Source: Methanocalculus natronophilus (lineage in GTDB: Archaea > Halobacteriota > Methanomicrobia > Methanomicrobiales > Methanocorpusculaceae). From it: DNA of 64,000 nucleotides. The position numbers and the translations under genes are program-made. The notes beneath the pieces were generated by a model, which was given only the letters and a program-made list of their open reading frames with translations, ran no database searches and was not told where the DNA came from. How positions within the stretch are numbered: position 1 is the first letter of the stretch; each line of letters opens with the position of its first letter. The DNA is taken from assembly GCF_038751955.1 (NCBI RefSeq), contig NZ_JBCEXH010000004.1, positions 62,001 through 126,000 of the forward strand, read 5' to 3'. Of this stretch, positions 1 to 64,000 are shown piece after piece.

Positions 1-2
1 TG

Positions 3-743
3 CATACCATAGAGCGGGCATCTGCCCTGACAACACTATCACAGCCATGGGCTGATAAACTTAAGGAGTTTCATAAGAAGGAACATTCATATTCGGTCAC
101 AAATGGGTTCGATCCTGAAATGATGAATCCAGGTATACCTCTGTCTAAGAAGTTTAGAATTGTATATACTGGTACACTATACTATGGATATCAGGACCCT
201 GTGCAACTGTTCAGGGTGATGAGTGCATTAATCAGTTCAAATCAGATTGATCAGGAAGATATCTCTATTGAATTCTATGGTGGGGATAATGAATGGTTGG
301 AGACGTATATTTCCAGATATCAACTTCATGATGTGGTTATTCTCCATGGACGGGTTCCAAGGGAAACTGCCATTGAAGAACAGAGACGATCACAACTCCT
401 TCTTCTTCTGACATGGAATGAGCCGGGTGAAGATGGTGTAAGTACAGGAAAATTTTTTGATTATCTTGCAGCCAGACGTCCTATCTTATCAATCGGCTTT
501 ACAAATGGAGGGGTCGAGAATACTCTTCTCAAACAGACTCGTGCAGGTAAACACTTTTCAGATGAAGATGAACTTGAACGGTATCTTATTCAGGTCTATC
601 ATGAATTCAAACAAAAAGGGTTTGTTTCATATTATGGTATAAAGGAAGAGATCATGAAATTCAGCCATCTTGAGATGGCTAAAAAATTCTCACAGGTTTT
701 AAACCAATCTCTGGAGTCTTTTCCTGATAAAAGAGAGGGATAA
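3..743 (+). CDS. Glycosyltransferase, GT4-like, 5'-truncated by window edge
   Basis: The reading frame is open from the first bases, so the N-terminal half lies outside the window; the first in-frame ATG at 120 is internal. The visible part has the linker and C-terminal Rossmann domain typical of GT-B/GT4 enzymes: 'SVTNGFDPEMM' ahead of 'RIVYTGTLYYGYQDP', then a stretch running up to a 'SGKFFDYLAARRPIL'-like donor-binding segment (here STGKFFDYLAARRP). Such enzymes transfer sugars from nucleotide donors in surface polysaccharide or glycoprotein synthesis; the acceptor cannot be told. The gene is clearly more AT-rich than the top6 region next to it, which suggests it is the edge of a transferred surface-sugar cluster. 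Confidence 0.8.
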   Translation, partial: HTIERASALTTLSQPWADKLKEFHKKEHSYSVTNGFDPEMMNPGIPLSKKFRIVYTGTLYYGYQDPVQLFRVMSALISSNQIDQEDISIEFYGGDNEWLETYISRYQLHDVVILHGRVPRETAIEEQRRSQLLLLLTWNEPGEDGVSTGKFFDYLAARRPILSIGFTNGGVENTLLKQTRAGKHFSDEDELERYLIQVYHEFKQKGFVSYYGIKEEIMKFSHLEMAKKFSQVLNQSLESFPDKREG

Positions 744-804
744 GCTATTCAATATCACAATCCATTACCCTGTAGTTAAACAATTCAGTGTATCTCCTTA
801 CTCT

Positions 805-1908
805 TCACACAACCCCCATCTCTCTCAACCTCTTCGGCAGATACTCCCCCGTCACAAAGTCCAGCCCCCGTGCCGCAAACGCCTGCTGCTCCGACTTCAG
901 CCCCATCGACAACTGAAGGTTAATCTGCTCGCGCCAGTAATCCGTTGCAAACCGGGGGTCGGTCAGCTCCGCCTTCAGGGCGGCGATGTCCTGCTCGCTT
1001 AAACTGTCGGCAGGGAGGTCATAGTCCCGGATGTCCGAGGGCTGGACGCCGATGAACCGGGCCGCCGGGGTGGCGAGGAGCTCGGACATATGCGCACTCT
1101 TGATGGAGCCATAGGCGATCGATGCATAGATCCGGTAACTCCAGGGATCGCCGTCGGTGAAGATGAGGATCGGGAGGCCGAGCTCCTCATTCAGCTTCTT
1201 CAGCATCCGCCGGGTGGACCGTGCCGGCTGCCCCTTCAGGTGGAGGAGGATTGCGCCAAATTCGTCATCAAAGCCATTCTCCTGGAGACGGGCATACATA
1301 CCGCCGGTCTCCATCGCAATGACGAACTTCGCGTCATGGTCGATCAGATCAACATTGCCGACATTATTTGGGATGGAATACCCGGCCTCCCCCACATCAT
1401 CCCGGCAGTGTATCTCACGGATCCCACGGCGGGTCGACTCCCGGAGTCTGAGAGGGCCAAAGATCGTTGCCCCATCCTCCTCAGGCCGGAGATGGAAGGC
1501 TTCGCGTTCAAGTGCGGTGACGATCTCAAGATCCTCAACTAAATAGTTGCTCTCATCCTGTGCCGTGAACTTCGCCTTCTTCCATGATTCAGAGATATAG
1601 TACATCTCCCTCAGCGTCGAGGAGCGGTTCTCTGTGAGCTGGCCCTTTAGAAACCCGATCACATACGCCATCTTCAGAAGATGGATCGCACTCCGGGCAG
1701 TCGATGCAGACCGGGTGCTCTCCTTCTCCCCGTACTTCCAGACGTCAGTTGCCTCATCATAGGCGATATTCTGTTTTGTCCGGGTCGGTAGCCGGATCGA
1801 GGGGATCTCGCCATCTGCGATCTGGTCATACCACGCACTCGCAATGCCGACGAGGCGGTTGATAGTGTGTGTGTTCTTCTGTTGATCGCTTTCTGATAGT
1901 TCTTTCAA
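805..1908 (-). CDS. top6A: DNA topoisomerase VI subunit A
   Basis: This is the Spo11-like DNA-cleaving subunit of the A2B2 type IIB topoisomerase, 367 residues, the normal length. The winged-helix 5Y-CAP domain has the catalytic tyrosine in 'LREMYYISE' (Tyr103/104; the second aligns with Spo11 Tyr135). The Toprim domain has Glu199 in 'AMETGGMY' and the D-x-D pair in 'TDGDPWS' (251/253) for Mg2+. The start is a TTG preceded by AGAGGA. It normally sits next to top6B; here about 1.3 kb of toxin-antitoxin and non-coding DNA separates the two, so it probably has its own promoter. Confidence 0.96.
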
Positions 1909-1993
1909 TGTGGGTTCCTCTGTGACAATTCTTTCTCTAATCGAAATGTTCGGGAATATGGATTTTTTGGTAGATGATTGCTACTTTATAGTC

Positions 1994-2323
1994 TCATAAT
2001 ATTTTTTTGAGCAAACTAACTAAAGGGGGAAGATCTTTGTTTACAGTGTCCCAGACAATATCTATGTCTATATCAAAATAACCGTGGATAAGTCTGTTTC
2101 TCATTCCAATCATATGGCTCCATGGAACCTCTGGATGATCCAATTTATATTTTTTTGAAACGTGATTGGCTGCCTCACCAATTATCTCAAGAAGTCTGAT
2201 AAGTGCAAGGGAGTAGACATCATCTCCATGGAGGTCTTTTTTACTTATCTCCTGAGAGATCTCAATCGCCTTTTCAGCCGCATCAATTGCATGGCGAATG
2301 TACACTGTATCGTTATGTTGCAT
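1994..2323 (-). CDS. hepT: HepT-like toxin (HEPN domain RNase)
   Basis: A small all-helical HEPN protein (DUF86 type). Near the C terminus it has 'RNRLIHGYFDID', which matches the R-X4-H-X-Y motif: Arg and His form the RNase site, and the Tyr is the residue that MntA-type enzymes adenylylate in studied pairs. It lies just downstream of mntA and the two overlap by 11 nt if the ATG at 2323 is used; an in-frame GTG at 2335 would lengthen the overlap. Family members cleave RNA (tRNA in the studied cases) and are silenced by the partner. It is AT-rich compared with the flanking top6 genes, in keeping with a mobile module. Confidence 0.88.
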   Translation of the reverse strand: MQHNDTVYIRHAIDAAEKAIEISQEISKKDLHGDDVYSLALIRLLEIIGEAANHVSKKYKLDHPEVPWSHMIGMRNRLIHGYFDIDIDIVWDTVNKDLPPLVSLLKKIL

Positions 2324-2621
2324 AACAGACTTCACACGAATTTATGACATCATCTCTGAAATATCTACTCAAATCTTTCGGTGTCCTGATATCAATCTTC
2401 CTTCCTCCAAAGAGTTCAGATAATTCTTCTTCCATTGAAAATATTGTAAAAAATCCGGGGGTTTTTCCCTCTTCAAACTCGATAAGGACGTCGATATCAC
2501 TTTCTCTCGAAAAATCTTCTCTGAGAACCGATCCAAAAAGGGCCAGGCGTCGAATATAATACTTCTTGCAGAAGTCTGCAATCTCCTCATGGGGGATGGG
2601 TACCTGCGGGCTTTGTGTCAT
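2313..2621 (-). CDS. mntA: MntA-like nucleotidyltransferase antitoxin
   Basis: A 102-residue minimal nucleotidyltransferase. 'LFGSVLREDFSRESDIDVLI' gives a perfect G-S-X10-D-X-D catalytic motif, and a later acidic residue in 'GRKIDIRTPKD' supplies the third metal ligand. MNT antitoxins use ATP to AMPylate the Tyr of the HepT partner. The gene is upstream of and overlaps hepT, the usual order. No Shine-Dalgarno is visible before the ATG at 2621, so the transcript may be leaderless. Both active sites look intact, so the pair is probably functional. Confidence 0.88.
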   Translation of the reverse strand: MTQSPQVPIPHEEIADFCKKYYIRRLALFGSVLREDFSRESDIDVLIEFEEGKTPGFFTIFSMEEELSELFGGRKIDIRTPKDLSRYFRDDVINSCEVCYAT

Positions 2622-2718
2622 ATTGATCTACTCATAGTATCTCTATTCAGCAAAGAGATAAATTTCTGTCGGCATATAATCGCAATTGGATGCCTTGATA
2701 GAATAAGACCCACTCAGA

Positions 2719-2830
2719 CTCCGCGGGGGGGCACCGCTCAACCCCCGCTCCGTCTTCGGGGTTGGCGATCCAAACGGTCACCGAGCGGGTGCTGTTCGCA
2801 CCCGCCATTGGGATTAGGCCGCTATCGCGC
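2719..2830. other. Strongly folding GC-rich non-coding stretch, possible structured RNA or repeat
   Basis: It lies in a gene-free stretch (about 2622-3052) between mntA and the broken hicB. It contains GCGGGTGC (2785-2792), TGTTC, GCACCCGC (2798-2805), a perfect 8-bp hairpin. CAACCCC (2739-2745) pairs with GGGGTTG (2758-2764). GCGGGTGC can also pair with GCACCGC at 2731-2737 as part of a longer stem (2731-2739 with 2783-2792, one bulge), so two folds compete. GCGGGGG (2723-2729) with CCCCCGC (2742-2748) is a further alternative. No convincing protein is encoded in any frame. The rest of the gene-free stretch shows nothing recognisable. Confidence 0.4.
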
Positions 2831-3052
2831 CTATTTCTTGTTACTGCTCTCTCCCTCTCCATCAAACACTGGTTCTCATCCACTGTTGCGTGTGAAGAAG
2901 AGATCCGGTCAAATCTCATCTTAAAAGGATATCCGGTGGGAAACAGTCTCTAGCACGGCAGCTCTCGTTCGTGCAGGAATACAGGTCTGATCCCGAACTA
3001 CTCATGTTGTGAAATATTGTATGAGTTCTGTAGGTCTTATGTCCCGATCTGC

Positions 3053-3219
3053 TCATTCCCCTTCCAGAATCAGGTGTAGCACTTCATGTATATTGGCGAG
3101 ATATTGGCAAGAACCTCCTCATAGGTGTCACCCTGGGCGTAGCATCCCTGGACTGCTGGTATATGGGCGAAATAGCCATCGTCGTCCTTTTCAACTGAGA
3201 TCACAAAACCCCTCTCCAT
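3053..3219 (-). pseudogene. hicB: HicB-like antitoxin, frameshifted by an 11-nt duplication
   Basis: From the ATG at 3219 the product reads 'MERGFVISVEKDDDGYF', then 'HIPAVQGCYAQGDTYEEVL', the beta-strand core of HicB antitoxins. After 'EEVLANI' the frame runs into 'SPIYMKCYT' and stops at 3070. At that point GCCAATATCTC is followed directly by GCCAATATACATG. Removing the 11-nt unit restores 'EEVLANIHEVLHLILEGE' and a stop at 3053-3055, the expected HicB helix. An upstream in-frame ATG at 3252 directly follows the top6B stop. No HicA (dsRNA-binding fold toxin) is visible on either side, so this looks like the decayed remnant of a TA pair. Confidence 0.75.
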
Positions 3220-3253
3220 GCATCGACCCTCTTCCATCCATCTACCCCCCACC

Positions 3254-5056
3254 TCACTCCAGAAGGTCCATCACCACCATCTGCGACTCATCCATCCCCT
3301 GCACCGTCAGGCTGCCGCCACCGGCACCCGGATACTGTGTCGCCCATGAAGCAGCCGGCTCAAGTGCGACCCGCCAGCACTTTGTCACCTCGCCATCAAG
3401 ATCAGTTGAAAAGTCCGGGGCAACCGTTGCTCCCTCCCCGGAATCATTTGAGATGTCATAGAGAGTCAGTTCAACTGTCTTTGTGGTGTGGTTATCAATT
3501 CGTATCTGCACCCTTCCATCAAGAAGCCCGCGTTTCACCACCACCCGCCGCATGATCCGCCCTTCAATTGCGGCGGTCTCAGGCACCGGCTTCCCGACGA
3601 TCTCTGCAACCTTGTCTGCAATATCCGGTATGATCGCACAGACCGCACGGGCACGATCCTCAGCAATCCGGCTTCTGTCCCGGCGGGAGAGGAACGCCTT
3701 CAGGTCGCGGCCAAGATCCTGGAGTGCGAGCACGATCTCTTTCTCTATCTCAGGGATGGAGGCGACCGCATCCTTGCTCTCACTGGTAAAGGGCACATTG
3801 GTCGAGGCGATATGCACGAGAATCAGCACCGGACCCTGGGGCAGACCGGACTGGGCAATCCCATAACTCTTCCAGTTCACCGAGGCAACCGACTGGGTAA
3901 TGGCACAGGCTCCCTGCTGGTACAGGAGCGGCACCCGGTTTGCAAACCGCATGATCCGGGCTGAACCCTCTGCCTCAAGCCGCCCTCCATACCCGATTGC
4001 CGCCTCCACCACAAATGAGTGGCCTGAGAAGACGCCCGGCGCCCGGCTTCTGGACTTCACAAAATCAAGGGCAAACTCCTTCTCAAGGCCGGAGAGGATC
4101 AGTTCCTCTCCAATCGGGGAGAGGCAGGTGGACGCAGGTGGAGCCGGGATCCTCACCTCCTGCATGGCAGCGAGGATCTTCTTCAGGTTCTGCGGGTCAA
4201 GGTCAGCGGCCCGTGCAGATGCAGGCACTCGAGCATGGGCGAGGATCTCTGTTGCCGTCTTCTTCCCGACCCTTGAAAACTCCTCCTGGAGAAATGTTTC
4301 AACTGTTGCATCACTCGCAGCAGCCATCCTCTTTAAAATCCCAAACTCAATCCCGTATGGATGCGGCCTGATAGACTGCGGGCATGGCGGAATATCTCCT
4401 GAAACCCGTTCAAATACCGTTCCCTCGGAATCAATCTCGATCCGGAACCGGGCATGGGGGTTCACAATAGAGGTATATTTCAGGTACTCAAGCAGCCGCT
4501 TCTTTGCCGAGATCGAACTTTCAAACTCAAGCTCAATCCTTGTTCCATGCGGAAGCGCCCATTCTATCTCCTCGTGGGAGAGCACATCCGGCTCATTTGT
4601 CCGGGTGTTGATCATCAGGGAGAATTTATGAGCCTTCGTCTTCGCGCTGGTGCGCGATATCACCGTGGCAGGAACTCCGCTCGTCAGTTGTGCATAGAGG
4701 ACTGCTGCTGATATCCCAATCCCCTGCTGCCCCCTGCTCTGGCGCACCTGGTGGAACCGCGATCCATAGAGGAGCTTCCCAAAGACAAACGGCACCTGCT
4801 GCGGGACGATGCCTGGGCCGTTATCCTCAACAGCGATTGTGAATGTCCCTGACTCAGTCTTTCTGATGATCACCAGGATATCGGGGAGGACTGCTGCCTC
4901 CTCGCAGGCGTCAAGGGCATTATCGATTGCCTCCTTCAGCGTGGTAATCAGGCCGCGTATCGGCGAATCAAATCCAAGCAGATGCTTGTTCTTCTCAAAG
5001 AACTCGGCGACACTGATGCTTTTCTGTTGTTTTGCAAGTTCCTCAGCAAGTACCAC
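3254..5056 (-). CDS. top6B: DNA topoisomerase VI subunit B
   Basis: The ATP-binding GHKL subunit of topoisomerase VI. It begins 'LAEELAKQQKSISVAEFFEK', the family hallmark, then 'LKEAIDNALDACEEA' (Mg2+-binding Asn), 'VEDNGPGIV' and 'GQQGIGISAAVL' for ATP binding. The helix-2-turn-helix and transducer domains follow, with a C-terminal Ig-like extension of the kind found in methanogen Top6B. An ATG at 5080 would overlap hisS by 38 nt. I prefer the GTG at 5056, which has GGGGTGG a few bases upstream and puts the conserved N terminus at the start. It is coupled to hisS by a 14-nt overlap; top6A does not follow directly. Confidence 0.95.
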   Translation of the reverse strand: MVLAEELAKQQKSISVAEFFEKNKHLLGFDSPIRGLITTLKEAIDNALDACEEAAVLPDILVIIRKTESGTFTIAVEDNGPGIVPQQVPFVFGKLLYGSRFHQVRQSRGQQGIGISAAVLYAQLTSGVPATVISRTSAKTKAHKFSLMINTRTNEPDVLSHEEIEWALPHGTRIELEFESSISAKKRLLEYLKYTSIVNPHARFRIEIDSEGTVFERVSGDIPPCPQSIRPHPYGIEFGILKRMAAASDATVETFLQEEFSRVGKKTATEILAHARVPASARAADLDPQNLKKILAAMQEVRIPAPPASTCLSPIGEELILSGLEKEFALDFVKSRSRAPGVFSGHSFVVEAAIGYGGRLEAEGSARIMRFANRVPLLYQQGACAITQSVASVNWKSYGIAQSGLPQGPVLILVHIASTNVPFTSESKDAVASIPEIEKEIVLALQDLGRDLKAFLSRRDRSRIAEDRARAVCAIIPDIADKVAEIVGKPVPETAAIEGRIMRRVVVKRGLLDGRVQIRIDNHTTKTVELTLYDISNDSGEGATVAPDFSTDLDGEVTKCWRVALEPAASWATQYPGAGGGSLTVQGMDESQMVVMDLLE

Positions 5057-6266
5057 TGCCAACCACCCCGGCGACAGCATCCTGAATTGTCACCATCTCC
5101 TGCTCTCCGGTTGCCAGGTTCCTGAGTGTCACCATCCCGGCTTCTGCCTCGCGAGCACCGATCACAACAACATAATCGGCATGTTTTGCCGCCTGCGAGA
5201 GCTGGGCAGAGAGGCTTCGTCCAAGCAGATCAGCAATCGTCCGGACCCCTGCCGTTCTGAATGCAGCAGCAACCGAGATCCCATATCTCCGCCCCTCAGG
5301 CGTGGTCGCAACTGCAACCGTGCAGGGACGCTTCACCAGAGTCTCCCCCCGTGAGACCATCACACGGTCAAAGCCGATGGCAAACCCGCAGGAGGGGGTA
5401 TCTTCGCCGCCAAAGAGGTGTGCAAGGCGGTAGGCGCCTCCACCCATAATCTGGTTCTCGGCCCCAAGGTTCTCAGCAAATGCCTCAAAGACCGATCCGG
5501 TATAGTAATCAAGGCCACGGGCGATCCCAAAATTCTGGACAAACGGCACGCCGTGCGCCTCAAGCATCCCAAACGTCTCCCTGATCCGTTCCTCCTCAGG
5601 GATTGGTCCGGTGATTGCAAAGGCATCATCCAGTGTCTTTGACTCGATTAATGCCCTGAGATTCAGACTGAGATCAGCATCCAGATCGATCTCCTCAAGC
5701 GCACCATAGTCACGCTTGTCAAGGCAGCCACGCACCTGCTTCTGCAGAACGGGATCAAGGTTCGCAAGCAGGCTCCGCATCATCGCAAGATCCCCAACAC
5801 GAAGCTCAAACGATACACCCGCAGACCTCAGAAGATCATGGCCGACTGCCATCACCTCGGCATCTGCATATGCAGAATCCGCTCCGATCAGCTCCACACC
5901 AAACTGCCAGAACTGCCGGTATCTCCCTTTCTGGGGCCGTTCATACCGGAAACAGTCTCCCATATAATACCAGCGGACCGGTTTTTTCAGGACTTTCGCC
6001 TCATTCACGTACATCCTGAGAACCGGGGCTGTCAGCTCAGGCCGAAGGGAAATATCCCGTCCACCCTTATCCTGGAAGGCATACATCTCCCCAACGATAC
6101 CCTCGCCTGACCGTGTGGTGAAGAGTTCAAGATGTTCAAATGCCGGGGTTGCAATCTCCCGGTATCCCCAGCATGAGACGGCCTTTCGCATGGCTGCCTC
6201 GATACTCCTTCGCCCTTCAAGCTCATCAGGAAAAAAATCACGTGTTCCTCTTGGTCTCTGAATCAT
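5043..6266 (-). CDS. hisS: Histidyl-tRNA synthetase
   Basis: A class II aminoacyl-tRNA synthetase that charges tRNA-His, 407 residues. Motif 2 is visible as 'YYMGDCFRYERPQKGRYRQF', the histidine-specific signature as 'RGLDYYTGSVFE', and motif 3 around 'CGFAIGFDRV'. The C-terminal anticodon-binding domain follows. An in-frame start 15 nt upstream exists, but 'MIQRPRGTRDF' at 6266 is the family N terminus and is preceded by GGTG. The gene overlaps the start of top6B and is 21 nt from the small membrane protein gene upstream, so the three may be co-transcribed. Confidence 0.96.
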   Translation of the reverse strand: MIQRPRGTRDFFPDELEGRRSIEAAMRKAVSCWGYREIATPAFEHLELFTTRSGEGIVGEMYAFQDKGGRDISLRPELTAPVLRMYVNEAKVLKKPVRWYYMGDCFRYERPQKGRYRQFWQFGVELIGADSAYADAEVMAVGHDLLRSAGVSFELRVGDLAMMRSLLANLDPVLQKQVRGCLDKRDYGALEEIDLDADLSLNLRALIESKTLDDAFAITGPIPEEERIRETFGMLEAHGVPFVQNFGIARGLDYYTGSVFEAFAENLGAENQIMGGGAYRLAHLFGGEDTPSCGFAIGFDRVMVSRGETLVKRPCTVAVATTPEGRRYGISVAAAFRTAGVRTIADLLGRSLSAQLSQAAKHADYVVVIGAREAEAGMVTLRNLATGEQEMVTIQDAVAGVVGSGTC

Positions 6267-6287
6267 CACGCACCACTTCATTCGATA

Positions 6288-6593
6288 TTATCTCTTCTTT
6301 ACCGTTGCCGCACCGAAGAACCGTGTCAATGCATCCTCATCGGTCCAGATCCGCTCCCGTTCATCCTTCCCCTGCAGGTAGAGTGCAAGCAGTACAAGAC
6401 CTATCCCAAGGAATGGCTGGCCAAACCACGCAGCAGCAATCCCGGCAGTTGCAGCAGCGCTGAAGAGGACTCCCCGGACTGCCGCTCTCCGGTACCCTGC
6501 ATATCCGGTCCGCCCGTAGATCCGGAGATCACGCAGCCAGAGGAATATGGTGACGGCGGCTCCAAAACAGGTGACAAGAAAGAGGATATCCAT
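6288..6593 (-). CDS. Small membrane protein, unknown function
   Basis: A 101-residue protein that I cannot assign to a family. It has an N-terminal hydrophobic segment (about residues 2-20), a basic central stretch 'RIYGRTGYAGYRRAAVR', two further hydrophobic segments (about 41-75) and a charged C-terminal tail. It is therefore likely a small integral membrane protein with its tail in the cytoplasm. It is directly upstream of hisS and divergent from larB; the 30-odd bases between must hold promoters in both directions. Confidence 0.6.
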   Translation of the reverse strand: MDILFLVTCFGAAVTIFLWLRDLRIYGRTGYAGYRRAAVRGVLFSAAATAGIAAAWFGQPFLGIGLVLLALYLQGKDERERIWTDEDALTRFFGAATVKKR

Positions 6594-6636
6594 ACAATGA
6601 ACTTATTATGCGCCTCGTCCCTTGATAATAGTGACC

Positions 6637-7407
6637 ATGCCAATGAACCAACGCCTGGTACAACTCCTTGAAGATGTCCGATCCGGCCGCTCTACCCCTG
6701 AAGAGGCAGCAGAGCAGATCGGCGGCCTCAGGATAGAAGAGGTTGGCGCACTCGCCCGGCTCGATCTCGGCAGACAGATCCGCTGCGGCATACCTGAGGT
6801 GGTGCTTGCAGAAGGAAAGGATACCCCGCATCTTGCAAAGATCATGCGGCGGTATGCAGAAACAACCGGCCGCTGCCTTGCGAGCAGGGCAACAGAGGAA
6901 CAGGCAGCTGCAATACAAGAGGCAGCACCTGATCTCACCTGCGAGTATCATCCTGATGCCCGGATCATCATCCTCTCGGATGGCCGGATGAGACCGTCCA
7001 CCGGCGGAACTGTGGCTATTATCACCGCCGGTACATCAGATATCCGCGTGGCAGAAGAAGCACGGATCATTGCAGAGGAGATGGGATGCAGCACACTCAC
7101 GGCATATGATGTCGGTGCTGCAGGTATTCACCGGCTCTTTCCGGCCCTCCAGGCCCTCCGGGATGCAGATGTCTATATCGTCTGCGCCGGGAGGGAAGGA
7201 ACGCTCCCTGCTGTTGTTGCAGGCCTTGTTGGCCGGCCTGTCATCGGGGTGCCTGTCTCGGTCGGGTATGGGTACATGGGCAAAGGCGAAGCGGCACTTG
7301 CCAGCATGCTCCAGTCATGTGCGGTGCTTGCGGTCGTCAATATTGATGCAGGCTTCACTGCCGGGGCATTTGCGGCACAGATCGCCAATGGAGCAGAAAA
7401 ACCATGA
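6637..7407 (+). CDS. larB: LarB-like pyridinium-3,5-biscarboxylic acid mononucleotide synthase (PurE-related)
   Basis: LarB carboxylates the pyridinium ring of nicotinic acid adenine dinucleotide and releases AMP, the first step to the nickel-pincer nucleotide cofactor of LarA-type racemases. The N-terminal helical part '[19 protein letters not shown]' and the C-terminal PurE-like half ('[14 protein letters not shown]', '[18 protein letters not shown]', '[15 protein letters not shown]') match the family, about 256 residues. Starts at 6622 (TTG), 6637 and 6643 are all possible. The stop overlaps the nadM start by 4 nt (ATGA). No larA, larC or larE is in the window. Confidence 0.88.
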
Positions 7408-7916
7408 AACGCGGCTTTTACATCGGGCGCTTCCAGCCATACCATAACGGCCATCAGGCAGTGCTGGAAGGAATCGCCAGGGAGGTTGATGAGATCATCA
7501 TCGGTGTCGGGAGCGCCCAGCTCTCCCATGATGCTGAGAATCCGTTCACCGCGGGAGAGCGGGTGCTGATGATCACCCGCGCGCTTGAGGATATCGGCTG
7601 TCCGTTCTACGTGATCCCGATTGAGGATCTCAGGAGAAACGCCCTCTGGGTTGCCCATGTCACCTCGATGACACCGCCCTTTGACATCTGCTATACCTCA
7701 AACCCGCTTGTTATCCAGCTCTTCAGGGAAGCGGGCATCAATGTGCAGTCCCCGCCCATGTACCGCCGCGAAACCCTCTCCGGAACAGCGATCCGTCGGC
7801 TGATCCTGGCTAAAGGAGCGTGGGAACACTGTGTTCCGGAAGCAGTTGTCCATGTCATCCGGGAGATCAGGGGTGTTGAGCGGATACAGACGATCGCAGA
7901 GAATGATTATGAATAA
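7404..7916 (+). CDS. nadM: Nicotinamide/nicotinate-nucleotide adenylyltransferase
   Basis: The archaeal-type NMN adenylyltransferase makes NAD+ (or NaAD) from the mononucleotide and ATP. The nucleotidylyltransferase signature is at the N terminus, '[13 protein letters not shown]', and the second ATP motif appears as '[10 protein letters not shown]'; 170 residues is the usual length. The start is fixed by the ATGA overlap with larB. Archaeal NadM enzymes often accept the acid form, whose product NaAD is the LarB substrate, so the pair makes biochemical sense. Confidence 0.94.
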
Positions 7917-8079
7917 CTCAAAATCCCCAAGAGAACGATCTGATCCTCCAATGGCAGTCCTATTGGAATTGGCGCATATACCGGAATTGACGCCTGCACA
8001 CACAATGGCCGGAGAGCCTGATAGAACAGCCGGATGAAACCGATTGAATATTTTGCCTTCAGCACAAGGAAGTATACGT

Positions 8080-8433
8080 ATGGTCTCTACAAAAGAAACT
8101 CCACATTTTGCAGAACTGATTAACCGGTACTGGTACCTGACTCCGGGTGTTGCAATCTTTGGGGTGGTGCTCAGTTTCTTTGGCATCACGCTCCCCCTGC
8201 CGTTCATTGTCGAACCGGGCATCTGGGGCTGTATCATCTCGTCATTCCTCCTCTTCGGCATGGCGTTTGCCGATCCAAAGCGGGATCTGGTCTCGATGTT
8301 CACCCCGCTCTATGCATTCATATTCTTTGTTGTTCCAAGTGAATTTCCGCAGGAACTCCCATTGATGACCCTCTTCACAGTGACGATCATCGTCCTGACC
8401 GCCCGGCTCCAGCACCGGATCAGGAACATATAG
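8080..8433 (+). CDS. Membrane protein, unknown function
   Basis: A roughly 117-residue protein with four hydrophobic segments in the pattern short cytoplasmic N terminus, helix ('YLTPGVAIFGVVLSFFGI'), helix ('GIWGCIISSFLLFGMAF'), helix ('PLYAFIFFVVP') and helix ('LMTLFTVTIIVLTA'), ending in a basic tail. I do not recognise the family. The ATG at 8080 lies after AAGGAAGT; an in-frame TTG at 8044 would add 12 uncharged residues and is less likely. The 163 bp between nadM and this gene show nothing else. Confidence 0.65.
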   Translation: MVSTKETPHFAELINRYWYLTPGVAIFGVVLSFFGITLPLPFIVEPGIWGCIISSFLLFGMAFADPKRDLVSMFTPLYAFIFFVVPSEFPQELPLMTLFTVTIIVLTARLQHRIRNI

Positions 8434-8498
8434 AAGAGAGTCGGCAGCTCAAATCAGGCTCCCCCCTGATAATCTTTTAGAATCTCTGTAATTTTCTC

Positions 8499-9710
8499 TC
8501 AATATTCAAAATTTCGTGCCGGAATGAGTGAGATTTGTTTTCCGGATACGATCATAGTCTCTTCCTGATCATACGTCAGAATGTATCCAGCATCAAGCCC
8601 GAAGAAATCCATTGCCTCCAGCAACCCCCCTATCTCCCGATCTTTATTCCTGCTATTGACTTCATAACAGACCTGTATCGCCTTTGTAATCTTCGTCTGT
8701 TCTTTCACAATGAAGTCGCACTCACCCTTCTCCCTGAAATAGAAGAGTTCACGGTATCTCTTCCTGAGCTCCAGAAAAACATGGTTCTCAAGGAACCTGC
8801 CACGATCCTCTGAAAAGAGAACTGAATTTGCATGGATCAGCCCGTTATCTATGGCATATGCCTTCCTTGGATTGATCTGCCTGCTTTTTTGGGAGTACGA
8901 GAACCGTGGGAGGGTGAAGATGATGTATGCATCTTCAAGGAGATTCAGATATGATGCAATGGTGGTTTTTGATCCAATAGCAGAAAATTTCTTATGCAAT
9001 TTCGAAAGCGTGAACTCTCTGGAAATATTTCCAAGCAGGTGGATTGCAAGTTCAGTTACCATTCCCGGATTTTTTACGGGGTTTCTGTAGATGATATCCC
9101 GCGCGATGATGTCCATCAACAGGTTCTGCAGGACCTCATCCAGCCCGGTTCTCAGGTACTCCGGAAAGCCGCCGGAAGAGAGATAATCCCTAAAAGAATC
9201 TGCTGAATCTTTGCATTCCATATAGTTTAGATATTCATCATATGAGAATGGAAAGAGCTCTATTCGCAGATTTCTTCCTGTTAATTTTGTCCCGAGATCC
9301 CGGCTCAAAAGTGATGCATTCGATCCGGTAATGATCACCTTCTTCTTCCGATCGAGAAGATATCTCACATATGATTCCCAACCGGGAAGGTTCTGGATCT
9401 CATCAAAATAATAGAGATCCTTTTCTCCAAACTCCTCATAAAAAACTTCTTCCAGCAGTGCAATGTCTTTGAGTTCAAACTCAGCAAGACGGGGATCTTC
9501 AAAATTCAGGTAAAAAAACTCCTCTTCTCTCTTCATCGACTGGAGAAGGAGTGTGCTTTTCCCACATCTTCGTATGCCTGATATAATAATAGCAAAGTTT
9601 TCACGTGGCGTCACCCGTACCAGTTCCTGCCGTATAACACCCGGACTGAACTTCTCTAATGCATCTCTCTCTGATCTCAGGATTGTGGCGAGCTCACTCT
9701 TCAGGATCAT
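8499..9710 (-). CDS. AAA-family ATPase with DUF4143-like C-terminal domain
   Basis: A roughly 403-residue ATPase. Walker A is 'GIRRCGKSTLL', Walker B is 'LYYFDEIQNLPGW', and 'VIITGSNASLLSRD' follows as the sensor. The C-terminal half ('EYLNYME', 'GGFPEYLRTG', 'ARDIIYRNPVKN', 'KAYAIDNGLI', then an 'ELRKR...FYFREKGECDFIV' nuclease-like E-CDF patch) is the DUF4143 arrangement common in archaeal accessory regions. The function is unknown; the C-terminal fold resembles a restriction-endonuclease-like domain. The start is placed at 'MILKSELATIL'; upstream codons to 9752 are open but unlike the family. It is AT-rich and lies in an accessory patch with a broken TA pair, so it was likely acquired. Confidence 0.85.
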   Translation of the reverse strand: MILKSELATILRSERDALEKFSPGVIRQELVRVTPRENFAIIISGIRRCGKSTLLLQSMKREEEFFYLNFEDPRLAEFELKDIALLEEVFYEEFGEKDLYYFDEIQNLPGWESYVRYLLDRKKKVIITGSNASLLSRDLGTKLTGRNLRIELFPFSYDEYLNYMECKDSADSFRDYLSSGGFPEYLRTGLDEVLQNLLMDIIARDIIYRNPVKNPGMVTELAIHLLGNISREFTLSKLHKKFSAIGSKTTIASYLNLLEDAYIIFTLPRFSYSQKSRQINPRKAYAIDNGLIHANSVLFSEDRGRFLENHVFLELRKRYRELFYFREKGECDFIVKEQTKITKAIQVCYEVNSRNKDREIGGLLEAMDFFGLDAGYILTYDQEETMIVSGKQISLIPARNFEY

Positions 9711-9756
9711 GCTATAGTGAAAAGGAACATGGGAAATGATAAAAGTATTCATTCCT

Positions 9757-9810
9757 ATTGGACAGTATTGAACACTTCAATTGGACAAAAATGACCATTG
9801 GAAATGGACA
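9757..9810. repeat. Three ATTGGACA-type short repeats
   Basis: ATTGGACA occurs at 9757-9764 and 9780-9787, and a split copy ATTGGAAATGGACA at 9797-9810. The copies are direct, about 17-23 bp apart, and lie just upstream of the ATPase gene in a 186-bp gap that otherwise shows no gene. They could be a regulator-binding array or the scar of an insertion; they are too short and irregular for CRISPR. Confidence 0.35.
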
Positions 9811-9938
9811 CTAATCACATTTGAACAGGATTTTAAAAAAAATGATGTAAAACGTCGTGGTATACCGCAACCTGATGCGTATCTATAGAATGGTATGCAG
9901 ATTACCAATGAAGAAATAAAGTTTTTCAGGCACCCTGC

Positions 9939-10418
9939 CTAAAACGAATCAAGTGAGACCGAGCCAAACTCGTCTGCAACCTGCCGGATATTGGTGACGC
10001 CAAATGCCGTCTGGACAATTTCAAGATCAAGAGCAGCTGCTGCATCAACCATGTAATCAAGGATATCAACAGAGAGCTCTTTCTTCTCGCGTGACTTTCG
10101 CATCTGGTCCATCAGAAACGTCACCTGGGCTGGGTCTTCACTCCTGAGTTTTGCAAGCGTGATGACACACATCGATATTCTGGTGAGGTTTCTATCAGTA
10201 CCGGTAATCGTATCAAAGAAGTTTTTGAGAACCTGTGCCTGATAGACCTCGCCAGCCATACGTAATAGTTCCTTCTCATCAAGGTAATATAAGGCTTTCG
10301 ATGGTTTGAGGGTCTTTCGGCTTGTTTTGGATACCTGCCATGCAAACCCGTCACCGCTGTTTGGAAGAGGGATGGCCATAGGGCTATTCTGGCTGGCCAC
10401 ACCCGGCACCACCAGCAA
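9939..10418 (-). CDS. Hypothetical protein, possibly 5'-frameshifted
   Basis: From a TTG at 10418 this encodes 159 residues; an internal ATG at 10376 is also possible. The body is mostly alpha-helical and charged ('YYLDEKELLRMAGEVYQAQ', 'LMDQMRKSREKKELSVDIL') and matches no family I know. A strong Shine-Dalgarno (GGAGG) followed by a TTG at 10462 lies upstream in another frame, which reads 'MNEISQETGAPQERD' before losing sense. Adding one T in the GATTGC sequence would join that leader to 'LLVVPGVASQ' here, so a 1-nt deletion is plausible. It starts 12 nt downstream of the relE remnant and may belong to that operon. Confidence 0.55.
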   Translation of the reverse strand: MLVVPGVASQNSPMAIPLPNSGDGFAWQVSKTSRKTLKPSKALYYLDEKELLRMAGEVYQAQVLKNFFDTITGTDRNLTRISMCVITLAKLRSEDPAQVTFLMDQMRKSREKKELSVDILDYMVDAAAALDLEIVQTAFGVTNIRQVADEFGSVSLDSF

Positions 10419-10474
10419 TCCCTTTCCTGTGGAGCGCCCGTCTCCTGTGATATCTCATTCAAGGCGCCTCCTCT

Positions 10475-10741
10475 CTATACTTTTCTGTACACTGCACGAC
10501 GGTGATCTATCTCAAGGACAAGTATCAGAAGCTGCTCATCCTCAATAGTGAGTATCGCACGGTAGCTCCAAACCCTCCATGAATAGAGGACTGTTGGAGA
10601 TCCGGTCTTCAGCTTCCTGACGTGCGCATAGGGCTCATCCTGAATCGCGGAGAGTCAACGGATGATCCGTTCTGCATCAGATGAAGAAAGAGATCGGAGA
10701 TCGCGCCGTGCACGTGCTGTATAGGAGAGGGTGTATCTCAT
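10475..10741 (-). pseudogene. relE: RelE/ParE-family toxin with internal TGA stop
   Basis: From the ATG at 10741 the frame reads 'MRYTLSYTARARRDLRSL' and hits TGA at codon 29 (10655-10657). Beyond it the same frame continues without interruption for 59 codons: 'HVRKLKTGSP', 'YSWRVWSYRAILTIEDE', 'LVLEIDHRRAVYRKV' and a TAG at 10475. That is the full RelE core with the conserved basic residues and C-terminal 'R-x-x-Y'. Apart from the one stop it looks intact (88 codons), so inactivation is recent. The relB-type antitoxin gene is directly upstream. UGA is not known to be decoded in these methanogens. Confidence 0.82.
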
Positions 10742-10783
10742 GGGTATACAGTTTCATTGGCCGACCGTATACTGGAAGATACG

Positions 10784-11017
10784 TCATCGAACTCCAAATT
10801 CTTTTTTGATCTCCTCTTCTGAATAGATCCGTCCCGCTTTCAGATCCTGGAGCGCCTCTTCGATCCCCAGAATCGCCTCATCACTGAGAGGTTCGGTATC
10901 AATGGCCAGATCCAGGAGACGTCTCACGACATTATTGTATGATTCCCTGGAATAGCACTTCAGGTCATCAAGCCGGCTCTTCACCTCTGTTGAGACCTGG
11001 ATGGTCGTAATTCCCAT
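10784..11017 (-). CDS. RelB/VapB-like antitoxin
   Basis: A 77-residue protein beginning 'MGITTIQVSTEVKSRLDDLK', a ribbon-helix-helix DNA-binding start, followed by an acidic helix with 'EEALQDLKAGRIYSEEEIKK', the toxin-wrapping tail common in archaeal RelB/VapB antitoxins. The partner relE follows after 42 nt but carries a stop codon. Direct repeats ATAGGT at 11016-11021 and 11026-11031, ten bases apart and overlapping the start codon, would suit autorepression by a ribbon-helix-helix dimer. Confidence 0.8.
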   Translation of the reverse strand: MGITTIQVSTEVKSRLDDLKCYSRESYNNVVRRLLDLAIDTEPLSDEAILGIEEALQDLKAGRIYSEEEIKKEFGVR

Positions 11018-11069
11018 AGGTATCTATAGGTCTGTATTGTGCCGTAAAGATAATCCAGGGAAATCCCCG

Positions 11070-12236
11070 TCACTTCGCGGTGCTCACAATCCTGATGATA
11101 TCGCCGTTTTTGAGTTCGGTTGTATCCTTGATCCGCATCTTTGACCGTGCATCAACAGCATGCAGGAAACCCTTTCCAATATCTGTGTGTACCCGGAAGG
11201 CAAGATCGCGGGGGTTCGATCCCTTCTCCATGAGGAACGCATCAGGCAGAACCCTGCCTTTTCCATCGGTGAAATGGCTCTCATCCTCAACCGGATAGAC
11301 AACAATCAGTCCAAGGAGCGAGAAGACGGCAGTATTGATCGCCTGCTGCACCCCGGTGCCGTGCAGCCGCTGCATCTGCACCCGTATCAGTTCAAGCCCC
11401 TTCTTCTGCTGCGGTGACAATGCGGCCTCCTCAACTTCAAGAAACCCCGGATCCCCCGGAATATACCTGATCAGATCAGCTGCCGCCGCATTTCTGAGTG
11501 CAAGTTCTCCTGCTGCAGTTGCGCGCATCATCTCCTGATCAAGCTCCTTGAGCATCTCATCGGTTGCCAGATCTGCTTTGTTTGCCACCACAACAGTCGG
11601 CTTGTTGATAGCAACCAGGGCATCTGCAAACATGCTAAGTGCAGCAAGATCTGCTTTGAAGAGATCCACCTCGGTTGCATCAAGGGCGGATCTGATATCA
11701 TCTGCTGAAATTGCAAGCCCGGCAAGCGCGTCTGCGAGAAGCTCAATGAGTGCCGGTTCTTTTCCCTGCGAAGTCCGGATCAGGCGGGGGAGATGCTTCT
11801 CGATGATGCCTGCAACCCACATTGCCATCTCCACATTGAGAAAGCGGACATCTTCCATGGGGTCCCGGGTACCCGGATCGACCGGGTTGCCTTCGGCATC
11901 AGTTCCCCCGCTCGCATCAACCACCTGGATGATGGCATCTGCTGCACGCAGGTGATCGAGGAACTGGTTGCCAAGCCCTTTTCCCTTGTGCGCATCCGGC
12001 ACAAGCCCGGCGACATCAATCAGTTCAACCCCGATAAACCGGTTTCCTTCCTTACAGATGCCGCAATCCAGCCCGAGTTCTCTGCAGGGGCAGGGTGTCC
12101 GGACATAGGCGACACCATGGTTTGCATCGATGGTGGTGAAGGGATAATTTGCAATCTCGACATCTGCGAGCGTCGCGGCCTTAAAGAACGTCGACTTTCC
12201 GCAGTTTGGTTTTCCAGCAAGAGCAAGCGTGATCAT
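11070..12236 (-). CDS. YchF/Obg-family GTP/ATPase with TGS domain
   Basis: A 388-residue P-loop protein of the archaeal YchF branch. G1 is 'GKPNCGKST', G3 is 'LIDVAGLVPDAHKGKGLGN' and G4 is 'VVANKADL'; the C terminus carries a TGS domain ('DAFLMEKGSNPRDLAFRVHT', 'LKNGDIIRIVS'). Between G1 and G3 there is a cysteine-rich insert ('TPCPCRELGLDCGICKEG') seen in archaeal members and possibly metal-binding. These proteins bind ribosomes and hydrolyse nucleotide, with a role in translation quality control inferred from relatives. It is divergent from the next gene, whose upstream open codons overlap this start. Confidence 0.93.
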   Translation of the reverse strand: MITLALAGKPNCGKSTFFKAATLADVEIANYPFTTIDANHGVAYVRTPCPCRELGLDCGICKEGNRFIGVELIDVAGLVPDAHKGKGLGNQFLDHLRAADAIIQVVDASGGTDAEGNPVDPGTRDPMEDVRFLNVEMAMWVAGIIEKHLPRLIRTSQGKEPALIELLADALAGLAISADDIRSALDATEVDLFKADLAALSMFADALVAINKPTVVVANKADLATDEMLKELDQEMMRATAAGELALRNAAAADLIRYIPGDPGFLEVEEAALSPQQKKGLELIRVQMQRLHGTGVQQAINTAVFSLLGLIVVYPVEDESHFTDGKGRVLPDAFLMEKGSNPRDLAFRVHTDIGKGFLHAVDARSKMRIKDTTELKNGDIIRIVSTAK

Positions 12237-12273
12237 CGTAATTCACATGTACGACCGATGCATATTAACATGC

Positions 12274-12864
12274 ATGGGATATATCACGCGACCAACTGCA
12301 TACTTTGATGCGCCCGGCCCGGCAAACACCGCTGATGCTGTGGAACTTGCCGTTTCACGGGCGCAGGAACTGGAGAGCAGAACAATTGTGCTTGCGAGCA
12401 CATCCGGCGCAACAGCACGCGCGTTCATGGAGGCGGCACGGGGAAAAGATATCCGGCTTGTCGTGGTGACGCATGTCGTCGGGTTTGCAGAACCCGGCGT
12501 CTCTGAGTTTGAGGACGATGCAAAAGACGCCCTGCTCGCTGAAGGTCACCTCGTCGTCACCGGCACCCATGCCCTCTCCGGGCTTGAACGCTCGCTCTCG
12601 CGGGCCGCCCGGATAGGCGGGGGCTCACGCACCGAGGCGATTGCAGAAGCCCTCAGGCGCGTTATTGCTGTCGGCATGAAGGTGGCGGTCGAATGCGTGC
12701 TGATCGCAAGCGACCAGGGAGCGATCTCTATCCACGATGAGGTGGTGGCTGTTGGAGGAACCGCAACCGGTGCAGACTGTGTCGCTGTCATCCGTCCAGG
12801 CCACACCGCATCGTTTTTTGATCTGCAGGTACGGGAGATCGTTGCGATGCCGAGAAACCGGTGA
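12274..12864 (+). CDS. Pyruvate kinase C-terminal-domain-like protein
   Basis: A 196-residue protein made of a single alpha/beta domain like the C-terminal (allosteric) domain of pyruvate kinase, without the catalytic barrel: 'TADAVELAVSRAQELESRTI', 'LASTSGATARAFMEAARG', 'VVVTHVVGFAEPG'. Its biochemical role is unknown. The ATG at 12274 fits; a GTG at 12229 is in frame but would overlap ychF. It is followed 3 nt later by a membrane protein gene, so the two form an operon. Confidence 0.8.
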   Translation: MGYITRPTAYFDAPGPANTADAVELAVSRAQELESRTIVLASTSGATARAFMEAARGKDIRLVVVTHVVGFAEPGVSEFEDDAKDALLAEGHLVVTGTHALSGLERSLSRAARIGGGSRTEAIAEALRRVIAVGMKVAVECVLIASDQGAISIHDEVVAVGGTATGADCVAVIRPGHTASFFDLQVREIVAMPRNR

Positions 12865-12867
12865 TCC

Positions 12868-13701
12868 ATGATCCGCGAAGCCCTGGCCGATACCCTCGGC
12901 CACCTGAAGAACTATCCGCTCCTCTGGGCAGGAGGCCTGATTGCTGCCTTGATCACGCTTTTGGATCTCCTCATTGCAGGAACAGATACCGTACTTGCAG
13001 GAAGATTTCAGATCCTCGCGTTCCTGGTCTTTCCTTTCATCATAGCAGGGAGCTATGGCATCATCAGGGAAAAAGAGGGCTCCCTTGCCCTCTATGCACA
13101 ATATGGGATGGAATACTACTTCCGTGTCCTGCTGCCGCTTCTGATCATTCTCTTTGCGGTACTCCTGACAATACTGCTTGTTCTCTTCAGCATCTCCATT
13201 GTCGGAATCGCTCCGACAGCAGATCTCGCCTTCTTCCTTGGAATGGGTGTTTCTGTTCCGATCCTTCTTCTCACGTATTTCTATGATGCCTTTGCAGTAT
13301 TCCGTGACGAGAAGATCTTTGACTCGATCAGGGCAAGCATCACGATGGTGCTGGCATACTCCTGGAAAATCCTCCTCTTCGTTGCTGTGAATATTGCTGT
13401 CCTTGGGTCTCTTCTCTTTGGCCTTGCCTTTGTCTGGGCCGGGCTCCTCTGGGAATCGATGAGTGAGATTGCAGAGATGGATCCAGAGATCATCAGTGCG
13501 ATGACAGGAGACGAGGTGATGGCAATGCTCGGCCCTGACGCGCTCTTTGCAACCGCAGTTGTCCTCTTTATCTGGGCGACCATTGCAACTCCGTTTACAA
13601 TTGCCTTCAAAGCCGCATTCTTCCAGCGCCTGGAACAGGCACCCCGTGTGGAACAGCAGGTGGGTGTCTATGATGAGAAAGGCAGATGGTATAAGTATTA
13701 A
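12868..13701 (+). CDS. Multispanning membrane protein, unknown function
   Basis: A 277-residue protein with five or six hydrophobic helices in the glycerophosphoryl-phosphodiesterase-membrane-domain style often seen in archaeal uncharacterised proteins: 'LKNYPLLWAGGLIAALITLL', long segments around residues 45-62, 88-112, 122-140 and 165-190, and a last one near 225-250. A conserved-looking 'YDAFAVFRDEKIFDSI' sits between helices. There is no catalytic motif. It lies 3 nt after the pyruvate-kinase-like gene, so the two are translationally linked. Confidence 0.75.
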   Translation: MIREALADTLGHLKNYPLLWAGGLIAALITLLDLLIAGTDTVLAGRFQILAFLVFPFIIAGSYGIIREKEGSLALYAQYGMEYYFRVLLPLLIILFAVLLTILLVLFSISIVGIAPTADLAFFLGMGVSVPILLLTYFYDAFAVFRDEKIFDSIRASITMVLAYSWKILLFVAVNIAVLGSLLFGLAFVWAGLLWESMSEIAEMDPEIISAMTGDEVMAMLGPDALFATAVVLFIWATIATPFTIAFKAAFFQRLEQAPRVEQQVGVYDEKGRWYKY

Positions 13702-13766
13702 CGACAGGCAGGACTCCTGCTCACTCTTCTTTTAGTAAAAACAATCCGGGTGCTGTTATCGGCAAT

Positions 13767-14966
13767 TCAGAAGAAGAGCAGCACCATCAGGCCAGCAGCA
13801 ATCCCTCCGCCTGCCGTTGCAAGGAGATTGGTCCCTGCATTCCCGACAGTCCCCCTGTTTTCCAGGGTGGCGCCGATGAGGCTGTCGATGTTTGTTCCGA
13901 TCAGGCCTGCAAGTGTACAGATCAGAAACATTTCAGCGGTGATCATCCCAAACCCAAGTGCGATCCCGGCGATGGCAACTGATCCAACCAGTGCGGCTAC
14001 CTCTCCCCGTAGCGTCACCCCGCCGTTTGTTCCCTCAGGAACACGCCTGAAGGTTGTGATCATATAGGGCTGCCCGCCGGTCACACCGATCTCAGATGCC
14101 ACGGTATCGGCTGTTGCAGTTGCAACACTCCCGACAAAGACCGCAGCCCAGATCGGCTCCCCCGTCAGCCCGAAGAGCACAGCGGCAACAGTGCCGACGA
14201 GGCAGTTAGAGAAGGCATTCATATACCCGCGTGCGCCACCCCGCTCCTGTTCAACACCCATGGATTGCTTCTGATTATACTGGTAGCGGGTACTGGCAGA
14301 TCCGATGATGAAGAAGGCAAGCATCACCAGGAACCAGCTGACATCAGCAAAGACCATCAGCAGGACTCCGATAAGCGCGCCTGCAAAGAGCCCGGAGAGA
14401 TCTGCTGCCCCGATCCGGTAGGAGAAATACCCAAAGAGCACCGCAATAGTGAATGCGAGAGCCAGAATCTGGATATCCACCTGAAACCCGAGTTCCAGGA
14501 AGAGGAACAGCGTCATGGCAACACCGAGCATGATGATCATCTGGGCATCGTCACGTCCTGCCAGAATGGAGCGAAGCAGCAGCGCCACCAGAACCCCGAT
14601 GATGAGGACAAGCGGCTGAATATAGCCGAGATAGAGCATCACCAGGAATGCACCGGCAGATGCCCCTGCGGTATAATGAATATATGCCCGTGGCCTGCAC
14701 CCTCCCGCACGATAGGCAAGTTCTCCAGAGAGAACAATTGCGATCGTTGCACCAAACGCAACAAGCGGCAGCAGTCCTGTTGCATAGAGGATGGCTGTTG
14801 CACCGAGTGCAACCGATATGTACTGTGTCCCCCGGATCAGCAGAAGAACTGCTGAAAAGGCGATAACAAGCATCGAGAAGAGCCAGGGGGGCTGAATGAA
14901 GGGAGCAACCAGTATGCCGGCGATGGCGAGTGCGGAAGCGGCCAGGAGGCGGGGCGGGACCTTCAT
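13767..14966 (-). CDS. DUF92 membrane protein (phytol kinase/CDP-alcohol-like family)
   Basis: A 399-residue polytopic membrane protein. The C-terminal two thirds carries the DUF92 pattern: 'GSASTRYQYNQKQSMGV', 'ERGGARGYMNAFSNCLVG', 'TADTVASEIGVTGGQPYMIT', 'TNGGVTLRGEVAALVGS' and 'TNIDSLIGATLENRG'. Relatives include plant phytyl-phosphate kinase VTE6, so a polyprenyl-phosphate kinase role is possible but unproven in archaea. Its ATG is about 100 bp from the divergent valS start. Confidence 0.9.
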   Translation of the reverse strand: MKVPPRLLAASALAIAGILVAPFIQPPWLFSMLVIAFSAVLLLIRGTQYISVALGATAILYATGLLPLVAFGATIAIVLSGELAYRAGGCRPRAYIHYTAGASAGAFLVMLYLGYIQPLVLIIGVLVALLLRSILAGRDDAQMIIMLGVAMTLFLFLELGFQVDIQILALAFTIAVLFGYFSYRIGAADLSGLFAGALIGVLLMVFADVSWFLVMLAFFIIGSASTRYQYNQKQSMGVEQERGGARGYMNAFSNCLVGTVAAVLFGLTGEPIWAAVFVGSVATATADTVASEIGVTGGQPYMITTFRRVPEGTNGGVTLRGEVAALVGSVAIAGIALGFGMITAEMFLICTLAGLIGTNIDSLIGATLENRGTVGNAGTNLLATAGGGIAAGLMVLLFF

Positions 14967-15064
14967 GAACAGAGAAGAGTTGGCTCAAGAACGAGAAGAA
15001 GGTTCTTATCCGGAATCCTGGATCTGCGAACAGTATATCAGATGACGCAGACAACCCTGTATAA

Positions 15065-17662
15065 ATGTCGTCACCCGAGGATCTCCAAAAGACCTATGAT
15101 TATACCGAAGTCGAGCGGCGCTGGCTCGATCTCTGGCAGGATGAAGATTTTTATTTTGACTGGAATTCGGATAAACCCCGCTACATCATCGATACTCCTC
15201 CCCCCTACCCGACCGGCCGCCTCCATATCGGGCATGCCCTGAACTGGGTATACATGGATATTGTTGCCCGGTATAAACGGATGCGGGGCTACAATGTGAT
15301 GTTTCCGCAAGGGTGGGACTGCCACGGACTCCCAACCGAGGTGAAAGTCGAGGAGATCCATGGGATCACGAAAAATGACGTGCCACGTGATGAGTTCAGG
15401 GAGATGTGCCGGGCACTGACACGGGAGAATATCGAGACGATGCGCAACTCCATCCGGGTGATGGGATTCTCGGTGGACTGGAGCTCGGAATATATCACCA
15501 TGGATGAGAGCTACTACCGCCTCACCCAGGAGTCGTTTCTCAGGATGCTTGAGAACGGCTATATCTACCAGTCAGAGCACCCGGTCAACTTCTGCACCAG
15601 GTGCGAGACCGCAATTGCGTTTGCCGAAGTCGCCTACTCTGATAATGTCACCCGCCTCAACTACTTTGACTTCGACGGCCTTGAGATTGCAACCACGCGC
15701 CCAGAACTCCTCGCAGCGTGTGTGGCAGTCGCCGTGCACCCGGACGATACCCGCTACCGCGATCTGGTTGGCAACCATCTGACGGTTCCGATCTTTACGT
15801 ATCCTGTCCCGGTGGTCGCAGATGAGGCGGTCGATCCGGCATTTGGATCCGGTGCGGTGATGATCTGCACCTTCGGTGACAGGCAGGATGTCGTCTGGTG
15901 GAAGACCCACAATCTCGATCTCAGGCCTGCAATTGACCAGCAGGGTGTGATGACGTCGATCTGCGGATCATATGCCGGGATGACGGCATCGGAATGCAGA
16001 AACGCCATCCTCTCGGCCATGAAGGATCAGGGTATCCTGATCCGGCAGGAGGAACTTCCCCAGCGTGTCGGAACATGCTGGCGCTGCGGAACCCCAATTG
16101 AGATCCTCTCTGCCCGGCAATGGTTTGTCAAAGTGCAGGCTGATGAGATAACCAGGTCTGCACGCGAGATAACGTGGTATCCGGAACATATGCTGACCCG
16201 CCTCCTGAACTGGACACAACAGATGGAGTGGGACTGGTGTATCTCCCGCCAGCGCCTCTTTGCAACACCTATCCCGGTCTGGTTCTGTCTCGACTGCGGG
16301 CAGATGGTTCTTCCGGATGCGCAGGACCTCCCCATTGACCCGACGATCGACTCTCCGAAGAATCCCTGTGCGGAATGCGGATCGACCTCCTTTAAAGGAG
16401 AGACCGATGTCCTTGATACCTGGATGGATTCATCCATCTCACCACTTGCCGTCTGCAGGTGGGATGGCAGAAAGACGCCTGATACCTATCCCACCCAGCT
16501 CCGCCCCCAGGGCCATGACATCATCCGGACATGGGCCTTCTACACCATCCTCAGGTCAGTTGCACTCACCGGGAAAAAACCATGGGATGCGATCATGATC
16601 AACGGGATGGTGCTTGGTGAAGACGGGTTCAAGATGTCCAAATCAAGGAACAATGTCATCACCCCGGACGAACTGATCGACCGGCACGGGGTGGACGCGC
16701 TCCGCCAGTGGGCAGCAGCAGGCGGGGCAACCGGATCTGACATCACCTTCAGCTGGAACGATGTCGTTGCTGCCTCGCGGTTCCAGACAAAGATGTGGAA
16801 TATCGTCCGGTTCTCCCTGCTCCAGATTAGAAAAGATGATACACATCCTGCGGATGCTCCATCCGAACTTGCGGATCGCTGGCTCCTGTCCCGGCTCTCA
16901 GAAACCCTTGCCGAAGTGACCGATGCCCTTGATAACTACCAGTATGACCGTGGGCTGCGAGCCATCCGTGACTTTGCCTGGTCTTCACTTGCAGACAACT
17001 ATCTTGAACTGGTCAAGGGCAGGCTCTATTCTGATCTCCCCTCACGTGGTGGTGCGGTCTACACCCTTCGCCTGACGCTGGATGCACTCTGCCGGATGAT
17101 CGCGCCCTATACTCCGTTCTTCGCATCCGAATGCTATCATCATCTCACCGGGAACCGGGTGATTGATCAGTCGTGGCCTGAGATCCCACTGGATGATGCC
17201 ACATCCCTCCAGGATGGTGATCTGCTCGTCTCGATCGTTTCGCTTCTCAGGAAATACAAGCACGATGCCGGACTGGCCCTGAATGCTCCACTTGGTCATG
17301 TGACAGTCTATACTCCGGGCCGTTCTATCAATGATGGTGGTGATGCCGGGAGAACGACCAATGCGGAGATCGATTGGCGATCAACCGAACCGCGTCTTGA
17401 CCGCGTGCTCTCGGATGTCACCTTCAATATGGGGATCATCGGCCCCGCCTTCAGAAAAGATGCAGGCGCCGTGATGGCAGCAATCAGGTCACTTCCACCG
17501 GAAACACTTGAAGCAGGAGTCAGTTCGGTTGAGATTGCGGGATCACCACGCGAGATTCCGGAGGGTGCATATACCCCGGTATTCTCCTATGCAATTGAGG
17601 GGGAAGAGGTGGATCTCCTTACGATCCCGGATGTGGTTCTCGCAATCCGCAGACGCGCCTGA
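15065..17662 (+). CDS. valS: Valyl-tRNA synthetase
   Basis: A class I synthetase, 865 residues, attaching valine to tRNA-Val. The HIGH motif is '[13 protein letters not shown]' (about residue 53) and KMSKS is '[10 protein letters not shown]' (about residue 522). The CP1 editing domain lies between, and two CxxC zinc-type pairs are visible ('CWRCGTP', 'CLDCGQM', 'CAECGS'), as in archaeal ValRS. The anticodon-binding domain follows, with a short C terminus. Its last 44 bases overlap the 3' end of the convergent tmk gene. Confidence 0.97.
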
Positions 17663-18236
17663 TCTCGTCTGCCACAAAGGAGGCGATCACCTCCATTTTT
17701 TCTTCTGCATCAATGAGCAGAAACCGCGCGGGATCTGACTCTGCGCGTGCAAGATACTCTTTCTGGACAGCGGCAAGCACTTCTTCACGCTCGAAATGCT
17801 CCAGTGCCTCTGCTGATCCGAGCCGCTCAAGAGCCCGGTCTACAGGGAGAACGAGGAGGAATGTCAGATCCGGGGTGATTGACCATCCCCTGTGCAGTGC
17901 GGCAAGCCACTCTCCTGGATCGTCAAGTATGCCAGCGAGTGTCACCTGCTGGTAGGCAAACCGTGAATCAGTAAACCGATCTGAGATCACGATCTTCTCC
18001 TCAGAAAGAGCTGGCAGCACAACCGTCTTCAGGTGTACTGCATGATCGGCGACAAAGAGCAGGGCTTCTGCTATCGGGTCGGTCTCTTCTGCAATCACCC
18101 TGCGGACCGCTTCCCCGATCCAGGTTGCACCGGGCTCCCGCGTGAAGACGCAGTCTATATCGGCAAGCCTGGTTTTGAGCGACTCAATCAACGTGCTCTT
18201 CCCGGATCCATCAATTCCCTCAATTGTTATCAGCAG
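17619..18236 (-). CDS. tmk: Thymidylate kinase, non-AUG/GUG/UUG start
   Basis: dTMP kinase makes dTDP for DNA synthesis. The P-loop '[12 protein letters not shown]', 'FTREPGATW', '[12 protein letters not shown]' and a lid region are all present, for about 205 residues. The P-loop is in frame upstream of the first usable TTG (18191). Between the preceding in-frame TGA and the P-loop the only near-cognate starts are ATT (18239) and CTG (18236 or 18233), placed 5-8 nt after GGAGGGG. The gene therefore seems to start at CTG or ATT. It overlaps the end of the HisA-like gene by 7 nt and valS tail-to-tail. Confidence 0.93.
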
Positions 18237-18901
18237 AATCTTCCCCTCCGTACATGGTCAGGCTCCACACCTCCGGTATGAATGGCAGTCGCAAGAATCG
18301 CGCCATCATATCCGGCATCTGCAAGCATCTCAAGATCACGTGTATCGCGGACACCCCCGCCATAGATGAGAGGGAGATCGGTTGCGGATCGGATCTCGCA
18401 GGCCTTTTCAGGTGTGATCCCTGCTCTCCCGCCGACTGCGGTGATATTGAGGTAGATGCAGCCTGCAAACCCCAATTCCTCTGCGCGTGCCAGGATGGCT
18501 GCCGGATCTTCTCCTCCGGGTACAACGAACCCCTCCCTGACATCGACACTCAGGTATCTCCCGGGAAAACCACAGAGATTGCTTCCGGCAGTCTCTGTTC
18601 CAACGACATTTTCGATAAATGGCGCATCAAGCATATCGTCTGGTCCCCTGCATCCACGGTCAAGATAGCAGCGGGAGATGAGATCACCAAGGCCAAGGAC
18701 AAGTGCGTCATGCGATCCTCTTCCCTCGATCCGGTCAAGATCTGCAATATATACAGACTTTGGACGGATCGAACTGATATATTCTCGCGGTTCGGCAGAT
18801 TTTGCCAGCCCCCAGTCAAGAGGGGCATATTCCGACCGTCTTCCAGCTTTTCCGTGCACCACCATGCCGGACTTGAGATCTATTGCACAAATGAGCTCCA
18901 T
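18230..18901 (-). CDS. HisA/HisF-related TIM-barrel protein
   Basis: A 223-residue TIM barrel beginning 'MELICAIDLKSGMVVHGKAG', like HisA (Asp8-type residue in 'AIDLKSG'), and ending in a phosphate-binding loop 'LPLIYGGGVRDTRDLEML' and 'DGAILATAIHTG'. It differs from true HisA in the middle and is shorter, so I call it a HisA homologue of unknown substrate rather than the histidine enzyme. It is divergent from mfnB with 43 bp between start codons, and both are small TIM-barrel enzymes, so a link to methanofuran or another C1 cofactor is possible. An upstream ATG at 18913 is also in frame. Confidence 0.82.
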   Translation of the reverse strand: MELICAIDLKSGMVVHGKAGRRSEYAPLDWGLAKSAEPREYISSIRPKSVYIADLDRIEGRGSHDALVLGLGDLISRCYLDRGCRGPDDMLDAPFIENVVGTETAGSNLCGFPGRYLSVDVREGFVVPGGEDPAAILARAEELGFAGCIYLNITAVGGRAGITPEKACEIRSATDLPLIYGGGVRDTRDLEMLADAGYDGAILATAIHTGGVEPDHVRRGRFC

Positions 18902-18944
18902 CGTAGAACGCAATCACTATTATCATTTGAGATCATTAAGTTCT

Positions 18945-19637
18945 ATGGAATTACTTGTCAGCCCGAGTTCTCTGGAAGAGGCGAAACTCTCTCTATCTGC
19001 TGACATAATCGATGTGAAACGCCCGGCTGAAGGCTCACTTGGTGCGAACTTTCCATGGGTGATACACTCGATCAAGGCGATTGCAGGAGAAAAACCAGTT
19101 TCGGCGGCTATCGGTGACTTTCCGGCTAAACCGGGGTCTGCTGCCCTTGCTGCATATGGAGCTGCCTGTGCAGGTGCAGATTATATCAAAATCGGGTTAT
19201 TTTTTGCAGACCACGATGATGCGCGCCAGGTGATCCATGCTGTTGTGAATGCGGTGAAACCAAAGTTCCCGGAAAAAACTGTTGTCATCGCTGCATATTC
19301 GGATTATGAGCGTCTCAACACGATATCTCCCTTTGATATGGCGCTCATTGCAGCCGAGGAAGGTGCCGATGTCTCGATGGTTGATACCGGGATAAAAGAT
19401 GGGAAAAGCACCTTTGCCTTTATGGATGAATCATCGCTTTCCAGCTTTACCCGGGAGAACCGCCGTCTTAGTATGAAGACCGCACTTGCAGGTTCTCTGA
19501 AATTTGAGGATCTTCCACTGCTCAGGCGGATCGATCCTGAGATCATCGGCGTGCGGGGCATGGTTTGTGGCGGTGACCGTTCGTCTTCCATTAACCCTGT
19601 GCTGGTCGAAAAAGCACTTGAGCTCATCCGGTGTTAA
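18945..19637 (+). CDS. mfnB: (5-formylfuran-3-yl)methyl phosphate synthase
   Basis: MfnB condenses two glyceraldehyde-3-phosphate molecules to the furan precursor of methanofuran, the formyl carrier of methanogenesis. The 230-residue product starts 'MELLVSPSSLEEAKLSLSAD' and carries the Schiff-base lysine region 'IIDVKRPAEGSLGANFPW' (written here with its flanks; family DUF556). The second half has 'YIKIGLFF' and 'VSMVDTGIKDGKS'. Open codons continue upstream to 18678 but lie inside the divergent HisA-like gene; the ATG at 18945 is the family start. guaB follows 2 nt after the stop. Confidence 0.93.
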   Translation: MELLVSPSSLEEAKLSLSADIIDVKRPAEGSLGANFPWVIHSIKAIAGEKPVSAAIGDFPAKPGSAALAAYGAACAGADYIKIGLFFADHDDARQVIHAVVNAVKPKFPEKTVVIAAYSDYERLNTISPFDMALIAAEEGADVSMVDTGIKDGKSTFAFMDESSLSSFTRENRRLSMKTALAGSLKFEDLPLLRRIDPEIIGVRGMVCGGDRSSSINPVLVEKALELIRC

Positions 19638-19639
19638 TC

Positions 19640-21103
19640 ATGTTTGAAAAAAAGCTGAATATTCCTGTTTCACTGACATATGACGATGTCCTCCTTGAGC
19701 CTGCGGAGTCCTATGTCGAACCGAGTGAAGCCGATATCCGCTCACGGTTCTCAAAGAACATCCAGCTGACTATCCCCATCTGCAGCTCCGCAATGGATAC
19801 GGTAACCGAATCAATGATGGCTATCACCCTGGCCCGGGAAGGGGGGATCGGGGTGCTCCACCGCAACCTCAGCGCAGAAGCTGAGGTCGAGATGGTTCGT
19901 ATCGTCAAGCGTGCAGAGGATTTAATCGAACGGCATGTACTGTTTGTCAACCCACAGTCCACAATCATTGCTGTTGAGAGGCTGATGAACGAGCACGGGA
20001 TCGGTGGAGCGCCTGTTGTTGAGGACGGCCGGCTTGTCGGTATCGTCAGCAGGCGTGATATCCGGGCTATCGTTGGCAGGCGTGGTGAAGAGCCTGTTGA
20101 GAAGGTGATGACACGGGATCCATTCACGGTTGGTGAGGATGTCACGCCTGAGCAGGCGCTTGAGCTGATGTATGCAAAGAAGGTTGAGCGTCTGCCGGTT
20201 TTAAACAAAAAGGGCGACCTGCTGGGCATTATAACGATGCAGGATCTCCTTGAGAAGCGGCAGTTTCCGCGGTCGAACCGTGATGAGCACGGCAAGCTCC
20301 GGGTGGCCGCTGCGGTTGGCCCATTTGATTTTGAACGTGCGATGGCTCTTGATGAGGCGGGTGCGGATGCGCTTGTCATCGACTGCGCTCATGCCCATAA
20401 CATGAAGGTCGTCAAATCGGTGAAGGAGATCAAGGAGAGTGCAAAAGCAGACTGCATCGCAGGCAATATCGCCACCGGAAAGGCAGCATCCGAGTTTGTG
20501 GATGTTGTCGACGGGATTAAGGTTGGTATTGGTCCTGGGTCCATCTGCACCACTCGGGTGGTCGCCGGTGTTGGTCTCCCGCAGATCTCTGCGATTGCCT
20601 CGGTTGCTGATGTGATGCATGAAGCAGATGTGCCGGTGATTGCAGATGGCGGTATCCGTTTCTCTGGCGATGTCGCAAAAGCGATTGCTGCTGGTGCAGA
20701 CTGTGTCATGCTCGGGAGCATGCTTGCAGGAACAGATGCATCCCCTGGGCGTATCATCGTCATAAAGGGCAGGCGGTATAAACAGTACAGGGGTATGGGT
20801 TCACTTGGAGTCATGACCGGCGGCCAGTCAAGTGATCGGTATTTCCAGTCCAAGGGGATTGGTGCCACCAAGTTTGTGCCTGAGGGTGTGGAAGGGGCTA
20901 TTCCCTACTCTGGTGAAGTCTCGGATGTGATCTACCAGCTCATCGGGGGTCTCAAGTCGGCCATGGGGTATACCGGTTCACAGACGCTCCAGGATCTGAA
21001 AACAAAGTCCAGCTTTGTGCGGATCACCGCAGCCGGAATCAAGGAGAGCCACCCACACGATATTGTGATCACAGACGAGGCTCCGAATTACCGGCTCTCC
21101 TGA
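19640..21103 (+). CDS. guaB: IMP dehydrogenase
   Basis: It oxidises IMP to XMP with NAD+, the committed step to GTP. The 487-residue product has the barrel start 'LTYDDVLLEPAES' and two CBS domains inserted at about residues 95-205 ('NPQSTIIAVERLMNEHGIGG', 'PVEKVMTRDPFTVG'). The catalytic cysteine loop is 'GPGSICTTRVV', followed by 'IADGGIRFSGDVAKAI' and the flap 'YRGMGSLGVMTGGQSSDRYF'. The ATG at 19640 gives 'MFEKKLNIPVSLTYDD'. It sits in an operon with mfnB. Confidence 0.97.
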   Translation: MFEKKLNIPVSLTYDDVLLEPAESYVEPSEADIRSRFSKNIQLTIPICSSAMDTVTESMMAITLAREGGIGVLHRNLSAEAEVEMVRIVKRAEDLIERHVLFVNPQSTIIAVERLMNEHGIGGAPVVEDGRLVGIVSRRDIRAIVGRRGEEPVEKVMTRDPFTVGEDVTPEQALELMYAKKVERLPVLNKKGDLLGIITMQDLLEKRQFPRSNRDEHGKLRVAAAVGPFDFERAMALDEAGADALVIDCAHAHNMKVVKSVKEIKESAKADCIAGNIATGKAASEFVDVVDGIKVGIGPGSICTTRVVAGVGLPQISAIASVADVMHEADVPVIADGGIRFSGDVAKAIAAGADCVMLGSMLAGTDASPGRIIVIKGRRYKQYRGMGSLGVMTGGQSSDRYFQSKGIGATKFVPEGVEGAIPYSGEVSDVIYQLIGGLKSAMGYTGSQTLQDLKTKSSFVRITAAGIKESHPHDIVITDEAPNYRLS

Positions 21104-21279
21104 GGTTTGGTGCAGGTTTGTCTTCTCTCTTGGCTTAGAGTAGACAATTTACCTGCCTCTCTTACCACTTTTCTCTGTATTGTCTCCCTCAAAGCTTCCC
21201 TCTCACACGGGATATATAAAAACCTGATCAGATCCGGTATCAAAACCCCGATTCCTGCCTGTGTCCGGGATTGTCAGTT

Positions 21280-21323
21280 ATGCTAGCTGTTTTATATCAG
21301 GAATACTAACATAATGCTAGTAT
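21280..21323 (+). promoter_or_regulatory. TATA box and repeat/dyad operator candidate of the ArsR-type gene
   Basis: TTTATATC at 21291-21298 is a good archaeal TATA box about 27 bp before the start codon at 21322, pointing to a leaderless or nearly leaderless mRNA. ATGCTAG occurs at 21280-21286 and again at 21314-21320, flanking the TATA box. A perfect 6-bp dyad, ATACTA (21303-21308) and TAGTAT (21318-21323), spans the start codon. A winged-helix protein bound there would block transcription of its own gene. Confidence 0.5.
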
Positions 21324-21957
21324 GCTTGATCATGTCGAGATGTCCCGCCTGCTTGACATCCTTGGAAACCGCAACCGGAGGCGGATTATAGAACTGCTCC
21401 GCCAGAAGCCATGCTTTGTCACCGAGATTTCCGATCGGCTCCTCCTCTCCCCAAAAGCAGTGATCGAGCACCTGAATATGATGGAGCGTGAGGCGCTTAT
21501 CTCGTTTTTCCTGGATGAACGGAGGCGAAAATACTATTTCCTTCAGACCGAGTTCGATCTCGTCGTCTCGGTGAAAGAGACCAGACGCACACAGCGGGTT
21601 GCAAGCCTTCCATCTGCTGATCTCCGCCTCATCGAATCACTCTCCATGCTCCGCCGGATGGCACGCGCCCGCGAGAGCCTTCTTGATACGCTTGAGAACC
21701 TTGAGCGGGACATCGAGGCGACGATGAATGAGATCGTCAGGATGAGTCGGAGCGAGGAGAGCAGGGAGACTGATCTCGATATCATTATTACGCTCTCCCA
21801 CCAGGATCTCACCCTTGATGAGCTTGCAGAAATCATGGAGACAGACACATCAATAATCCAGGCCTCGCTTGCAGACCTGAAAGCCCGGGGGATTGTCACG
21901 CAGGAGGGGGATCGCTTCTCTATCGAGGGTATCTATGGAACACCACAGGGATCATGA
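21322..21957 (+). CDS. ArsR-type winged-helix transcriptional regulator
   Basis: A 211-residue regulator. The N-terminal winged helix reads 'LDILGNRNRRRIIELLRQKP', 'CFVTEISDRLLLSPKAVIEH' and 'REALISFFLDERRRKYYFL'. A helical middle follows (residues about 95-150, likely dimerising), and the C-terminal part contains a second helix-turn-helix-like segment 'LTLDELAEIMETDTSIIQAS'. The effector is unknown. It overlaps the following Hsp20-like gene by 23 nt, so the regulator likely controls that operon, possibly in response to heat or protein stress. Repeats around its TATA box suggest autoregulation. Confidence 0.85.
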   Translation: MLDHVEMSRLLDILGNRNRRRIIELLRQKPCFVTEISDRLLLSPKAVIEHLNMMEREALISFFLDERRRKYYFLQTEFDLVVSVKETRRTQRVASLPSADLRLIESLSMLRRMARARESLLDTLENLERDIEATMNEIVRMSRSEESRETDLDIIITLSHQDLTLDELAEIMETDTSIIQASLADLKARGIVTQEGDRFSIEGIYGTPQGS

Positions 21958-22324
21958 CAAAGACCTCCGCAAAGGAAGCCTCCGTATCATCGGGTGTGTA
22001 CTCCGCCCGGAAGGGGGCTTTGGTGGCTATGTGCTTGTTCCGGTGGAGAGCAGGCCCCCGGATCTCCCCTACGAGATGATCGAAACCGAAAACCGGATTT
22101 ATATCACCGCATCACTGCCAGCAGACGATCTCCTCACCTCAGCTCCCTATGCACGAATCGAGCGTGACAGGGTTGCACTTGTGGTCAATGAACATGAGAC
22201 ATGGATTGTGCTTCCAGCAGAGATCCGTGTCGTCCACTCCACATATACCATCAGAAACGGGGTCATTGATATCTTCTGCAGAAAACCGATTGGGTTTCAT
22301 CCAATACGGTATTTTAGCCATTGA
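21935..22324 (+). CDS. Hsp20/alpha-crystallin-like (CS-fold) protein
   Basis: A roughly 129-residue protein that starts 'MEHHRDHDKDLRKGS'. The C-terminal 70 residues alternate strands in the small-heat-shock/CS pattern: 'ENRIYITASLPADDLLTSAP', 'ARIERDRVALVVNEHETWI', 'VLPAEIRVVHSTYTIRNGVI' and 'DIFCRK'. It lacks the usual GVL signature and I-x-I tail, so a specialised chaperone-like or GvpH-like role is as likely as a true sHsp. It overlaps the ArsR-type gene, which argues for co-translation; an upstream in-frame start at 21893 is less likely. Confidence 0.7.
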   Translation: MEHHRDHDKDLRKGSLRIIGCVLRPEGGFGGYVLVPVESRPPDLPYEMIETENRIYITASLPADDLLTSAPYARIERDRVALVVNEHETWIVLPAEIRVVHSTYTIRNGVIDIFCRKPIGFHPIRYFSH

Positions 22325-22362
22325 GCCGGGTGCAGAGTACGATAGCACTTGGTTTGCCAGCA

Positions 22363-22992
22363 TCACGCTTCGTAACTGTCGTCTGTCCAGACATGGGATG
22401 AGTGCCGGGGTTTTTGAAACTGATCTGCTTTTAGCCTGCCTGCCTGCCCCCCCTCTCTTTGATAGAGGACGTTGCCTGCGATTATCTGCTGATACACTGC
22501 CTGCTCTCTCTCCGAAAGTCTCCTGAATGCATCGTCTGTCAGTATCATTGCAGCGACATCTCTTCCTCCAACCGGGGTGTGAGCCCGGATACACTCTTCT
22601 GCAACGCCTGCATCATCTGTTCTGATACAGAGTCCAATCTCGCTCTCTGCGGTATCGGTTCCGTCTGCACAGCTGCCAAAGAGAATAATTGTACTGGATA
22701 CAGCCTCAAGGTCGGAGAGGAGGCTGCTGCATTCAAACAGGGTGATCAGAATCTTCATCTCACGCAGCAGGGGGCTTGATTCCCGTGCCTGGTAGGTGAC
22801 AATACGCCCCCGCTCCCTGCGCCTGATTATTCCGGCACCTGCAAGCTCCACTAAGGTCTCACTCACCGGGCCAAGCGGGAGCCCGAGTTCCCGCGACAGT
22901 TCCCTCACATAGAAGGTGTCGCGGGGGTGCCTGCCCAGGTGCCTGATGAGTGTGAAGGCTCTTTCCGAACATATGTTCGATAATGTGAACAT
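22363..22992 (-). CDS. Winged-helix protein fused to a degenerate nucleotidyltransferase domain
   Basis: A 209-residue protein. Residues 1-75 form a winged helix ('TFYVRELSRELGLPLGPVSE', 'LAGAGIIRRRERGRIVTYQA'). Residues 100-165 form an MNT-like nucleotidyltransferase core: 'LFGSCADGTDTAESEIGLCI' keeps the G-S and the X10 spacing, but the D-X-D is E-I-G, so metal catalysis is probably lost. This points to a DNA-binding repressor using a dead nucleotidyltransferase fold as sensor or dimer domain. Its start codon lies in a pair of palindromes (see 22966-23018). No HepT-like partner is adjacent. Confidence 0.8.
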   Translation of the reverse strand: MFTLSNICSERAFTLIRHLGRHPRDTFYVRELSRELGLPLGPVSETLVELAGAGIIRRRERGRIVTYQARESSPLLREMKILITLFECSSLLSDLEAVSSTIILFGSCADGTDTAESEIGLCIRTDDAGVAEECIRAHTPVGGRDVAAMILTDDAFRRLSEREQAVYQQIIAGNVLYQREGGQAGRLKADQFQKPRHSSHVWTDDSYEA

Positions 22993-23018
22993 ATGTTCGT
23001 ATATTAGAACATTAGGCT
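22966..23018 (-). promoter_or_regulatory. Phased palindromic operators GAACATATGTTC
   Basis: The 12-bp palindrome GAACATATGTTC occurs at 22967-22978 (14 bp if CG/CG flanks are counted) and at 22987-22998. A half site GAACAT follows at 23007-23012. The three starts are exactly 20 bp apart, about two helical turns, so all face one side of the DNA. The ATG of the minus-strand winged-helix gene (22990-22992) lies inside the second palindrome and the first is in its early codons. Autorepression by a winged-helix dimer is the simplest reading. Confidence 0.7.
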
Positions 23019-23108
23019 ATAAGCATTTCCCTTCTCTTGAGAAGTACACTGCTAAAAAATTGGGGTGAAGGGAAACCCCATGTCGTCTGGGTATGATACC
23101 ACGTGTGG

Positions 23109-23630
23109 TCAGGTATCCTGCAGCGTCTCAATCGCCTGGCCTGCCATCGACCGGACATAGGGATTCTCATCTTCAAGAAGCGGGCGAAGATCCAAAACTG
23201 CGGACGAGATGCCAAGGAGCAGAAGCCCCTTGGCTGCCATGTACCTGACATGATCCTTCTCATCAGAGAGGGCAGCAGAGAGGTGGGGCAGGGCCTCTGG
23301 CCTCTTCATCAGCCCAAGCGCCTCACAGGCACGGTACCTGACGACCCACCACTGATCTGAGAGGAGCGCAGCAAGCCCGGGCAATGCAGTCTCACCAAAA
23401 GATGCAAGCACTCTCGTACTCGCATTCCTGACCTCCTTTGACTCATCCCTGAGTGCTCCGATGAGGTGAGGGAGAGCTGCCTTTGCCACCTGAGGTGGAT
23501 TGCCCTCTGCTGCTTCCTGCGCAAGCATGCCAATAGCTGCAATCCTGACGTCAGTGCCCTCCTCTCCCTGCAGGATCTCAAGTGCCTCCTCAATGGTTGC
23601 TCGTGTATGATTTTTGGTGTTGTTCATCAT
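23109..23630 (-). CDS. HEAT-repeat protein
   Basis: A 173-residue protein of about four HEAT/PBS-lyase-type repeats. Each repeat has a pattern like 'LPHLIGALRDESKEVRNAST', 'LPGLAALLSDQWWVVRYRAC', 'LPHLSAALSDEKDHVRYMAA' and 'LRPLLEDENPYVRSMAGQAI', giving a curved helical scaffold for protein binding. No catalytic site is visible. It is divergent from the polyphosphate operon, with about 90 bp between its start and the first ppk start, so shared regulation with polyphosphate metabolism is possible but unproven. Confidence 0.88.
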   Translation of the reverse strand: MMNNTKNHTRATIEEALEILQGEEGTDVRIAAIGMLAQEAAEGNPPQVAKAALPHLIGALRDESKEVRNASTRVLASFGETALPGLAALLSDQWWVVRYRACEALGLMKRPEALPHLSAALSDEKDHVRYMAAKGLLLLGISSAVLDLRPLLEDENPYVRSMAGQAIETLQDT

Positions 23631-23720
23631 ACAGATATCTCCACGGGATCATATCTTTGTTCCCCCATCTGGTATGCCTGCACGCGGGAAAAACTATCTT
23701 CTGAGCGCCCAATGGTATCA

Positions 23721-25847
23721 ATGATCCCTATGGAGACGAACAACATGAGCCGGGACGAACCAGCACACTCGGTTCTCTTATTCACGCCAAAAGTGTTTTT
23801 GAATCGTGAACTCTCCTGGATACAGTTCAACAGGCGGGTCCTTGAGGAGGCCAGGGATCCGAACCATCCGCTTCTGGAACGGGTAAAGTTCCTCTCGATA
23901 TTTGGCAATAACCTGGATGAATTTGTGATGATCCGTCTCTCCGGACTCTGGAGACAGGCCGAAGCAGGAGCACTTGAGCGGCCACCGGATGGCCTCTCTC
24001 CGCAGGAGCAGATACAGGGAGTTCGAAAGGAACTGCTTCCTCTCCTTCAGGAGGCAGTCTCCTGTTTTGAAGATGAGCTGCTCCCCGAACTCCGGGATGA
24101 GGGGATCATCATCCACCGGATGGCCGATCTCAGGCCGGAGGATCAGAAGCATGCGCGGGATATCTTTCAGAAAGAGGTATTCCCTGTTGTCACGCCGATG
24201 GCTTTTGATGTCTCCCATCCATTCCCCTTTATCTCAAACCTCTCGCTGAATCTCGCTGTTGTGATAACTGATGAGAAGCGCGGCAGGCTCTTCTCCCGTG
24301 TGAAGGTACCGCGAACCCTTGGAAAACGGTTCGTCAGGCTGCCTGCCATGGAGGATACAGGAAGTGGTGAGAGCCATTATGTCATGCTTGAGGATCTCAT
24401 CACGGCAAACCTGGATCTTCTCTTCCCCGGAATGACGGTGGTTGCTGCCTATCCGTTCCGTGTAACACGGGATGCCGATTTTGAGATTGAGGAGGATGAA
24501 GCATCTGATCTCCTCACAACAATCGAGGAGAGCGTCGGGCACCGCCGGATCGGACGAGCTGTGAGGCTTGAGGTCGATCACTCGGCTCCCTCCTGGATCA
24601 GGGAGATGCTCCAGTCAAAACTCCGTCTCCACCCCGTTCAGGTCGATACCAGCACCGGTCCGATGGGTATGGCTGATCTGATGGAACTGACCGATAGCAA
24701 CAGGCCTGACCTCAAAGACCCTCCTTTCCTTCCCTCTGTTCCACGGGCCCTTGAACTGGAAAAGGCGATCTTTTCTGCGATCAGGAGGCAGGATCATCTC
24801 CTGTATCATCCCTATGACAGCTTCAACCCGGTTGTTGCCTTCATCAGGCAGGCTGCACGGGATCCTGATGTGCTCGCAATCAAGCAGACGCTCTACCGGG
24901 TTGGCCCGGATTCCCCGGTTGTCTCCGCCCTGATGGAAGCCCGTGAGATGGGCAAACAGGTGACTGTTCTGGTTGAGCTGAAGGCGCGGTTTGATGAGGA
25001 GAACAATATCACCTGGGCACGGGCACTTGAACGTGCAGGGGTGCATGTCGTCTATGGCTTAATCGGCCTGAAGGTCCATGCAAAACTCTGCATGGTGGTG
25101 CGCCGGGAACATGAGGGGCTTGTTACCTATACGCATATCGGGACCGGCAACTACAATGCCCAGACCGCCAGGGTGTATACGGATCTTGGTATTTTCACAG
25201 CAGATCCGGACGTGGGTGCAGATACAGCCGATCTCTTCAATGCCCTCACCGGCTACTCGACAAAGACCCGGTACAGGAGACTGCTTGTTTCCCATGGCAA
25301 AACCGGGACGATGCGCACATACCTTCTAGCGAGGATCGATTCTGAGATCCGGCATCACAAGGAGAGGGGGAATGGCTCTATCATCTTCAAGTGTAATGCG
25401 CTTGTGGATCCGGCAATTATTGCCGCTCTCTACCGGGCTTCACAGGAGGGTGTTGCCATCCACCTCCAGGTGCGTGGCATCTGCTGCCTCCGTCCCGGTG
25501 TCGTGGGTCTCTCGGAGACGATTTGTGTCTCCTCAATTGTCGGGCGGTTTTTGGAGCACACACGGATCTATTACTTCGGAAACGGGGGTGATGCAGAGGT
25601 ACTGATCGGATCTGCGGATCTGATGCCGCGAAACCTTGACAGGCGGGTTGAAGTCCTCTATCCGGTGCGGGATGAGAGGATCAGACAAGCAATCATCGAT
25701 CATATACTTGATCCGCATATCCGTGATACCCTGAAGTTGCGTACCATGAACCAGGATGGGACATACTCACGGGGATCTCCGGGGAAGATGCCACTTGACT
25801 CACAGGCATGGATGATCCAGAACAGGGGGATCTGGCATGGCGTCTGA
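23721..25847 (+). CDS. ppk1: Polyphosphate kinase 1, first paralog
   Basis: PPK1 reversibly polymerises the gamma-phosphate of ATP into polyphosphate. Domains in order are N ('FLNRELSWIQFNRRVLEEAR'), head, C1 and C2. The autophosphorylated histidine is in 'LKVHAKL' (about residue 453), and the second catalytic histidine is in 'GRFLEHTRIYYF' (about 613), so both active-site halves are present in about 708 residues. ATGs at 23712, 23721, 23730 and 23745 are all possible. It ends 'MIQNRGIWHGV', overlapping the next ppk by 11 nt. Confidence 0.95.
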   Translation: MIPMETNNMSRDEPAHSVLLFTPKVFLNRELSWIQFNRRVLEEARDPNHPLLERVKFLSIFGNNLDEFVMIRLSGLWRQAEAGALERPPDGLSPQEQIQGVRKELLPLLQEAVSCFEDELLPELRDEGIIIHRMADLRPEDQKHARDIFQKEVFPVVTPMAFDVSHPFPFISNLSLNLAVVITDEKRGRLFSRVKVPRTLGKRFVRLPAMEDTGSGESHYVMLEDLITANLDLLFPGMTVVAAYPFRVTRDADFEIEEDEASDLLTTIEESVGHRRIGRAVRLEVDHSAPSWIREMLQSKLRLHPVQVDTSTGPMGMADLMELTDSNRPDLKDPPFLPSVPRALELEKAIFSAIRRQDHLLYHPYDSFNPVVAFIRQAARDPDVLAIKQTLYRVGPDSPVVSALMEAREMGKQVTVLVELKARFDEENNITWARALERAGVHVVYGLIGLKVHAKLCMVVRREHEGLVTYTHIGTGNYNAQTARVYTDLGIFTADPDVGADTADLFNALTGYSTKTRYRRLLVSHGKTGTMRTYLLARIDSEIRHHKERGNGSIIFKCNALVDPAIIAALYRASQEGVAIHLQVRGICCLRPGVVGLSETICVSSIVGRFLEHTRIYYFGNGGDAEVLIGSADLMPRNLDRRVEVLYPVRDERIRQAIIDHILDPHIRDTLKLRTMNQDGTYSRGSPGKMPLDSQAWMIQNRGIWHGV

Positions 25848-27915
25848 AGAACCAGTAGATATCAATAAACCAGGCTACTACATCAACCGGGAGCTCTCCT
25901 GGCTCTCCTTCAACCGGCGGGTGCTTGCAGAGGCACATGATAGCACCCACCCGCTCCTTGAACGGATAAAGTTCCTTGCGATCTGCGGGAGCAACCTGGA
26001 TGAGTTCTTCATGGTCCGGGTATCCGGGCTCAGGCACCAGCTGAAGGACGGTGTCCCAAAGCCGCCGCCGGATGGGATGCTGCCTGCAGAACTCCTCTGG
26101 AAGCTTCAGCTTGAGGTCGCTGAACTCTACAGCCTCTATGATGAGACCTGGCAGGGGTCGCTTCTTCCGGCACTCCACGATGCCGGGATTACAATTCTCA
26201 GATACAGTGATCTTTCAACTGAAGAGAAAGAGGCGATGACGAACTACTTCCAGACGACCATATACCCGATCTTAACACCGATAGCAATCGATGCGGCCCG
26301 GCCGTTCCCCTTCATCTCCAACCTCTCGCTGAACCTTGCAGTTCTTCTGAAGACGACAGATGGCAGACGATACCTTGCACGGGTGAAGGTGCCCTCTCTC
26401 ACCTTTGGCCGGTTTATACCGGTTCCACCCGGCGGCAAAGGCCGATACCGGTTTCTGCTCCTTGAAGACCTTGTTGCAGAAAACCTGGCGCTCCTCTTTC
26501 CTGGTATGATCGTCGAGGGATCCTACAGGTTCAGGCTCACCAGGGATGCTGAGATCAAGGTGGTGCTCGATGAGGCGTCTGATCTCCTCTCGGCAGTCGA
26601 GGGATGTCTTGAGTGCAGGCGTACCGGCATGCCGGTACGGCTGGAAGTGGATCCAGGGATGCCTTCCCGCCTGATCCTCCTCCTCTCTGAGAGGCTGGGT
26701 CTTTTAGAACATGATGTCTTTGGGACATCGGGGTTCATTGCACATGCGGATCTCTGGCAGCTGCATGATCTCCACCGCCCGGATCTCCTTGATACGCCGT
26801 TTGTTCCCCATATTCCACAAGCTCCTGATATCGACGCAAATATCTTTGCAACAGCGAGGGGGCAGGACATACTCTTCTACCATCCCTATGACAGCTTCAG
26901 TCCGCTGGTGCGGCTCTTCAGGCAGGCGGCAGAGGACCCTGATGTTCTTGCAGTCAAGATCACGCTCTACCGGATCGACCGCAACTCTCCCATTGTTGAT
27001 GCACTGATGAAGGCACGGCAGAATGGCAAACAGGTGACGGTGGTCCTTGAGTTAAAAGCCAAATTCGATGAACAGAACAATATCACCTGGGCACGGGCAC
27101 TTGAACAGGAAGGCGTCCATGTTGTGTATGGCCATGAACGCCTGAAGATTCATGCGAAGGTTGCGATGATCGTCAGAAAAGAACGTGACGGCATCTGCCG
27201 CTACATCCACCTGAGTTCAGGTAACTATAACACAAAAACTGCCCGGATATATGGCGATATCGGGTATCTGACAGCAGATCCGGAGATTGCAGCCGATGTG
27301 ACCGAACTCTTCAATTATTTAACCGGGTATGCTGACGGGGAAACATTTCGAAAACTTCTTGTTGCGCCGATAACGCTCAGAGATGGTATCCTGATGAGGA
27401 TCGAGCGGGAGATCGAATGCCAGAAGAAGAACCAGTCCGGCTACATCTCGCTCAAGTTAAACGGACTCCTCGATCCGGATATCATCGGGGCACTCTATCG
27501 TGCATCCGGAGCGGGTGTCAGGATAGATCTCAATGTCCGGGGTCTCTGTGCACTCAGGCCCGGTGTCCCCGATATATCTGAGACGATCACCGTCACCTCC
27601 ATCGTGGGGCGGTTTCTTGAACATGCACGGATTTATCACTTTCATAATGGTGGTGATGACGAGGTCCTACTCGGCTCGTCCGACATGATGCAGCGGAACC
27701 TCAGGCGGAGAGTCGAAGTCCTATTTCCGGTGCGTGATCCGGCCATCAGGCGGGCTCTCATCAGGATACTGAAGATTCATCTCAGGGACAACGTCAAGGC
27801 ATGGCACCTCAGATCCGATGGCGTCTATGAGAAGATCCAGCCGGGTGAGGGTGAAGAACCATGCAACTCACAGGAGTGGCTGATTGCCCACCGGGGTGCC
27901 TGGCATGGGTGGTAA
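25837..27915 (+). CDS. ppk1: Polyphosphate kinase 1, second paralog
   Basis: A 692-residue PPK1 directly downstream of the first and clearly homologous along its whole length ('YINRELSWLSFNRRVLAEAH', 'LKIHAKV' with His at about 439, 'GRFLEHARIYHF' with His at about 596). Both catalytic histidines are kept, so it should be active. The two sequences differ throughout, which argues for an old duplication or separate acquisition rather than a recent copy. It overlaps the upstream ppk by 11 nt and the CHAD gene downstream by 11 nt, so all are translated from one mRNA. Confidence 0.95.
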   Translation: MASEEPVDINKPGYYINRELSWLSFNRRVLAEAHDSTHPLLERIKFLAICGSNLDEFFMVRVSGLRHQLKDGVPKPPPDGMLPAELLWKLQLEVAELYSLYDETWQGSLLPALHDAGITILRYSDLSTEEKEAMTNYFQTTIYPILTPIAIDAARPFPFISNLSLNLAVLLKTTDGRRYLARVKVPSLTFGRFIPVPPGGKGRYRFLLLEDLVAENLALLFPGMIVEGSYRFRLTRDAEIKVVLDEASDLLSAVEGCLECRRTGMPVRLEVDPGMPSRLILLLSERLGLLEHDVFGTSGFIAHADLWQLHDLHRPDLLDTPFVPHIPQAPDIDANIFATARGQDILFYHPYDSFSPLVRLFRQAAEDPDVLAVKITLYRIDRNSPIVDALMKARQNGKQVTVVLELKAKFDEQNNITWARALEQEGVHVVYGHERLKIHAKVAMIVRKERDGICRYIHLSSGNYNTKTARIYGDIGYLTADPEIAADVTELFNYLTGYADGETFRKLLVAPITLRDGILMRIEREIECQKKNQSGYISLKLNGLLDPDIIGALYRASGAGVRIDLNVRGLCALRPGVPDISETITVTSIVGRFLEHARIYHFHNGGDDEVLLGSSDMMQRNLRRRVEVLFPVRDPAIRRALIRILKIHLRDNVKAWHLRSDGVYEKIQPGEGEEPCNSQEWLIAHRGAWHGW

Positions 27916-29950
27916 GAAACAAAACCGGCCCGATGCAGGTTTCTGCCTGTTTGGGGCTCTGGCACTTCAGAAGCTGACTGACGATCTCCTGGCTGAGGCA
28001 GATGGTGTCCGCCAGTCTGAGGATATCGAGTACATCCACCGGATGCGTGTGGCATCACGGCGCATCCGGGCAGCGCTTCCTCTTTTTGCGGTTTGTTTCC
28101 CCACTGGTATGGATACCCGCACGAGGAAGGGTGTCCGTGCAATCACCCGTTCGCTTGGAGCTGCCCGTGATCTCGATGTCCAGATAGATTTTCTCAACCA
28201 GTATCTTGACACCCTTCCCCCGGAGTCTCCCCCGGTCTGGCATGCGAAATTTCTGCCTCCCGGAGAAGAAACCACGGTTCTTGAGCACCCTCCAGACAGT
28301 CATTTCGAGTCTGCTGTCACCCGTCCTGCACGTCCCAAATCACCCGGATTACTCGTTCGTATCCGACAGATGCTTGCGCATATACGGTCTGCAATCACAG
28401 GGGATTTCACTCCTGTTGTGCAGACCCCGCCACCACCGTTTGAGATCCCGGTGCGGCCGGGTATCGAATGCCTCCTTCTCCGGTGGAATGAGATGCGGAG
28501 ACGGATTCATCCCGATGTTGTCTGCTCAGTTGATACATTCGAGGAGTCTGGAGTTGGTGAGGAGCTTCTCAGCTGGTGCAGGCAGCAGATTGTCACGGCA
28601 GAACTCCGGGGAACCGATGTCCATTCCAGGTATACATATGAGGCAGCATACGAATCGATCAGCACCCGGTTGCTTGAACTCCTCTCATTTGAACGATATG
28701 TTTTTGATAGAACCCGGATTGCTCAACACCATGAGATGCGGATTGCTGCAAAACGGCTGCGGTATACAATGGAGATCTTTCGTGAACTCTATCCCGACAA
28801 CGTAAAAGATCCGATCATGCAGATCAAACGGCTTCAGGATATTCTTGGTGATATGCATGACTGTGATGTCTGGCTGGAGACCCTTCCCCGCTTCATGGAC
28901 GAGGAGGAAGCGCGTGTCGTGTCGTTCTTCGGGCATGCCGGGTTCATGCGCTTTATCAGGCCGGGCATTCTCCATCTTGCAGACGACAGGAGGATTCGCC
29001 GTGAGGAACTGTATACTGCCTTCACCCGCCACTGGGACGCGATGAAGGCAGACGGCGTGATCGAGGCGATCAGGCAGGCCATCGCCACCCCACTCGCAGC
29101 AATGCCGCATTCGTTGCATGATGCAGACGGTGCTGTCAGGATCGCCTTTATCGGGGATCTGCATGGCAACCTTCCTGCACTTCTTGCGGTTCTGGCTGAT
29201 GCTGAGCAACGCGGTGTCACCCATATCCTGCATCTTGGCGATATCGTCGGCTTTGGCCCTTTCCCCGAAGAGACCGCAGCACGGATCCGGGATGAAGAGA
29301 TCACCGGGGTTGCCGGAAATATAGATCGGGAAACCCTTGCTCTCTCAAAGAAAGACTGTCCAAAACAGAGAGAGGGACCTGATCCCAAGATGCATGCCCT
29401 CTGCTGGACAAAGAAGAAGCTGACAAAGGAGAGTATCCGGCATCTCCGATCGCTTCCAGCAGAGCTACGGACAGAGGCAGGAGGGAACACCATCCTTCTC
29501 ACCCATGGATCGCCGGACTCGACAACCGGGAGGATTGGTGTGGAGACGCCAGACTCCGATCTGGTACGGTTTACCCGGACAGCACAGGCAGACATCATCG
29601 TCACCGCACATACCCATCAGCCATTTCACCGTATTGTCAATGATTGCCTCTTCATCAACTGCGGCTCAGTCGGACGGCCCTTTGATGGCGATCCCAGGGC
29701 CTGCTACTGCATTCTGGAGGCAAAAACCCGTTCCCTCTGCCATATCCGGATTCCCTATGACATCGATTATGTCTCTGGTGCCATACAGAAAGCCGGTCTC
29801 CCGGATATCTTCTGCACCATGCTCAGGTATGGAATCAGTATGGAGGAGGCAGAGATTCATGCAGGGAAGTATGCTGCTGGTCAGGGGGATGATGGTATCT
29901 CTGCAGACTGCACGGTCAACCGATCAGTACCCACAATCGAGCCAAAATGA
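27905..29950 (+). CDS. CHAD domain fused to calcineurin-like metallophosphoesterase
   Basis: About 681 residues. The first 380 form a CHAD domain, the helical polyphosphate-binding domain rich in conserved His/Arg/Lys: 'YIHRMRVASRRIRAALPLF', 'ARDLDVQIDFLNQYLD', 'HHEMRIAAKRLRYTMEIF' and 'LQDILGDMHDCDVWLETL'. From about residue 412 a metallophosphoesterase follows with its metal motifs: 'IGDLHGN', 'LGDIVGFGPFPEE', 'GNIDRET', 'LTHGSPDSTTG' and 'TAHTHQPFH'. The fusion suggests an enzyme that binds polyphosphate through CHAD and cleaves a phosphoester. It overlaps ppk upstream by 11 nt and ppx downstream by 4 nt. Confidence 0.92.
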   Translation: MGGKKQNRPDAGFCLFGALALQKLTDDLLAEADGVRQSEDIEYIHRMRVASRRIRAALPLFAVCFPTGMDTRTRKGVRAITRSLGAARDLDVQIDFLNQYLDTLPPESPPVWHAKFLPPGEETTVLEHPPDSHFESAVTRPARPKSPGLLVRIRQMLAHIRSAITGDFTPVVQTPPPPFEIPVRPGIECLLLRWNEMRRRIHPDVVCSVDTFEESGVGEELLSWCRQQIVTAELRGTDVHSRYTYEAAYESISTRLLELLSFERYVFDRTRIAQHHEMRIAAKRLRYTMEIFRELYPDNVKDPIMQIKRLQDILGDMHDCDVWLETLPRFMDEEEARVVSFFGHAGFMRFIRPGILHLADDRRIRREELYTAFTRHWDAMKADGVIEAIRQAIATPLAAMPHSLHDADGAVRIAFIGDLHGNLPALLAVLADAEQRGVTHILHLGDIVGFGPFPEETAARIRDEEITGVAGNIDRETLALSKKDCPKQREGPDPKMHALCWTKKKLTKESIRHLRSLPAELRTEAGGNTILLTHGSPDSTTGRIGVETPDSDLVRFTRTAQADIIVTAHTHQPFHRIVNDCLFINCGSVGRPFDGDPRACYCILEAKTRSLCHIRIPYDIDYVSGAIQKAGLPDIFCTMLRYGISMEEAEIHAGKYAAGQGDDGISADCTVNRSVPTIEPK

Positions 29951-31518
29951 CTGAACAACAACGAATACAGGAAGAGACCGTCTCCTTTATCGATATTGGC
30001 ACAAATTCCATCAGGCTCCTTGTCGTCCGCCTGAACCGGAATGCTTCGTTCACTGTCCTGACGGAGCAGAAAGAGGTGGCACGTCTTGGGGAAGGTGTCT
30101 TTACCCGGGAAGAGCTCTCGGATGCAGCAATCAGCCGTGGAGTGACTATCTGCAGGAAATTTGTGGATCTGGGTCTTGCCTTTGGCTCAACCGGGTTTGT
30201 TGCCGTTGCCACCTCGGCGACACGGGAGGCAAACAATGCGGATATCTTTCTGGAGATGCTTCTCCGTGAGGCAAACCTTGACGTGCGGGTCGTATCCGGA
30301 AAAGAGGAGGCGCGCCTGATCTATCGGGGAGTTGTCTTCGGTCTTGCTCTTGGCAAAAACCGTGCACTCTTCATAGATATCGGGGGTGGATCGACTGAGC
30401 TTATCATCGGGAACCAGCATGACTATTTTGCGCTTGAGTCAACAAAACTCGGTGCAATCAGGCTGACGAACATCTTCTTCCGTGAATCCGGTACAGGCAG
30501 GGTTTCAAAGAGGAAGTATGCAACTATGCAGGCGTATGCCAGAAACCTCCTTGCCCAGCCATTGAACCGGCTTGGAAGAGAGCACTTTTCACATGTGTAT
30601 GGAAGCTCGGGGACGATCCAGAATCTTGCCGGGATCGCCTCCCGCCTCTCTCCAAAGACTTCATCGGGATCCCGGCTGCGGCTGTTGGATCTGAAACACG
30701 TGATCAGCAGGCTCTGTTCCCTCACACTTGAGGAACGGAGAAACGTTCCCGGAATCAATCCTGAACGGGCAGATATAATTATCGGTGGAGCGTTGATCCT
30801 TGAAACCATCATGGAAGGACTTGGGTGCGAGGAGATACTGATCTCGCCAGATGGTCTCCGTGAAGGTCTTCTCATGGAATATCTTGCCGGGATCCCCGGA
30901 TTTCCGCATGCCCTGAAGATCTCTGCCCGGAAACGAAGCGTTCTCCAGCTCGCCAGATCGTGCATAATTGATGAGAATCATGCAAAAACCATCGTCACTC
31001 TCAGCGGAAGCCTCTTTGATTCGGCACGTGACGCGGGTCTTCACACGCTCTCTCATAAATCCCGGCGCCTCCTTCTCTATGCAGCGTATCTCCACGATAT
31101 CGGCTACTTCATATCCTATTCGGATCACCATCTCCATTCAGCCTATATCATCAGGCATGCCGATCTGGTCGGCTTTGACCTGCAGGAGATTGGGATCATG
31201 GCAGAGATTGCCCGGTATCACCGGAAGAAAGCGCCACGGAAGAAGGATACCATCTTCTCTCTTTTTGACCCGGCTCTCCAGGAGGAGATCAGGATACTCT
31301 CGCTCTTCCTGCGGCTTGCAGAGCACCTGGATCGCACCCATTCAGGGCTTGTCAGCGATGCCAGGATCACCCGTGATCAGGCCGGTGGTATCAGGCTGAA
31401 ACTTGCCTGCCGGGGTGACTGCACGCTTGAGATCTCCGGCCTTCAATCTGCTGCCCCGGTATTCAGGAAAACCTTTGGTTCTGGTTTTGCCGTGGACGTG
31501 ATCAAAAGAGCCACGTGA
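29947..31518 (+). CDS. ppx: Exopolyphosphatase/guanosine pentaphosphatase with HD domain
   Basis: Ppx/GppA enzymes release phosphate from polyphosphate ends. The actin-like fold is shown by 'FIDIGTNSIRLLVVRL' and 'FIDIGGGSTELIIGN', with 'GSSGTIQNLAGIA' following. The C-terminal part (from about residue 330) is an HD-type domain with 'YLHDIGYFISYSDHHLHSA' (first HD His at about residue 383) and 'EIARYHRKKAPRKKD', giving 523 residues, the long form. ATG overlaps the stop of the CHAD gene by 4 nt (ATGA). As the last gene it balances the two synthases in the operon. Confidence 0.95.
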   Translation: MTEQQRIQEETVSFIDIGTNSIRLLVVRLNRNASFTVLTEQKEVARLGEGVFTREELSDAAISRGVTICRKFVDLGLAFGSTGFVAVATSATREANNADIFLEMLLREANLDVRVVSGKEEARLIYRGVVFGLALGKNRALFIDIGGGSTELIIGNQHDYFALESTKLGAIRLTNIFFRESGTGRVSKRKYATMQAYARNLLAQPLNRLGREHFSHVYGSSGTIQNLAGIASRLSPKTSSGSRLRLLDLKHVISRLCSLTLEERRNVPGINPERADIIIGGALILETIMEGLGCEEILISPDGLREGLLMEYLAGIPGFPHALKISARKRSVLQLARSCIIDENHAKTIVTLSGSLFDSARDAGLHTLSHKSRRLLLYAAYLHDIGYFISYSDHHLHSAYIIRHADLVGFDLQEIGIMAEIARYHRKKAPRKKDTIFSLFDPALQEEIRILSLFLRLAEHLDRTHSGLVSDARITRDQAGGIRLKLACRGDCTLEISGLQSAAPVFRKTFGSGFAVDVIKRAT

Positions 31519-31682
31519 TCAGCTGCGCGGCAATCTTCCTAATTGAGCAGAGCAGGCATTGCAACCCTCTTCGGGGAGGGGTGAAAGGCTCTGAATTGCT
31601 GACTTTTTCCCTTTATTTTGGTAGTATGCTGGCCCTTATCGTGGTATTGAGTGATTTTGAGCGCAATTCCTTATTCGACATG

Positions 31683-31690
31683 TTTATATG
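31683..31690 (+). promoter_or_regulatory. TATA box of the tRNA-Tyr/tRNA-Asp operon
   Basis: TTTATATG lies about 35 bp before the mature tRNA-Tyr 5' end, the distance expected if transcription starts some ten bases upstream of the tRNA. The rest of the 200 bp between ppx and the tRNA holds a small CCCTC/GAGGG hairpin near 31564-31580 just after ppx, which may be a transcript end; nothing else is seen. Confidence 0.5.
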
Positions 31691-31720
31691 TCATCTTATC
31701 CTTTTTATTTAGTGCAGTTA

Positions 31721-31827
31721 CCCGCCTTAACTCAGACTGGTAGAGTGCGCGGCTGTAGTAAGATTCTCGCCTGCGGGCGAACTGCGCGGCTACCGCGATG
31801 TCCCCGGTTCGACTCCGGGAGGCGGGA
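31721..31827 (+). tRNA. tRNA-Tyr (GTA) with intron
   Basis: Acceptor CCCGCCT (31721-31727) pairs with AGGCGGG (31820-31826), discriminator A. C1-G72 is the archaeal/eukaryal tyrosine identity pair. The T arm is CCCGG-TTCGACT-CCGGG. The anticodon GTA is at 31755-31757. A 33-nt intron (about 31759-31791) sits after G37, the canonical archaeal position; it repeats GCGCGGCT from the exon stem, giving a bulge-helix-bulge for splicing. CCA is not encoded. tRNA-Asp follows 13 nt later in the same transcript. Confidence 0.93.
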
Positions 31828-31840
31828 TCAGTATTCACGT

Positions 31841-31913
31841 GCCCAGATAGTGTAGTGGCCTATCATGATGCCCTGTCACGGCATCGACTCGGATTCGAAT
31901 TCCGATCTGGGCG
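31841..31913 (+). tRNA. tRNA-Asp (GTC)
   Basis: Acceptor GCCCAGA (31841-31847) pairs with TCTGGGC (31906-31912), discriminator G, as expected for tRNA-Asp. The anticodon stem GATGCC/GGCATC closes loop CTGTCAC with anticodon GTC. The T arm has TTCGAAT. No intron and no encoded CCA. A T-rich stretch follows and probably ends the transcript. Confidence 0.95.
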
Positions 31914-31982
31914 TACCAACTTCTTTTGCTGACGCTTCACGTGATACAATGCTTTATCTTTTCATACCGCCAATAGACTGGT

Positions 31983-33531
31983 ATGCCTACGGCAAAAGCT
32001 ACTGTGGGGAATTGCTTTCTTTGTTGAAAGCAAGTCGCCAAAGAGAGTAACTGTTTTTGACACCACCCTCAGGGATGGTGAACAGACACCGGGTGTATCA
32101 TTCACCTATGAACAGAAACTGGATATTGCACGCATCCTCTCAGAGGTTGGCGTTCATGCAATCGAGGCTGGTTTCCCCTCTTCCTCAGACCAGGAGAGGC
32201 TGACGGTCAAAAGTATTGCAGCTGAGGGCTTCGACGCCTCAATCTGCGGTCTCTCCCGCTCACGGGTAGAGGATGTCAACACCTGCCTTGACTGCGATGT
32301 CGATATGGTGCATGTCTTCATTCCGACATCAGATATCCAGCGGGAGAATACCATCAGGAAGAGCCGTGAAGAGGTTCTCAGAATGACCGGCGAGATCGTC
32401 GGGTATGTCCGCGATCACCTGGACGCCTGCATGTTCTCTGCGATGGATGCAACCAGAACTGATCTTCCATACTTAATCGAGGTCCTGAAAACCGCAAGCG
32501 ATGCTGGTGCAACAGTCGTCAACATCCCAGATACTGTCGGCGTGTATACGCCGAATAAGATGCAGGCACTGATCTCAGCACTGGCAGAAGAGATCTCCAT
32601 CCCAATTGATATCCACTGCCACAATGACTTCGGCCTTGCTGTTGCAAACACCACAACAGCCGTTGAAGCCGGTGCATCACAGGTGCAGGTGACGGTCAAT
32701 GGTATTGGGGAGCGGGCAGGAAATGCCGATATCGCCCAGACCGTGATGATCCTTGAGTCTGTCCACGGTATCAGCACAGGCATTGAGACAACCCGTCTTG
32801 TCGAAATGTCACGCCTCGTCTCCCGGTATTCGGGGATACCGATTGTTCCCATCCAGCCGGTGGTCGGTGACAATGCGTTTGCGCATGAATCAGGCATCCA
32901 TTCGCATGGAATCATCGCAAACTCACAGACATTTGAGCCGGGGATCATGACTCCCGAGATGGTCGGCCACCGCAGGCGTCTGGCGCTTGGCAAACATGTC
33001 GGAAGGCATGCGGTTCGCCAGATGCTCTCGCTGGTTCATATCAATCCCTCTGACGCCGAACTGGATGAGATTGTTGAGCGGATCAAGACGATCTCGTCAC
33101 GGGGCAGGCGTGTGACTGATCACGATCTCTACGCGATTGCTGAGGATGTCATGGATATCCGGGCTGTCCAGAAGACCATTGAGCTCCGTGACATTGCGGT
33201 GATGTGCGGGAATCATAGTATTCCAACAGCCAGTGTCCGGGCGATGGTTGATGGTATCGAGAAGGTGGCAAGCGCCATTGGAAACGGCCCTGTCGATGCT
33301 GCGGTAAAGGCTGTCCTCAATGTGATGCCAATCGGCATCCAGCTCAAGGACTTCCGGATTGAGGCGATCAGCGGTGGTACCGATGCCATCGGCCATGTGA
33401 CCATTACGGTCGAGGATCAGCAGGGGCGAACCTATGATGCAAGTTCATCCGGAGATGATATCGTGATGGCATCAGCCGAGGCGATGATCAATGCGATCAA
33501 TCTCCTCCAGTTTACCAGGGACACACCCTGA
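31983..33531 (+). CDS. leuA: 2-isopropylmalate synthase (LeuA/citramalate synthase family), apparent 5' frameshift
   Basis: A DRE-TIM metallolyase that condenses acetyl-CoA with a 2-oxo acid. 'VFDTTLRDGEQTPGV' begins the barrel, the metal-binding 'DIHCHNDFGLA' and 'NGIGERAGNAD' follow, and a LeuA regulatory domain ends the protein. The main frame has no ATG, GTG or TTG between its upstream stop (near 31951) and 32305, which is well inside the barrel. An ATG at 31983 in another frame reads 'MPTAKATVG' and joins 'IAFFVESKSPKRVTVF' if one G of GGGG (32006-32009) is skipped. Either the gene is frameshifted or it starts at a rare codon. Isopropylmalate or citramalate synthase cannot be separated by eye. 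Confidence 0.85.
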
Positions 33532-33564
33532 CCTTTTTTATTCTTTCCATACCATTTCGTCTGT

Positions 33565-34989
33565 ATGGAAGCACCACGGCCGTTCTGTGTTGCCGGAAGA
33601 TGGAAAACTGGTTCTGAGACCATACCTGTGAGGTATCCCTATACCGGCGAGACGATCGCAACAATCTGTACCGGCACAGAAGCAGATCTGAGACTGGCTG
33701 CAGTCCATGCAGCAGACGCATTCCAAAAAACCCGCTCCCTTCCTCTCTATGAACGGATACGGACGCTCAGGACTATTGCCGCACTCCTTGACGAGCGGCG
33801 GGACGAACTGGTACGGACGCTCATCCTTGAAGGGGGAAAGACAAGGAAGGTTGCGGAGAGCGAGGTGTTTCGCGCTATCGAAACGATCCGGATATCCATG
33901 GAAGAGGCCGCACGGATTGAGGGGACAATACTATCGCTTGACCGGACCGCTGGTGGTGCCGGACGCACCGGGTACCTGACCCGTGTGCCGGTTGGCCCGG
34001 TGCTTGCAATTACCCCGTTCAACTACCCGTTAAACCTTGCCTGCCACAAGATCGGACCTGCAATTGCCGTTGGTGCGCCTTTCCTCCTGAAGCCGTCAAC
34101 AGCCACACCCCTCTCATCTGGTATCCTTGCAGAGATCGTTCTTTCTGCCGGATACCCTGAGGAAGCTGTCTCGATGATACCGGCGCCGGGTGCTGTTGCA
34201 GATACAATCATCGGAGACGATCGGTTTGGGTATCTCTCCTTCACCGGGAGCCCGGCTGTCGGGTGGGATATCAAAAACCGTGCCGGAAAGAAGAAAGTCG
34301 GTCTTGAGCTTGGCGGGAATGCCGCAGCAGTCGTCTGCGCCGATGCTGACCTTGCGTATGCCGCAGAACGAATTGTCACCGGCGGGTTTGCCAATGCGGG
34401 GCAGAACTGCGTCTCGGTGCAGCGCGTCCTCATCGAGCAGCCCGTGTATGAGGCTATGGCTGATCTGATTGTATCGGGTGTCAAAAACCTGCACACCGGT
34501 GATCCACAGGATCCAAAAACCGATGTTGGCCCGATGATCTCACCTGAGGCTGCACAATCCACGCAGCAGGCGATCAGGTCTGCACTCGCTCGTGGTGCCC
34601 GCCTCCTCACCGGTGGGGAGAGAAATGGAGCATTCCTTGCACCGACCGTCCTCACAGATGTCGCACCAGACCTTGAAATCGCATGCAGGGAGATCTTTGC
34701 ACCTGTCCTTCTGCTCACTCCCTTTGAGACGGCTCAGGAGGCCTTCAGGATGGTAAATCAGTCGACTTATGGGCTTCAGGCCGGGATCTTTACAGACTCC
34801 TTTAAAACAGTGCAGGAGGCTTTCTCGACAATTGAGGTTGGTGCGCTGATGGCAAATGATGTTCCGACATTCCGGGTTGATGAGATGCCGTATGGCGGAG
34901 TCAGGGAATCAGGCATGGGCCGTGAAGGACCGGCGTATACAATCAGGGAGATGACTGTGGAAAAGATGCTGGTTGTCAATAAAAAGTGA
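33565..34989 (+). CDS. NAD(P)-dependent aldehyde dehydrogenase
   Basis: 474 residues with the complete ALDH layout: cofactor site 'VLAITPFNYPLNLACHKIGP', 'SFTGSPAVGWDI', general-base Glu in 'GLELGGNAAA', catalytic Cys in 'GFANAGQNCVSVQR', and a C-terminal 'YGGVRESGMGREGPAY'. Similar methanogen enzymes oxidise lactaldehyde for coenzyme F420 (CofA) or other aldehydes; the substrate cannot be set from sequence. It follows leuA by 33 bp, so a joint operon is possible, and it faces the prefoldin gene tail-to-tail. Confidence 0.93.
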   Translation: MEAPRPFCVAGRWKTGSETIPVRYPYTGETIATICTGTEADLRLAAVHAADAFQKTRSLPLYERIRTLRTIAALLDERRDELVRTLILEGGKTRKVAESEVFRAIETIRISMEEAARIEGTILSLDRTAGGAGRTGYLTRVPVGPVLAITPFNYPLNLACHKIGPAIAVGAPFLLKPSTATPLSSGILAEIVLSAGYPEEAVSMIPAPGAVADTIIGDDRFGYLSFTGSPAVGWDIKNRAGKKKVGLELGGNAAAVVCADADLAYAAERIVTGGFANAGQNCVSVQRVLIEQPVYEAMADLIVSGVKNLHTGDPQDPKTDVGPMISPEAAQSTQQAIRSALARGARLLTGGERNGAFLAPTVLTDVAPDLEIACREIFAPVLLLTPFETAQEAFRMVNQSTYGLQAGIFTDSFKTVQEAFSTIEVGALMANDVPTFRVDEMPYGGVRESGMGREGPAYTIREMTVEKMLVVNKK

Positions 34990-35009
34990 GATTACAATAA
35001 AAAGTGAGA

Positions 35010-35384
35010 TTATGCAGCCTCAGGCATCCGGCCTTCAAGGGCGTTTCTGACCTGCTGCTGGAGTTCCTCGAATTTTGTTGAGAGGGCTTTCTCCTGTTTT
35101 TCGAGTGACTTGATCCTGAGTTCAAGTGTATCGATCTTCTCGGAGAGGGCCTTCTCGACATACTCTTTTGACTGCTGGACCATCACTGAACCGACGCTCA
35201 TGTAGACATTTGCGTCAGTTTCGGTCTCTTTCAGTTCTTCTTCTGCCCGTTTTGCCTCACGGACCGTCATTTCATACTGGCTCTTCTGCTGAAGAATCGT
35301 CTGCATCTGCTGCTGCATCTGCTGGAGCTGTGCAATCTGATTCTGAACCTTCTGGGGGATGTTAGGATTTTCCAATGTAATCAA
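35010..35384 (-). CDS. pfdB: Prefoldin subunit beta
   Basis: 124 residues, two long coiled coils joined by a hairpin: 'VQNQIAQLQQMQQQMQTIL' at the N terminus and 'LELRIKSLEKQEKALSTKFE' at the C terminus. Prefoldin holds unfolded proteins for the thermosome. The start is a TTG (35384 or 35375), within the 3' end of the Pcc1 gene, so translation is coupled. It is the last gene of the super-operon. Confidence 0.94.
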   Translation of the reverse strand: MITLENPNIPQKVQNQIAQLQQMQQQMQTILQQKSQYEMTVREAKRAEEELKETETDANVYMSVGSVMVQQSKEYVEKALSEKIDTLELRIKSLEKQEKALSTKFEELQQQVRNALEGRMPEAA

Positions 35385-35610
35385 TCTCCTGCATCTCTTC
35401 TGCTATTGTTATGAGGCGGAGCCACATGTTTAATGAGGCCCGCAATGCCGGGATATCCCCGGCAGTGATGGTGAGGAAGATTTTCTCTCCTTCCTGGCTG
35501 ATAGTTGCGCGCGATCTCTCTCCGGTTTCGTCTTCCATCTCCGGCGCGACTGCCTGGCAGATGGCCTCTGCATGCGGTGAAGCAAACCAGAACTCTGCTG
35601 TATGCGTCAT
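35362..35610 (-). CDS. KEOPS complex subunit Pcc1-like
   Basis: 82 residues, alpha/beta, 'AEFWFASPHAEAICQAVAPE' followed by 'GEKIFLTITAGDIPALRASL' and 'NMWLRLITIAEEM', the Pcc1 pattern. Pcc1 is the dimerising subunit of KEOPS, which makes t6A in tRNA. The start ATG overlaps the stop of the Brix gene by 4 nt. The gene order Brix-Pcc1-prefoldin is conserved in euryarchaea and supports the call for such a short protein. Confidence 0.85.
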   Translation of the reverse strand: MTHTAEFWFASPHAEAICQAVAPEMEDETGERSRATISQEGEKIFLTITAGDIPALRASLNMWLRLITIAEEMQEIDYIGKS

Positions 35611-36005
35611 CTCCTGAGATCACACCCATATAACCGTCTCTGCCGTCCATCGAAGGAGATTCCCTCTTCCTGGTCCATCACCAGGGTGACAGGTACATAT
35701 TTCTTTAGGAGATCATAAACCGATTGGTCTGAAACAAAGATTCCTCTTCGCATCTCGCCCACCCGGTGACTGATAGTCCATGCTGCCAGCCTGATCTCTC
35801 CCAGGGTGTCACCCTCAACTTCCAGGCGGAGGATAACCTCGTTCTGTTGCTTTTCAAGAAAGATAAAGACCGGATCCCGGGATTCAAGATCCCGGAGTCC
35901 TGCTTTGCCCCTGTTGATATGCTCGCATCCAAGGGCAAATGCAAGATCTTTTGCAAATGTCCGGATCTCCTGTGTCGGCCGTCGTGACGTTGTCAGGATC
36001 GTCAT
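35607..36005 (-). CDS. Brix-domain (Imp4-like) rRNA-processing protein
   Basis: 132 residues, the short archaeal single-domain Brix form. It begins '[20 protein letters not shown]' and '[20 protein letters not shown]', the typical Imp4/Brix start, and lacks the eukaryotic extensions. It is thought to act in pre-rRNA processing and subunit assembly. The ATG overlaps the rpoP stop (ATGA). Confidence 0.9.
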
Positions 36006-36136
36006 CTGGCTTTGAGATCTTTGATGACTGCGCCGCGCTCTTTGAAGAGGATACGGTGTCCGCAGTACGGGCAGCGGACATTCACATCGATCTCAACCCT
36101 CTTCTTGCAGTGGGCGCACTTGTATGATCCGGTCAC
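36002..36136 (-). CDS. rpoP: DNA-directed RNA polymerase subunit P
   Basis: A 44-residue zinc-ribbon protein, the archaeal counterpart of Rpb12. Its two cysteine pairs are 'YKCAHC' and '[15 protein letters not shown]', with the usual 'VIKDLKAR' end. The GTG at 36136 comes 6 nt after the L37Ae stop and uses a GGAGG inside the end of that gene. It is too short for most gene finders but is in its conserved place between L37Ae and the Brix gene. Confidence 0.95.
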
Positions 36137-36142
36137 GTCAGT

Positions 36143-36433
36143 CTACGCCTCCTTCTTCAGCGACGCATCAATGTTCCGCAGCGCGACCTTCAGGCCGGGT
36201 GTCTGCGGTGCATAGGCTCCGCCTGCAAACTTGAAACTGCATTTTCTACAGTTCCAGATTCCTGTACCGTCGCGCTTCACTGACAGGGTGTCGCACCGTG
36301 GACAGAGGTGCTTGCGCCGCTGTACCTTCTCGGTCGCGTTTATGCTCTTCCTGATGAATCTGCCGTAGCGAGGTCCAAAACGCCCTGAGCTTCCAGAGAC
36401 GCGACCTTTTGCTCTGTGTTTACCTTTAGCCAT
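36143..36433 (-). CDS. rpl37ae: 50S ribosomal protein L37Ae
   Basis: 96 residues, beginning with a basic segment 'GRFGPRYGRFIRKSINATE' and holding a zinc ribbon, 'HLCPRCDTLSVKRDG' and 'GIWNCRKCSFKFAGGAY'. It binds 23S rRNA on the large subunit. In many archaea exosome genes precede it; here SBDS ends only 53 bp upstream. Confidence 0.97.
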   Translation of the reverse strand: MAKGKHRAKGRVSGSSGRFGPRYGRFIRKSINATEKVQRRKHLCPRCDTLSVKRDGTGIWNCRKCSFKFAGGAYAPQTPGLKVALRNIDASLKKEA

Positions 36434-36486
36434 GATTGGGATCTCCGAGAGATGTCTTATTGTATTTGCGATTTGTTCCTATTAAG

Positions 36487-37188
36487 TTACTCTATGATTC
36501 TGACCTCGGCATCACCTTTGGAGATGCGGTTGACGAGCGAGAAGAACTCTTCCTGCATGCCTGCCGGGATTTTTACAAGGCAGATCCACGATCCATCAGC
36601 CTGCCACTCCTCCCGCTCCATCGTCACCATCGGGGATCCGGCAATCTCGCCGTATCCGCGTGGCGCGTGGTCCGGGGGAATTTTAACAGCGAATTTCCGT
36701 TCGGCAAACTTGATTGGGAGAACCGGCCTGAGCGCCCTGACAGTCTCTTTGACGAGTGCCTCAACAGATTTGAATGGGTCAAAATTGATCCTGACCTCCT
36801 CAAGCGCAAGTTCGATCCGCTGGGGAGGATGGGGCAGGTTCGTCTGGGGATTGATTGCGTTCCGGGCGATATAGGTGATCACCTGCCGCCGCTTATCTTC
36901 GGAACGCTGCTTCCGCTGCTCGGATGTAAGGTGAATCTCTCCCTTTTCGATGATTGCACGTGCGACTTCCTCAAATTCGGTTGTCTGAAAGACCTTTGTC
37001 AGGGCTTCGTCAGATGCCTTCTCGACATGAGCGGCATTCTCGTACACATACCGGGCTGCAACCGCATCCTCCACATCGATATCCCCGCCTTCCCGGATCG
37101 CCTGCGCCAGATCCGGGTCGACAAGGATCTCAAACCTCTCCCCATGGGATTCGAGGCGCGCGACAACGGCCTGATCGAGAGGGATCAT
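36487..37188 (-). CDS. SBDS-family ribosome maturation protein
   Basis: 233 residues with the three SBDS domains; 'ARLESHGERFEILVDPDLA', 'VFQTTEFEEVARAIIEKGEI' and 'ITYIARNAINPQTNLPHPPQ' are the conserved core. In eukaryotes SBDS helps release eIF6 from new 60S subunits; the archaeal role is taken to be similar. The ATG at 37188 follows GAGGTG by 6 nt; a GTG at 37197 is also in frame. It directly follows psmA. The exosome genes rrp4-rrp41-rrp42 that usually come next are absent. Confidence 0.94.
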   Translation of the reverse strand: MIPLDQAVVARLESHGERFEILVDPDLAQAIREGGDIDVEDAVAARYVYENAAHVEKASDEALTKVFQTTEFEEVARAIIEKGEIHLTSEQRKQRSEDKRRQVITYIARNAINPQTNLPHPPQRIELALEEVRINFDPFKSVEALVKETVRALRPVLPIKFAERKFAVKIPPDHAPRGYGEIAGSPMVTMEREEWQADGSWICLVKIPAGMQEEFFSLVNRISKGDAEVRIIE

Positions 37189-37198
37189 TGTATGCACC

Positions 37199-37930
37199 TC
37201 ACTGCTCGAATTCTTCGACGCAGATGGCGACTTCTTCCGGTGTCATCTTCCGGAACGTGCCCGCCTGGAGGGAGACCAGCCCAATCTCAACGGTATTCAC
37301 ATCGAACTTCCCCTCGGTTGCGGCATGGAGGGCCTTTAAGCCGAGGAGAATTGCCTCTTTGCAGGTGTGTTCGGGGTTATACTCTTCTTCAAAGACTTTC
37401 ATAACCGCGGGTCTGCCGATACCGATGCCGGTTGCCTTGTACTCAAGCAGCGTCCCTGAGGGGTCGGTCTCGAAGAGGTGGCATGTACCATCTGCAATGC
37501 CTGCGATCAACAGGGCCGTTCCATAGGGGCGTGCACCCCCGAACTGGGTGTATGTCTGCATGTGGTCGCCGAGTTTTTTTGCCAGGGTCTCCACATCGAT
37601 CGCCTCATCATAGGAGACGCGGTTGATCTGAGCCTCGACCCGCGCCCTGTCGACAAGTGCCCGTGCATCGCCGACGAGACCGGATGAAGCAACCCCGATA
37701 TGGGCGTCTATCTGGAATATCTTCTCAATTGATGAGGGTTCAAGCAGCTTTGAGCTGACACGCTTGTCAACGATCAACACCGCTCCTTCCTTGCATTTTA
37801 TTCCAACAGCAGTTGTTCCTCTCTTTACTGCCTCACGTGCATACTCGACCTGATAGAGGCGGCCGTCCGGGCTGAACACAGTGATCGCCCGGTCATATCC
37901 CATCTGATTTGGTTGTGGTTGCATTGACAT
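37199..37930 (-). CDS. psmA: Proteasome subunit alpha
   Basis: 243 residues. The N-terminal alpha helix and signature '[20 protein letters not shown]' are complete, with '[15 protein letters not shown]' and '[19 protein letters not shown]' following. Alpha rings gate the 20S core. Its first 38 bases overlap the end of pop5, an unusually deep overlap, and SBDS follows directly. Beta subunits are not in the window. Confidence 0.97.
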
Positions 37931-38402
37931 TCTCCATATCGTCTTGTGTGAGAAATACTACTTCCTGACCTTTCATATCTCTTCTGATAAGGTCAATCTT
38001 TCCATCAGGGTACCGGAGCCCGCTTTGCTCCCTTCCGTTGATGGTGCAGGAGACGAAGACACCCTCAACTTCTCCTGACATTCTTCTCCTGATGGCTTTC
38101 AGTGTCCCCGAAGTGGCTACTGTCTCCAGGTGTACAGGGGTGTCGTTTACCTGGTGCACTGTAGCGACAGCTGCAGCGAGCATTCTCTCGCATCCCCGCC
38201 TGCACCTGAGTATCAGGAAATCTCCTTCGCGGCTGATTGTTGCGGTGTGGATGAGTGATGCGGTTGTATCCCCGAAGAGTTGGGTGACGCACCTGCTGAC
38301 TGCATAGTAGAGATCACGCTCATCAGCAACCAGGCCTCGCGGCGTGATCCTGAGCAGGATATATCTCCGCTTCTCCCGGAGCGTCGGCGGAAGAACTTTC
38401 AT
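37893..38402 (-). CDS. rnp2: RNase P protein component 2 (Pop5), C-terminally extended
   Basis: 169 residues. The first 110 or so match archaeal Pop5: '[20 protein letters not shown]' and '[20 protein letters not shown]', then '[19 protein letters not shown]'. It supports RNase P RNA in tRNA 5' processing as a partner of Rpp30, encoded just upstream with a 4-nt overlap. About 45 residues follow the core ('[15 protein letters not shown]', '[17 protein letters not shown]'), longer than usual and partly encoded inside the start of psmA. Confidence 0.92.
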
Positions 38403-39034
38403 CTGATCACCTTCGGCAGGTCTGATCCTGAAAAGAGATCCGGAACCGTGCCTAAAGCCTGGATCGTCTCGTCTTCTGTCATGCCAAAGAGTTCCGCAAG
38501 CAGCACCATCTCCCGGACAGACCGCTGGCCAAGAATGGACTCAGCCCCGCTCCCGAGTGCAAAGGAGAACCCAAATTTTCTCTGCAGGGCAAGCAGCTCC
38601 CGGTACCGGGAGAGCACCTTCTGCCGCATGTGGCCATGGCAGACTATGATCCTCCCGATATCCAGGTGAATGGCAATATGCCGTTTGGCAGCAAGTTTTG
38701 CTGTTACATGATCAAATGCATTTCTCTGTGTCTGGAAGAGATCGGTGAGGAGGTGCACCCCGTCTGTCTGGATGACGCTCCGGTTGAAGCTGTTCTCTCC
38801 TGCCTGCACTCCGATGATATCATAGGTTCTCTTTCTGACGGCCGCGTTCACTGCTTTTAACGATTTTTCGTGGACAATAGTTCCATTCAGAACCCTGACG
38901 CCTTTGATCTCTGTGTTTGGATGGCCAATGGCAACGACGGTGTCATAGCCAAATGCAGAGGCGGTGTCAGCCATCCGAAGCAGTGTCGAGTCACCCTTTG
39001 GGAAGGGATGGATGAAAACATCCGTGACCGTCAT
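38399..39034 (-). CDS. rnp3: RNase P protein component 3 (Rpp30)
   Basis: 211 residues, a PHP-like TIM barrel without the metal-binding set: 'DVFIHPFPKGDSTLLRMAD', 'YDIIGVQAGENSFNRSVIQ' and 'GFSFALGSGAESILGQRSVR'. It binds Pop5 in archaeal RNase P. Between the L15e gene upstream (18 bp) and Pop5 downstream (4-nt overlap), it is part of the ribosomal/RNase P operon. Confidence 0.95.
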   Translation of the reverse strand: MTVTDVFIHPFPKGDSTLLRMADTASAFGYDTVVAIGHPNTEIKGVRVLNGTIVHEKSLKAVNAAVRKRTYDIIGVQAGENSFNRSVIQTDGVHLLTDLFQTQRNAFDHVTAKLAAKRHIAIHLDIGRIIVCHGHMRQKVLSRYRELLALQRKFGFSFALGSGAESILGQRSVREMVLLAELFGMTEDETIQALGTVPDLFSGSDLPKVIR

Positions 39035-39051
39035 AAAAAAGAGAGAAGGGG

Positions 39052-39636
39052 TTATTTCCCCTGGTTTTTATGTGAGCGGATACTGGGCCGGGTCTTCTCA
39101 GTCCCTCTTCCACGGTGGCGCATACCACGGCCTTTCTTGCCTGCGGAGGTCTTCCCGCGGAAAGCCCGGTTCTTCTCATCGCAGATCCAGTTGAGTGTCG
39201 GATCATTTCTGATGCCGGGGTGGTCGCGATCAACCAGGATTACCTCGTAGAATTTCCGGACGCCGTCTTCACCAACCCAGTAGGAGTTTAAGACCTCCAT
39301 ATTCGGGTACTTCCGGCCTGCACGCTCTTCAGCGATCCGCTGGATGCTTTTGGCGGCTGTGACGCGGGCCATGCCCATCCGTGCAGTCCTCCGTCCCCTG
39401 ACGTACCTGGACTTTCTGCGACCGCCCCTGCGTACCTGGGCGCGGACGACGATGATGCCCTGCTTGGCTTTATAGCCGAGTGTGCGGGCACGGTCGATAC
39501 GTGTCGGGCGTTTGACCCGGACGACTGATTCCTCTCTCCTCCATTTCTGCATACGATGCCAGAGGAGCTTTTTTACATCCGTCTCGTCAGGTTTTTTCCA
39601 TGCGGAACGGACATATGAATACATTGACTTTGACAT
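39052..39636 (-). CDS. rpl15e: 50S ribosomal protein L15e
   Basis: 194 residues, very basic. It starts '[20 protein letters not shown]' and has '[20 protein letters not shown]' and '[19 protein letters not shown]' as in all archaeal L15e. It is the first gene of the ribosomal/RNase P/proteasome block. A longer reading from 39675 lacks support; the ATG at 39636 matches the family. Confidence 0.97.
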
Positions 39637-39705
39637 GTTATTCTCCAGGTTCGGCTTACTGAATTGAAGCCACATTCCTTGACGGGAGCGATCCCGTGTT
39701 CTTTA

Positions 39706-40209
39706 TTATTCGTCACCGGCAGACTTAAAGGATGATGGTTCAGCAAGGCTTTTCTCCTTCCTCACAACCGAGATTCCTTCAATCCGGGTTGCCGGGTACT
39801 GGCCATCCTCATCTTTCTCAGCAGACTTCACCATGTCCCATATGGTAAGAAGGGCTACCGAGACGCCGGTGAGAGCTTCCATCTCAACACCTGTCCTTCC
39901 GTAGGTCTTTACTGTGACGGTTGCCCCGATGGAGTCGGTATTTTCTGAAAATGATACGGTGACACCGCCAACCGGGATTGGGTGGCACATCGGGATGATC
40001 GTGGCTGTCTTCTTCACAGCCAGGATCGCAGCCACCTCGGCGGTTGCCAGGACATTCCCTTTTCGTGTCGTCTTTTCAGCGATGGCACGAAGCGTCTCAG
40101 CCGATAAGAATATTGTGCCGGTGGCGGTTGCTGACCGGTGACTGTCTGCCTTCTCCGTGATATCGACCATCCGGACACGATCACCTGCAAGATGCGTAAA
40201 TTCAACCAT
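39706..40209 (-). CDS. moaC: Cyclic pyranopterin monophosphate synthase
   Basis: 167 residues. MoaC makes cPMP, the first stable molybdopterin precursor. Signature segments are '[18 protein letters not shown]', '[18 protein letters not shown]' and '[20 protein letters not shown]', with the active-site 'MKSAEKD'-type lysines here '[11 protein letters not shown]'. Molybdopterin-type cofactors serve formylmethanofuran and formate dehydrogenases in methanogens. It lies 5 nt after the nnr stop. Confidence 0.96.
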
Positions 40210-40214
40210 TATTC

Positions 40215-41603
40215 TCATTCCCCATAGAGTATGCGTGAGAGGTGCAGAAGAAGATCGCCTGCGATCAGCCCATCTCCGATCTCTGTTGCTGCCTCTTCCC
40301 CGGCGCGCCCGTTTGCATATGCGGCAAGAGCTGCTGCTTCAAATGCGGGCATGCGGCAGAAGAGAGCGGCAGCAACGCCAGCCAGGATATCTCCTGTGCC
40401 GCCGACGGTCATGGCGGTGGTGCCGGTCCTGTTGAACCTGACGCGGCTGCCGTCACTGATAATATCACACGTGCCTTTTAGCAGCACGACACCTGTTTTT
40501 GAGGCTGCCTCCCGGACCAGATCTGAATCTCCCTTAAGGTTCCCCGTGGGCGACTCTCCAAATGCGCGCAGAAACTCGCCCGCGTGCGGAGTCAGGATTG
40601 TCTCCTTCCCACCAGGGAGCGGGAGACGTAGTGCATCTGCATCCACGACAACCCGCCGGGATGCCGCGGCAATCCTGACCACGGTCTCGTGGCTTTCAGT
40701 GCCAAGCCCGGGCCCGATAACGACAACGTCAGCGTCACGTGCATGGCCAAGAAGCAGCTCTTCATCTGCTTCCCCGAGCACCGACCCGGATATTGGCAGA
40801 TGGATAAGATCTGGCAGATCGATCACATTCGGCGTTGCCACCCTGACGATATCAGCACCTGCCCGCAGCGCGGCAAGGCCTGCAAGGTATGGTGCACCCT
40901 GGTAGGGCCCGCCACCAACAACCAATACCTTCCCCCCGTCTCCCTTATGGGAACCTGTCTCCCTGGCAGGGATTTCGAGGAGGTCTCCCGGTCCGGTACA
41001 GCATTCCGCCTCGATTGGGATCCCGATATCGCAGACGGCATCTGATCTGCCTTTTGACCGGTGAAATGCCAGGATGAAGTCAGAGAGAATACCTGGTGTC
41101 GGGAGGTCTGCTGAAAGGATAGATGCACCTGATCTGTTCGCTGACTCCACAAGTGATGCAAGCGGCTCGCGCAGGCTTCCGCCCGCACCGGTTCCAAGGA
41201 GCGCGTCGATGATCAGGTCTGCACCATCAAAGAGGTGCTGCTGCTCTGCCACATCCTCCCTGCATGCGACCTCCTGCAGGGCGATACCACAGTATCTGAG
41301 TGCAGAGAGATTTGCTGCCGCATCACCGATCCGATCCCCTGCGGTATAGATACAGGTACATTTCGTATGGCGGGCAAGATGCCGGGCTGCGACAAAGCCG
41401 TCTCCCCCGTTATTGCCCTTCCCGCAGAGGATAAGAACCGACTCCGGGAATTGACTGAGTGCCCGGTCCGCAAGCGCTTTTCCTGCGGCCTCCATCATCT
41501 GGATTGTGGATACACCGAGTGCTTCGGCGTTCTTCTCGATCGCCTGCATCCGTCTGATCCCAACCGGCTCCCAATCGATCAACGCTGCTAACCAGGAAGG
41601 CAT
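40215..41603 (-). CDS. nnr: Bifunctional NAD(P)H-hydrate epimerase/dehydratase
   Basis: 462 residues. The N-terminal YjeF_N part has '[20 protein letters not shown]' and '[19 protein letters not shown]'. The C-terminal ADP-dependent dehydratase has '[20 protein letters not shown]' and the ATP/ADP site '[17 protein letters not shown]'. Together they repair hydrated NADH/NADPH. The ATG at 41603 gives the family start; a reading from 41675 is unlikely. It is divergent from the RecJ-like gene 41 bp away and in an operon with moaC. Confidence 0.95.
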
Positions 41604-41644
41604 GACACACCATTCTTGTATGTGAAGATCGAAACTATTAGTGT

Positions 41645-43039
41645 ATGGTTTTTGCTGACGATCTGGTGGAGGCATCCGAAATCGTCAGATCCGCATCTGC
41701 CGTCACCATTATCTCGCATATCGATGCTGACGGCATTGCAAGCGAGGCCATCATGAGGATGGCACTTGAGAGAGCGGAGATTCCTGTTCAGTCGGTCTTT
41801 CTCAGGCAGCTTGAACCCCTGATGATGAAGCGGGTTCCAAAGGACGACACGCTCAAACTCTTTGTTGATCTTGGAGCAGGCCAGCAGAACCTGATCGAAG
41901 GCCATGGTCTTCCTTTTGACGACGTGCTGATCCTTGACCATCATATCAGTCAGCCCTCGACCATCGGGTACAGGCAGGTAAACTGCCTCCCATACGGGAT
42001 AACCAAGCTCTCTGCTGCCGGGATAGCCTACCTTGTGGCAAAGGAACTGGATCGCAGGAACCGGGACCTGGCAAAGCTCGCGGTTGTCGGAAACGTCGGT
42101 GACATGATGGCGCGTGAGGGGTGCGGGCTGGTCAGCGTTGCCCGTGCAATAGCCATGGACGGCGTTGAAGAAGGAAATGTCCTGGCTATTCCCCATGATC
42201 TCAACTGCTATGGCCTTTCCACGCGGCCGGTGCATATCTGCCTGAGCTACAGTGACGATCCGCCTATCCCCGGTATCAGCAATAACCCAAACGGCGCGCA
42301 GGCGTTCCTTGAGAAGCTTGGGATCTCCCTCCGGAACAGCGATGGGAACTGGCGGGTCTGGGAAGAACTGACGGCTGATGAGCGAAAGATCATCGTCTCG
42401 GCCCTGGTCGAACAGCTGATTGCCCATGGTGAACCAGTCGAGCGGCTCTTTGGCGAGTCCTATATCTTCCCTGACGAAGCATTGCGATCCCCTCTCAGGA
42501 ATGCCTCTGAATATGCGACGATGCTGAATGCCTGCGGCAGGTGGGCACGTCCCGTCATCGGGAGCGCCGTCTGCAGCGGTGATCGGGAATTGCTGTACCA
42601 GGAAGCGGAGCATATGCTCAGGCACCACAGGAGTGTCATCAGGGAACTCTTCCAGTACATCCTCGATACCGGTGTTGCAAGAACAGACCATCTCCAATGG
42701 ATACATACGCGTGATCTCTTCCCCGATACGATCGTTGGTATCGGTGCGGGGATGGCACTCTCAAAACTGAACCGGAGATACCCGATCATGGTCTTCTGCA
42801 ACCTCCCCGATGATCCGGACGTGGTGAAGGTATCGATGAGAACCATTGATAAGGTCGTCCGTTCCGGAATCGATCTCCAGGCAGCGCTCTGTGAGGCGTC
42901 TGATTCTGTGGGTGGAGCCGGGGGCGGCCATGCAATTGCCGCAGGAGCATATATTCCTGCAGGAACGGAGGAAGATTTTGTCAGAAGAATCGATGAGATC
43001 CTCGCACGCCAGTCTGCGCAGGGTGCGGAAAATAGCTGA
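41645..43039 (+). CDS. RecJ-like DHH-family exonuclease/phosphoesterase
   Basis: 464 residues. Metal-binding motifs of DHH enzymes are seen in 'IISHIDADGIASEA', 'LFVDLGAG' and 'LILDHHISQPS', and the DHHA1 end has 'SVGGAGGGHAIAAGAYI'. Archaeal RecJ homologues trim single-stranded nucleic acid and can bind the GINS/MCM replisome; whether this is the replisome type or an oligonucleotidase is not clear. Its last 47 nt overlap the PUA gene. Confidence 0.92.
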   Translation: MVFADDLVEASEIVRSASAVTIISHIDADGIASEAIMRMALERAEIPVQSVFLRQLEPLMMKRVPKDDTLKLFVDLGAGQQNLIEGHGLPFDDVLILDHHISQPSTIGYRQVNCLPYGITKLSAAGIAYLVAKELDRRNRDLAKLAVVGNVGDMMAREGCGLVSVARAIAMDGVEEGNVLAIPHDLNCYGLSTRPVHICLSYSDDPPIPGISNNPNGAQAFLEKLGISLRNSDGNWRVWEELTADERKIIVSALVEQLIAHGEPVERLFGESYIFPDEALRSPLRNASEYATMLNACGRWARPVIGSAVCSGDRELLYQEAEHMLRHHRSVIRELFQYILDTGVARTDHLQWIHTRDLFPDTIVGIGAGMALSKLNRRYPIMVFCNLPDDPDVVKVSMRTIDKVVRSGIDLQAALCEASDSVGGAGGGHAIAAGAYIPAGTEEDFVRRIDEILARQSAQGAENS

Positions 43040-43466
43040 ATTCCAGTTTGGGCGCGGAGCCGGAGTTGCACTCTTTCCAGAGGAGTGTACATTCCAGTAC
43101 TCGACATCGAAGCGGATACGCTATGTCCTCCATGATGGTGTGAGGCTTGCAACAGTCCGTGCGCAGGATGGCCATCTGACACTCAGTTTTGTCGGGGCGT
43201 CCCGTCTCTTTGCATTTCTGAAGCCGCCTGCTGCCCGCGTTGTGGTGATGGAAGATGCAGTGCCGTTTGTCGCGGCTGGAAAGAATGCGATGGCAAAACA
43301 CGTTGTATCGGCAGATCCGAAGATCCGCGCCGAAGAAGAGGTATTTGTGGTGGCTGAGGATGGCACCCTGCTTGCAACGGGGATGGCGCTCCTCTCCGGA
43401 ACCGAGATGCCTGACTTTAAGTACGGCGGTGCCGTACAAGTACGACAGGGAAGGGATAAACAATGA
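42993..43466 (+). CDS. PUA-domain RNA-binding protein
   Basis: About 157 residues. The C-terminal 75 form a PUA domain with the characteristic 'RVVVMEDAVPFVAAGKNAMA' and 'KHVVSADPKIRAEEEVFVV', then 'GTLLATGMALLSGTEM'. The N-terminal half is like the domain before PUA in archaeosine transglycosylases, but there is no catalytic domain. It likely binds tRNA or rRNA. The ATG at 42993 lies inside the RecJ-like gene and its stop overlaps the NAC start by 4 nt. Confidence 0.85.
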   Translation: MRSSHASLRRVRKIAEFQFGRGAGVALFPEECTFQYSTSKRIRYVLHDGVRLATVRAQDGHLTLSFVGASRLFAFLKPPAARVVVMEDAVPFVAAGKNAMAKHVVSADPKIRAEEEVFVVAEDGTLLATGMALLSGTEMPDFKYGGAVQVRQGRDKQ

Positions 43467-43828
43467 TGCCCGGTGGAATGAACCCAAAGAAGATGAAACA
43501 GATGATGAACAAGCTCGGCATGAAGATGGATCCGATTGAAGGTGTAACCCGTGTTATTATCGAATCTGAAGGCGGGAACTACATCTTTGACGAAGCCGAG
43601 GTTGTGGTTATGTCGGTGCAGGGCACGGTAACGTACCAGCTGACCGGCGAACCCCGGTTTGAAGCCCCGAAAGTGGCAGATTCAGAGCCTCTGGACGTCG
43701 AGATCACTGATGATGATGTTCAGCTTGTCGCCATGCAGACAGGTGTTTCTGAAGACGCAGCCCGTTCTGCACTTCTAGAGGCAAACGGAGATATTGCTGA
43801 AGCAATCATGAAACTTGGCAGCGAATGA
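43463..43828 (+). CDS. nac: Nascent polypeptide-associated complex protein
   Basis: 121 residues with the NAC beta-barrel ('VTRVIIESEGGNYIFDEAEV', 'MSVQGTVTYQLTGEP') and a C-terminal UBA domain ('DVQLVAMQTGVSEDAARSAL'). The archaeal protein is a homodimer at the ribosome exit tunnel. It overlaps the PUA gene and trmI by 4 nt each, so this is a tight RNA/translation operon. Confidence 0.97.
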   Translation: MMPGGMNPKKMKQMMNKLGMKMDPIEGVTRVIIESEGGNYIFDEAEVVVMSVQGTVTYQLTGEPRFEAPKVADSEPLDVEITDDDVQLVAMQTGVSEDAARSALLEANGDIAEAIMKLGSE

Positions 43829-44553
43829 TCCAGGAGGGTGATCGCGTCATCCTGGTTGGATCCAGACGCGAGTATTATCTCAGGGCGGGACCTGGAAAAT
43901 TTGGATCTGATGCAGGAGAGATTCAGCTCCCTGATCTCATCGGGAAGATGCCGGGAGAGATAATCGAGACGCATCTTGGGAAGAAGTTTCTCATCAGGGT
44001 TCCGCGTCCTCCTGATCTGTTTGCACATGGGAAGCGGAGCGGCGCCCCGATGCTCCCAAAAGATATCGGTATGGTGATTGCCTATACCGGCATGAACAGA
44101 AAAGACACCGTTCTTGATGCAGGCACCGGGAGCGGGGTTGCGGCTCTCTATTTCGGGGGGATCGCAGGTCATGTCGATACGTATGAGATACGCCCGGAAT
44201 TTGCAAAACTCGCAGAGAAGAATATAGCAGATGCCGGCCTTGAGACGGTAACGGTTCATACCGGGGATCTTCTTTCTGCATCCGGCAGCTACGATATTGT
44301 GCATCTCGATATGATGATTGGGAGGGAACATGTCGTCCATGCCCACTCGCTCCTTGTTCCGGGAGGGTTCTTTGTAAGTTATACGCCCTTTTTTGAGCAG
44401 ACCTTTGCTGTGATGGATGCCTGTTCTGATATCTTTCATGGCGGGGTTACCTGTTTTGAGTGTATGGAGCGTGAACTGACACGGAGCAACCGTGGGACAC
44501 GGCCGTCAACGAGAGTTGGCCACAGTGGGTTCCTCACCGTGGCACGAAAATGA
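43825..44553 (+). CDS. trmI: tRNA (adenine-N1)-methyltransferase TrmI
   Basis: 242 residues. The N-terminal beta barrel 'QEGDRVILVGSRREYYLRAG' precedes a Rossmann methyltransferase with SAM motif 'VLDAGTGSGVAALYFGG' and 'YDIVHLDMMIGRE'. The archaeal enzyme makes m1A at positions 57/58 of tRNA. It overlaps nac by 4 nt; pyrB starts 63 bp later. Confidence 0.93.
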   Translation: MIQEGDRVILVGSRREYYLRAGPGKFGSDAGEIQLPDLIGKMPGEIIETHLGKKFLIRVPRPPDLFAHGKRSGAPMLPKDIGMVIAYTGMNRKDTVLDAGTGSGVAALYFGGIAGHVDTYEIRPEFAKLAEKNIADAGLETVTVHTGDLLSASGSYDIVHLDMMIGREHVVHAHSLLVPGGFFVSYTPFFEQTFAVMDACSDIFHGGVTCFECMERELTRSNRGTRPSTRVGHSGFLTVARK

Positions 44554-44616
44554 TCCTCTCGTTTTATCTTGATGGCGCGGCAACAGAGGTATAGAACCCA
44601 AGAGCGGCGATTCACG

Positions 44617-45513
44617 ATGCATCACATCATCTCGATCAGGGAGGTATCCAGGGAGGAGATCGATGATATTCTCGATCGCGCGTCTGCGATTGACTCCGGC
44701 AATTTTGATTCTGAAGCCCTGAAAGGGAAAATTCTTGCAAATCTTTTCTTTGAACCAAGTACCCGGACACAGATGTCATTTGCCTCGGCGATGATGCGGC
44801 TTGGCGGGTCGGTCATCTCGCTTGGATCGGTTGAGGCAAGTTCGGTTGCAAAAGGCGAGACACTGGCAGACACTATCCGGGTTGTCTCAGGTTATGCAGA
44901 TGCCATTGTATTGAGGCATCCATTGGAAGGGGCAGCACGGTTTGCATCTGAGTCTGCAACCATCCCTGTCATCAATGCCGGAGATGGTGCAGGCCAGCAC
45001 CCGTCCCAGACACTCCTTGATCTCTTCACCATCCGGCAGTCGATGTCCCTTGAGAAGATCAATATCGGGTTTTTGGGTGATCTCAGGTACGGGAGGACCG
45101 CCCATTCGCTTGCTGCCGCGCTCTCACGCTATGATGCCCGGATACATACGATAACGCCAAAAGGGCTCGAACTCCCACCGGGACTGACAGAAGATCTCAT
45201 CGAGTACGGGACAGACATAGTCGTCCATGAGCATCTAGAGGATGTTGTGGAGGATCTTGATGTGCTGTACGTCACGCGAATCCAGAGGGAGCGGTTTCCG
45301 GATCCCGCTGATTATGCCTCGATTGCCTCCAGCTACCGGGTGACACCTGACGTTATCCGGGGTGTGTCAGATCGGTTCCTCCTGATGCATCCGCTTCCAC
45401 GGGTTGATGAGATAGATCCCCGTGTCGATGCTCTTCCCTGTGCCCGGTACTTTGAACAATCCAGAAATGGTGTGCCCGTCCGTATGGCGATGCTCCAGAA
45501 GGTGTTTTTATGA
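44617..45513 (+). CDS. pyrB: Aspartate carbamoyltransferase catalytic subunit
   Basis: 298 residues. Carbamoyl-phosphate site 'FFEPSTRTQMSFASAMMRLG' and 'VLRHPLEGAARFASE', then 'NAGDGAGQHPSQTLLDLFTI' and 'LLMHPLPRVDEIDPRVD'. It catalyses the first pyrimidine-specific step. The ATG at 44617 begins 'MHHIISIREVSREE'; an earlier in-frame ATG at 44569 is unlikely. It overlaps pyrI by 4 nt. Confidence 0.97.
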   Translation: MHHIISIREVSREEIDDILDRASAIDSGNFDSEALKGKILANLFFEPSTRTQMSFASAMMRLGGSVISLGSVEASSVAKGETLADTIRVVSGYADAIVLRHPLEGAARFASESATIPVINAGDGAGQHPSQTLLDLFTIRQSMSLEKINIGFLGDLRYGRTAHSLAAALSRYDARIHTITPKGLELPPGLTEDLIEYGTDIVVHEHLEDVVEDLDVLYVTRIQRERFPDPADYASIASSYRVTPDVIRGVSDRFLLMHPLPRVDEIDPRVDALPCARYFEQSRNGVPVRMAMLQKVFL

Positions 45514-45974
45514 AAGGAAAGCCTGAAGACGGACTCCTGATCAGCCCTATACGGAACGGGACAGTCATCGATCATATTGCAGCAGGCGAAGGACTCCCGG
45601 TTCTCCGCATCCTCGGGATCACCGGCAGGACAACAGAAGAACTCTCTGTTGCGACAAATGTGGAGAGCAGACAGATGGGGAAGAAGGATATCGTCAAGAT
45701 CGAGAACCGCGAACTTGTCAAGGAAGAGGTCGACAGAATATCCTTAATTGCCCCAAAGGCGAGCATCAATATCATCCGTGAGTACCGGGTTGTCCAAAAG
45801 ATTGGTGTTGAGATACCCTCTGAAGTGGTTGGGGTGATCCGCTGCCCAAATCCTGCCTGTATCTCAAATGCAAATGAACCTATCCGGAGCTTGTTTGCCT
45901 GCCAGCGGAGAGGATACCGGTGCAGGTACTGCGATACCATGATCACCCGGGATGTTGGATCCTACATCGTCTGA
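45510..45974 (+). CDS. pyrI: Aspartate carbamoyltransferase regulatory subunit
   Basis: 154 residues with an allosteric nucleotide-binding domain ('GTVIDHIAAGEGLPVLRILG') and a C-terminal zinc domain with four cysteines ('CPNPACISNANEP', 'ACQRRGYRCRYCD'). It forms the regulated holoenzyme with PyrB. ATGA overlap with pyrB. Confidence 0.97.
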   Translation: MKGKPEDGLLISPIRNGTVIDHIAAGEGLPVLRILGITGRTTEELSVATNVESRQMGKKDIVKIENRELVKEEVDRISLIAPKASINIIREYRVVQKIGVEIPSEVVGVIRCPNPACISNANEPIRSLFACQRRGYRCRYCDTMITRDVGSYIV

Positions 45975-46023
45975 TTCTCTTCCTTTCTGCTTTTCCCGGA
46001 CTGCCACACAGCCAGAAACTGCA

Positions 46024-46482
46024 TTATTCGATCGGGTGGCCTTCCAAATCGATCTCCCCGCGGCAGATCCGGGTGCTTGAGACGATCTTCCCGTCATCTG
46101 CCATGATACAGTGTATCTGGTAGATATCCACTTTCTTCATCCCTTTCCTGCCCCGTATCCGGTTGATCTCCTCGGCGACAGGAAACGTCTCTTCAGAGAC
46201 GACAAGTGCTTCAAAATCCTCAGTGAGTGCAGATCCAAACCTATCCGTTAAGCACTCGATCCGGTGGCCTGCAGGAAAACCAGCTGAACTGATCCATGCG
46301 TCCAGTTCCCTCAATCGATCTTCAAAGGGGCGGACAGGATGGGTCTTTGCAGATGCAAAATCATCAGAAGTAAGTCCTATTGTGACAAAACCGCCTTTCC
46401 CAGCGATTTCAAAGGATCGTGTCAGGAGCACTTTATGGCCGACATGAAAGGGATCGAAGGTGCCCCCTACCATAACGTTCAT
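46024..46482 (-). CDS. coaD: Phosphopantetheine adenylyltransferase, archaeal type
   Basis: 152 residues, nucleotidyltransferase fold with 'VGGTFDPFHVGHKVLLTRSF' and 'DDGKIVSSTRICRGEI'. It makes dephospho-CoA, the penultimate CoA step. It is convergent with pyrI (49 bp) and divergent from the carbonic anhydrase-like gene. Confidence 0.94.
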   Translation of the reverse strand: MNVMVGGTFDPFHVGHKVLLTRSFEIAGKGGFVTIGLTSDDFASAKTHPVRPFEDRLRELDAWISSAGFPAGHRIECLTDRFGSALTEDFEALVVSEETFPVAEEINRIRGRKGMKKVDIYQIHCIMADDGKIVSSTRICRGEIDLEGHPIE

Positions 46483-46510
46483 GCAAGAATCCTTCTACAT
46501 ATATACTCTT

Positions 46511-47002
46511 ATGTGTAGTGGTGGACTCACCGGATTGTGTGGATTTGTTGCAGAAAATGCCACAATCATTGGAGATGTGGTTTGTGGAAAAGACGTGAGT
46601 GTCTGGTTTTCTGCGGTTATCCGGGGAGATCGCGAACCCATTGTTGTTGGTGACGGATCAAATATCCAGGATAATGTGGTTGTCCACGCAAGCCCAGGCT
46701 ATCCGGCAACAATTGGAAAAGAAGTCTCTGTTGGGCATGGAGCAATAATCCATGGCTGCACCATCAGAGATGAGGTGCTCATTGGAATGGGTGCGATTGT
46801 GATGAACGGTGCGGTGATCGGATCTGGGAGCATCATCGGCGCGGGTGCGGTTGTGACTGAAGGAAAGACAATCCCGGAGAATTCGCTTGTCCTTGGTGTT
46901 CCTGGGAAGGTTGTTGCTATGACGAATGCAGAGCAGCGGGAATCCATCCTGAAGAATGCAACAGACTACCGGGAACTTGCAGCGAGGTATACCAATGCGT
47001 AG
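46511..47002 (+). CDS. Gamma-carbonic anhydrase-like hexapeptide-repeat protein
   Basis: About 163 residues of left-handed beta-helix. Metal-ligand histidines of the gamma-CA type are in 'NVVVHASPG' and 'VSVGHGAIIHGCTIRDEVL', so zinc or iron binding looks intact. 'SVWFSAVIRGDREPI' is the family arginine/aspartate core. CO2 hydration or bicarbonate handling is likely; many family members have other or unknown activity. TATA-like ACATATATAC lies just upstream of the start. The next gene starts inside its 3' end (8-nt overlap), so it is co-translated with the HdrA-like protein. Confidence 0.88.
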   Translation: MCSGGLTGLCGFVAENATIIGDVVCGKDVSVWFSAVIRGDREPIVVGDGSNIQDNVVVHASPGYPATIGKEVSVGHGAIIHGCTIRDEVLIGMGAIVMNGAVIGSGSIIGAGAVVTEGKTIPENSLVLGVPGKVVAMTNAEQRESILKNATDYRELAARYTNA

Positions 47003-48272
47003 AGTTGTTGTTATTGGGGGTGGTGTTGCCGGTATCCAGGCTGCGCTTGATGTGGCAAACCATGGGATCCCGGTCACCTTAATTGAACGTGAACCGACTA
47101 TCGGCGGCCATATGGCCCAGCTGGACAAGACGTTTCCGACAAATGACTGTTCGATGTGCATCCTCTCGCCGAAGATGGTAGATGTCGAGCGGCATCCCCT
47201 CATCACTATCAGGACTATGACCGAGGTCACCTCAATTGAAGGCGAACAGGGAGCGTTCCGGGTGAATGTTGTCGGGCACCCGCGCTATATTGACGCATCA
47301 CGCTGCACCGGGTGCGGGGACTGCGAGGAGATCTGCCCGGTTGAGGTCTATAACCGCTTCGACGCCGGTATGGGGGTGAGAAAGGCGATCTATAAAGCGC
47401 ATCCGCAGGTAGTCCCGAATCTCGTTGTCCGTGATGCAGAGCATTGTATCGAATGCGGCCTCTGCTATGATATCTGTGGAAGGGAGGCTGTTCTTCGTGA
47501 GGATGCAGAGAAGAGAGAGGTGATCGAGGCAGGGAGCATCATCATCGCAACCGGCTACCAGCTCTTTGATGCCCGGAAGAAGCAGATCTTTGGGTATCTC
47601 CGCTACCCCGATGTTCTGACAAGCCTTGAGTTTGAACGGATGATCAATGCGAGCGGGCCGACCGGCGGCGCTCTCAGACGGCTCTCGGATGGAACGGTTC
47701 CGCGCTCAGTTGTCTTTGTCCAGTGTGTCGGATCCCGTGATATTCCGCTGCAGAGGCCATACTGTTCATCAGTCTGCTGCATGTATGCCCTGAAGAATGC
47801 GATGCTGATCCTTGAACACTATCCTGAGACGGAGGTTTCTATCCTCTACAACGATATCCGGGCATATGGAAAAGGATACGAAGAGTATCGGATGCGTGCC
47901 GAGGAAGCAGGCGTCAATCTGGTTCGTGGCTTCCCCGGTGAAGTGACTGAAGGCAAGGATGATCTCATCCTCCCGATCGAGGATACAGAGACTGGTGAAT
48001 TCATCAGTCTCCATGCGGATCTTGTGGTGCTCTCCGCCGGGTTTGAGCCGGTTCCCGACACACAGGAGCTTGCCCGCCAACTCGGCCTTGAGATGGATGA
48101 GAACGGGTTTTTGAACACAACCGATGCAAAACTTGATCCCGTTGGAACTGTTCGTCCCGGGATTTACTGTGCCGGTACTGTCACTGCACCCCGTGATATC
48201 CCTGATTCGGTGATGACCGCTGGAGCTGCTGCCATGCGGGCGACACGGGATATCCTGATGTCTGGTGAATAA
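46995..48272 (+). CDS. Short HdrA-like FAD/iron-sulfur oxidoreductase
   Basis: 425 residues. It opens with the FAD motif 'VVVIGGGVAGIQAALDVANH', then 'TFPTNDCSMCILSPKMV', the special HdrA cysteine segment. Two [4Fe-4S] ferredoxin motifs follow ('CTGCGDCEEICP', 'CIECGLCYDICG'), then 'VQCVGSRD...YCSSVCCMYA'-type cysteines and a C-terminal FAD part ('GIYCAGTVTAPRDIPDSVM'). Canonical HdrA is about 650 residues with extra ends; this is the core only, like QmoA-type proteins. Electron transfer or bifurcation with another Hdr or hydrogenase module is likely. It overlaps the next gene by 1 nt. Confidence 0.88.
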   Translation: MRRVVVIGGGVAGIQAALDVANHGIPVTLIEREPTIGGHMAQLDKTFPTNDCSMCILSPKMVDVERHPLITIRTMTEVTSIEGEQGAFRVNVVGHPRYIDASRCTGCGDCEEICPVEVYNRFDAGMGVRKAIYKAHPQVVPNLVVRDAEHCIECGLCYDICGREAVLREDAEKREVIEAGSIIIATGYQLFDARKKQIFGYLRYPDVLTSLEFERMINASGPTGGALRRLSDGTVPRSVVFVQCVGSRDIPLQRPYCSSVCCMYALKNAMLILEHYPETEVSILYNDIRAYGKGYEEYRMRAEEAGVNLVRGFPGEVTEGKDDLILPIEDTETGEFISLHADLVVLSAGFEPVPDTQELARQLGLEMDENGFLNTTDAKLDPVGTVRPGIYCAGTVTAPRDIPDSVMTAGAAAMRATRDILMSGE

Positions 48273-49291
48273 TGCGAACGCGGACGATCTGGTGGGAGGA
48301 AGCAGGTGTCGGTATGATCGACCAGACCCTTCTTCCGGGTGCGTATACAGAGATTGTGACTCCTGACCTGGCCGGCCTGATCCATGCCATCCAGACTCTC
48401 AGGGTTCGCGGGGCGCCAGCACTTGGGGTTGCCGGGGCATACGGCGTTGCCCTTGCCTGTAAGCATGCGCTTGACGGGCCTGAGGGTGCCTTCTACTCCC
48501 GTGTCCAGCAGGATGCGGGCCTGATACGTACTGCCCGCCCGACAGCAGTCAATCTCGGGTGGGGTGTTGATCGGGTCATGGCTGCTGTGAAAGCCTCGCA
48601 GAACCCGGAGCAGGCATTTCATGAAGCACTCTCCTGCGCAGAACGCCTGGCAGATGAGGATGAGGAGACCTGCCGCATGATCGGAGGACATGGTGCTGGC
48701 CTGCTTCCGGATGAATGCACCGTCCTGACACACTGCAATGCCGGTGCCCTTGCCTGTGCTGCGTATGGGACTGCTCTTGGTGTTGTCAGAAGCGCTGTGG
48801 CTGATGGGAAATTGGTCTCGGTTCTCTCGTGTGAAACCCGCCCCCTCCTCCAGGGTTCCCGCCTGACAGCGTGGGAGCTTGAGAGGGATGGTATCCCGGT
48901 GACGACGATTATTGATTCTGAAGCGGCGTTTTTGATGCAGAAAGGTGCAGTCGACTGCGTCATCGTTGGTGCAGACCGGATCTGCGCTGACGGTGTCTTC
49001 AATAAGATCGGGACATACATGCACGCGGTATCTGCACACCATCATGGCATCCCGTTCTATGTTGCCGCTCCACACTCAACCTTTGACTCCAACCGGCGTG
49101 TGGCTGATGTGATCATCGAGGAGCGCGGCCGTGACGAGGTGGCATCATTTTGTGGCACGAAGACGGTACCGGATACTGTGCCTGTCCTGAACTATGCCTT
49201 TGACGCGACACCGCTTTCCCTGGTGACCGCAATCATAACCGAGGAAGGTCTGATCAGGCCCCCGTATGATCATCCCTGGCTCCTGCCCTGA
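48272..49291 (+). CDS. mtnA: S-methyl-5-thioribose-1-phosphate isomerase-like (MtnA)
   Basis: 339 residues of the eIF2B-alpha-like isomerase family. Substrate site 'RVRGAPALGVAGAYGVALAC' and 'ARPTAVNLGWGVDR', catalytic cysteine in 'VLTHCNAGALACAAYG' and catalytic Asp in 'CVIVGADRICADGVFNKIG' are all present. The enzyme isomerises MTR-1-phosphate to the ribulose form in methionine salvage; archaeal relatives can act on other ribose phosphates. It overlaps the HdrA-like stop by 1 nt. Confidence 0.93.
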   Translation: MRTRTIWWEEAGVGMIDQTLLPGAYTEIVTPDLAGLIHAIQTLRVRGAPALGVAGAYGVALACKHALDGPEGAFYSRVQQDAGLIRTARPTAVNLGWGVDRVMAAVKASQNPEQAFHEALSCAERLADEDEETCRMIGGHGAGLLPDECTVLTHCNAGALACAAYGTALGVVRSAVADGKLVSVLSCETRPLLQGSRLTAWELERDGIPVTTIIDSEAAFLMQKGAVDCVIVGADRICADGVFNKIGTYMHAVSAHHHGIPFYVAAPHSTFDSNRRVADVIIEERGRDEVASFCGTKTVPDTVPVLNYAFDATPLSLVTAIITEEGLIRPPYDHPWLLP

Positions 49292-49335
49292 AGCAAGGTG
49301 CTAAGCATACAGAGGATCAATAATCTGAATACTAT

Positions 49336-50037
49336 ATGTTCATTCTCGATCCAACATGGGAACGCCTGATGGTCATCCTTGGAGAGGTGACGCTCTTTGT
49401 CGCTCTCTTCCTCTTTGCCCTGGCAATAGTCATGGCGATTCTGATCGTCACCTCGATCCGGTCGGGGCGTGTCATCTTCCCTGCTCTCTTACGGCCCTTT
49501 CTTGTTCTCCTTGAAGGTGTTGTGAAAAGTATCTGCACCTTTATTGGCATTGAGCCAGGTGAGCTGCTCCGCTTTATGATCCGGCTTGATAACCGGATGA
49601 ATACCCAGGCATTTGCCGAGATACCTGTCGAAAAACGTGCGGTATTTCTGCCACAGTGCCTCCGCTCCGCGAAATGCCCGGCTCACCTCACCCCTGAAGG
49701 TCTCGTCTGTGTTAGTTGTGGCGGATGTGATCTGGGTACAACCATCCCGGCTATGAAATCCCTTGGATACAGGATTTTCATCATACCGGGATCAACGTTT
49801 ATTAAACGGATGGTGCAGAAGTATCATCCCGAGGCGATCATCGGTGTCGGGTGTCTCATGGAGGTGAAAGAGGGGCTTGATATGTGTAACCGGGTTGGCC
49901 TTGTCGGGATGGGTGTCGTGACGATGAAGGACGGGTGTGTCGAGACGATCGTCGGCTGGCAGGATCTCTTTGATGTGGTCAGTATCGGGATCGATCCGGA
50001 ATCAATCCCCGATAATCTTCACATTTCGTCCAATTAA
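49336..50037 (+). CDS. DUF116 membrane protein with cysteine cluster
   Basis: 233 residues. Residues about 8-40 form one or two membrane helices ('ILGEVTLFVALFLFALAIVM'). The cytoplasmic part has the DUF116 pattern 'VFLPQCLRSAKCPAHLTPEG', 'LVCVSCGGCDLGTTIPAMKS' and 'IIGVGCLMEVKEGLDM', six cysteines that could hold an iron-sulfur cluster or zinc. The function is unknown. Its last 36 bases overlap the convergent bactofilin-like gene. Confidence 0.9.
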   Translation: MFILDPTWERLMVILGEVTLFVALFLFALAIVMAILIVTSIRSGRVIFPALLRPFLVLLEGVVKSICTFIGIEPGELLRFMIRLDNRMNTQAFAEIPVEKRAVFLPQCLRSAKCPAHLTPEGLVCVSCGGCDLGTTIPAMKSLGYRIFIIPGSTFIKRMVQKYHPEAIIGVGCLMEVKEGLDMCNRVGLVGMGVVTMKDGCVETIVGWQDLFDVVSIGIDPESIPDNLHISSN

Positions 50038-50412
50038 GGTTCCTGATGTTATCTTGCCGTATATGAGGACAGAATTGTCTGTTTTCACATCCCCGACCAC
50101 GGCGCCGGGACGGATGATGATATCTCCTCCTGCCTCGATCCCATTGAGTACTGCCCGATCACAGATCGTCACATTGTCATTCACATAGATCTTCCCCTTG
50201 ACAACGGCATCATGGCCTATAAAAGCGTTCTCGCAGACGATCTCGCCTTCCACTGTTGATTGCGGCCCGAGGTTTAAGTCACCCTCGACAACGAGTCTCC
50301 CCCAGAAGTGCGTCCTCTGCGGCGCCATGAAATCTCCGTGGATCTTGACGTTTCCTTCAAAATAGGATCCCGGCCTGGCGATATAGGTGTTATTTTTCTT
50401 ATAAATCCTCAT
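50002..50412 (-). CDS. Polymer-forming (bactofilin-like) beta-helix protein
   Basis: 136 residues, a right-handed-type beta-solenoid of short repeats with alternating hydrophobic residues: 'GSYFEGNVKIHGDFMAPQ', 'GRLVVEGDLNLGPQSTVEGE', 'NAFIGHDAVVKGKIYVNDNV' and 'GGDIIIRPGAVVGDVKTDNS'. It resembles bactofilins, which assemble into filaments at bacterial membranes, and archaeal homologues of unknown use. The start is ATG at 50412. It overlaps DUF116 tail-to-tail by 36 nt. Confidence 0.8.
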   Translation of the reverse strand: MRIYKKNNTYIARPGSYFEGNVKIHGDFMAPQRTHFWGRLVVEGDLNLGPQSTVEGEIVCENAFIGHDAVVKGKIYVNDNVTICDRAVLNGIEAGGDIIIRPGAVVGDVKTDNSVLIYGKITSGTLIGRNVKIIGD

Positions 50413-50435
50413 CGTTCCCCTCTCTTACTAAGCCT

Positions 50436-51293
50436 TTAGTTCATCGGCATTAATATTTCTATTCCGCTTGCCGCCATAAATACGAGCAGGGCGACGTACA
50501 TCAGGTACTTGAGATGCGTTGTTGCATCAAGGCCGCGGATGCATACAGGTGTTGCGCAGGCCTGTGTCTTCCATATCAGCTTCAGGATCGCCAGATCAAC
50601 TATGATTATTCCGACAAGGTAGGGGAGTCCCCACCAGAGGTAGGGGATGAAACTGGCGATGACAGCGAAAATGACGGAGACAAATGCAACATGAGCTGAT
50701 TTCCTGATCCCGATTCTCATCGGCAGGGTAGTTGCTCCGCCAGCGCTGTCGCCATCAACATCTTCTGCATCTTTTAGGATCTCGCGTGCGAGTGTGCCAA
50801 AGAGGGTGATTGCAGCGAGCGGCAGGGTGATGATGATCCCTTCAACACCCGCAAGTGCGCCGCCGAAGAGGAAGATGCTTCCTGAAAGGTATGCAACAGC
50901 AAGGTTACCTGCCAGTATGGTGCGTTTCAGGGTGCGTGCATAGAGGATCAGCAGAAGACTGTTGAAGAGGGCGATTGCCAGACAGATCGGGTTTGTCAGG
51001 ACCGCACAAGAGACTCCTCCGAGAAAGAGAAGCGAGGCATAGAGATACGCTGATCTGATACGTATTTCTCCTGCGGGTATCGGCCTGTCAGGACGGTTGA
51101 TGGCGTCGATTGCGGCATCATATGCATCATTGATAGTGTTGCCAGCAGCAGTTATGAGAAGAGCTGCTCCAAAGAGGAGCAGGACTTCCGGGATGAGTGT
51201 GCCGGTTGCGATGAAATAGGCAAGAATCGCGGTTGCACCTGATATGGTTGCATTTGCCGGCCGCGTGATCCTGACATATGCTCGGATATGCAT
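50436..51293 (-). CDS. UbiA-family prenyltransferase, probable DGGGP synthase
   Basis: 285 residues, about eight membrane helices. The first Asp-rich prenyl-diphosphate site is 'NTINDAYDAAIDAINRPDRP' and the second is 'REILKDAEDVDGDSAGGATT'. In archaea this enzyme adds the second geranylgeranyl chain to geranylgeranylglyceryl phosphate to make the ether-lipid core, which fits the geranylgeranyl reductase later in the window. Confidence 0.94.
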   Translation of the reverse strand: MHIRAYVRITRPANATISGATAILAYFIATGTLIPEVLLLFGAALLITAAGNTINDAYDAAIDAINRPDRPIPAGEIRIRSAYLYASLLFLGGVSCAVLTNPICLAIALFNSLLLILYARTLKRTILAGNLAVAYLSGSIFLFGGALAGVEGIIITLPLAAITLFGTLAREILKDAEDVDGDSAGGATTLPMRIGIRKSAHVAFVSVIFAVIASFIPYLWWGLPYLVGIIIVDLAILKLIWKTQACATPVCIRGLDATTHLKYLMYVALLVFMAASGIEILMPMN

Positions 51294-51430
51294 TCTACAG
51301 GAGAATAGGCTCTGCTCCTATTTTGTCATTCGCCTCTGCTACTGTTTTTGTCTGGATACTGCTGATGCCTGGAACAGGCTGACTGGAAATGTTGCCTTCC
51401 AGGCTGGATATTTTTCTCTATAAAAACGAG

Positions 51431-51505
51431 CGGGCATGGAGGGATTCGAACCCCCGACCATTAGCTTAGGAGGCTAACGCCCTATCCTGACTAGGCCACA
51501 TGCCC
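51431..51505 (-). tRNA. tRNA-Arg (CCT)
   Basis: On the minus strand, acceptor GGGCATG (51499-51505) pairs with CATGCCC (51432-51438), discriminator G. The anticodon loop CTCCTAA gives anticodon CCT. The T arm contains TTCGAAT. No intron. A TATA-like CCTTATACC (about 51533-51541, minus strand) is at the right distance upstream and sits between this tRNA and the divergent trm1 start. Confidence 0.94.
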
Positions 51506-51566
51506 TGTTGACCATTATTCTTCGGGTGACGAAGGTATAAGGTTTGCGAAAAACCAGATTGTAGGA

Positions 51567-52679
51567 ATGGATCTTGCTCAGATCACAGAAGGGATAACAG
51601 AGGTCTATGTTCCCCGGCAGGATGATTCACTCCATTTCCCGCCGGGTTCAGCAGAGGTCTTCTTCAACAGGCGGATGGAGCTGAACCGGGATGCAACGAT
51701 TCTCCTGCTGCGTGAATGTATTCCATCTGAGTATCTTGACCTGATGACGGCAACGGGTATCAGGGCGCTGCGGGTGGCACATGAATGCGGGATACCCGTG
51801 ATAGCAAATGATCGTGACTCTGATGCGATCCGGCTGCTGAGGTTCAATGCCCAAAAGCTTGGTGTATCTCTCCGTGTGGTGAACCGGGACGCAAATGCGC
51901 TTTTATCTTCTGAGAGGTTTGATGCGGTTGATCTCGATCCCTTCGGGAGCCCGGCACCCTTTCTGGATTCTGCAATCCGGTCTGCCCGGCGGTTTCTCTT
52001 TGTGACTGCAACCGATACTGCACCACTCTGCGGCGCCCACCTGAAGGCGGGGATGCGGCGGTATGCGGCAAAACCGATGAATACCGATTACCATCCTGAA
52101 GTCGGGCTCAGGATGCTGATTGGGTATGTGGGCCGTGAAGTGATGAAATATGATCGGGGGATCGAACCGCTCCTCTCGTTTGCATTTGAACATTTCCACA
52201 GGACACATATCAGGATGGTGCCGGGTGTGCGTGCGGCAGAGCAAACCCTTCGATCGCTTGGGTTCATTCACCATTGTGCGTCCTGTTCGTATCGTGAGGT
52301 GGAAGCAGGAATTTTGCCGGGCGCTGTCTTCTGTCCCCGGTGCGGGAGGAAGGCAGATCCGATCGGTCCGCTCTGGATTGGTGCAATTGCAGATCGAAAA
52401 CTGGCTTTTCTGCTGCACCAGCAGGCAGAGGTGATGAGACTCGGATCAAAGGCCCGGCTCTCACGCCTCCTGAAGATGATTTCTGAGGAGGAAGAGGTTC
52501 TTCCACACTATGATTATCACAAGGAAGCAAAAAGGCTTGGTGTCTCGCCACCCGCAATGGATACGCTTCTCACGCGTCTTATTGAGGCAGGGTATGCGGC
52601 AAGCCGTGCGCATTATTCAGGCACAGCTCTTCTGACAGATGCTCCAGTTGAGGTATTCGAAGCCGAGCTCTCCAGGTGA
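51567..52679 (+). CDS. trm1: tRNA (guanine26-N2)-dimethyltransferase
   Basis: 370 residues. 'EVFFNRRMELNRDATILLLR' and 'DLMTATGIRALRVAHECGI' form the SAM site, 'DAVDLDPFGSPAPFLDSAI' is the catalytic motif IV, and the C-terminal domain has a zinc pattern ('HHCASCSYREVE', 'FCPRCGRKADP'). It dimethylates G26 of tRNA. It is divergent from tRNA-Arg and convergent with the DRG GTPase. Confidence 0.96.
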   Translation: MDLAQITEGITEVYVPRQDDSLHFPPGSAEVFFNRRMELNRDATILLLRECIPSEYLDLMTATGIRALRVAHECGIPVIANDRDSDAIRLLRFNAQKLGVSLRVVNRDANALLSSERFDAVDLDPFGSPAPFLDSAIRSARRFLFVTATDTAPLCGAHLKAGMRRYAAKPMNTDYHPEVGLRMLIGYVGREVMKYDRGIEPLLSFAFEHFHRTHIRMVPGVRAAEQTLRSLGFIHHCASCSYREVEAGILPGAVFCPRCGRKADPIGPLWIGAIADRKLAFLLHQQAEVMRLGSKARLSRLLKMISEEEEVLPHYDYHKEAKRLGVSPPAMDTLLTRLIEAGYAASRAHYSGTALLTDAPVEVFEAELSR

Positions 52680-52704
52680 GGTAGAGGCACGGCCGGGTAG
52701 TTTG

Positions 52705-53817
52705 TTAGAGTTTTGTGACGATCGTCAGGATATCGCCGTCTGCAAGGACGTGCGGCAGGCTGACACGCTGTGCATCGTGCTTGACTGAATCTCCCCAGAC
52801 TTTTGCATACCTGAACCTGTCCACAAAATCCCGGTGGAGCCGGTTACAGACATCCTCAACGGTACTGCCTGACCGGACAATCAGGGGCTCCTCCATGTCG
52901 GCAGGGCCGCCAACAGGTTTTAGGAAGATCTGGATGAATCCAAGGTGCTCATAGATTGCGTCTTTCAGCCCATCGATATTGTATCCCGAATGAGCCGAGA
53001 TCATGATCGGGTGCTGGCCGAACTGGCTTTTCAGATTTTTGACTATCTCTTTTTTTGTCTGGTCATCAACGAGATCCACCTTGTTAATCGCGATGAAGGC
53101 AGGGATGTAGCGGCGGTTGCCGATCATCGCATCAATGAAATCCTCCTGGCTGATATTTCCACGGACCAGCACGTCAGCATTCATGATCTTGTTTTCAGCT
53201 AGGATCGACCTGATCTCTTCAAGATTTATCTCCACCGGCCCGACGGTGTTCAACCTGACACCGCCCATTCCGGTCTTCTTGATGGTGATGTCAGGTTTTG
53301 GGGTATTGACCCTGATTCCGGCATCATAGAGTTCCTTCATCAGGACATCGACGTGCCTGTCATTGAAGACATCGCCAAGGATGATGATCAGATCAGCCGT
53401 CCTGACAACTGCAATCACCTCTTTTCCACGGCCTTTCCCCATTGCAGCACCGGCGATCAAGCCCGGAATATCCAGGATCTGGATCTTTGCGCCTTTATAC
53501 TCCATCAGGCCGGGCACAACAGTGAGCGTGGTGAATGCATAATCTGCGGTTTCGCTCTTTGTGCCGGTCAGCTGGTTTAAGAGGGTAGATTTACCAACAG
53601 ATGGAAAGCCAACGAGAACAACGGTTCCGTCACCAGATTTTCTGACGGAATAGCCTTCCCCGGTGCCAGAGGATTTCATGGCCCTTGAGACTGCCTCGTC
53701 TTTCAGCTTGGCCATCTTGGCTTTCAGGCGGCCGATGTGGAGAGATGTTGCCTTATTGTATTTGGTATTCCTGAGCTCATCCTCAATTTCCCGGATCTGC
53801 TCTTCAAGGCTACTCAT
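52705..53817 (-). CDS. DRG-family (Obg-like) GTPase with TGS domain
   Basis: 370 residues. An N-terminal helix ('EEQIREIEDELRNTKYNKA') is followed by G1 'VLVGFPSVGKSTLLNQLTG', G3 'ILDIPGLIAGAAMGKGRG', G4 'AINKVDL' and a C-terminal TGS domain ('LPHVLADGDILTIVTKL'). DRG proteins bind translating ribosomes. This is the second TGS GTPase of the window after YchF, which differs in domain order. Confidence 0.95.
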   Translation of the reverse strand: MSSLEEQIREIEDELRNTKYNKATSLHIGRLKAKMAKLKDEAVSRAMKSSGTGEGYSVRKSGDGTVVLVGFPSVGKSTLLNQLTGTKSETADYAFTTLTVVPGLMEYKGAKIQILDIPGLIAGAAMGKGRGKEVIAVVRTADLIIILGDVFNDRHVDVLMKELYDAGIRVNTPKPDITIKKTGMGGVRLNTVGPVEINLEEIRSILAENKIMNADVLVRGNISQEDFIDAMIGNRRYIPAFIAINKVDLVDDQTKKEIVKNLKSQFGQHPIMISAHSGYNIDGLKDAIYEHLGFIQIFLKPVGGPADMEEPLIVRSGSTVEDVCNRLHRDFVDRFRYAKVWGDSVKHDAQRVSLPHVLADGDILTIVTKL

Positions 53818-53928
53818 TCCAATATAATTCGTCCCCGGATGACATGAATCTATGGCAGGGTGCGCAAAACAGCGGGCAATCCGGCAGGATCAGGGTTGAC
53901 GTTCTGCCGGTGGCGGGAAGGCAGCAGG

Positions 53929-53969
53929 AATGCAACAGGAAGGTAATAGAAATGCAACAGGAATGCAAC
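53929..53969. repeat. AATGCAAC short tandem repeats
   Basis: AATGCAACAGGAA occurs at 53929-53941 and 53951-53963, and a third AATGCAAC at 53962-53969. Starts are 22 and 11 bp apart. They lie in the 276-bp gap between the DRG GTPase gene and tRNA-Glu; nothing else is seen there except a TATA-like ATTAAATATT (54051-54060) suited to the tRNA. Confidence 0.4.
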
Positions 53970-54093
53970 GGAAAAATAAGCGGGACGGTTCGCGGGAAAT
54001 GTGTGCATATGGAGGGTAGAGAAGAGGCTGATGCGGCAAATATCATAAGGATTAAATATTCTTGTGACGCAGTTATTAAAGCACAAATTGCCT

Positions 54094-54167
54094 GCTGATA
54101 TAGTGTAGTCGGCCAATCATGTAGGACTCTCACTCCTACGACTGGGGTTCAAATCCCCATATCAGCA
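54094..54167 (+). tRNA. tRNA-Glu (CTC)
   Basis: Acceptor GCTGATA (54094-54100) pairs with TATCAGC (54160-54166), discriminator A. Anticodon stem GTAGGA/TCCTAC closes loop CTCTCAC with anticodon CTC at 54129-54131. T arm TTCAAAT. No intron or CCA. The TATA box at about 54051-54060 fits its promoter. Confidence 0.94.
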
Positions 54168-54205
54168 TACCAGGCTTCTTTTCCCAAACGAATTAAATAA
54201 ATCGT

Positions 54206-55497
54206 CTATGCATCTCCAGATAGCCTTTTTTTGAAATTCAGATACTTCAGCAAAACGCTAAATCTCCGCCTCTCAATCTCTGGATAGCCAGCGTATTCTC
54301 TCTCTGCAACATCCTTCCATTCACTGGCGATATCTTTCACTTTCAAGGCATACTCTTCTGCGCTTTCCGGACATTCTCTATGTGTGGATTTGGCACCAGT
54401 TTCCCGGACTATCTCTACAAATGTATCGGGTGTATCCATCATGGGGCAGGAACGGAGTGGATTATTGGTAAAAGGCTGGGCTTTTCTGAAAGCCCTGAAA
54501 AAGGGAGAACGCATAGCTTCCTTGAGCGAAACCTCGTTGATATTGCTATCTGAGTAATGACAGAAAGCACAGGGCTCAACGTCTCCGCGGGCATTAATAT
54601 GGAGATAGCCATTCCCGGCAGCCACGCACCCATACACTTTGTGCCCGTCGTTGAACATGTCTACAATGGTAAAATCATGTTTGTTCCTGAAATCATCCAA
54701 TCTCTTCCGTACATAGGCTCGCTTATTGGCATCTAAACAGAGGGAAAGATCAGCATCTCTGCCCACAGGGCGATAGCCAAAAGCCCAGCCATACCATGCC
54801 CCCTGCTCCTTTAAAAAGGTTAAAAATTCTTCGCTCGTAATGCTCTTGTAATTCTGGCTATGGTAACAGAGAGAGAAGCCGAAACTGATATCATGGGTTT
54901 TAAGAGGTTCATGGACCGGATGGCCCGTGAAAATGAACCTTCTCCACGTCTGAAATCGTTCTCCTCTTCGAATCCTTCGATGCTTATGAAAACGGATAAA
55001 TTCCTGAGCTTCGCCATCTGCTGAACAAGCGCTTCATCGATCAGTGTTCCATTTGTGAAAGCAGCAAAAAATAAATCTCTGTGTGTGGATGCGAGCTTTA
55101 GAATGTCTTTCTTCCGAAGGAGCGGTTCTCCACCTGTCATCAAAATATCCATTGCACCCAGTTCTTTTGCTTCACGAATCACTTCATCCAGCTTCTCATA
55201 TGAAAGATGATCGCTCTTGGTGTACTCTCCTGCCCAGCAGCCCCTGCATTTCAGGTTGCATGCATTTGTCGGGTCGATCAGAACTTCCCGGGGAACTGCA
55301 CACGTGTATTTAAAACAGTTGTAGCACTCTTTGAATGCCCGACCCCCTGACAGGGTCAAAAAAGACAAAAGTGTGCTTGCATTTAACAATTCCCGTTTGC
55401 GATAGGCATAGTCCCTATGGTGAGGGTAGCTGGGAATGGCCTTCTTTTCGCCCATTATGGTCATGTATCGCATATCCAACCACATCCTGAAGCGCAT
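54206..55497 (-). pseudogene. Radical SAM/SPASM protein, split by a single-base frameshift
   Basis: The first part (54820-55497) has the radical SAM motif 'DPTNACNLKCRGCWAGEY' and 'MDILMTGGEPLLRKKDIL'. The second (54206-54766 in another frame) has a SPASM-like cysteine region ('VYGCVAAGNGYLHINARGDV', 'EPCAFCHYS', 'SCPMMD'). The frames join if one A is added to the AAAA run at 54898-54901: 'MNLLKTHDISFGFSLCYHSQ' then runs on to 'GWAFGYRPVGRDADLSLCLD'. So this is one gene of about 430 codons with a 1-nt deletion, real or technical. AT-rich and isolated; likely acquired. The role of the enzyme is unknown. Confidence 0.85.
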
Positions 55498-55639
55498 TCT
55501 CTAAAAAAGCTTTCATTCAAAAAACCATTCGCAAGCCTCATGTCAGTGGGTACGTTCTTGATCCCCTGTCAAAAAAGTTTTGCCTGCCATCCCGGATCAG
55601 ACAGTATACGTTTTACGTCAGCCAGGAACCGCTCTTCTT

Positions 55640-56569
55640 CTATGGGCGGATAGCTGACGTTGTCCGGGATAGTGTTTTCTTCTTGTTTTTCCGCTTTTTC
55701 TGAAAGATCAACCCTCCAAACAGCATCATGAAGATGATCCCGAATATGGCGATCACAAGGACCATGAACATGATCTGGGGGTCCCTGAAATTGGCGGTGA
55801 CGACGACGAGGGCCGCAGAGATGTTCCTGAATCCCGTTCCAAACGAAAGGACCTCCCGGCTTCCGCTCTCTCTCCCTGCCATCAGGTGGCCGATCCCAAA
55901 GGATCCAAGGATAAAGAGAATCGCAACCAGCACTCCCTGGAGCCCAAGAACTGCACCGGCTTTCACGGTGAAATCGCTTGTGAAGAGGATGAAGGTATAG
56001 ATGAGGAGCACAAGGATGATCGAGAGATCTGAGGTCCTGCTGATGAGTGGATGAATCCGTTTTGCCATCTCAGGCAGCCGTGCCCGCAGTGCCATCGTGA
56101 TGATGAGCGGGATGAGCATGAAGACGATGAGATAGAGTATTGTGTTGGTCTTATCGATTGCGACACTACCGATCATGAAGGGGAGGACTGCTGGCATGTA
56201 CATGATGGTTGCCAGAATCAAAATCATCGTCAGCCCGACGGCATAGGCAACATCACCCTTCATAATCGAGATTGCTTTTGGGAGCGACGGTGCACCCGCA
56301 GCGGCGGCAACGATCAGAAGGCCGGTTGCAAGGCCTGTATCAAGGGGAAAAATCCTGAGAATCAGAAGGGCAAAGAGCGGGACGGCAACAAAATTTGCAA
56401 TAAGCGAGATGGAGAGGAGCCCTTTCTTCTTCCATGGGGCAATGATCTCCTTTACCGTCAGGTTGAGTCCCATGGCGGCAATGCTGGTAACAACAAAAAA
56501 CCAGATCGCATAATTGCCGATATCTGATACCAGCGGATTTACAACCACCTTTTCCCCTCCCGGGTTCAT
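55640..56569 (-). CDS. BASS-family (bile acid:Na+ symporter-like) transporter
   Basis: 309 residues, nine or ten membrane helices. 'FVVTSIAAMGLNLTVKEII' at the N terminus, 'AAAAGAPSLPKAISIMKGDV' in the crossing region and 'LSFGTGFRNISAALVVVTAN' near the end (compare G-x-R-N-x-x-A of the family) mark BASS proteins. Family members move organic anions with sodium. The C terminus is highly basic ('KKRKNKKK'). The substrate is unknown. Confidence 0.82.
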   Translation of the reverse strand: MNPGGEKVVVNPLVSDIGNYAIWFFVVTSIAAMGLNLTVKEIIAPWKKKGLLSISLIANFVAVPLFALLILRIFPLDTGLATGLLIVAAAAGAPSLPKAISIMKGDVAYAVGLTMILILATIMYMPAVLPFMIGSVAIDKTNTILYLIVFMLIPLIITMALRARLPEMAKRIHPLISRTSDLSIILVLLIYTFILFTSDFTVKAGAVLGLQGVLVAILFILGSFGIGHLMAGRESGSREVLSFGTGFRNISAALVVVTANFRDPQIMFMVLVIAIFGIIFMMLFGGLIFQKKRKNKKKTLSRTTSAIRP

Positions 56570-57070
56570 AGGTTTGTGCCGGAAGTTAAAAAACGGTTGT
56601 AATTGTCCGTCTCATTACTGAGAGCCCGTCATAACAACACCCCTCCTGATTTGATGGGCTCCTTTCAAACAGAGAACTGATAAAACATTTCATCTTCTTT
56701 ACGATTACTTAAAAAAGGAAAAACAATCCGGATGCTGGGTTTGTATTAAATACAGAGTCGTGGATTAGCAACATTCCTGTTATAGGCAAATTCCTTGCCA
56801 GATGATAAGGTATGAAAAAACTTCCAACCGGTCAGTAATACCTATGAGCTACGGTGGCCATAACGGTTTCTCTCCTGAATGCTCTTTTGATAGCACCTGG
56901 AATTGACACAGAAACACCATCCGGAAATGATGTGTCGTGGATCTGCCCACTGACAGGCACACGTTCAATACATAACATAGGGTTATGCTTTGGGTTACAA
57001 ATATATGTTCCAAAGTTCATTTTGTAAACAAAGTCTTCAGGGTGAATCAGGAGAGGGGGTGTAATTGTTC
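56570..57070. other. Gene-poor AT-rich gap upstream of the Xre/ImmA gene
   Basis: About 500 bp without a convincing gene. A 62-codon minus-strand frame (56832-57020) has no recognisable product and no clear start signal. Near its right end lies the inverted repeat described at 56988-57015. The left 400 bp show only AT-rich runs, possibly promoter DNA for the divergent BASS transporter. Confidence 0.5.
56988..57015. promoter_or_regulatory. Inverted repeat CTTTGG-N16-CCAAAG around a TATA-like box
   Basis: CTTTGG (56988-56993) and CCAAAG (57010-57015) are exact inverted repeats flanking AAATATATG, about 55-80 bp before the Xre/ImmA start. A dimeric Xre repressor could use it as operator. Confidence 0.4.
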
Positions 57071-58138
57071 ATGACCATTGGAGAGCGTATCAGAGTACGG
57101 AGGAAGTGTCTTGGGCTGTCTCTGCGCGATATGGCACAGAAGATCGAGAGATCGCATACAACAGTGGATAAATTTGAAAAGGGTCTTCTCGTGCCTGATT
57201 CGGGGGTGTTGATCCGTCTGAGCGAAGTCCTTGAGATACCGCTTGCTGCACTTCTCAGGCCGTCCCGCCATACCCATGAGATACCAGATGGCCAGATCAG
57301 TTTCCGGACAAAAAAGATCAGCGGAAAGGAGAGAATGCGTATTGAAGCAGAGACGAAAGACTGGCTGGAGCGGTACCTCTCCATTGAAGAGCTGAGCGGA
57401 ATCCGCAGAATATTTGAGATGCCTGCAGGATTCCCAAGAGAAGTCTCATGCTATGATGAGGTTGAGCAGGCAGCAGATGTTCTTCGGAAAGCCTGGGTTC
57501 TTGGGGATCATCCCGTTGATAACCTCACCTCATTGCTTGAAGATAAGGGCATGAAGATTGGGATCATCAGGGGGATTACGAAGTTCGATGCCCTCTGCAC
57601 CCGTTTTGGGGATGATCTTGTCATCCTGATGCGAGATGGGCTCTCGTATGCACGGCAGAGGTTTACCCTTGCCCATGAGCTTGGTCACTGCCTCCTGATA
57701 CCGGGGGACGGTATGGATCATGAAAAAGTAATGCACCGGTTTGCTGGTGCATTCCTGGTTCCATCCACACGAGCCTTCTTTGAACTTGGAAGCAGCCGCA
57801 GGCAGATATCTGTTCACGAACTTGCGCTCTTGAAAGAGAAGTACGGACTCTCAATGAGTGCATGGATATACAGGGCATCTGATCTTGGTATTATTTCAGC
57901 AGATACCCATACCAGGATGAGGAAAGAGTTCTCAGTGCTTGGATGGAATCGAAAGGAACCCGGTGATGAAAAGGCAGGCGATGATCCAGTCTCCCTCGAA
58001 TCACTTGTCTATCGATCCCTTGCAGAAGGTATCATCTCTGTCTCAAAGGCAGCAGAACTCTTAAACCAGAATATCGCTGAATTTTACGTTCTGAATGGAG
58101 ACGCTTCGCGTGACAGCACGGCAACTGTATGTCATTGA
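57071..58138 (+). CDS. Xre-family regulator with ImmA/IrrE metallopeptidase domain
   Basis: 355 residues. Residues 1-65 form a Cro/Xre helix-turn-helix ('IGERIRVRRKCLGLSLRDMA', 'KFEKGLLVPDSGVLIRLSEV'). Residues about 110-290 form a COG2856/ImmA domain with the zinc motif H-E-x-x-H in 'TLAHELGHCLLIPGD'. Such proteins repress mobile or TA loci and can be relieved by proteolysis. It overlaps the PIN gene by 44 nt, a layout predicted to be a toxin-antitoxin pair. Start ATG 57071 follows GGGGGTG; a TTG at 57065 is possible. Confidence 0.9.
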   Translation: MTIGERIRVRRKCLGLSLRDMAQKIERSHTTVDKFEKGLLVPDSGVLIRLSEVLEIPLAALLRPSRHTHEIPDGQISFRTKKISGKERMRIEAETKDWLERYLSIEELSGIRRIFEMPAGFPREVSCYDEVEQAADVLRKAWVLGDHPVDNLTSLLEDKGMKIGIIRGITKFDALCTRFGDDLVILMRDGLSYARQRFTLAHELGHCLLIPGDGMDHEKVMHRFAGAFLVPSTRAFFELGSSRRQISVHELALLKEKYGLSMSAWIYRASDLGIISADTHTRMRKEFSVLGWNRKEPGDEKAGDDPVSLESLVYRSLAEGIISVSKAAELLNQNIAEFYVLNGDASRDSTATVCH

Positions 58139-58619
58139 TACGAACGCGATCATCGATCTGAATGAAGCGGATCTGATTTCGGATCTCTTTCAACTGCCCT
58201 GCAGTTTTGTCGTCTCAGATTTCGTCCAGAAAGAGCTGTTGCATCCTCCGTTTACTGCGCTTCTCGATCTGGGGCTCTCTGTCCTGTCTCTGAGTCCGGA
58301 TTCAGTTCGGGAATTGATGGGTCTGATTGACAGGTATCCGCAACCTTCCTATGCCGATCTCTCTGTTATGGTTCTTGCAAAACAGGTGAAGAGACCTCTC
58401 CTTACCGGAGATCGGGCGCTCATCCATGTTGCGGTTGCCCAGGGGGTTGAATGGTGTGGCACCTGCTGGCTACTGGATTACATGGTGAATTCAGGAGTGA
58501 TAACCCCTGAGAGGGCTATCACTGCTTTGCAGAGGATGCGTTTACGTAAGCGCAATCCGCCGCAGGATGAATGCCGACAGCTTGTCATGCAATGGAAGAA
58601 ATATCGGGGTATATTCTGA
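58095..58619 (+). CDS. PIN-domain nuclease, probable toxin
   Basis: 174 residues. PIN acidic residues are in 'LYVIDTNAIIDLNEADLISD' (Asp-x-Asn), a Glu in 'FVQKELLHPP', 'SYADLSVMVLAKQ' and 'PLLTGDRALIHVAVAQGVEW', four metal ligands as in active PIN RNases. The C-terminal helices ('ERAITALQRMRLRKRNPPQD') are extra. It begins inside the 3' end of the Xre/ImmA gene. The two likely form a TA-like pair with the regulator as antitoxin. Confidence 0.87.
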   Translation: METLRVTARQLYVIDTNAIIDLNEADLISDLFQLPCSFVVSDFVQKELLHPPFTALLDLGLSVLSLSPDSVRELMGLIDRYPQPSYADLSVMVLAKQVKRPLLTGDRALIHVAVAQGVEWCGTCWLLDYMVNSGVITPERAITALQRMRLRKRNPPQDECRQLVMQWKKYRGIF

Positions 58620-58681
58620 TCATCTGAAGCCAGCCAATCAGATTGGGTTTATAAATCCCTCATTTTCTTCCCTAATCCCAA

Positions 58682-59434
58682 CTACACAGACGCCTTCCTG
58701 AAAAGAAATGCCCCTATAACAATCATCACCACCGTGCTGGCACTGAGCACCGCAAGGCTTACAAGCGGGTGGATTGCCGAGGTGCCGAGGAGTCCATACC
58801 TGATTCCTTCGACACCATGGGTGAGCGGGTTTGCAAGTGTCAGGGGAATTACCCACCCAGGGAGGCTTTCAATCGGGAAGAGTGCGCCTGAGAGGCCGAA
58901 GATCGGGAAGACAACAAAGTTCATGATCAGCTGGAACCCGTGCATATCCTCCATCCTTGATGCAATTGCGATCCCAAGTGCTGCAAAACAGATGCCAATC
59001 AGTGTCATGAAGAGGAAGGCGATTGCAAAACCCGGAACGGAAGGCAGGCTGATCCCGATGAAGAGCGATAAAACAAGGATGCATGCTCCCTGTATGACGG
59101 CTGTTGTCGCCCCGCCAACGGTCTGCCCGAGCATGATCTCAAGCCGCGAGACCGGTGCGACCAGCGTCTCTTTCAGGAACCCAAACTGCTTGTCCCAGAT
59201 GATCATGATCCCTGAAAAGACCGAGGTGAAGAGCACTGCCATTGCGATGATCCCCGGCACCAGGAACTGGATGTAGTTCACCCCGGAATCCCCCGGCAGA
59301 TCCACAACAGCATTCAATCCGAATCCGAGTGCGAGAAGGAAGAAGATCGGCATGCCAAGACTGCCGACGACCCTGCTCTTTGAGCGGACATAGCGCTTGA
59401 CACTCCTGAGCCAGAGGGTATAGATAATATCCAT
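58682..59434 (-). CDS. ABC-2 type transporter permease
   Basis: 250 residues, six membrane helices with the ABC-2 pattern: 'FLVPGIIAMAVLFTSVFSGI' and 'GFLKETLVAPVSRLEIMLGQ', then 'IFGLSGALFPIESLPGWVIP'. It pairs with the ATPase encoded 4 nt upstream as an exporter of the DrrAB/NodJ type. The cargo is unknown; a drug or lipid-linked compound is typical. Confidence 0.92.
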   Translation of the reverse strand: MDIIYTLWLRSVKRYVRSKSRVVGSLGMPIFFLLALGFGLNAVVDLPGDSGVNYIQFLVPGIIAMAVLFTSVFSGIMIIWDKQFGFLKETLVAPVSRLEIMLGQTVGGATTAVIQGACILVLSLFIGISLPSVPGFAIAFLFMTLIGICFAALGIAIASRMEDMHGFQLIMNFVVFPIFGLSGALFPIESLPGWVIPLTLANPLTHGVEGIRYGLLGTSAIHPLVSLAVLSASTVVMIVIGAFLFRKASV

Positions 59435-59438
59435 CGGT

Positions 59439-60419
59439 TTAGTTCCTCCGTGGCATCATCATCCGCATGCGATCAAGGGATCCGGCTTCTTCTTCCCGCA
59501 TGCTCCGTCCTGTATAGTGAAGGAAGACATCCTCTAACGTGGGTTTCTTGATCGAGAGTGAGCTGATCAGATTGCCGTTGCTGCCAACCATCCGGATGAG
59601 GTCAGGTATATGCTCTTCTGCTGACCGAAGCCTGATGAAGACCTCACCGTCATGGTGTGTAGCGCCGATAATCCATGATGCGGCGAGCCCCGCAGCAATT
59701 TCTGCAGCATCCGGTGAGGTGAGCGTCACCAGATCCCCGCCCACCATCTTCTTCAGGTTCTGCGGTGTATCCATCGCGACTATTGTTCCACGATCGATGA
59801 TGGCGACACGATCACAGAGGCGGTCTGCTTCATCCATGTAGTGCGTGGTGAGGATGATGGTGATGCCTTTTGTTCTGTTCAGGTTCTGGATATAGTCCCA
59901 GAGGTGGTTTCGTGTCTGGGGATCAAGGCCGAGTGTCGGCTCGTCAAGAAAGAGGACTGATGGTTCATGCAGAAGCCCGCGGGCAATCTCAAGCCGCCTG
60001 CGCATTCCGCCCGAATAGGTCTTCACCAGGCTCTGCTGTCGATCTGTTAGCTCAACAAGCCGAAGCAGCTCATCAATTCGCTCCTCCCTGACTTTTTTGG
60101 GGATGCGGTAGAGCCTGCCATGAAAGTCCATGTTCTCCCATGCAGTCAGCTCTTCGTCAAGGCTCTGGTCCTGAAAGACAATACCTATTGATTTCCGTAC
60201 TCCATCTGCATCCTTCTGGATATCAATGCCATTGAGAAGAGCAATACCGCCTGTTGGTTCAAGGAGGGTGGCGAGCATGGAGATGATGGTCGTCTTGCCA
60301 GCCCCGTTTGGACCGAGGAGTCCAAACACCTCTCCTTCACGGATCTCAAAGGAGACGCTATCTACAGCGGTCAGGTCGTGAAATCGCTTGGTGAGGTTTT
60401 CGACGATAATAGCACTCAT
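59439..60419 (-). CDS. ABC transporter ATP-binding protein, DrrA type
   Basis: 326 residues. Walker A 'LLGPNGAGKTTIISMLA', signature 'YSGGMRRRLEIARGLL', Walker B 'SVLFLDEPTLGLD' and H-loop 'ILTTHYMDEADRLCD' are complete. The C-terminal 90 residues ('VTLTSPDAAEIAAGLAASWI', 'LSIKKPTLEDVFLHYTGRSM') are the DrrA-type extension. The ATG at 60419 is the family start; an upstream open stretch to 60590 is not. It lies 4 nt before the permease gene. Confidence 0.93.
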   Translation of the reverse strand: MSAIIVENLTKRFHDLTAVDSVSFEIREGEVFGLLGPNGAGKTTIISMLATLLEPTGGIALLNGIDIQKDADGVRKSIGIVFQDQSLDEELTAWENMDFHGRLYRIPKKVREERIDELLRLVELTDRQQSLVKTYSGGMRRRLEIARGLLHEPSVLFLDEPTLGLDPQTRNHLWDYIQNLNRTKGITIILTTHYMDEADRLCDRVAIIDRGTIVAMDTPQNLKKMVGGDLVTLTSPDAAEIAAGLAASWIIGATHHDGEVFIRLRSAEEHIPDLIRMVGSNGNLISSLSIKKPTLEDVFLHYTGRSMREEEAGSLDRMRMMMPRRN

Positions 60420-60650
60420 TGCTTCTCCATCTGCCGTGATTATGCAGGCTGCCTGTATGCGGGTATTGTCTGCTTCTCCCTGGTGTTGTTCTATGCAGTA
60501 ATTGTATAGAAGAACCTGTTTAATTCTATTCTTCATGACAAAGTTCCTTCTCCTGCAACCCAGCCGGAACAATCCGGGCTGCTGCTTCACAATTCCACCA
60601 GAGCTTATTTACCATCACCTGCCAATCTCTCATATATCGAGGATTCTGGT

Positions 60651-60854
60651 ATGCCGGATGAGTGGAAGGTGACAGTCACCGTCACCCTGAAGGTGGGCGG
60701 TGCAGCAACGAGGAAGGAGGCCGAGAAAGCGGCTCTTGAACGCCTCTTTGCCCTGATGAAGAAAGGCACAGACGCTATCCCCTGGGAGACAACTGTTGTG
60801 CCGCTGAACGAGCCGAAGAGCGATGAGCCGATCTTCGGGGTGAAATGGGAGTAG
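60651..60854 (+). CDS. Small conserved-looking protein, unknown
   Basis: 67 residues starting 'MPDEWKVTVTVTLKVGGAAT' with an amphipathic helix 'KEAEKAALERLFALMKKG' and ending 'EPIFGVKWE'. A strand-helix-strand layout suggests a small alpha/beta fold. No family is recognised. About 230 bp of upstream DNA separate it from the divergent ABC genes. Confidence 0.55.
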   Translation: MPDEWKVTVTVTLKVGGAATRKEAEKAALERLFALMKKGTDAIPWETTVVPLNEPKSDEPIFGVKWE

Positions 60855-60987
60855 GGATGGGTATTTCTCCTGTAAAACGTGTGATTCTCCTGTGTCAATC
60901 CGGCACATCTCTCTTCTGAAACCTCTTCTGAAACCGGGGATGCACCAATGCTCTCTTCTCTTCCACCCCTGCTGGTTTTCCAATCTC

Positions 60988-61025
<38 letters not shown>

Positions 61026-61098
61026 ACCACAGGTGCGCCTCACCTGTGAAAAAAAGCACGTTTTAATCTGCTGGCTCACATACCAATCAAGGCGCAGC

Positions 61099-62244
61099 AT
61101 GTATGATATCGTCGTCGTCGGGGCCGGGCCGGTTGGTGCAACAGCTGCCCGTCTCTCGGCAGAAGCAGGTCTCTCGACTCTCCTTATCGAAGAACATGCC
61201 ACAATCGGGCATCCCGTTCAGTGTGCCGGACTCCTCAGCTCGTCGGCATTTGCAGAATGTGAAGTCGGGCACAGTTCTGTTTTGAACACCGTTTCTGGGG
61301 CCCGGTTTGTCTCCGGCAGGGGAAGCGAACTCACCTTTGATGCAAAGGAGACGAAAGCCTGCGTGGTTGATCGCACGCTGCTGGATCGTGAGATGGGCAA
61401 AGCTGCCGCAGATGCAGGAGCCGAGGTCAGGCTGAAGACACGTGCGGAATGGCTTGGACCCGGGCTTCTCAAAACTCGAGGCATCAGGGGAGGAGAAGAG
61501 ATCGGCTGCCGGATCTGCATTGCCGCAGATGGCGCACGGAGCGGTATTGCACGATCCGCAGGCCTTGGCCGCCACCGACTGGTACTTGGAGGAATCCAGG
61601 CTGAAATCCCTCATGAATGCGATCCCAGGTTCGTTGAACTGCATCCTGACGCATCACCCGACTTCTTCGGATGGGTAATCCCGGTCTCTTCATCCAGAGT
61701 AAGGGTTGGTCTTGCCGGACGCGCTGATCTTCCTGCCCGGTTTGAGGCATTCATCAGGAACTATGCTGCCAGCTCCATTCACTGTGTCACAGGGGCAATC
61801 CCGCTTGGGCCTTTGGAGCAGACATATGCTGATCGCCTCATGATCTGCGGGGATGCAGCAGGACTTGTGAAGCCCACTTCCGGCGGCGGTATTTATACCG
61901 GCATCCGTTCGGCCCGCCATGCCGTGGCAACAGCGGTGCGGGCGTTTGAAGTGGGGAATACAACAGCTGAGGCACTGTATACCTATGAGCGGCTCTGGAA
62001 GGCTGACATGGGCCGCGACCTCGCACTTGGGATGCAGATCTACCAGATGCGGTGCAGGATGACCGGGGATGATGTTGACCATGCCATCCGGACACTCTCT
62101 GATCCTGAGGTCCTGAAAATTATTGTGGAAGAAGGCGATATGGATCGGCCGGGAAAGCTCATCCGCCGCCTCCTCTTCAGGCCTGATCTTCTCCCGCTCT
62201 TTGGAAGGCTTGGGATTATGCAGCTGCTCCGGAGCCTGCAGTAG
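61099..62244 (+). CDS. Geranylgeranyl reductase-family flavoprotein
   Basis: 381 residues. 'YDIVVVGAGPVGATAARLSA' is the FAD site, 'GHPVQCAGLLSSSAF' the conserved Cys region, 'ICGDAAGLVKPTSGGGIYTG' the FAD pyrophosphate loop. The family saturates geranylgeranyl chains of archaeal ether lipids or of precursors. Upstream in-frame codons include a run of Ser-Leu from the CT repeat and are not protein-like; the ATG at 61099 gives the family start. With the UbiA enzyme, it covers late membrane-lipid steps. Confidence 0.92.
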   Translation: MYDIVVVGAGPVGATAARLSAEAGLSTLLIEEHATIGHPVQCAGLLSSSAFAECEVGHSSVLNTVSGARFVSGRGSELTFDAKETKACVVDRTLLDREMGKAAADAGAEVRLKTRAEWLGPGLLKTRGIRGGEEIGCRICIAADGARSGIARSAGLGRHRLVLGGIQAEIPHECDPRFVELHPDASPDFFGWVIPVSSSRVRVGLAGRADLPARFEAFIRNYAASSIHCVTGAIPLGPLEQTYADRLMICGDAAGLVKPTSGGGIYTGIRSARHAVATAVRAFEVGNTTAEALYTYERLWKADMGRDLALGMQIYQMRCRMTGDDVDHAIRTLSDPEVLKIIVEEGDMDRPGKLIRRLLFRPDLLPLFGRLGIMQLLRSLQ

Positions 62245-62349
62245 CATCACACCCTCCCTGCCTCCGGATGGCATCGTCTATTTTTGCATCCCACAGAAAA
62301 ACATGCCTGATCGCAGAATTCATGAGATCCCAGAACAAGATTGTTATCT

Positions 62350-62658
62350 ATGGAAAGCAGATTTGGCAGAGGATTTGTTGTGAACCTGGTCCTCCTCAGC
62401 AAACATTTTACCCTCCCGCCTGAGCAGGCGTTCTATGGTGCATCAGATCATCTCACGGAGATGCAGGTGCCGCCGCGACTGAAGGGAACCGAAGTCCAGG
62501 AACTGACTGAAAGGCTGAAAAAACTCATCATCTGGCACAAGATTGGTATCAATGATTCCCAGGATGCTGCAACGGCAAAAAAGATCATCAATAAGCTCAT
62601 TCTGGCCGCCGATCGGGAACTTGGTATAGAAGATCCTGATATGGGGTCATTTGACTGA
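62350..62658 (+). CDS. Small conserved-looking protein, unknown
   Basis: 102 residues, starting 'MESRFGRGFVVNLVLLSKHF' with a helical middle ('GTEVQELTERLKKLIIWHKI') and an acidic C terminus ('ELGIEDPDMGSFD'). No membrane segment and no known motif. An in-frame ATG at 62341 is possible. It precedes gyrB by about 170 bp; a link to DNA topology is only positional. Confidence 0.6.
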   Translation: MESRFGRGFVVNLVLLSKHFTLPPEQAFYGASDHLTEMQVPPRLKGTEVQELTERLKKLIIWHKIGINDSQDAATAKKIINKLILAADRELGIEDPDMGSFD

Positions 62659-62719
62659 TCTAATGGTTTATTTCAGTATTTTCTGTATCAGAGGCGAAGT
62701 ATATCATCTCCAAATACCA

Positions 62720-62756
62720 ATATATAATGGTAAAGCAGGCAAAAAACCCTGCCTGC
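62720..62756 (+). promoter_or_regulatory. gyrB: gyrB promoter TATA box and GCAGGC hairpin
   Basis: TATATAAT (62720-62728) is a strong archaeal TATA box about 110 bp before the gyrB start. GCAGGC (62735-62740) and GCCTGC (62751-62756) are exact inverted repeats with a 10-nt A-rich loop, near the predicted transcription start. This could be an operator dyad or a 5' UTR hairpin. Confidence 0.5.
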
Positions 62757-62831
62757 AGGAGTTAGTGAAGTGGCTGGCACCGATTGCAGGGCATCAGTCC
62801 TCTATACAGTCCGCCATATTCGGAGTCACAC

Positions 62832-64000
62832 ATGAATAGCACATATAATGCAGACCATATTACAGTTCTTGAAGGGCTTGCTCCGGTACGGGAGCGGCCT
62901 GCAATGTACATCGGGAGCACCGATGCCCGGGGGCTGCACCATCTCATCTATGAGGTGGTGGACAATTCAATTGATGAGGCGCTGGCAGGCTATTGCAGCC
63001 ATATCGATGTCTCGATAAATCCTGACGGCTCATGCACCATCGAGGATGACGGCAGGGGTGTTCCAATTGATACCATGCCGAAGTACGGGAAGAGCGCCCT
63101 TGAGGTGGTTATGACCGTCCTGCATGCAGGTGGGAAATTTGATAAAAACACGTACCAGGTCTCAGGCGGCCTGCATGGTGTTGGTGTCTCGGTCGTCAAT
63201 GCCCTCTCCGAATGGATGGTTGTCGAGGTCTTCCGTGACGGCAGGATTCATTCGATGCGGTTTGAACGGGGGGGTGTTGTCTCCCCCCTCTCGTCTGCTC
63301 CTGAATCTGAGGAGGAGATCCGTGAGCGGCTGAAAAAGCGGTACGGCTCCCGGCTCGAGGCGATGAACCAGCATGATCCCGCAATCTCAACCGGAACGCG
63401 GATCACCTTCAAGCCTGATACAACAATCTTTGAAACCACCCACTTTGATTTTGATGTGATCAGTTCCCGCCTGAGAGAGCTTGCGTTCCTCAACAGCAAT
63501 GTCCGGATACGTGTTCTCGACAAACGGAGCGGGGATGGGGAGACCTTCTATTACGAAGGCGGCATAAGCGAGTTTGTCAGGTACCTCAATGACGGCAAAG
63601 AGGCTCTCTACCCTGATGTGATCTTTCTCTCACGGAAGGATGAGGAGCATAAGGTTGAGGTGGATGTCGCAATCCAGTACAACAGCGGCTACAGCGAGAC
63701 CCTCTTCACCTTTGTCAACAGTGTCAACACCAGGGAAGGAGGAACCCACCTTGAAGGGTTCCGGTCTGCGCTCACCCGGGCAATTAACAGCTCGGCAAAG
63801 AAAAATAACCATATCAAGGGCGAGATATCCTTAAAGGGCGATGATGTCAGGGAAGGTCTCTGCGCCATCATCAGCGTCAGGATCGCAAACCCCCAGTTCG
63901 AGGGCCAGACAAAGATGCGGCTTGGCAACTCCAATGTCCGGGGCATCGTCGACTCCCTCGTCTACCAGTATCTGACCGAATATTTTGAGGAGAATCCCAA
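62832..64000 (+). CDS. gyrB: DNA gyrase subunit B, 3'-truncated by window edge
   Basis: The first 389 residues are in the window. GHKL ATPase motifs: 'EVVDNSIDEALAGYCSHIDV' (N box), 'IEDDGRGVPIDTMPKYGKSA', 'GGLHGVGVSVVNALSEW' and, in the transducer, 'FVNSVNTREGGTHLEGFRSA' and 'QFEGQTKMRLGN' with the ATP-contact glutamine-x-K. Gyrase adds negative supercoils and came to euryarchaea from bacteria; this organism has it beside topoisomerase VI. The Toprim region and gyrA, if next, lie outside. Confidence 0.96.
   Translation, partial: MNSTYNADHITVLEGLAPVRERPAMYIGSTDARGLHHLIYEVVDNSIDEALAGYCSHIDVSINPDGSCTIEDDGRGVPIDTMPKYGKSALEVVMTVLHAGGKFDKNTYQVSGGLHGVGVSVVNALSEWMVVEVFRDGRIHSMRFERGGVVSPLSSAPESEEEIRERLKKRYGSRLEAMNQHDPAISTGTRITFKPDTTIFETTHFDFDVISSRLRELAFLNSNVRIRVLDKRSGDGETFYYEGGISEFVRYLNDGKEALYPDVIFLSRKDEEHKVEVDVAIQYNSGYSETLFTFVNSVNTREGGTHLEGFRSALTRAINSSAKKNNHIKGEISLKGDDVREGLCAIISVRIANPQFEGQTKMRLGNSNVRGIVDSLVYQYLTEYFEENP

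Follow-up and report, generated by a model that had tools for sequence, protein, structure and literature searches.

The gene for dTMP kinase (tmk) in Methanocalculus is very probably translated from CUG, a codon that in M. natronophilus stands at position 18236 of the window, that is, of the whole stretch of 64,000 nucleotides analysed here. The start is most likely the first of two consecutive CTG codons (18236-18234) and not the ATT in front of them, a reading which depends on the homology of this codon to the canonical starts of related archaea. The CUG start of tmk appears to be a stable and conserved rarity, which belongs to an already known kind, the rare CUG starts of prokaryotes. The features on which the argument is built, all of them on the minus strand, are as follows.

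17619..18236, minus strand: dTMP kinase gene (tmk) read from CTG, 205 amino acids plus stop, assigned from profiles, P-loop and relatives
17619-17621, minus strand: TAA, end of the tmk open reading frame
18189..18191, minus strand: first TTG of the tmk frame, just past the P-loop; with a start there the phosphate-binding loop would be lost
18230..18232, minus strand: TGA that ends the HisA-like gene and lies over codons 2-3 of tmk
18230..18913, minus strand: HisA/HisF-related gene upstream of tmk, 18913 being the first TTG of its open reading frame
18234..18236, minus strand: proposed tmk start codon CTG (CUG), homologous to the start codons of outgroups and to those (ATG, GTG, TTG) found elsewhere in the order
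18237..18239, minus strand: ATT codon, rejected as tmk start, since three of the eight Methanocalculus genomes read GTT or CTT here
18245..18249, minus strand: GGAGG core of the Shine-Dalgarno site, at 8 nt from the CTG and within the codons for Arg-Arg-Gly in the HisA-like gene
18258..18260, minus strand: TGA in the tmk frame, upstream of the gene, setting the limit for possible starts

The product of the gene is, by its sequence, a dTMP kinase. It scores 135.1 bits against the TIGR00041 profile (cut-off 83.25) and 131.5 bits against PF02223 (cut-off 27), its sequence can be aligned with solved thymidylate kinases from residue 1, and the P-loop characteristic of the enzyme (GxDGxGKS/T) directly follows the N-terminal beta strand. 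The gene is the sole match of PF02223 in the genome, and the protein used as query likewise gives one match; hence the PF02223 search of the genome found no second dTMP kinase copy able to relieve tmk. The proposal of the preliminary description that an essential gene carries a non-canonical start is supported for a single-copy dTMP kinase gene with a good Shine-Dalgarno site, the CTG at 18236 being the codon concerned.

The tmk frame downstream of the in-frame TGA reads CCA TGT ACG GAG GGG AAG ATT CTG CTG and continues ATA ACA ATT GAG GGA ATT GAT GGA TCC GGG AAG AGC ACG TTG. The P-loop of the product (GIDGSGKST) is encoded upstream of the first TTG (18191-18189), as had been described, and no ATG, GTG or TTG lies between the in-frame TGA and the P-loop codons. 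The P-loop region had also been placed directly after the stop, which is slightly inexact, as six codons separate the TGA from the ATT. Likewise, the choice of starts had been narrowed to ATT, CTG and CTG; the absence of a canonical codon before the P-loop holds, but the ACG at 18251 is a further near-cognate codon, situated upstream of most of the Shine-Dalgarno site. Counted from the GGAGG core, the spacing is 5 nt to the ATT, 8 nt to the first CTG and 11 nt to the second; a GGAGGGG at the right distance had been noted before. The TTG at 18191 is the first canonical start in the frame, and a protein begun there would leave the P-loop region untranslated. Such a start is extremely improbable, as it removes a P-loop that is kept by all relatives and covered by the dTMP kinase profiles, and no Shine-Dalgarno site precedes it at normal spacing.

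The start region was compared in 131 genomes, consisting of the eight of the genus, further members of the family, the 30 top matches within the order and a further 80 chosen across genera, the last picked from 219 genomes with a match out of 232, so that the sample is not random. An NTG codon stands exactly at the start position in 119 of the 131 genomes (TTG 44, GTG 28, ATG 28, CTG 19). For the 20 outgroup genomes, which belong to other orders, ATG is the nearest start in 19 and GTG in one, and this start occupies the same place relative to the P-loop in nine. This homology of the NTG position within the order and with the outgroups implies that the first CTG is most probably the start of tmk: no canonical start fits the conserved protein, and the codon is homologous to the canonical starts of relatives. 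Within the genus, the first-CTG position is CTG in all eight genomes and the CTG CTG pair is invariant, which answers the question of whether relatives keep the codon.

It had been held that a base difference restoring ATG, GTG or TTG on resequencing would overturn the claim, and the seven further genomes of the genus also have CTG. The assembly of M. natronophilus is a draft of 143 contigs, in which a sequencing or assembly error could be suspected; that explanation is refuted by the same arrangement in the seven other genomes, which include those of the isolates M. taiwanensis and M. chunghsingensis, and its probability is practically nil.

The 12 genomes without NTG at the start position are informative about the neighboring codon. 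Ten have ATG and one has GTG one codon upstream, while the remaining one, the metagenome assembly L099, has ACG at the position itself. The 11 genomes with the shifted start have GTC (10) or GCC (1) at the usual position, and their HisA-like genes end in Trp-Ser or Trp-Pro instead of Cys. Hence, where the start has moved, both the NTG and the Cys at the end of the HisA-like protein are gone, which argues that NTG owes its conservation to being a start rather than to the Cys codon.

The same comparison bears on the two codons flanking the first CTG. The initiation factor gene infC of bacteria starts with AUU, and the tmk of Methanocalculus resembles it as an essential gene with a rare start; moreover, the ATT at 18239 has GGAGG 5 nt away, and 11 of the 131 genomes do begin one codon upstream. 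These starts, however, are ATG or GTG, and they are accompanied by GTC or GCC at the CTG position. Unlike in infC, AUU is not conserved at tmk: the codon is ATT in only five of the eight genomes of the genus and otherwise CTT (two) or GTT (one), neither of which is a known start, so that the ATT named among the candidate starts has to be dropped. We also know of no role of thymidylate kinase in start-codon discrimination that would give feedback of the infC type. Initiation at AUU is thus highly unlikely. The second CTG (18233) is, like the first, CTG in all eight genomes and its first base is likewise an all-C site; but in the order this position is a Leu codon two (CTG, TTA, CTA, CTC, CTT, TTG) behind an NTG start, and it lies 11 nt from GGAGG, which makes a start there very unlikely.

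The CTG start is found in seven genera of five families (f1, f2, f3, f5 and f6). By genus label, it is present in g1 (8/8), g3 (1/1), g10 (2/12), g13 (1/1), g16 (3/3), g17 (1/1) and g24 (3/3), and the sister genus g2 has TTG in 22 genomes, GTG in two and ATG in one. For 15 of the 19 CTG genomes, the open frame contains no ATG, GTG or TTG upstream. In the other four, an ATG or GTG lies in frame at a distance of seven codons before the CTG, ahead of the Shine-Dalgarno core, and the CTG start is less certain there.

The choice of codon is probably related to the overlap with the HisA-like gene, which ends in Phe Cys stop (TTC TGC TGA) over the start of tmk. Its frame is one base out of register with the ATT CTG CTG A of tmk, and the tmk start codon shares its first base with the third position of the Phe codon (TTY). 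A change of the start to ATG or GTG would therefore turn the Phe into Leu, and the silent choices are CTG and TTG. The overlapping frames, with the HisA-like frame open up to its TGA, could also be read as a HisA-like/TMK fusion made by -1 frameshifting, with no separate start for tmk. This is very improbable: sister lineages and outgroups have ATG or GTG starts at the same position, TTC TGC TGA contains no slippery run, and a strong Shine-Dalgarno site, spaced as for a start, would serve no purpose.

Returning to a separate start at the CUG, the constraint from the overlap can be followed across the order. In the TTN, TAN and TGN codon boxes, a purine at the third position changes the residue or creates a stop. 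Where the overlapped codon belongs to one of these boxes, the start is CTG or TTG in 54 genomes and ATG or GTG in seven; where it belongs to a four-fold box, the counts are eight and 36. The association is strong when the genomes are treated as independent although they are related (Fisher p 1.4e-13), and it is retained in genus-level majorities, where each genus has a single vote per class (6/4 vs 3/15, p 0.035). The test leaves aside 14 rows in other boxes and the 12 non-NTG rows, the latter being left out of the start-codon tables as well. Among the ten genus-level cases in restrictive boxes, g27, g30 and g40 contradict the rule and g36 is split. The odd start codon of tmk is thus probably due largely to the overlap.

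The HisA-like gene restricts the start codon of tmk but gives no full explanation of CTG. TTG is equally silent for the Phe codon, so that the overlap alone cannot account for a fixed CTG, and TTC makes up 0.48 of the Phe codons in a 388-kb sample of the genome. Furthermore, five of the 19 CTG genomes (L078, L093, L111, L113 and L133) have a four-fold box at the overlapped codon, where ATG would be silent, and CTG is used anyway. The eight Methanocalculus genomes contain 47 two-fold pyrimidine codons with an invariant residue (25 in the HisA-like gene and 22 in tmk), of which 31 are mixed, 14 have T in all eight genomes and two have C in all eight. Both of the codons with C throughout stand at the end of the HisA-like gene as its final sense codons, each sharing its third base with the first position of one CTG of the tmk pair. 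A silent C-to-T change at the start would produce UUG, the canonical codon common in the sister genus, and none of the eight genomes shows it. In eight related genomes, the all-C pair suggests that the two CTG codons are under selection in the tmk frame. That CUG is actively selected in Methanocalculus as a set-point for dTMP kinase, beyond being tolerated, is a possible but rather doubtful extension of this. If true, the order would possess a natural series of AUG, GUG, UUG and CUG at one start site, tuned by the overlapping gene and by Shine-Dalgarno strength.

The strength of the Shine-Dalgarno site was calculated with the anti-Shine-Dalgarno end GGATCACCTCCT, read from the 16S rRNA of five relatives, as a search of the M. 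natronophilus genome did not find its own 16S. The mean duplex energy is -12.0 kcal/mol for CTG genomes, -11.1 for TTG, -10.4 for GTG and -8.6 for ATG, the difference between CTG and TTG genomes not being significant (p 0.12). The upstream stop overlaps the start region in 107 of the 119 NTG genomes; all 19 CTG starts are among these 107 and none among the 12 without overlap. ATG is relatively commoner without the overlap (6/12 vs 22/107; p 0.03, with genomes taken as independent). Since the site of the CTG group is the strongest on average and is combined with an overlapping stop, a low output of tmk cannot be inferred from the codon alone. The earlier proposals that tmk would be weakly translated and may limit the supply of dTTP find no support in this analysis.

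Overlapping stop/start pairs of the ATGA, GTGA or TTGA type use termination-reinitiation. The tmk of Methanocalculus has much of the layout of such a coupled pair, with the TGA of the HisA-like gene (18230-18232) in the start region, 4 nt past the first base of the start, and with a Shine-Dalgarno site (GGAGG, 18245-18249) held inside the upstream gene. It differs from these pairs in that the start lies across the upstream gene's final two sense codons, clear of the stop; this is why its first base coincides with a third codon position of the HisA-like gene. The strong Shine-Dalgarno site and the overlapping stop suggest that translation of tmk is coupled to that of the HisA-like gene. Ribosomes finishing the HisA-like protein would halt within a few bases of the CUG, where the strong site would permit them to re-initiate or would recruit new small subunits, and the initiator Met-tRNA would be used despite the poor codon. 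Termination-reinitiation at a poor codon, aided by a strong Shine-Dalgarno site, is what we infer to be the best reading of the arrangement.

The use of CTG does not seem to be a general trait of this genome. A scan that covered 387,736 of the 2,003,496 bases (290 predicted genes) found no excess of CTG behind Shine-Dalgarno sites (7/56 CTG vs 8/44 CTC), which implies that a CTG start is not a habit of M. natronophilus, within the limits of an insensitive scan in which tmk itself ranked only sixth by coding score.

The top of the gene scan was a leuA-type gene in the same window, presumably for a 2-isopropylmalate synthase-like protein in view of its conserved DTTLRDGEQ region, which has 120 codons without ATG, GTG or TTG after its upstream stop. 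Ahead of this gene come a TATA-like stretch and then an ATG (31983), which opens a 14-codon open reading frame in the -1 frame ending in TTT CTT TGT TGA (32016-32027); the leuA frame reads through the same bases. Of 77 distinct sequences compared within the order, copies and paralogues together, 66 carry TTCTT in the leuA frame (CTT in the frame of the short open reading frame), the other 11 being without it in that register. All 66 copies with TTCTT have an in-frame ATG for the short open reading frame. Within 30 codons before the conserved motif, the leuA frame contains no ATG, GTG or TTG in 28 of these 66 copies and no ATG in 41. Many genomes of family f6 have ATG or TTG 18 codons before the motif, a position at which the Methanocalculus copies have CTG (5/7) or CCG (2/7). 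The arrangement could reflect a +1 frameshift at the Leu codon, re-initiation after a leader peptide, or a further CUG start, and no report of frameshifting in isopropylmalate synthase genes was found in the literature, judged by titles.

Switches to CUG during evolution are very rare in prokaryotes. The account by Belinky, Rogozin and Koonin (2017; PMC5622118) gives 2 for 61,358 AUG ancestors, 1 for 5,080 GUG ancestors and 1 for 2,468 UUG ancestors, and it describes a tendency of weaker starts to pair with stronger Shine-Dalgarno sites. The tmk start is like the CUG starts of that account in being an NUG other than AUG, GUG and UUG, and the Shine-Dalgarno energies in the order, strongest for the CTG group, follow the same compensatory trend (PMC5622118). 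In contrast to the rarity reported in that study, the tmk CUG is shared by every genome read from the genus and recurs in seven genera of a single archaeal order. No prior report of a CUG start for tmk was found in the literature on archaeal and non-canonical start codons, judged by titles and the openings of abstracts.

As prokaryotic CUG starts are rare, they are easily mistaken for annotation errors, and a gene finder restricted to ATG, GTG and TTG would truncate the dTMP kinase of Methanocalculus behind its P-loop. The order-wide series of tmk starts, in which the overlapping codon and the Shine-Dalgarno site vary as well, is a ready natural experiment on the way in which archaea tolerate poor start codons and on how overlapping reading frames dictate such codons.

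The thymidylate kinase gene (tmk) overlaps its 3' neighbour tail to tail by 44 bases (window 17619-17662), the two genes being convergent.

15065-17662, plus strand: a gene that we take to be valyl-tRNA synthetase-like, convergent with tmk

Among the Methanomicrobiales genomes compared, the metagenome assembly L099 (genome G170) carries ACG at the tmk start position, in an open frame that has no canonical start; in this single draft assembly, the ACG is either the start of tmk or an error. A search for tmk in G129, a genome of the order that is 99% complete, gave no match at an E value of 0.001, and this genome may have a thymidylate kinase of another kind or a very divergent one. A possible second CTG start lies elsewhere in the genome to which the window belongs.

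L157:5963-6496 (contig C2): a presumably HEAT-repeat-like gene, with CTG behind AGGAGG

Here the CTG follows AGGAGG 9 nt on and is immediately preceded by TGA CGT, but an ATG is present 8 codons downstream. In the two relatives resolved, the position is occupied by CTG (L250) and GTG (L251).

A further gene of the window, of the leuA type (presumably 2-isopropylmalate synthase-like), overlaps a short ORF.

31840-31914: tRNA-Asp, adjoining a candidate intron-bearing tRNA gene
31983-33531, plus strand: leuA-type gene and short ORF, the gene frame having no ATG, GTG or TTG over 120 codons

Just before the tRNA-Asp, the stretch at about 31720-31827 (plus strand) resembles by eye a tRNA gene with an intron; ARAGORN, with the settings used, made no tRNA call there.

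The short ORF opens at ATG 31983, before which stands a TATA-like stretch, and it runs in the -1 frame relative to the leuA-type gene, ending in TTT CTT TGT TGA. Among the 77 distinct leuA-type copies read from the order, TTCTT is in register in 66; all 66 have the ATG of the short ORF, and 28 of them have no canonical start nearby in the leuA frame. As candidate alternatives, this leucine-pathway gene may undergo a +1 frameshift at a Leu codon, the short ORF would be a leader peptide, or the gene would use a further CUG start, at CTG 32002.

Follow-up and report, generated by a model that had tools for sequence, protein, structure and literature searches.

An Orphaned HEPN-MNT Antitoxin with a Predicted Self-Operator Array in Methanocalculus natronophilus

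The window, the whole stretch of 64,000 nucleotides of Methanocalculus natronophilus analysed here, contains a gene for a winged helix (wHTH) fused to an MNT domain, P0001, which starts inside an array of inverted repeats arranged in exact 20-bp steps. Taken as a whole, with a probability of about 0.7, the locus is read as an orphaned, enzymatically dead HEPN-MNT antitoxin that would still act as a dedicated autorepressor on its own array. A compact autoregulator had been proposed in an earlier note on this DNA and is still the best inference from the array and the winged helix, although as a prediction from sequence; the array is highly non-random and is better explained as the putative autoregulatory unit of a wHTH-MNT/HEPN family than it was in that note. 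The features are the following, with positions counted from the first letter of the window.

22363..22992, minus strand: orphan wHTH-MNT gene (P0001), 209 aa
22995..23010, minus strand: dyad 1, GTTCTAATATACGAAC, -18 to -3 from the ATG, in a register kept in 35 non-redundant loci
22975..22990, minus strand: dyad 2, GTTCACATTATCGAAC, +3 to +18, covering the start codon and codons 2-6
22967..22970, minus strand: third half-site GTTC, +23 to +26
22987..22998, unstranded: GAACATATGTTC, junction of dyads 1 and 2, containing the ATG start codon
22967..22978, unstranded: GAACATATGTTC, junction of dyad 2 and the third half-site, coding for N-I-C-S
23017..23023, minus strand: TATA-like element CTTATAG, about -31 to -25 from the ATG, placed by position
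22325..23108, unstranded: insert relative to six congeners, about 780 bp, the flanking genes being adjacent in the congeners

The Repeat Array at the Gene Start

Read along the coding strand, the array is GTTC(-18)-N8-GAAC-ATAT-GTTC(+3)-N8-GAAC-ATAT-GTTC(+23), that is two full 16-bp dyads, extending from -18 to +18 about the ATG, and a third half-site, and all its half-sites are perfect. The earlier note had described two perfect GAACATATGTTC palindromes and a half-site in exact 20-bp phase, with the start codon inside one of them, and all of this was recovered: the palindromes lie at 22967-22978 and 22987-22998, the half-site GAACAT follows at 23007-23012 with exact 20-bp steps between the three, and the ATG (22992-22990, minus strand) falls within the middle GAACATATGTTC copy. 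A full junction palindrome in the place of the third half-site is common to Methanogenium-like orthologues and one Methanosarcinaceae member. Transcription probably starts at the ATG itself, giving a leaderless transcript, as the position of the TATA-like CTTATAG would place it.

The string GTTC-N8-GAAC-ATAT-GTTC-N8-GAAC is present at the starts of orthologues from several Methanomicrobiales families, Methanoperedens, Methanosarcinaceae, and Thermoplasmata, in the same register though the encoded proteins are just 30-50% identical, and the ATG of the orthologues is made from the ATAT linker and the next G. In 35 non-redundant loci that were selected solely on the central GAACnnrTGTTC, leaving the outer half-sites unselected, each base of the outer GTTC at -18 is found in 33-35 loci and each base of the outer GAAC at +15 in 31-35. 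The constraint acts on the DNA and not on the protein, because the -18 half-site is non-coding and lies upstream of the gene, and because codon 5 can be M, A, T, L, V, or S and yet its third base is G in 35 of 35 loci. The same loci share an A/T-rich block at -35 to -24, consistent with a TATA element if transcription begins at the ATG. Since the archaeal operator holds the start codon, the constraint of DNA binding would dictate the first residues of the protein (MFxxxN).

The 20-bp Architecture in Archaea and Bacteria

The self-similarity of the start regions, expressed as z scores against dinucleotide shuffles, peaks at a lag of 20 both in the methanogen-type loci (z = 13.1), which were found partly through homology to proteins with N-terminal residues that the operator itself encodes and are therefore open to bias, and in the 61 other members (z = 9.5), which are free of it; the control genes of the same loci lack the lag-20 excess. 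A tandem-dyad score of at least 22 is reached by 57% of the family starts versus 0.24% of 417 control starts from the same loci, and some paralogues with weaker scores have no clear 20-bp dyads. The gene in the window has this self-operator architecture of 16-bp dyads repeated every 20 bp across the gene start and core promoter.

In the bacterial members the letters of the dyads differ (GCTC/GAGC, ATCC/GGAT), with the length of 16 bp and the 20-bp steps retained. The half-sites GTTC/GAAC are shared by archaea and several bacteria, GCTC or ACTC/GAGC are found in Dehalococcoidia and other Chloroflexi, ATCC/GGAT in Anaerolineales-type Chloroflexi, and TTTC or ATTC in some Clostridia and Omnitrophota. 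The bacterial dyads precede the start codon, and the -10 box often falls within them; in particular, the first dyad of the GCTC group encloses the -10 hexamer TATAAT, which in several loci is separated by 17-18 bp from a -35-like hexamer (TTGACT, TTGCTT, or TTGATT). That the array covers the core promoter in archaea and bacteria alike, whose transcription systems differ, speaks for repression and not for activation.

Covariation between the recognition helix and the half-site (GCTC with SANRALNEL, ATCC with SAVNLATRSL) is suggestive but follows the clades, and was set aside as evidence. Two variants of the layout were observed. In three Thermoplasmata-type starts (L095, L112, and L118) consecutive 16-mers are near-identical (GTTCGAAAAAGTGAAC with ACAT/ATAT), as if a 20-bp duplication had enlarged the array. 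In five Aminicenantes loci (L113, L115, L116, L119, and L138) the ATG is part of a GAGCATATGCCC-type junction and TATACT forms a -10 element of its own further upstream, a start-region layout that resembles, in bacteria, the archaeal one.

Uniqueness of the Array

Across the whole 2,003,496-bp genome, the exact 12-mer GAACATATGTTC occurs in two places only, both in the array, to which the exact matches of the 24-mer composite GTTC-N8-GAACATATGTTC are also confined. The palindrome is thus not common genome-wide; its being common outside promoters was the outcome that the earlier note had named as speaking against its reading. The suggestion that it offers a searchable site for further targets did not hold, since GAACATATGTTC is found only here in the genome and the relatives have one locus per genome; no further exact targets exist in the M. 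natronophilus genome, where the closest one-sided match (C4:161957) departs from the 24-mer at 2 positions and matches with 3 mismatches are near the level of the reversed-pattern control.

Among the 232 genomes of the order, 41 contain the composite, always at a single location, and none contains the control pattern read backwards. The start of a full-length family gene accounts for 32 of the 41 loci, and broken or contig-cut family genes for another five (genomes G068, G096, G101, G130, and G184); in G168 apparently only the first codons of a family gene are left, and in G113, G042, and G142 the array is present with no recognisable family gene, and in these genomes it may serve something else or survive as a relic. 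As the composite occurs once per genome and mostly at a family gene, the regulator appears to be dedicated to its own operon.

The bare arrays have neighbours of their own. In G113 (locus L170) the GTTC-N8-GAAC array at 1500-1536 has no family gene beside it; roughly 180 bp away, at 996-1322 on the minus strand, is an independent minimal MNT gene (PF01909, with an intact SDID), and a relic or an exchanged module is possible. The other bare array is found in two species of one genus, G042 (L179/L185, at about 1500-1536 in L179) and G142 (L178), and a family search of both genomes found no family member; in L179 it adjoins a PemK/MazF-like toxin gene (PF02452, 1581-1913, minus strand).

The Protein and its Catalytic Loss

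P0001 consists of an ArsR-like winged helix (about residues 8-75), a linker helix, an MNT domain (about 97-178), and a disordered C-terminal tail without homology (about 180-209). The fusion of a DNA-binding domain to an MNT fold, as first read from the sequence, is supported by Pfam, with IclR/MarR/HVO_A0114-type matches at the N-terminus (HTH_IclR above cut-off) and weak matches to the polymerase-beta/MNT domain at the C-terminus, and by a high-confidence AlphaFold model built on an 82-member alignment (mean pLDDT 90, disordered after about residue 180). The modelled winged helix has an ArsR-type fold and is closest, by Foldseek, to the ArsR-type repressors PagR, HlyU, SqrR, and CadC; against the curated ArsR family NF033788 the protein scores 25.2 bits, below the cut-off of 55 bits. 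A single-sequence search for solved relatives of the whole protein returned nothing significant, and a profile search matched the MNT part to MntA antitoxin structures.

P0001 is 46-48% identical to orthologues from HEPN-MNT modules and is homologous over both domains to the antitoxin/M05A family: PADLOC gives a PDC-M05A match over residues 16-175 (E 4e-18), and the downstream HEPN of a relative matches PDC-M05B. NCBIfam returns MntA as a sub-threshold match for all 82 aligned members.

The nucleotidyltransferase had been called dead from the sequence, and the alignment agrees, with E118 and G120 in the place of the two aspartates of the 81 other aligned members. The catalytic motif GSx10DxD is changed to GSCADGTDTAE-S-E118-I-G120 (window sequence GSCADGTDTAESEIG), and among 96 non-redundant relatives it is intact in 95, the protein of the window being the sole loss. 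In MntA of S. oneidensis the substitutions D39E/D41E abolish modification of the toxin (PMC7641770). The predicted catalytic death is peculiar to the M. natronophilus copy and does not extend to the wHTH-MNT family. The original identification as a winged-helix/dead-nucleotidyltransferase gene was therefore right as to the folds and missed the HEPN-MNT antitoxin nature, the absence of the toxin, and the restriction of the catalytic loss to the window. Loss of a third catalytic carboxylate was also considered and was dropped, the column being unconserved.

The Missing Toxin and the Genomic Context

In the relatives the antitoxin (MNT) gene comes first and the HEPN gene second: of the 96 non-redundant relatives, 82 have a HEPN (PF05168) reading frame downstream, which in most cases overlaps the 3' end of the MNT gene. 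The window has neither a HEPN gene nor a remnant of one downstream of P0001, and a search of the whole M. natronophilus genome found no PF05168 HEPN, the same search being positive in control genomes.

In six congeners the order of IMPDH, the two-HTH protein, the hypothetical protein, the HEAT-repeat protein, and ppk is the same, and the site between the third and the fourth of these genes is empty, with no wHTH-MNT gene. Since the six are syntenic and lack the gene, the segment 22325 to 23108 is an insert in Methanocalculus natronophilus. Relatives on viral contigs and plasmids were sought and, at the sensitivity used, none was found.

Two neighbouring regions are described for completeness. 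The two-HTH neighbour at 21322-21957, with an ArsR-type N-terminus and a MarR-like C-terminus, is conserved (73-81% identical in the congeners) and syntenic with IMPDH, and polyphosphate-kinase-like genes form a tandem pair at 23739-27915 (about 23739-25847 and 25837-27915).

Proposed Mechanism and Alternatives

The module would have arrived as a wHTH-MNT/HEPN insert between two convergent genes, and the HEPN toxin gene and the nucleotidyltransferase active site would then have been lost. The ArsR-like winged helix is predicted to bind the two 16-bp dyads and the third half-site as dimers placed side by side. The 20-bp steps align the dyads along the same side of the DNA, and the array lies immediately past the TATA element and extends over the start codon. 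Once bound, it would block loading or escape of TFB/RNA polymerase on the leaderless promoter, so that the protein would repress its own gene and nothing else in the genome. Binding of P0001 to the array, repression, continued expression, and leaderless transcription are all inferred from sequence features.

Of the three 12-bp operator sites first proposed, the copies and the phasing stand, and the unit probably does not: the repeating unit is probably the 16-bp dyad GTTC-N8-GAAC, and GAACATATGTTC (GAAC-ATAT-GTTC) is the junction that joins neighbours. It is unlikely that one dimer binds each copy of the 12-mer, at three sites 20 bp apart, even though the M. natronophilus genome has two perfect GAACATATGTTC copies and a half copy, and the linker, ATAT or ACAT, shows good conservation among archaea and turns up again in several bacterial members; the conserved halves at the outer edges of the array complete GTTC-N8-GAAC and not GAACATATGTTC. 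The 16-mer is more likely the dimer site because most orthologues have exactly GTTC-N8-GAAC-ATAT-GTTC-N8-GAAC, that is two full 16-mers and one full 12-mer, and because symmetric 16-mers, such as GCTCATTATAATGAGC and TTTCATTAAAATGAAA, stand 4 bp apart in bacterial members. Recognition of the array by a trans-acting factor other than P0001, whose own binding is a prediction, could be argued from the three genomes that have arrays and no recognisable family gene; it is quite improbable, as the array tracks the wHTH-MNT family over phyla and domains, once per genome at the family gene, and the encoded protein itself carries an ArsR/SmtB-fold winged helix. An action of the repeats in the mRNA, through a hairpin or translational control at the start codon that they surround, is hardly credible, since the conserved -18 GTTC would precede a leaderless transcript, in bacteria the dyads overlie the -10 box and precede the start codon, and a 4-bp stem with an 8-nt loop is weak.

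The most substantial alternative concerns the present role of the gene, which may be decaying, with a tail without homology and the NTase lost. The locus could be the remnant of a toxin-antitoxin pair with no present role, whose operator and winged helix are intact because the losses of toxin and NTase are recent, an explanation that deserves real weight while being the less probable one. The missing HEPN gene, the lost DxD, the unrelated C-terminal tail, and the lack of a wHTH-MNT gene in the congeners all fit it, as do the broken family copies that are common in relatives (for example G068, G096, G101, and G184) and the frameshifted HEPN genes of L008, L011, and L100. The reading frame is, however, open across the full homologous length, the array is flawless, and, in comparison with the nearest 22 relatives, the window protein departs from none of the 15 conserved positions of the wHTH and from 6 of the 19 of the MNT domain, which uniform decay would not produce, the significance being modest (Fisher p = 0.024). 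Each other member of the 22-member clade has at most three MNT positions broken, and the window protein has the most negative MNT-minus-wHTH profile score in the clade. As far as one gene in one genome can show, this pattern favours an enzyme under weaker constraint and a DNA-binding half that has been kept. In five loci (L008, L011, L089, L096, and L100) the HEPN gene is split over several reading frames and the antitoxin is open, which suggests that toxin loss repeatedly precedes antitoxin loss. A further and doubtful extension of the autorepressor reading is that the orphan has been kept as a pure repressor, silencing incoming HEPN-MNT operons of the same type in trans in an anti-addiction, immunity-like role, with the MNT domain as a scaffold for dimerisation or HEPN binding.

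Relation to Known Systems and Significance

Dyad operators that overlap the core promoter are typical of ArsR/SmtB-type repressors, to which the best fold matches of the P0001 winged helix belong; P0001 differs from these in scoring below the NCBIfam cut-off, in its fusion to MNT, and in its tandem dyads at 20 bp over the start codon. In autoregulated type II antitoxins of the MazE, Phd, and VapB type, the DNA-binding domain of the antitoxin represses its own operon via repeated palindromes. The P0001 family is similar in having an antitoxin with a DNA-binding domain and predicted self-repression, whereas the folds are unrelated to wHTH-MNT.

The type VII HEPN-MNT systems (HepT/MntA) share with the relatives the MNT fold, the GSx10DxD motif, and the overlapping genes with the antitoxin first and the HEPN second. 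The wHTH-MNT family differs in the N-terminal winged helix and self-operators of its MNT protein and in its HEPN, which is PF05168 whereas the studied type VII partner is PF01934; the window copy differs also in D118E, D120G, and the absent toxin. In the intact wHTH-MNT members the neutralisation of the toxin is expected to be enzymatic. The PADLOC candidate defence system PDC-M05, formed by the nucleotidyltransferase M05A and the HEPN M05B, is presented as archaea-enriched and TA-like, with an unconfirmed antiviral role, in the passages of PMC12988326 found by keyword, which make no mention of a DNA-binding domain, an operator, or autoregulation. P0001 resembles it as an M05A match and departs from it in that M05B is missing from the window copy, whose active site is broken.

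Previous work on HEPN-MNT modules points elsewhere for their regulation. According to a comparative study of 2009, the MNT-HEPN antitoxin is not likely to regulate transcription itself, and a partner acting in trans was conjectured to bind the DNA (PMC2701414); a study of 2020 states that MNTs have a catalytic domain in place of a DNA-binding one (PMC7641770). The structural paper on Legionella contains no text on autoregulation (PMC11586414), and in 12 of the 34 keyword passages of PMC3710099 that were covered the wHTH appears only in other HEPN contexts. A literature search that took in few of the subscription papers found no report of self-operators for the wHTH-MNT family.

HEPN-MNT modules are among the commonest toxin-antitoxin systems, and in the wHTH-MNT family, archaeal and bacterial members alike, the DNA-binding part comes with the antitoxin itself, in cis. 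Its putative operator code, made of 16-bp dyads in 20-bp phase with clade-specific letters, is legible from the sequence alone and predicts how these modules switch themselves off. The copy of Methanocalculus natronophilus would represent a natural separation of functions, in which the regulator has been kept and the enzyme and the toxin have been lost.
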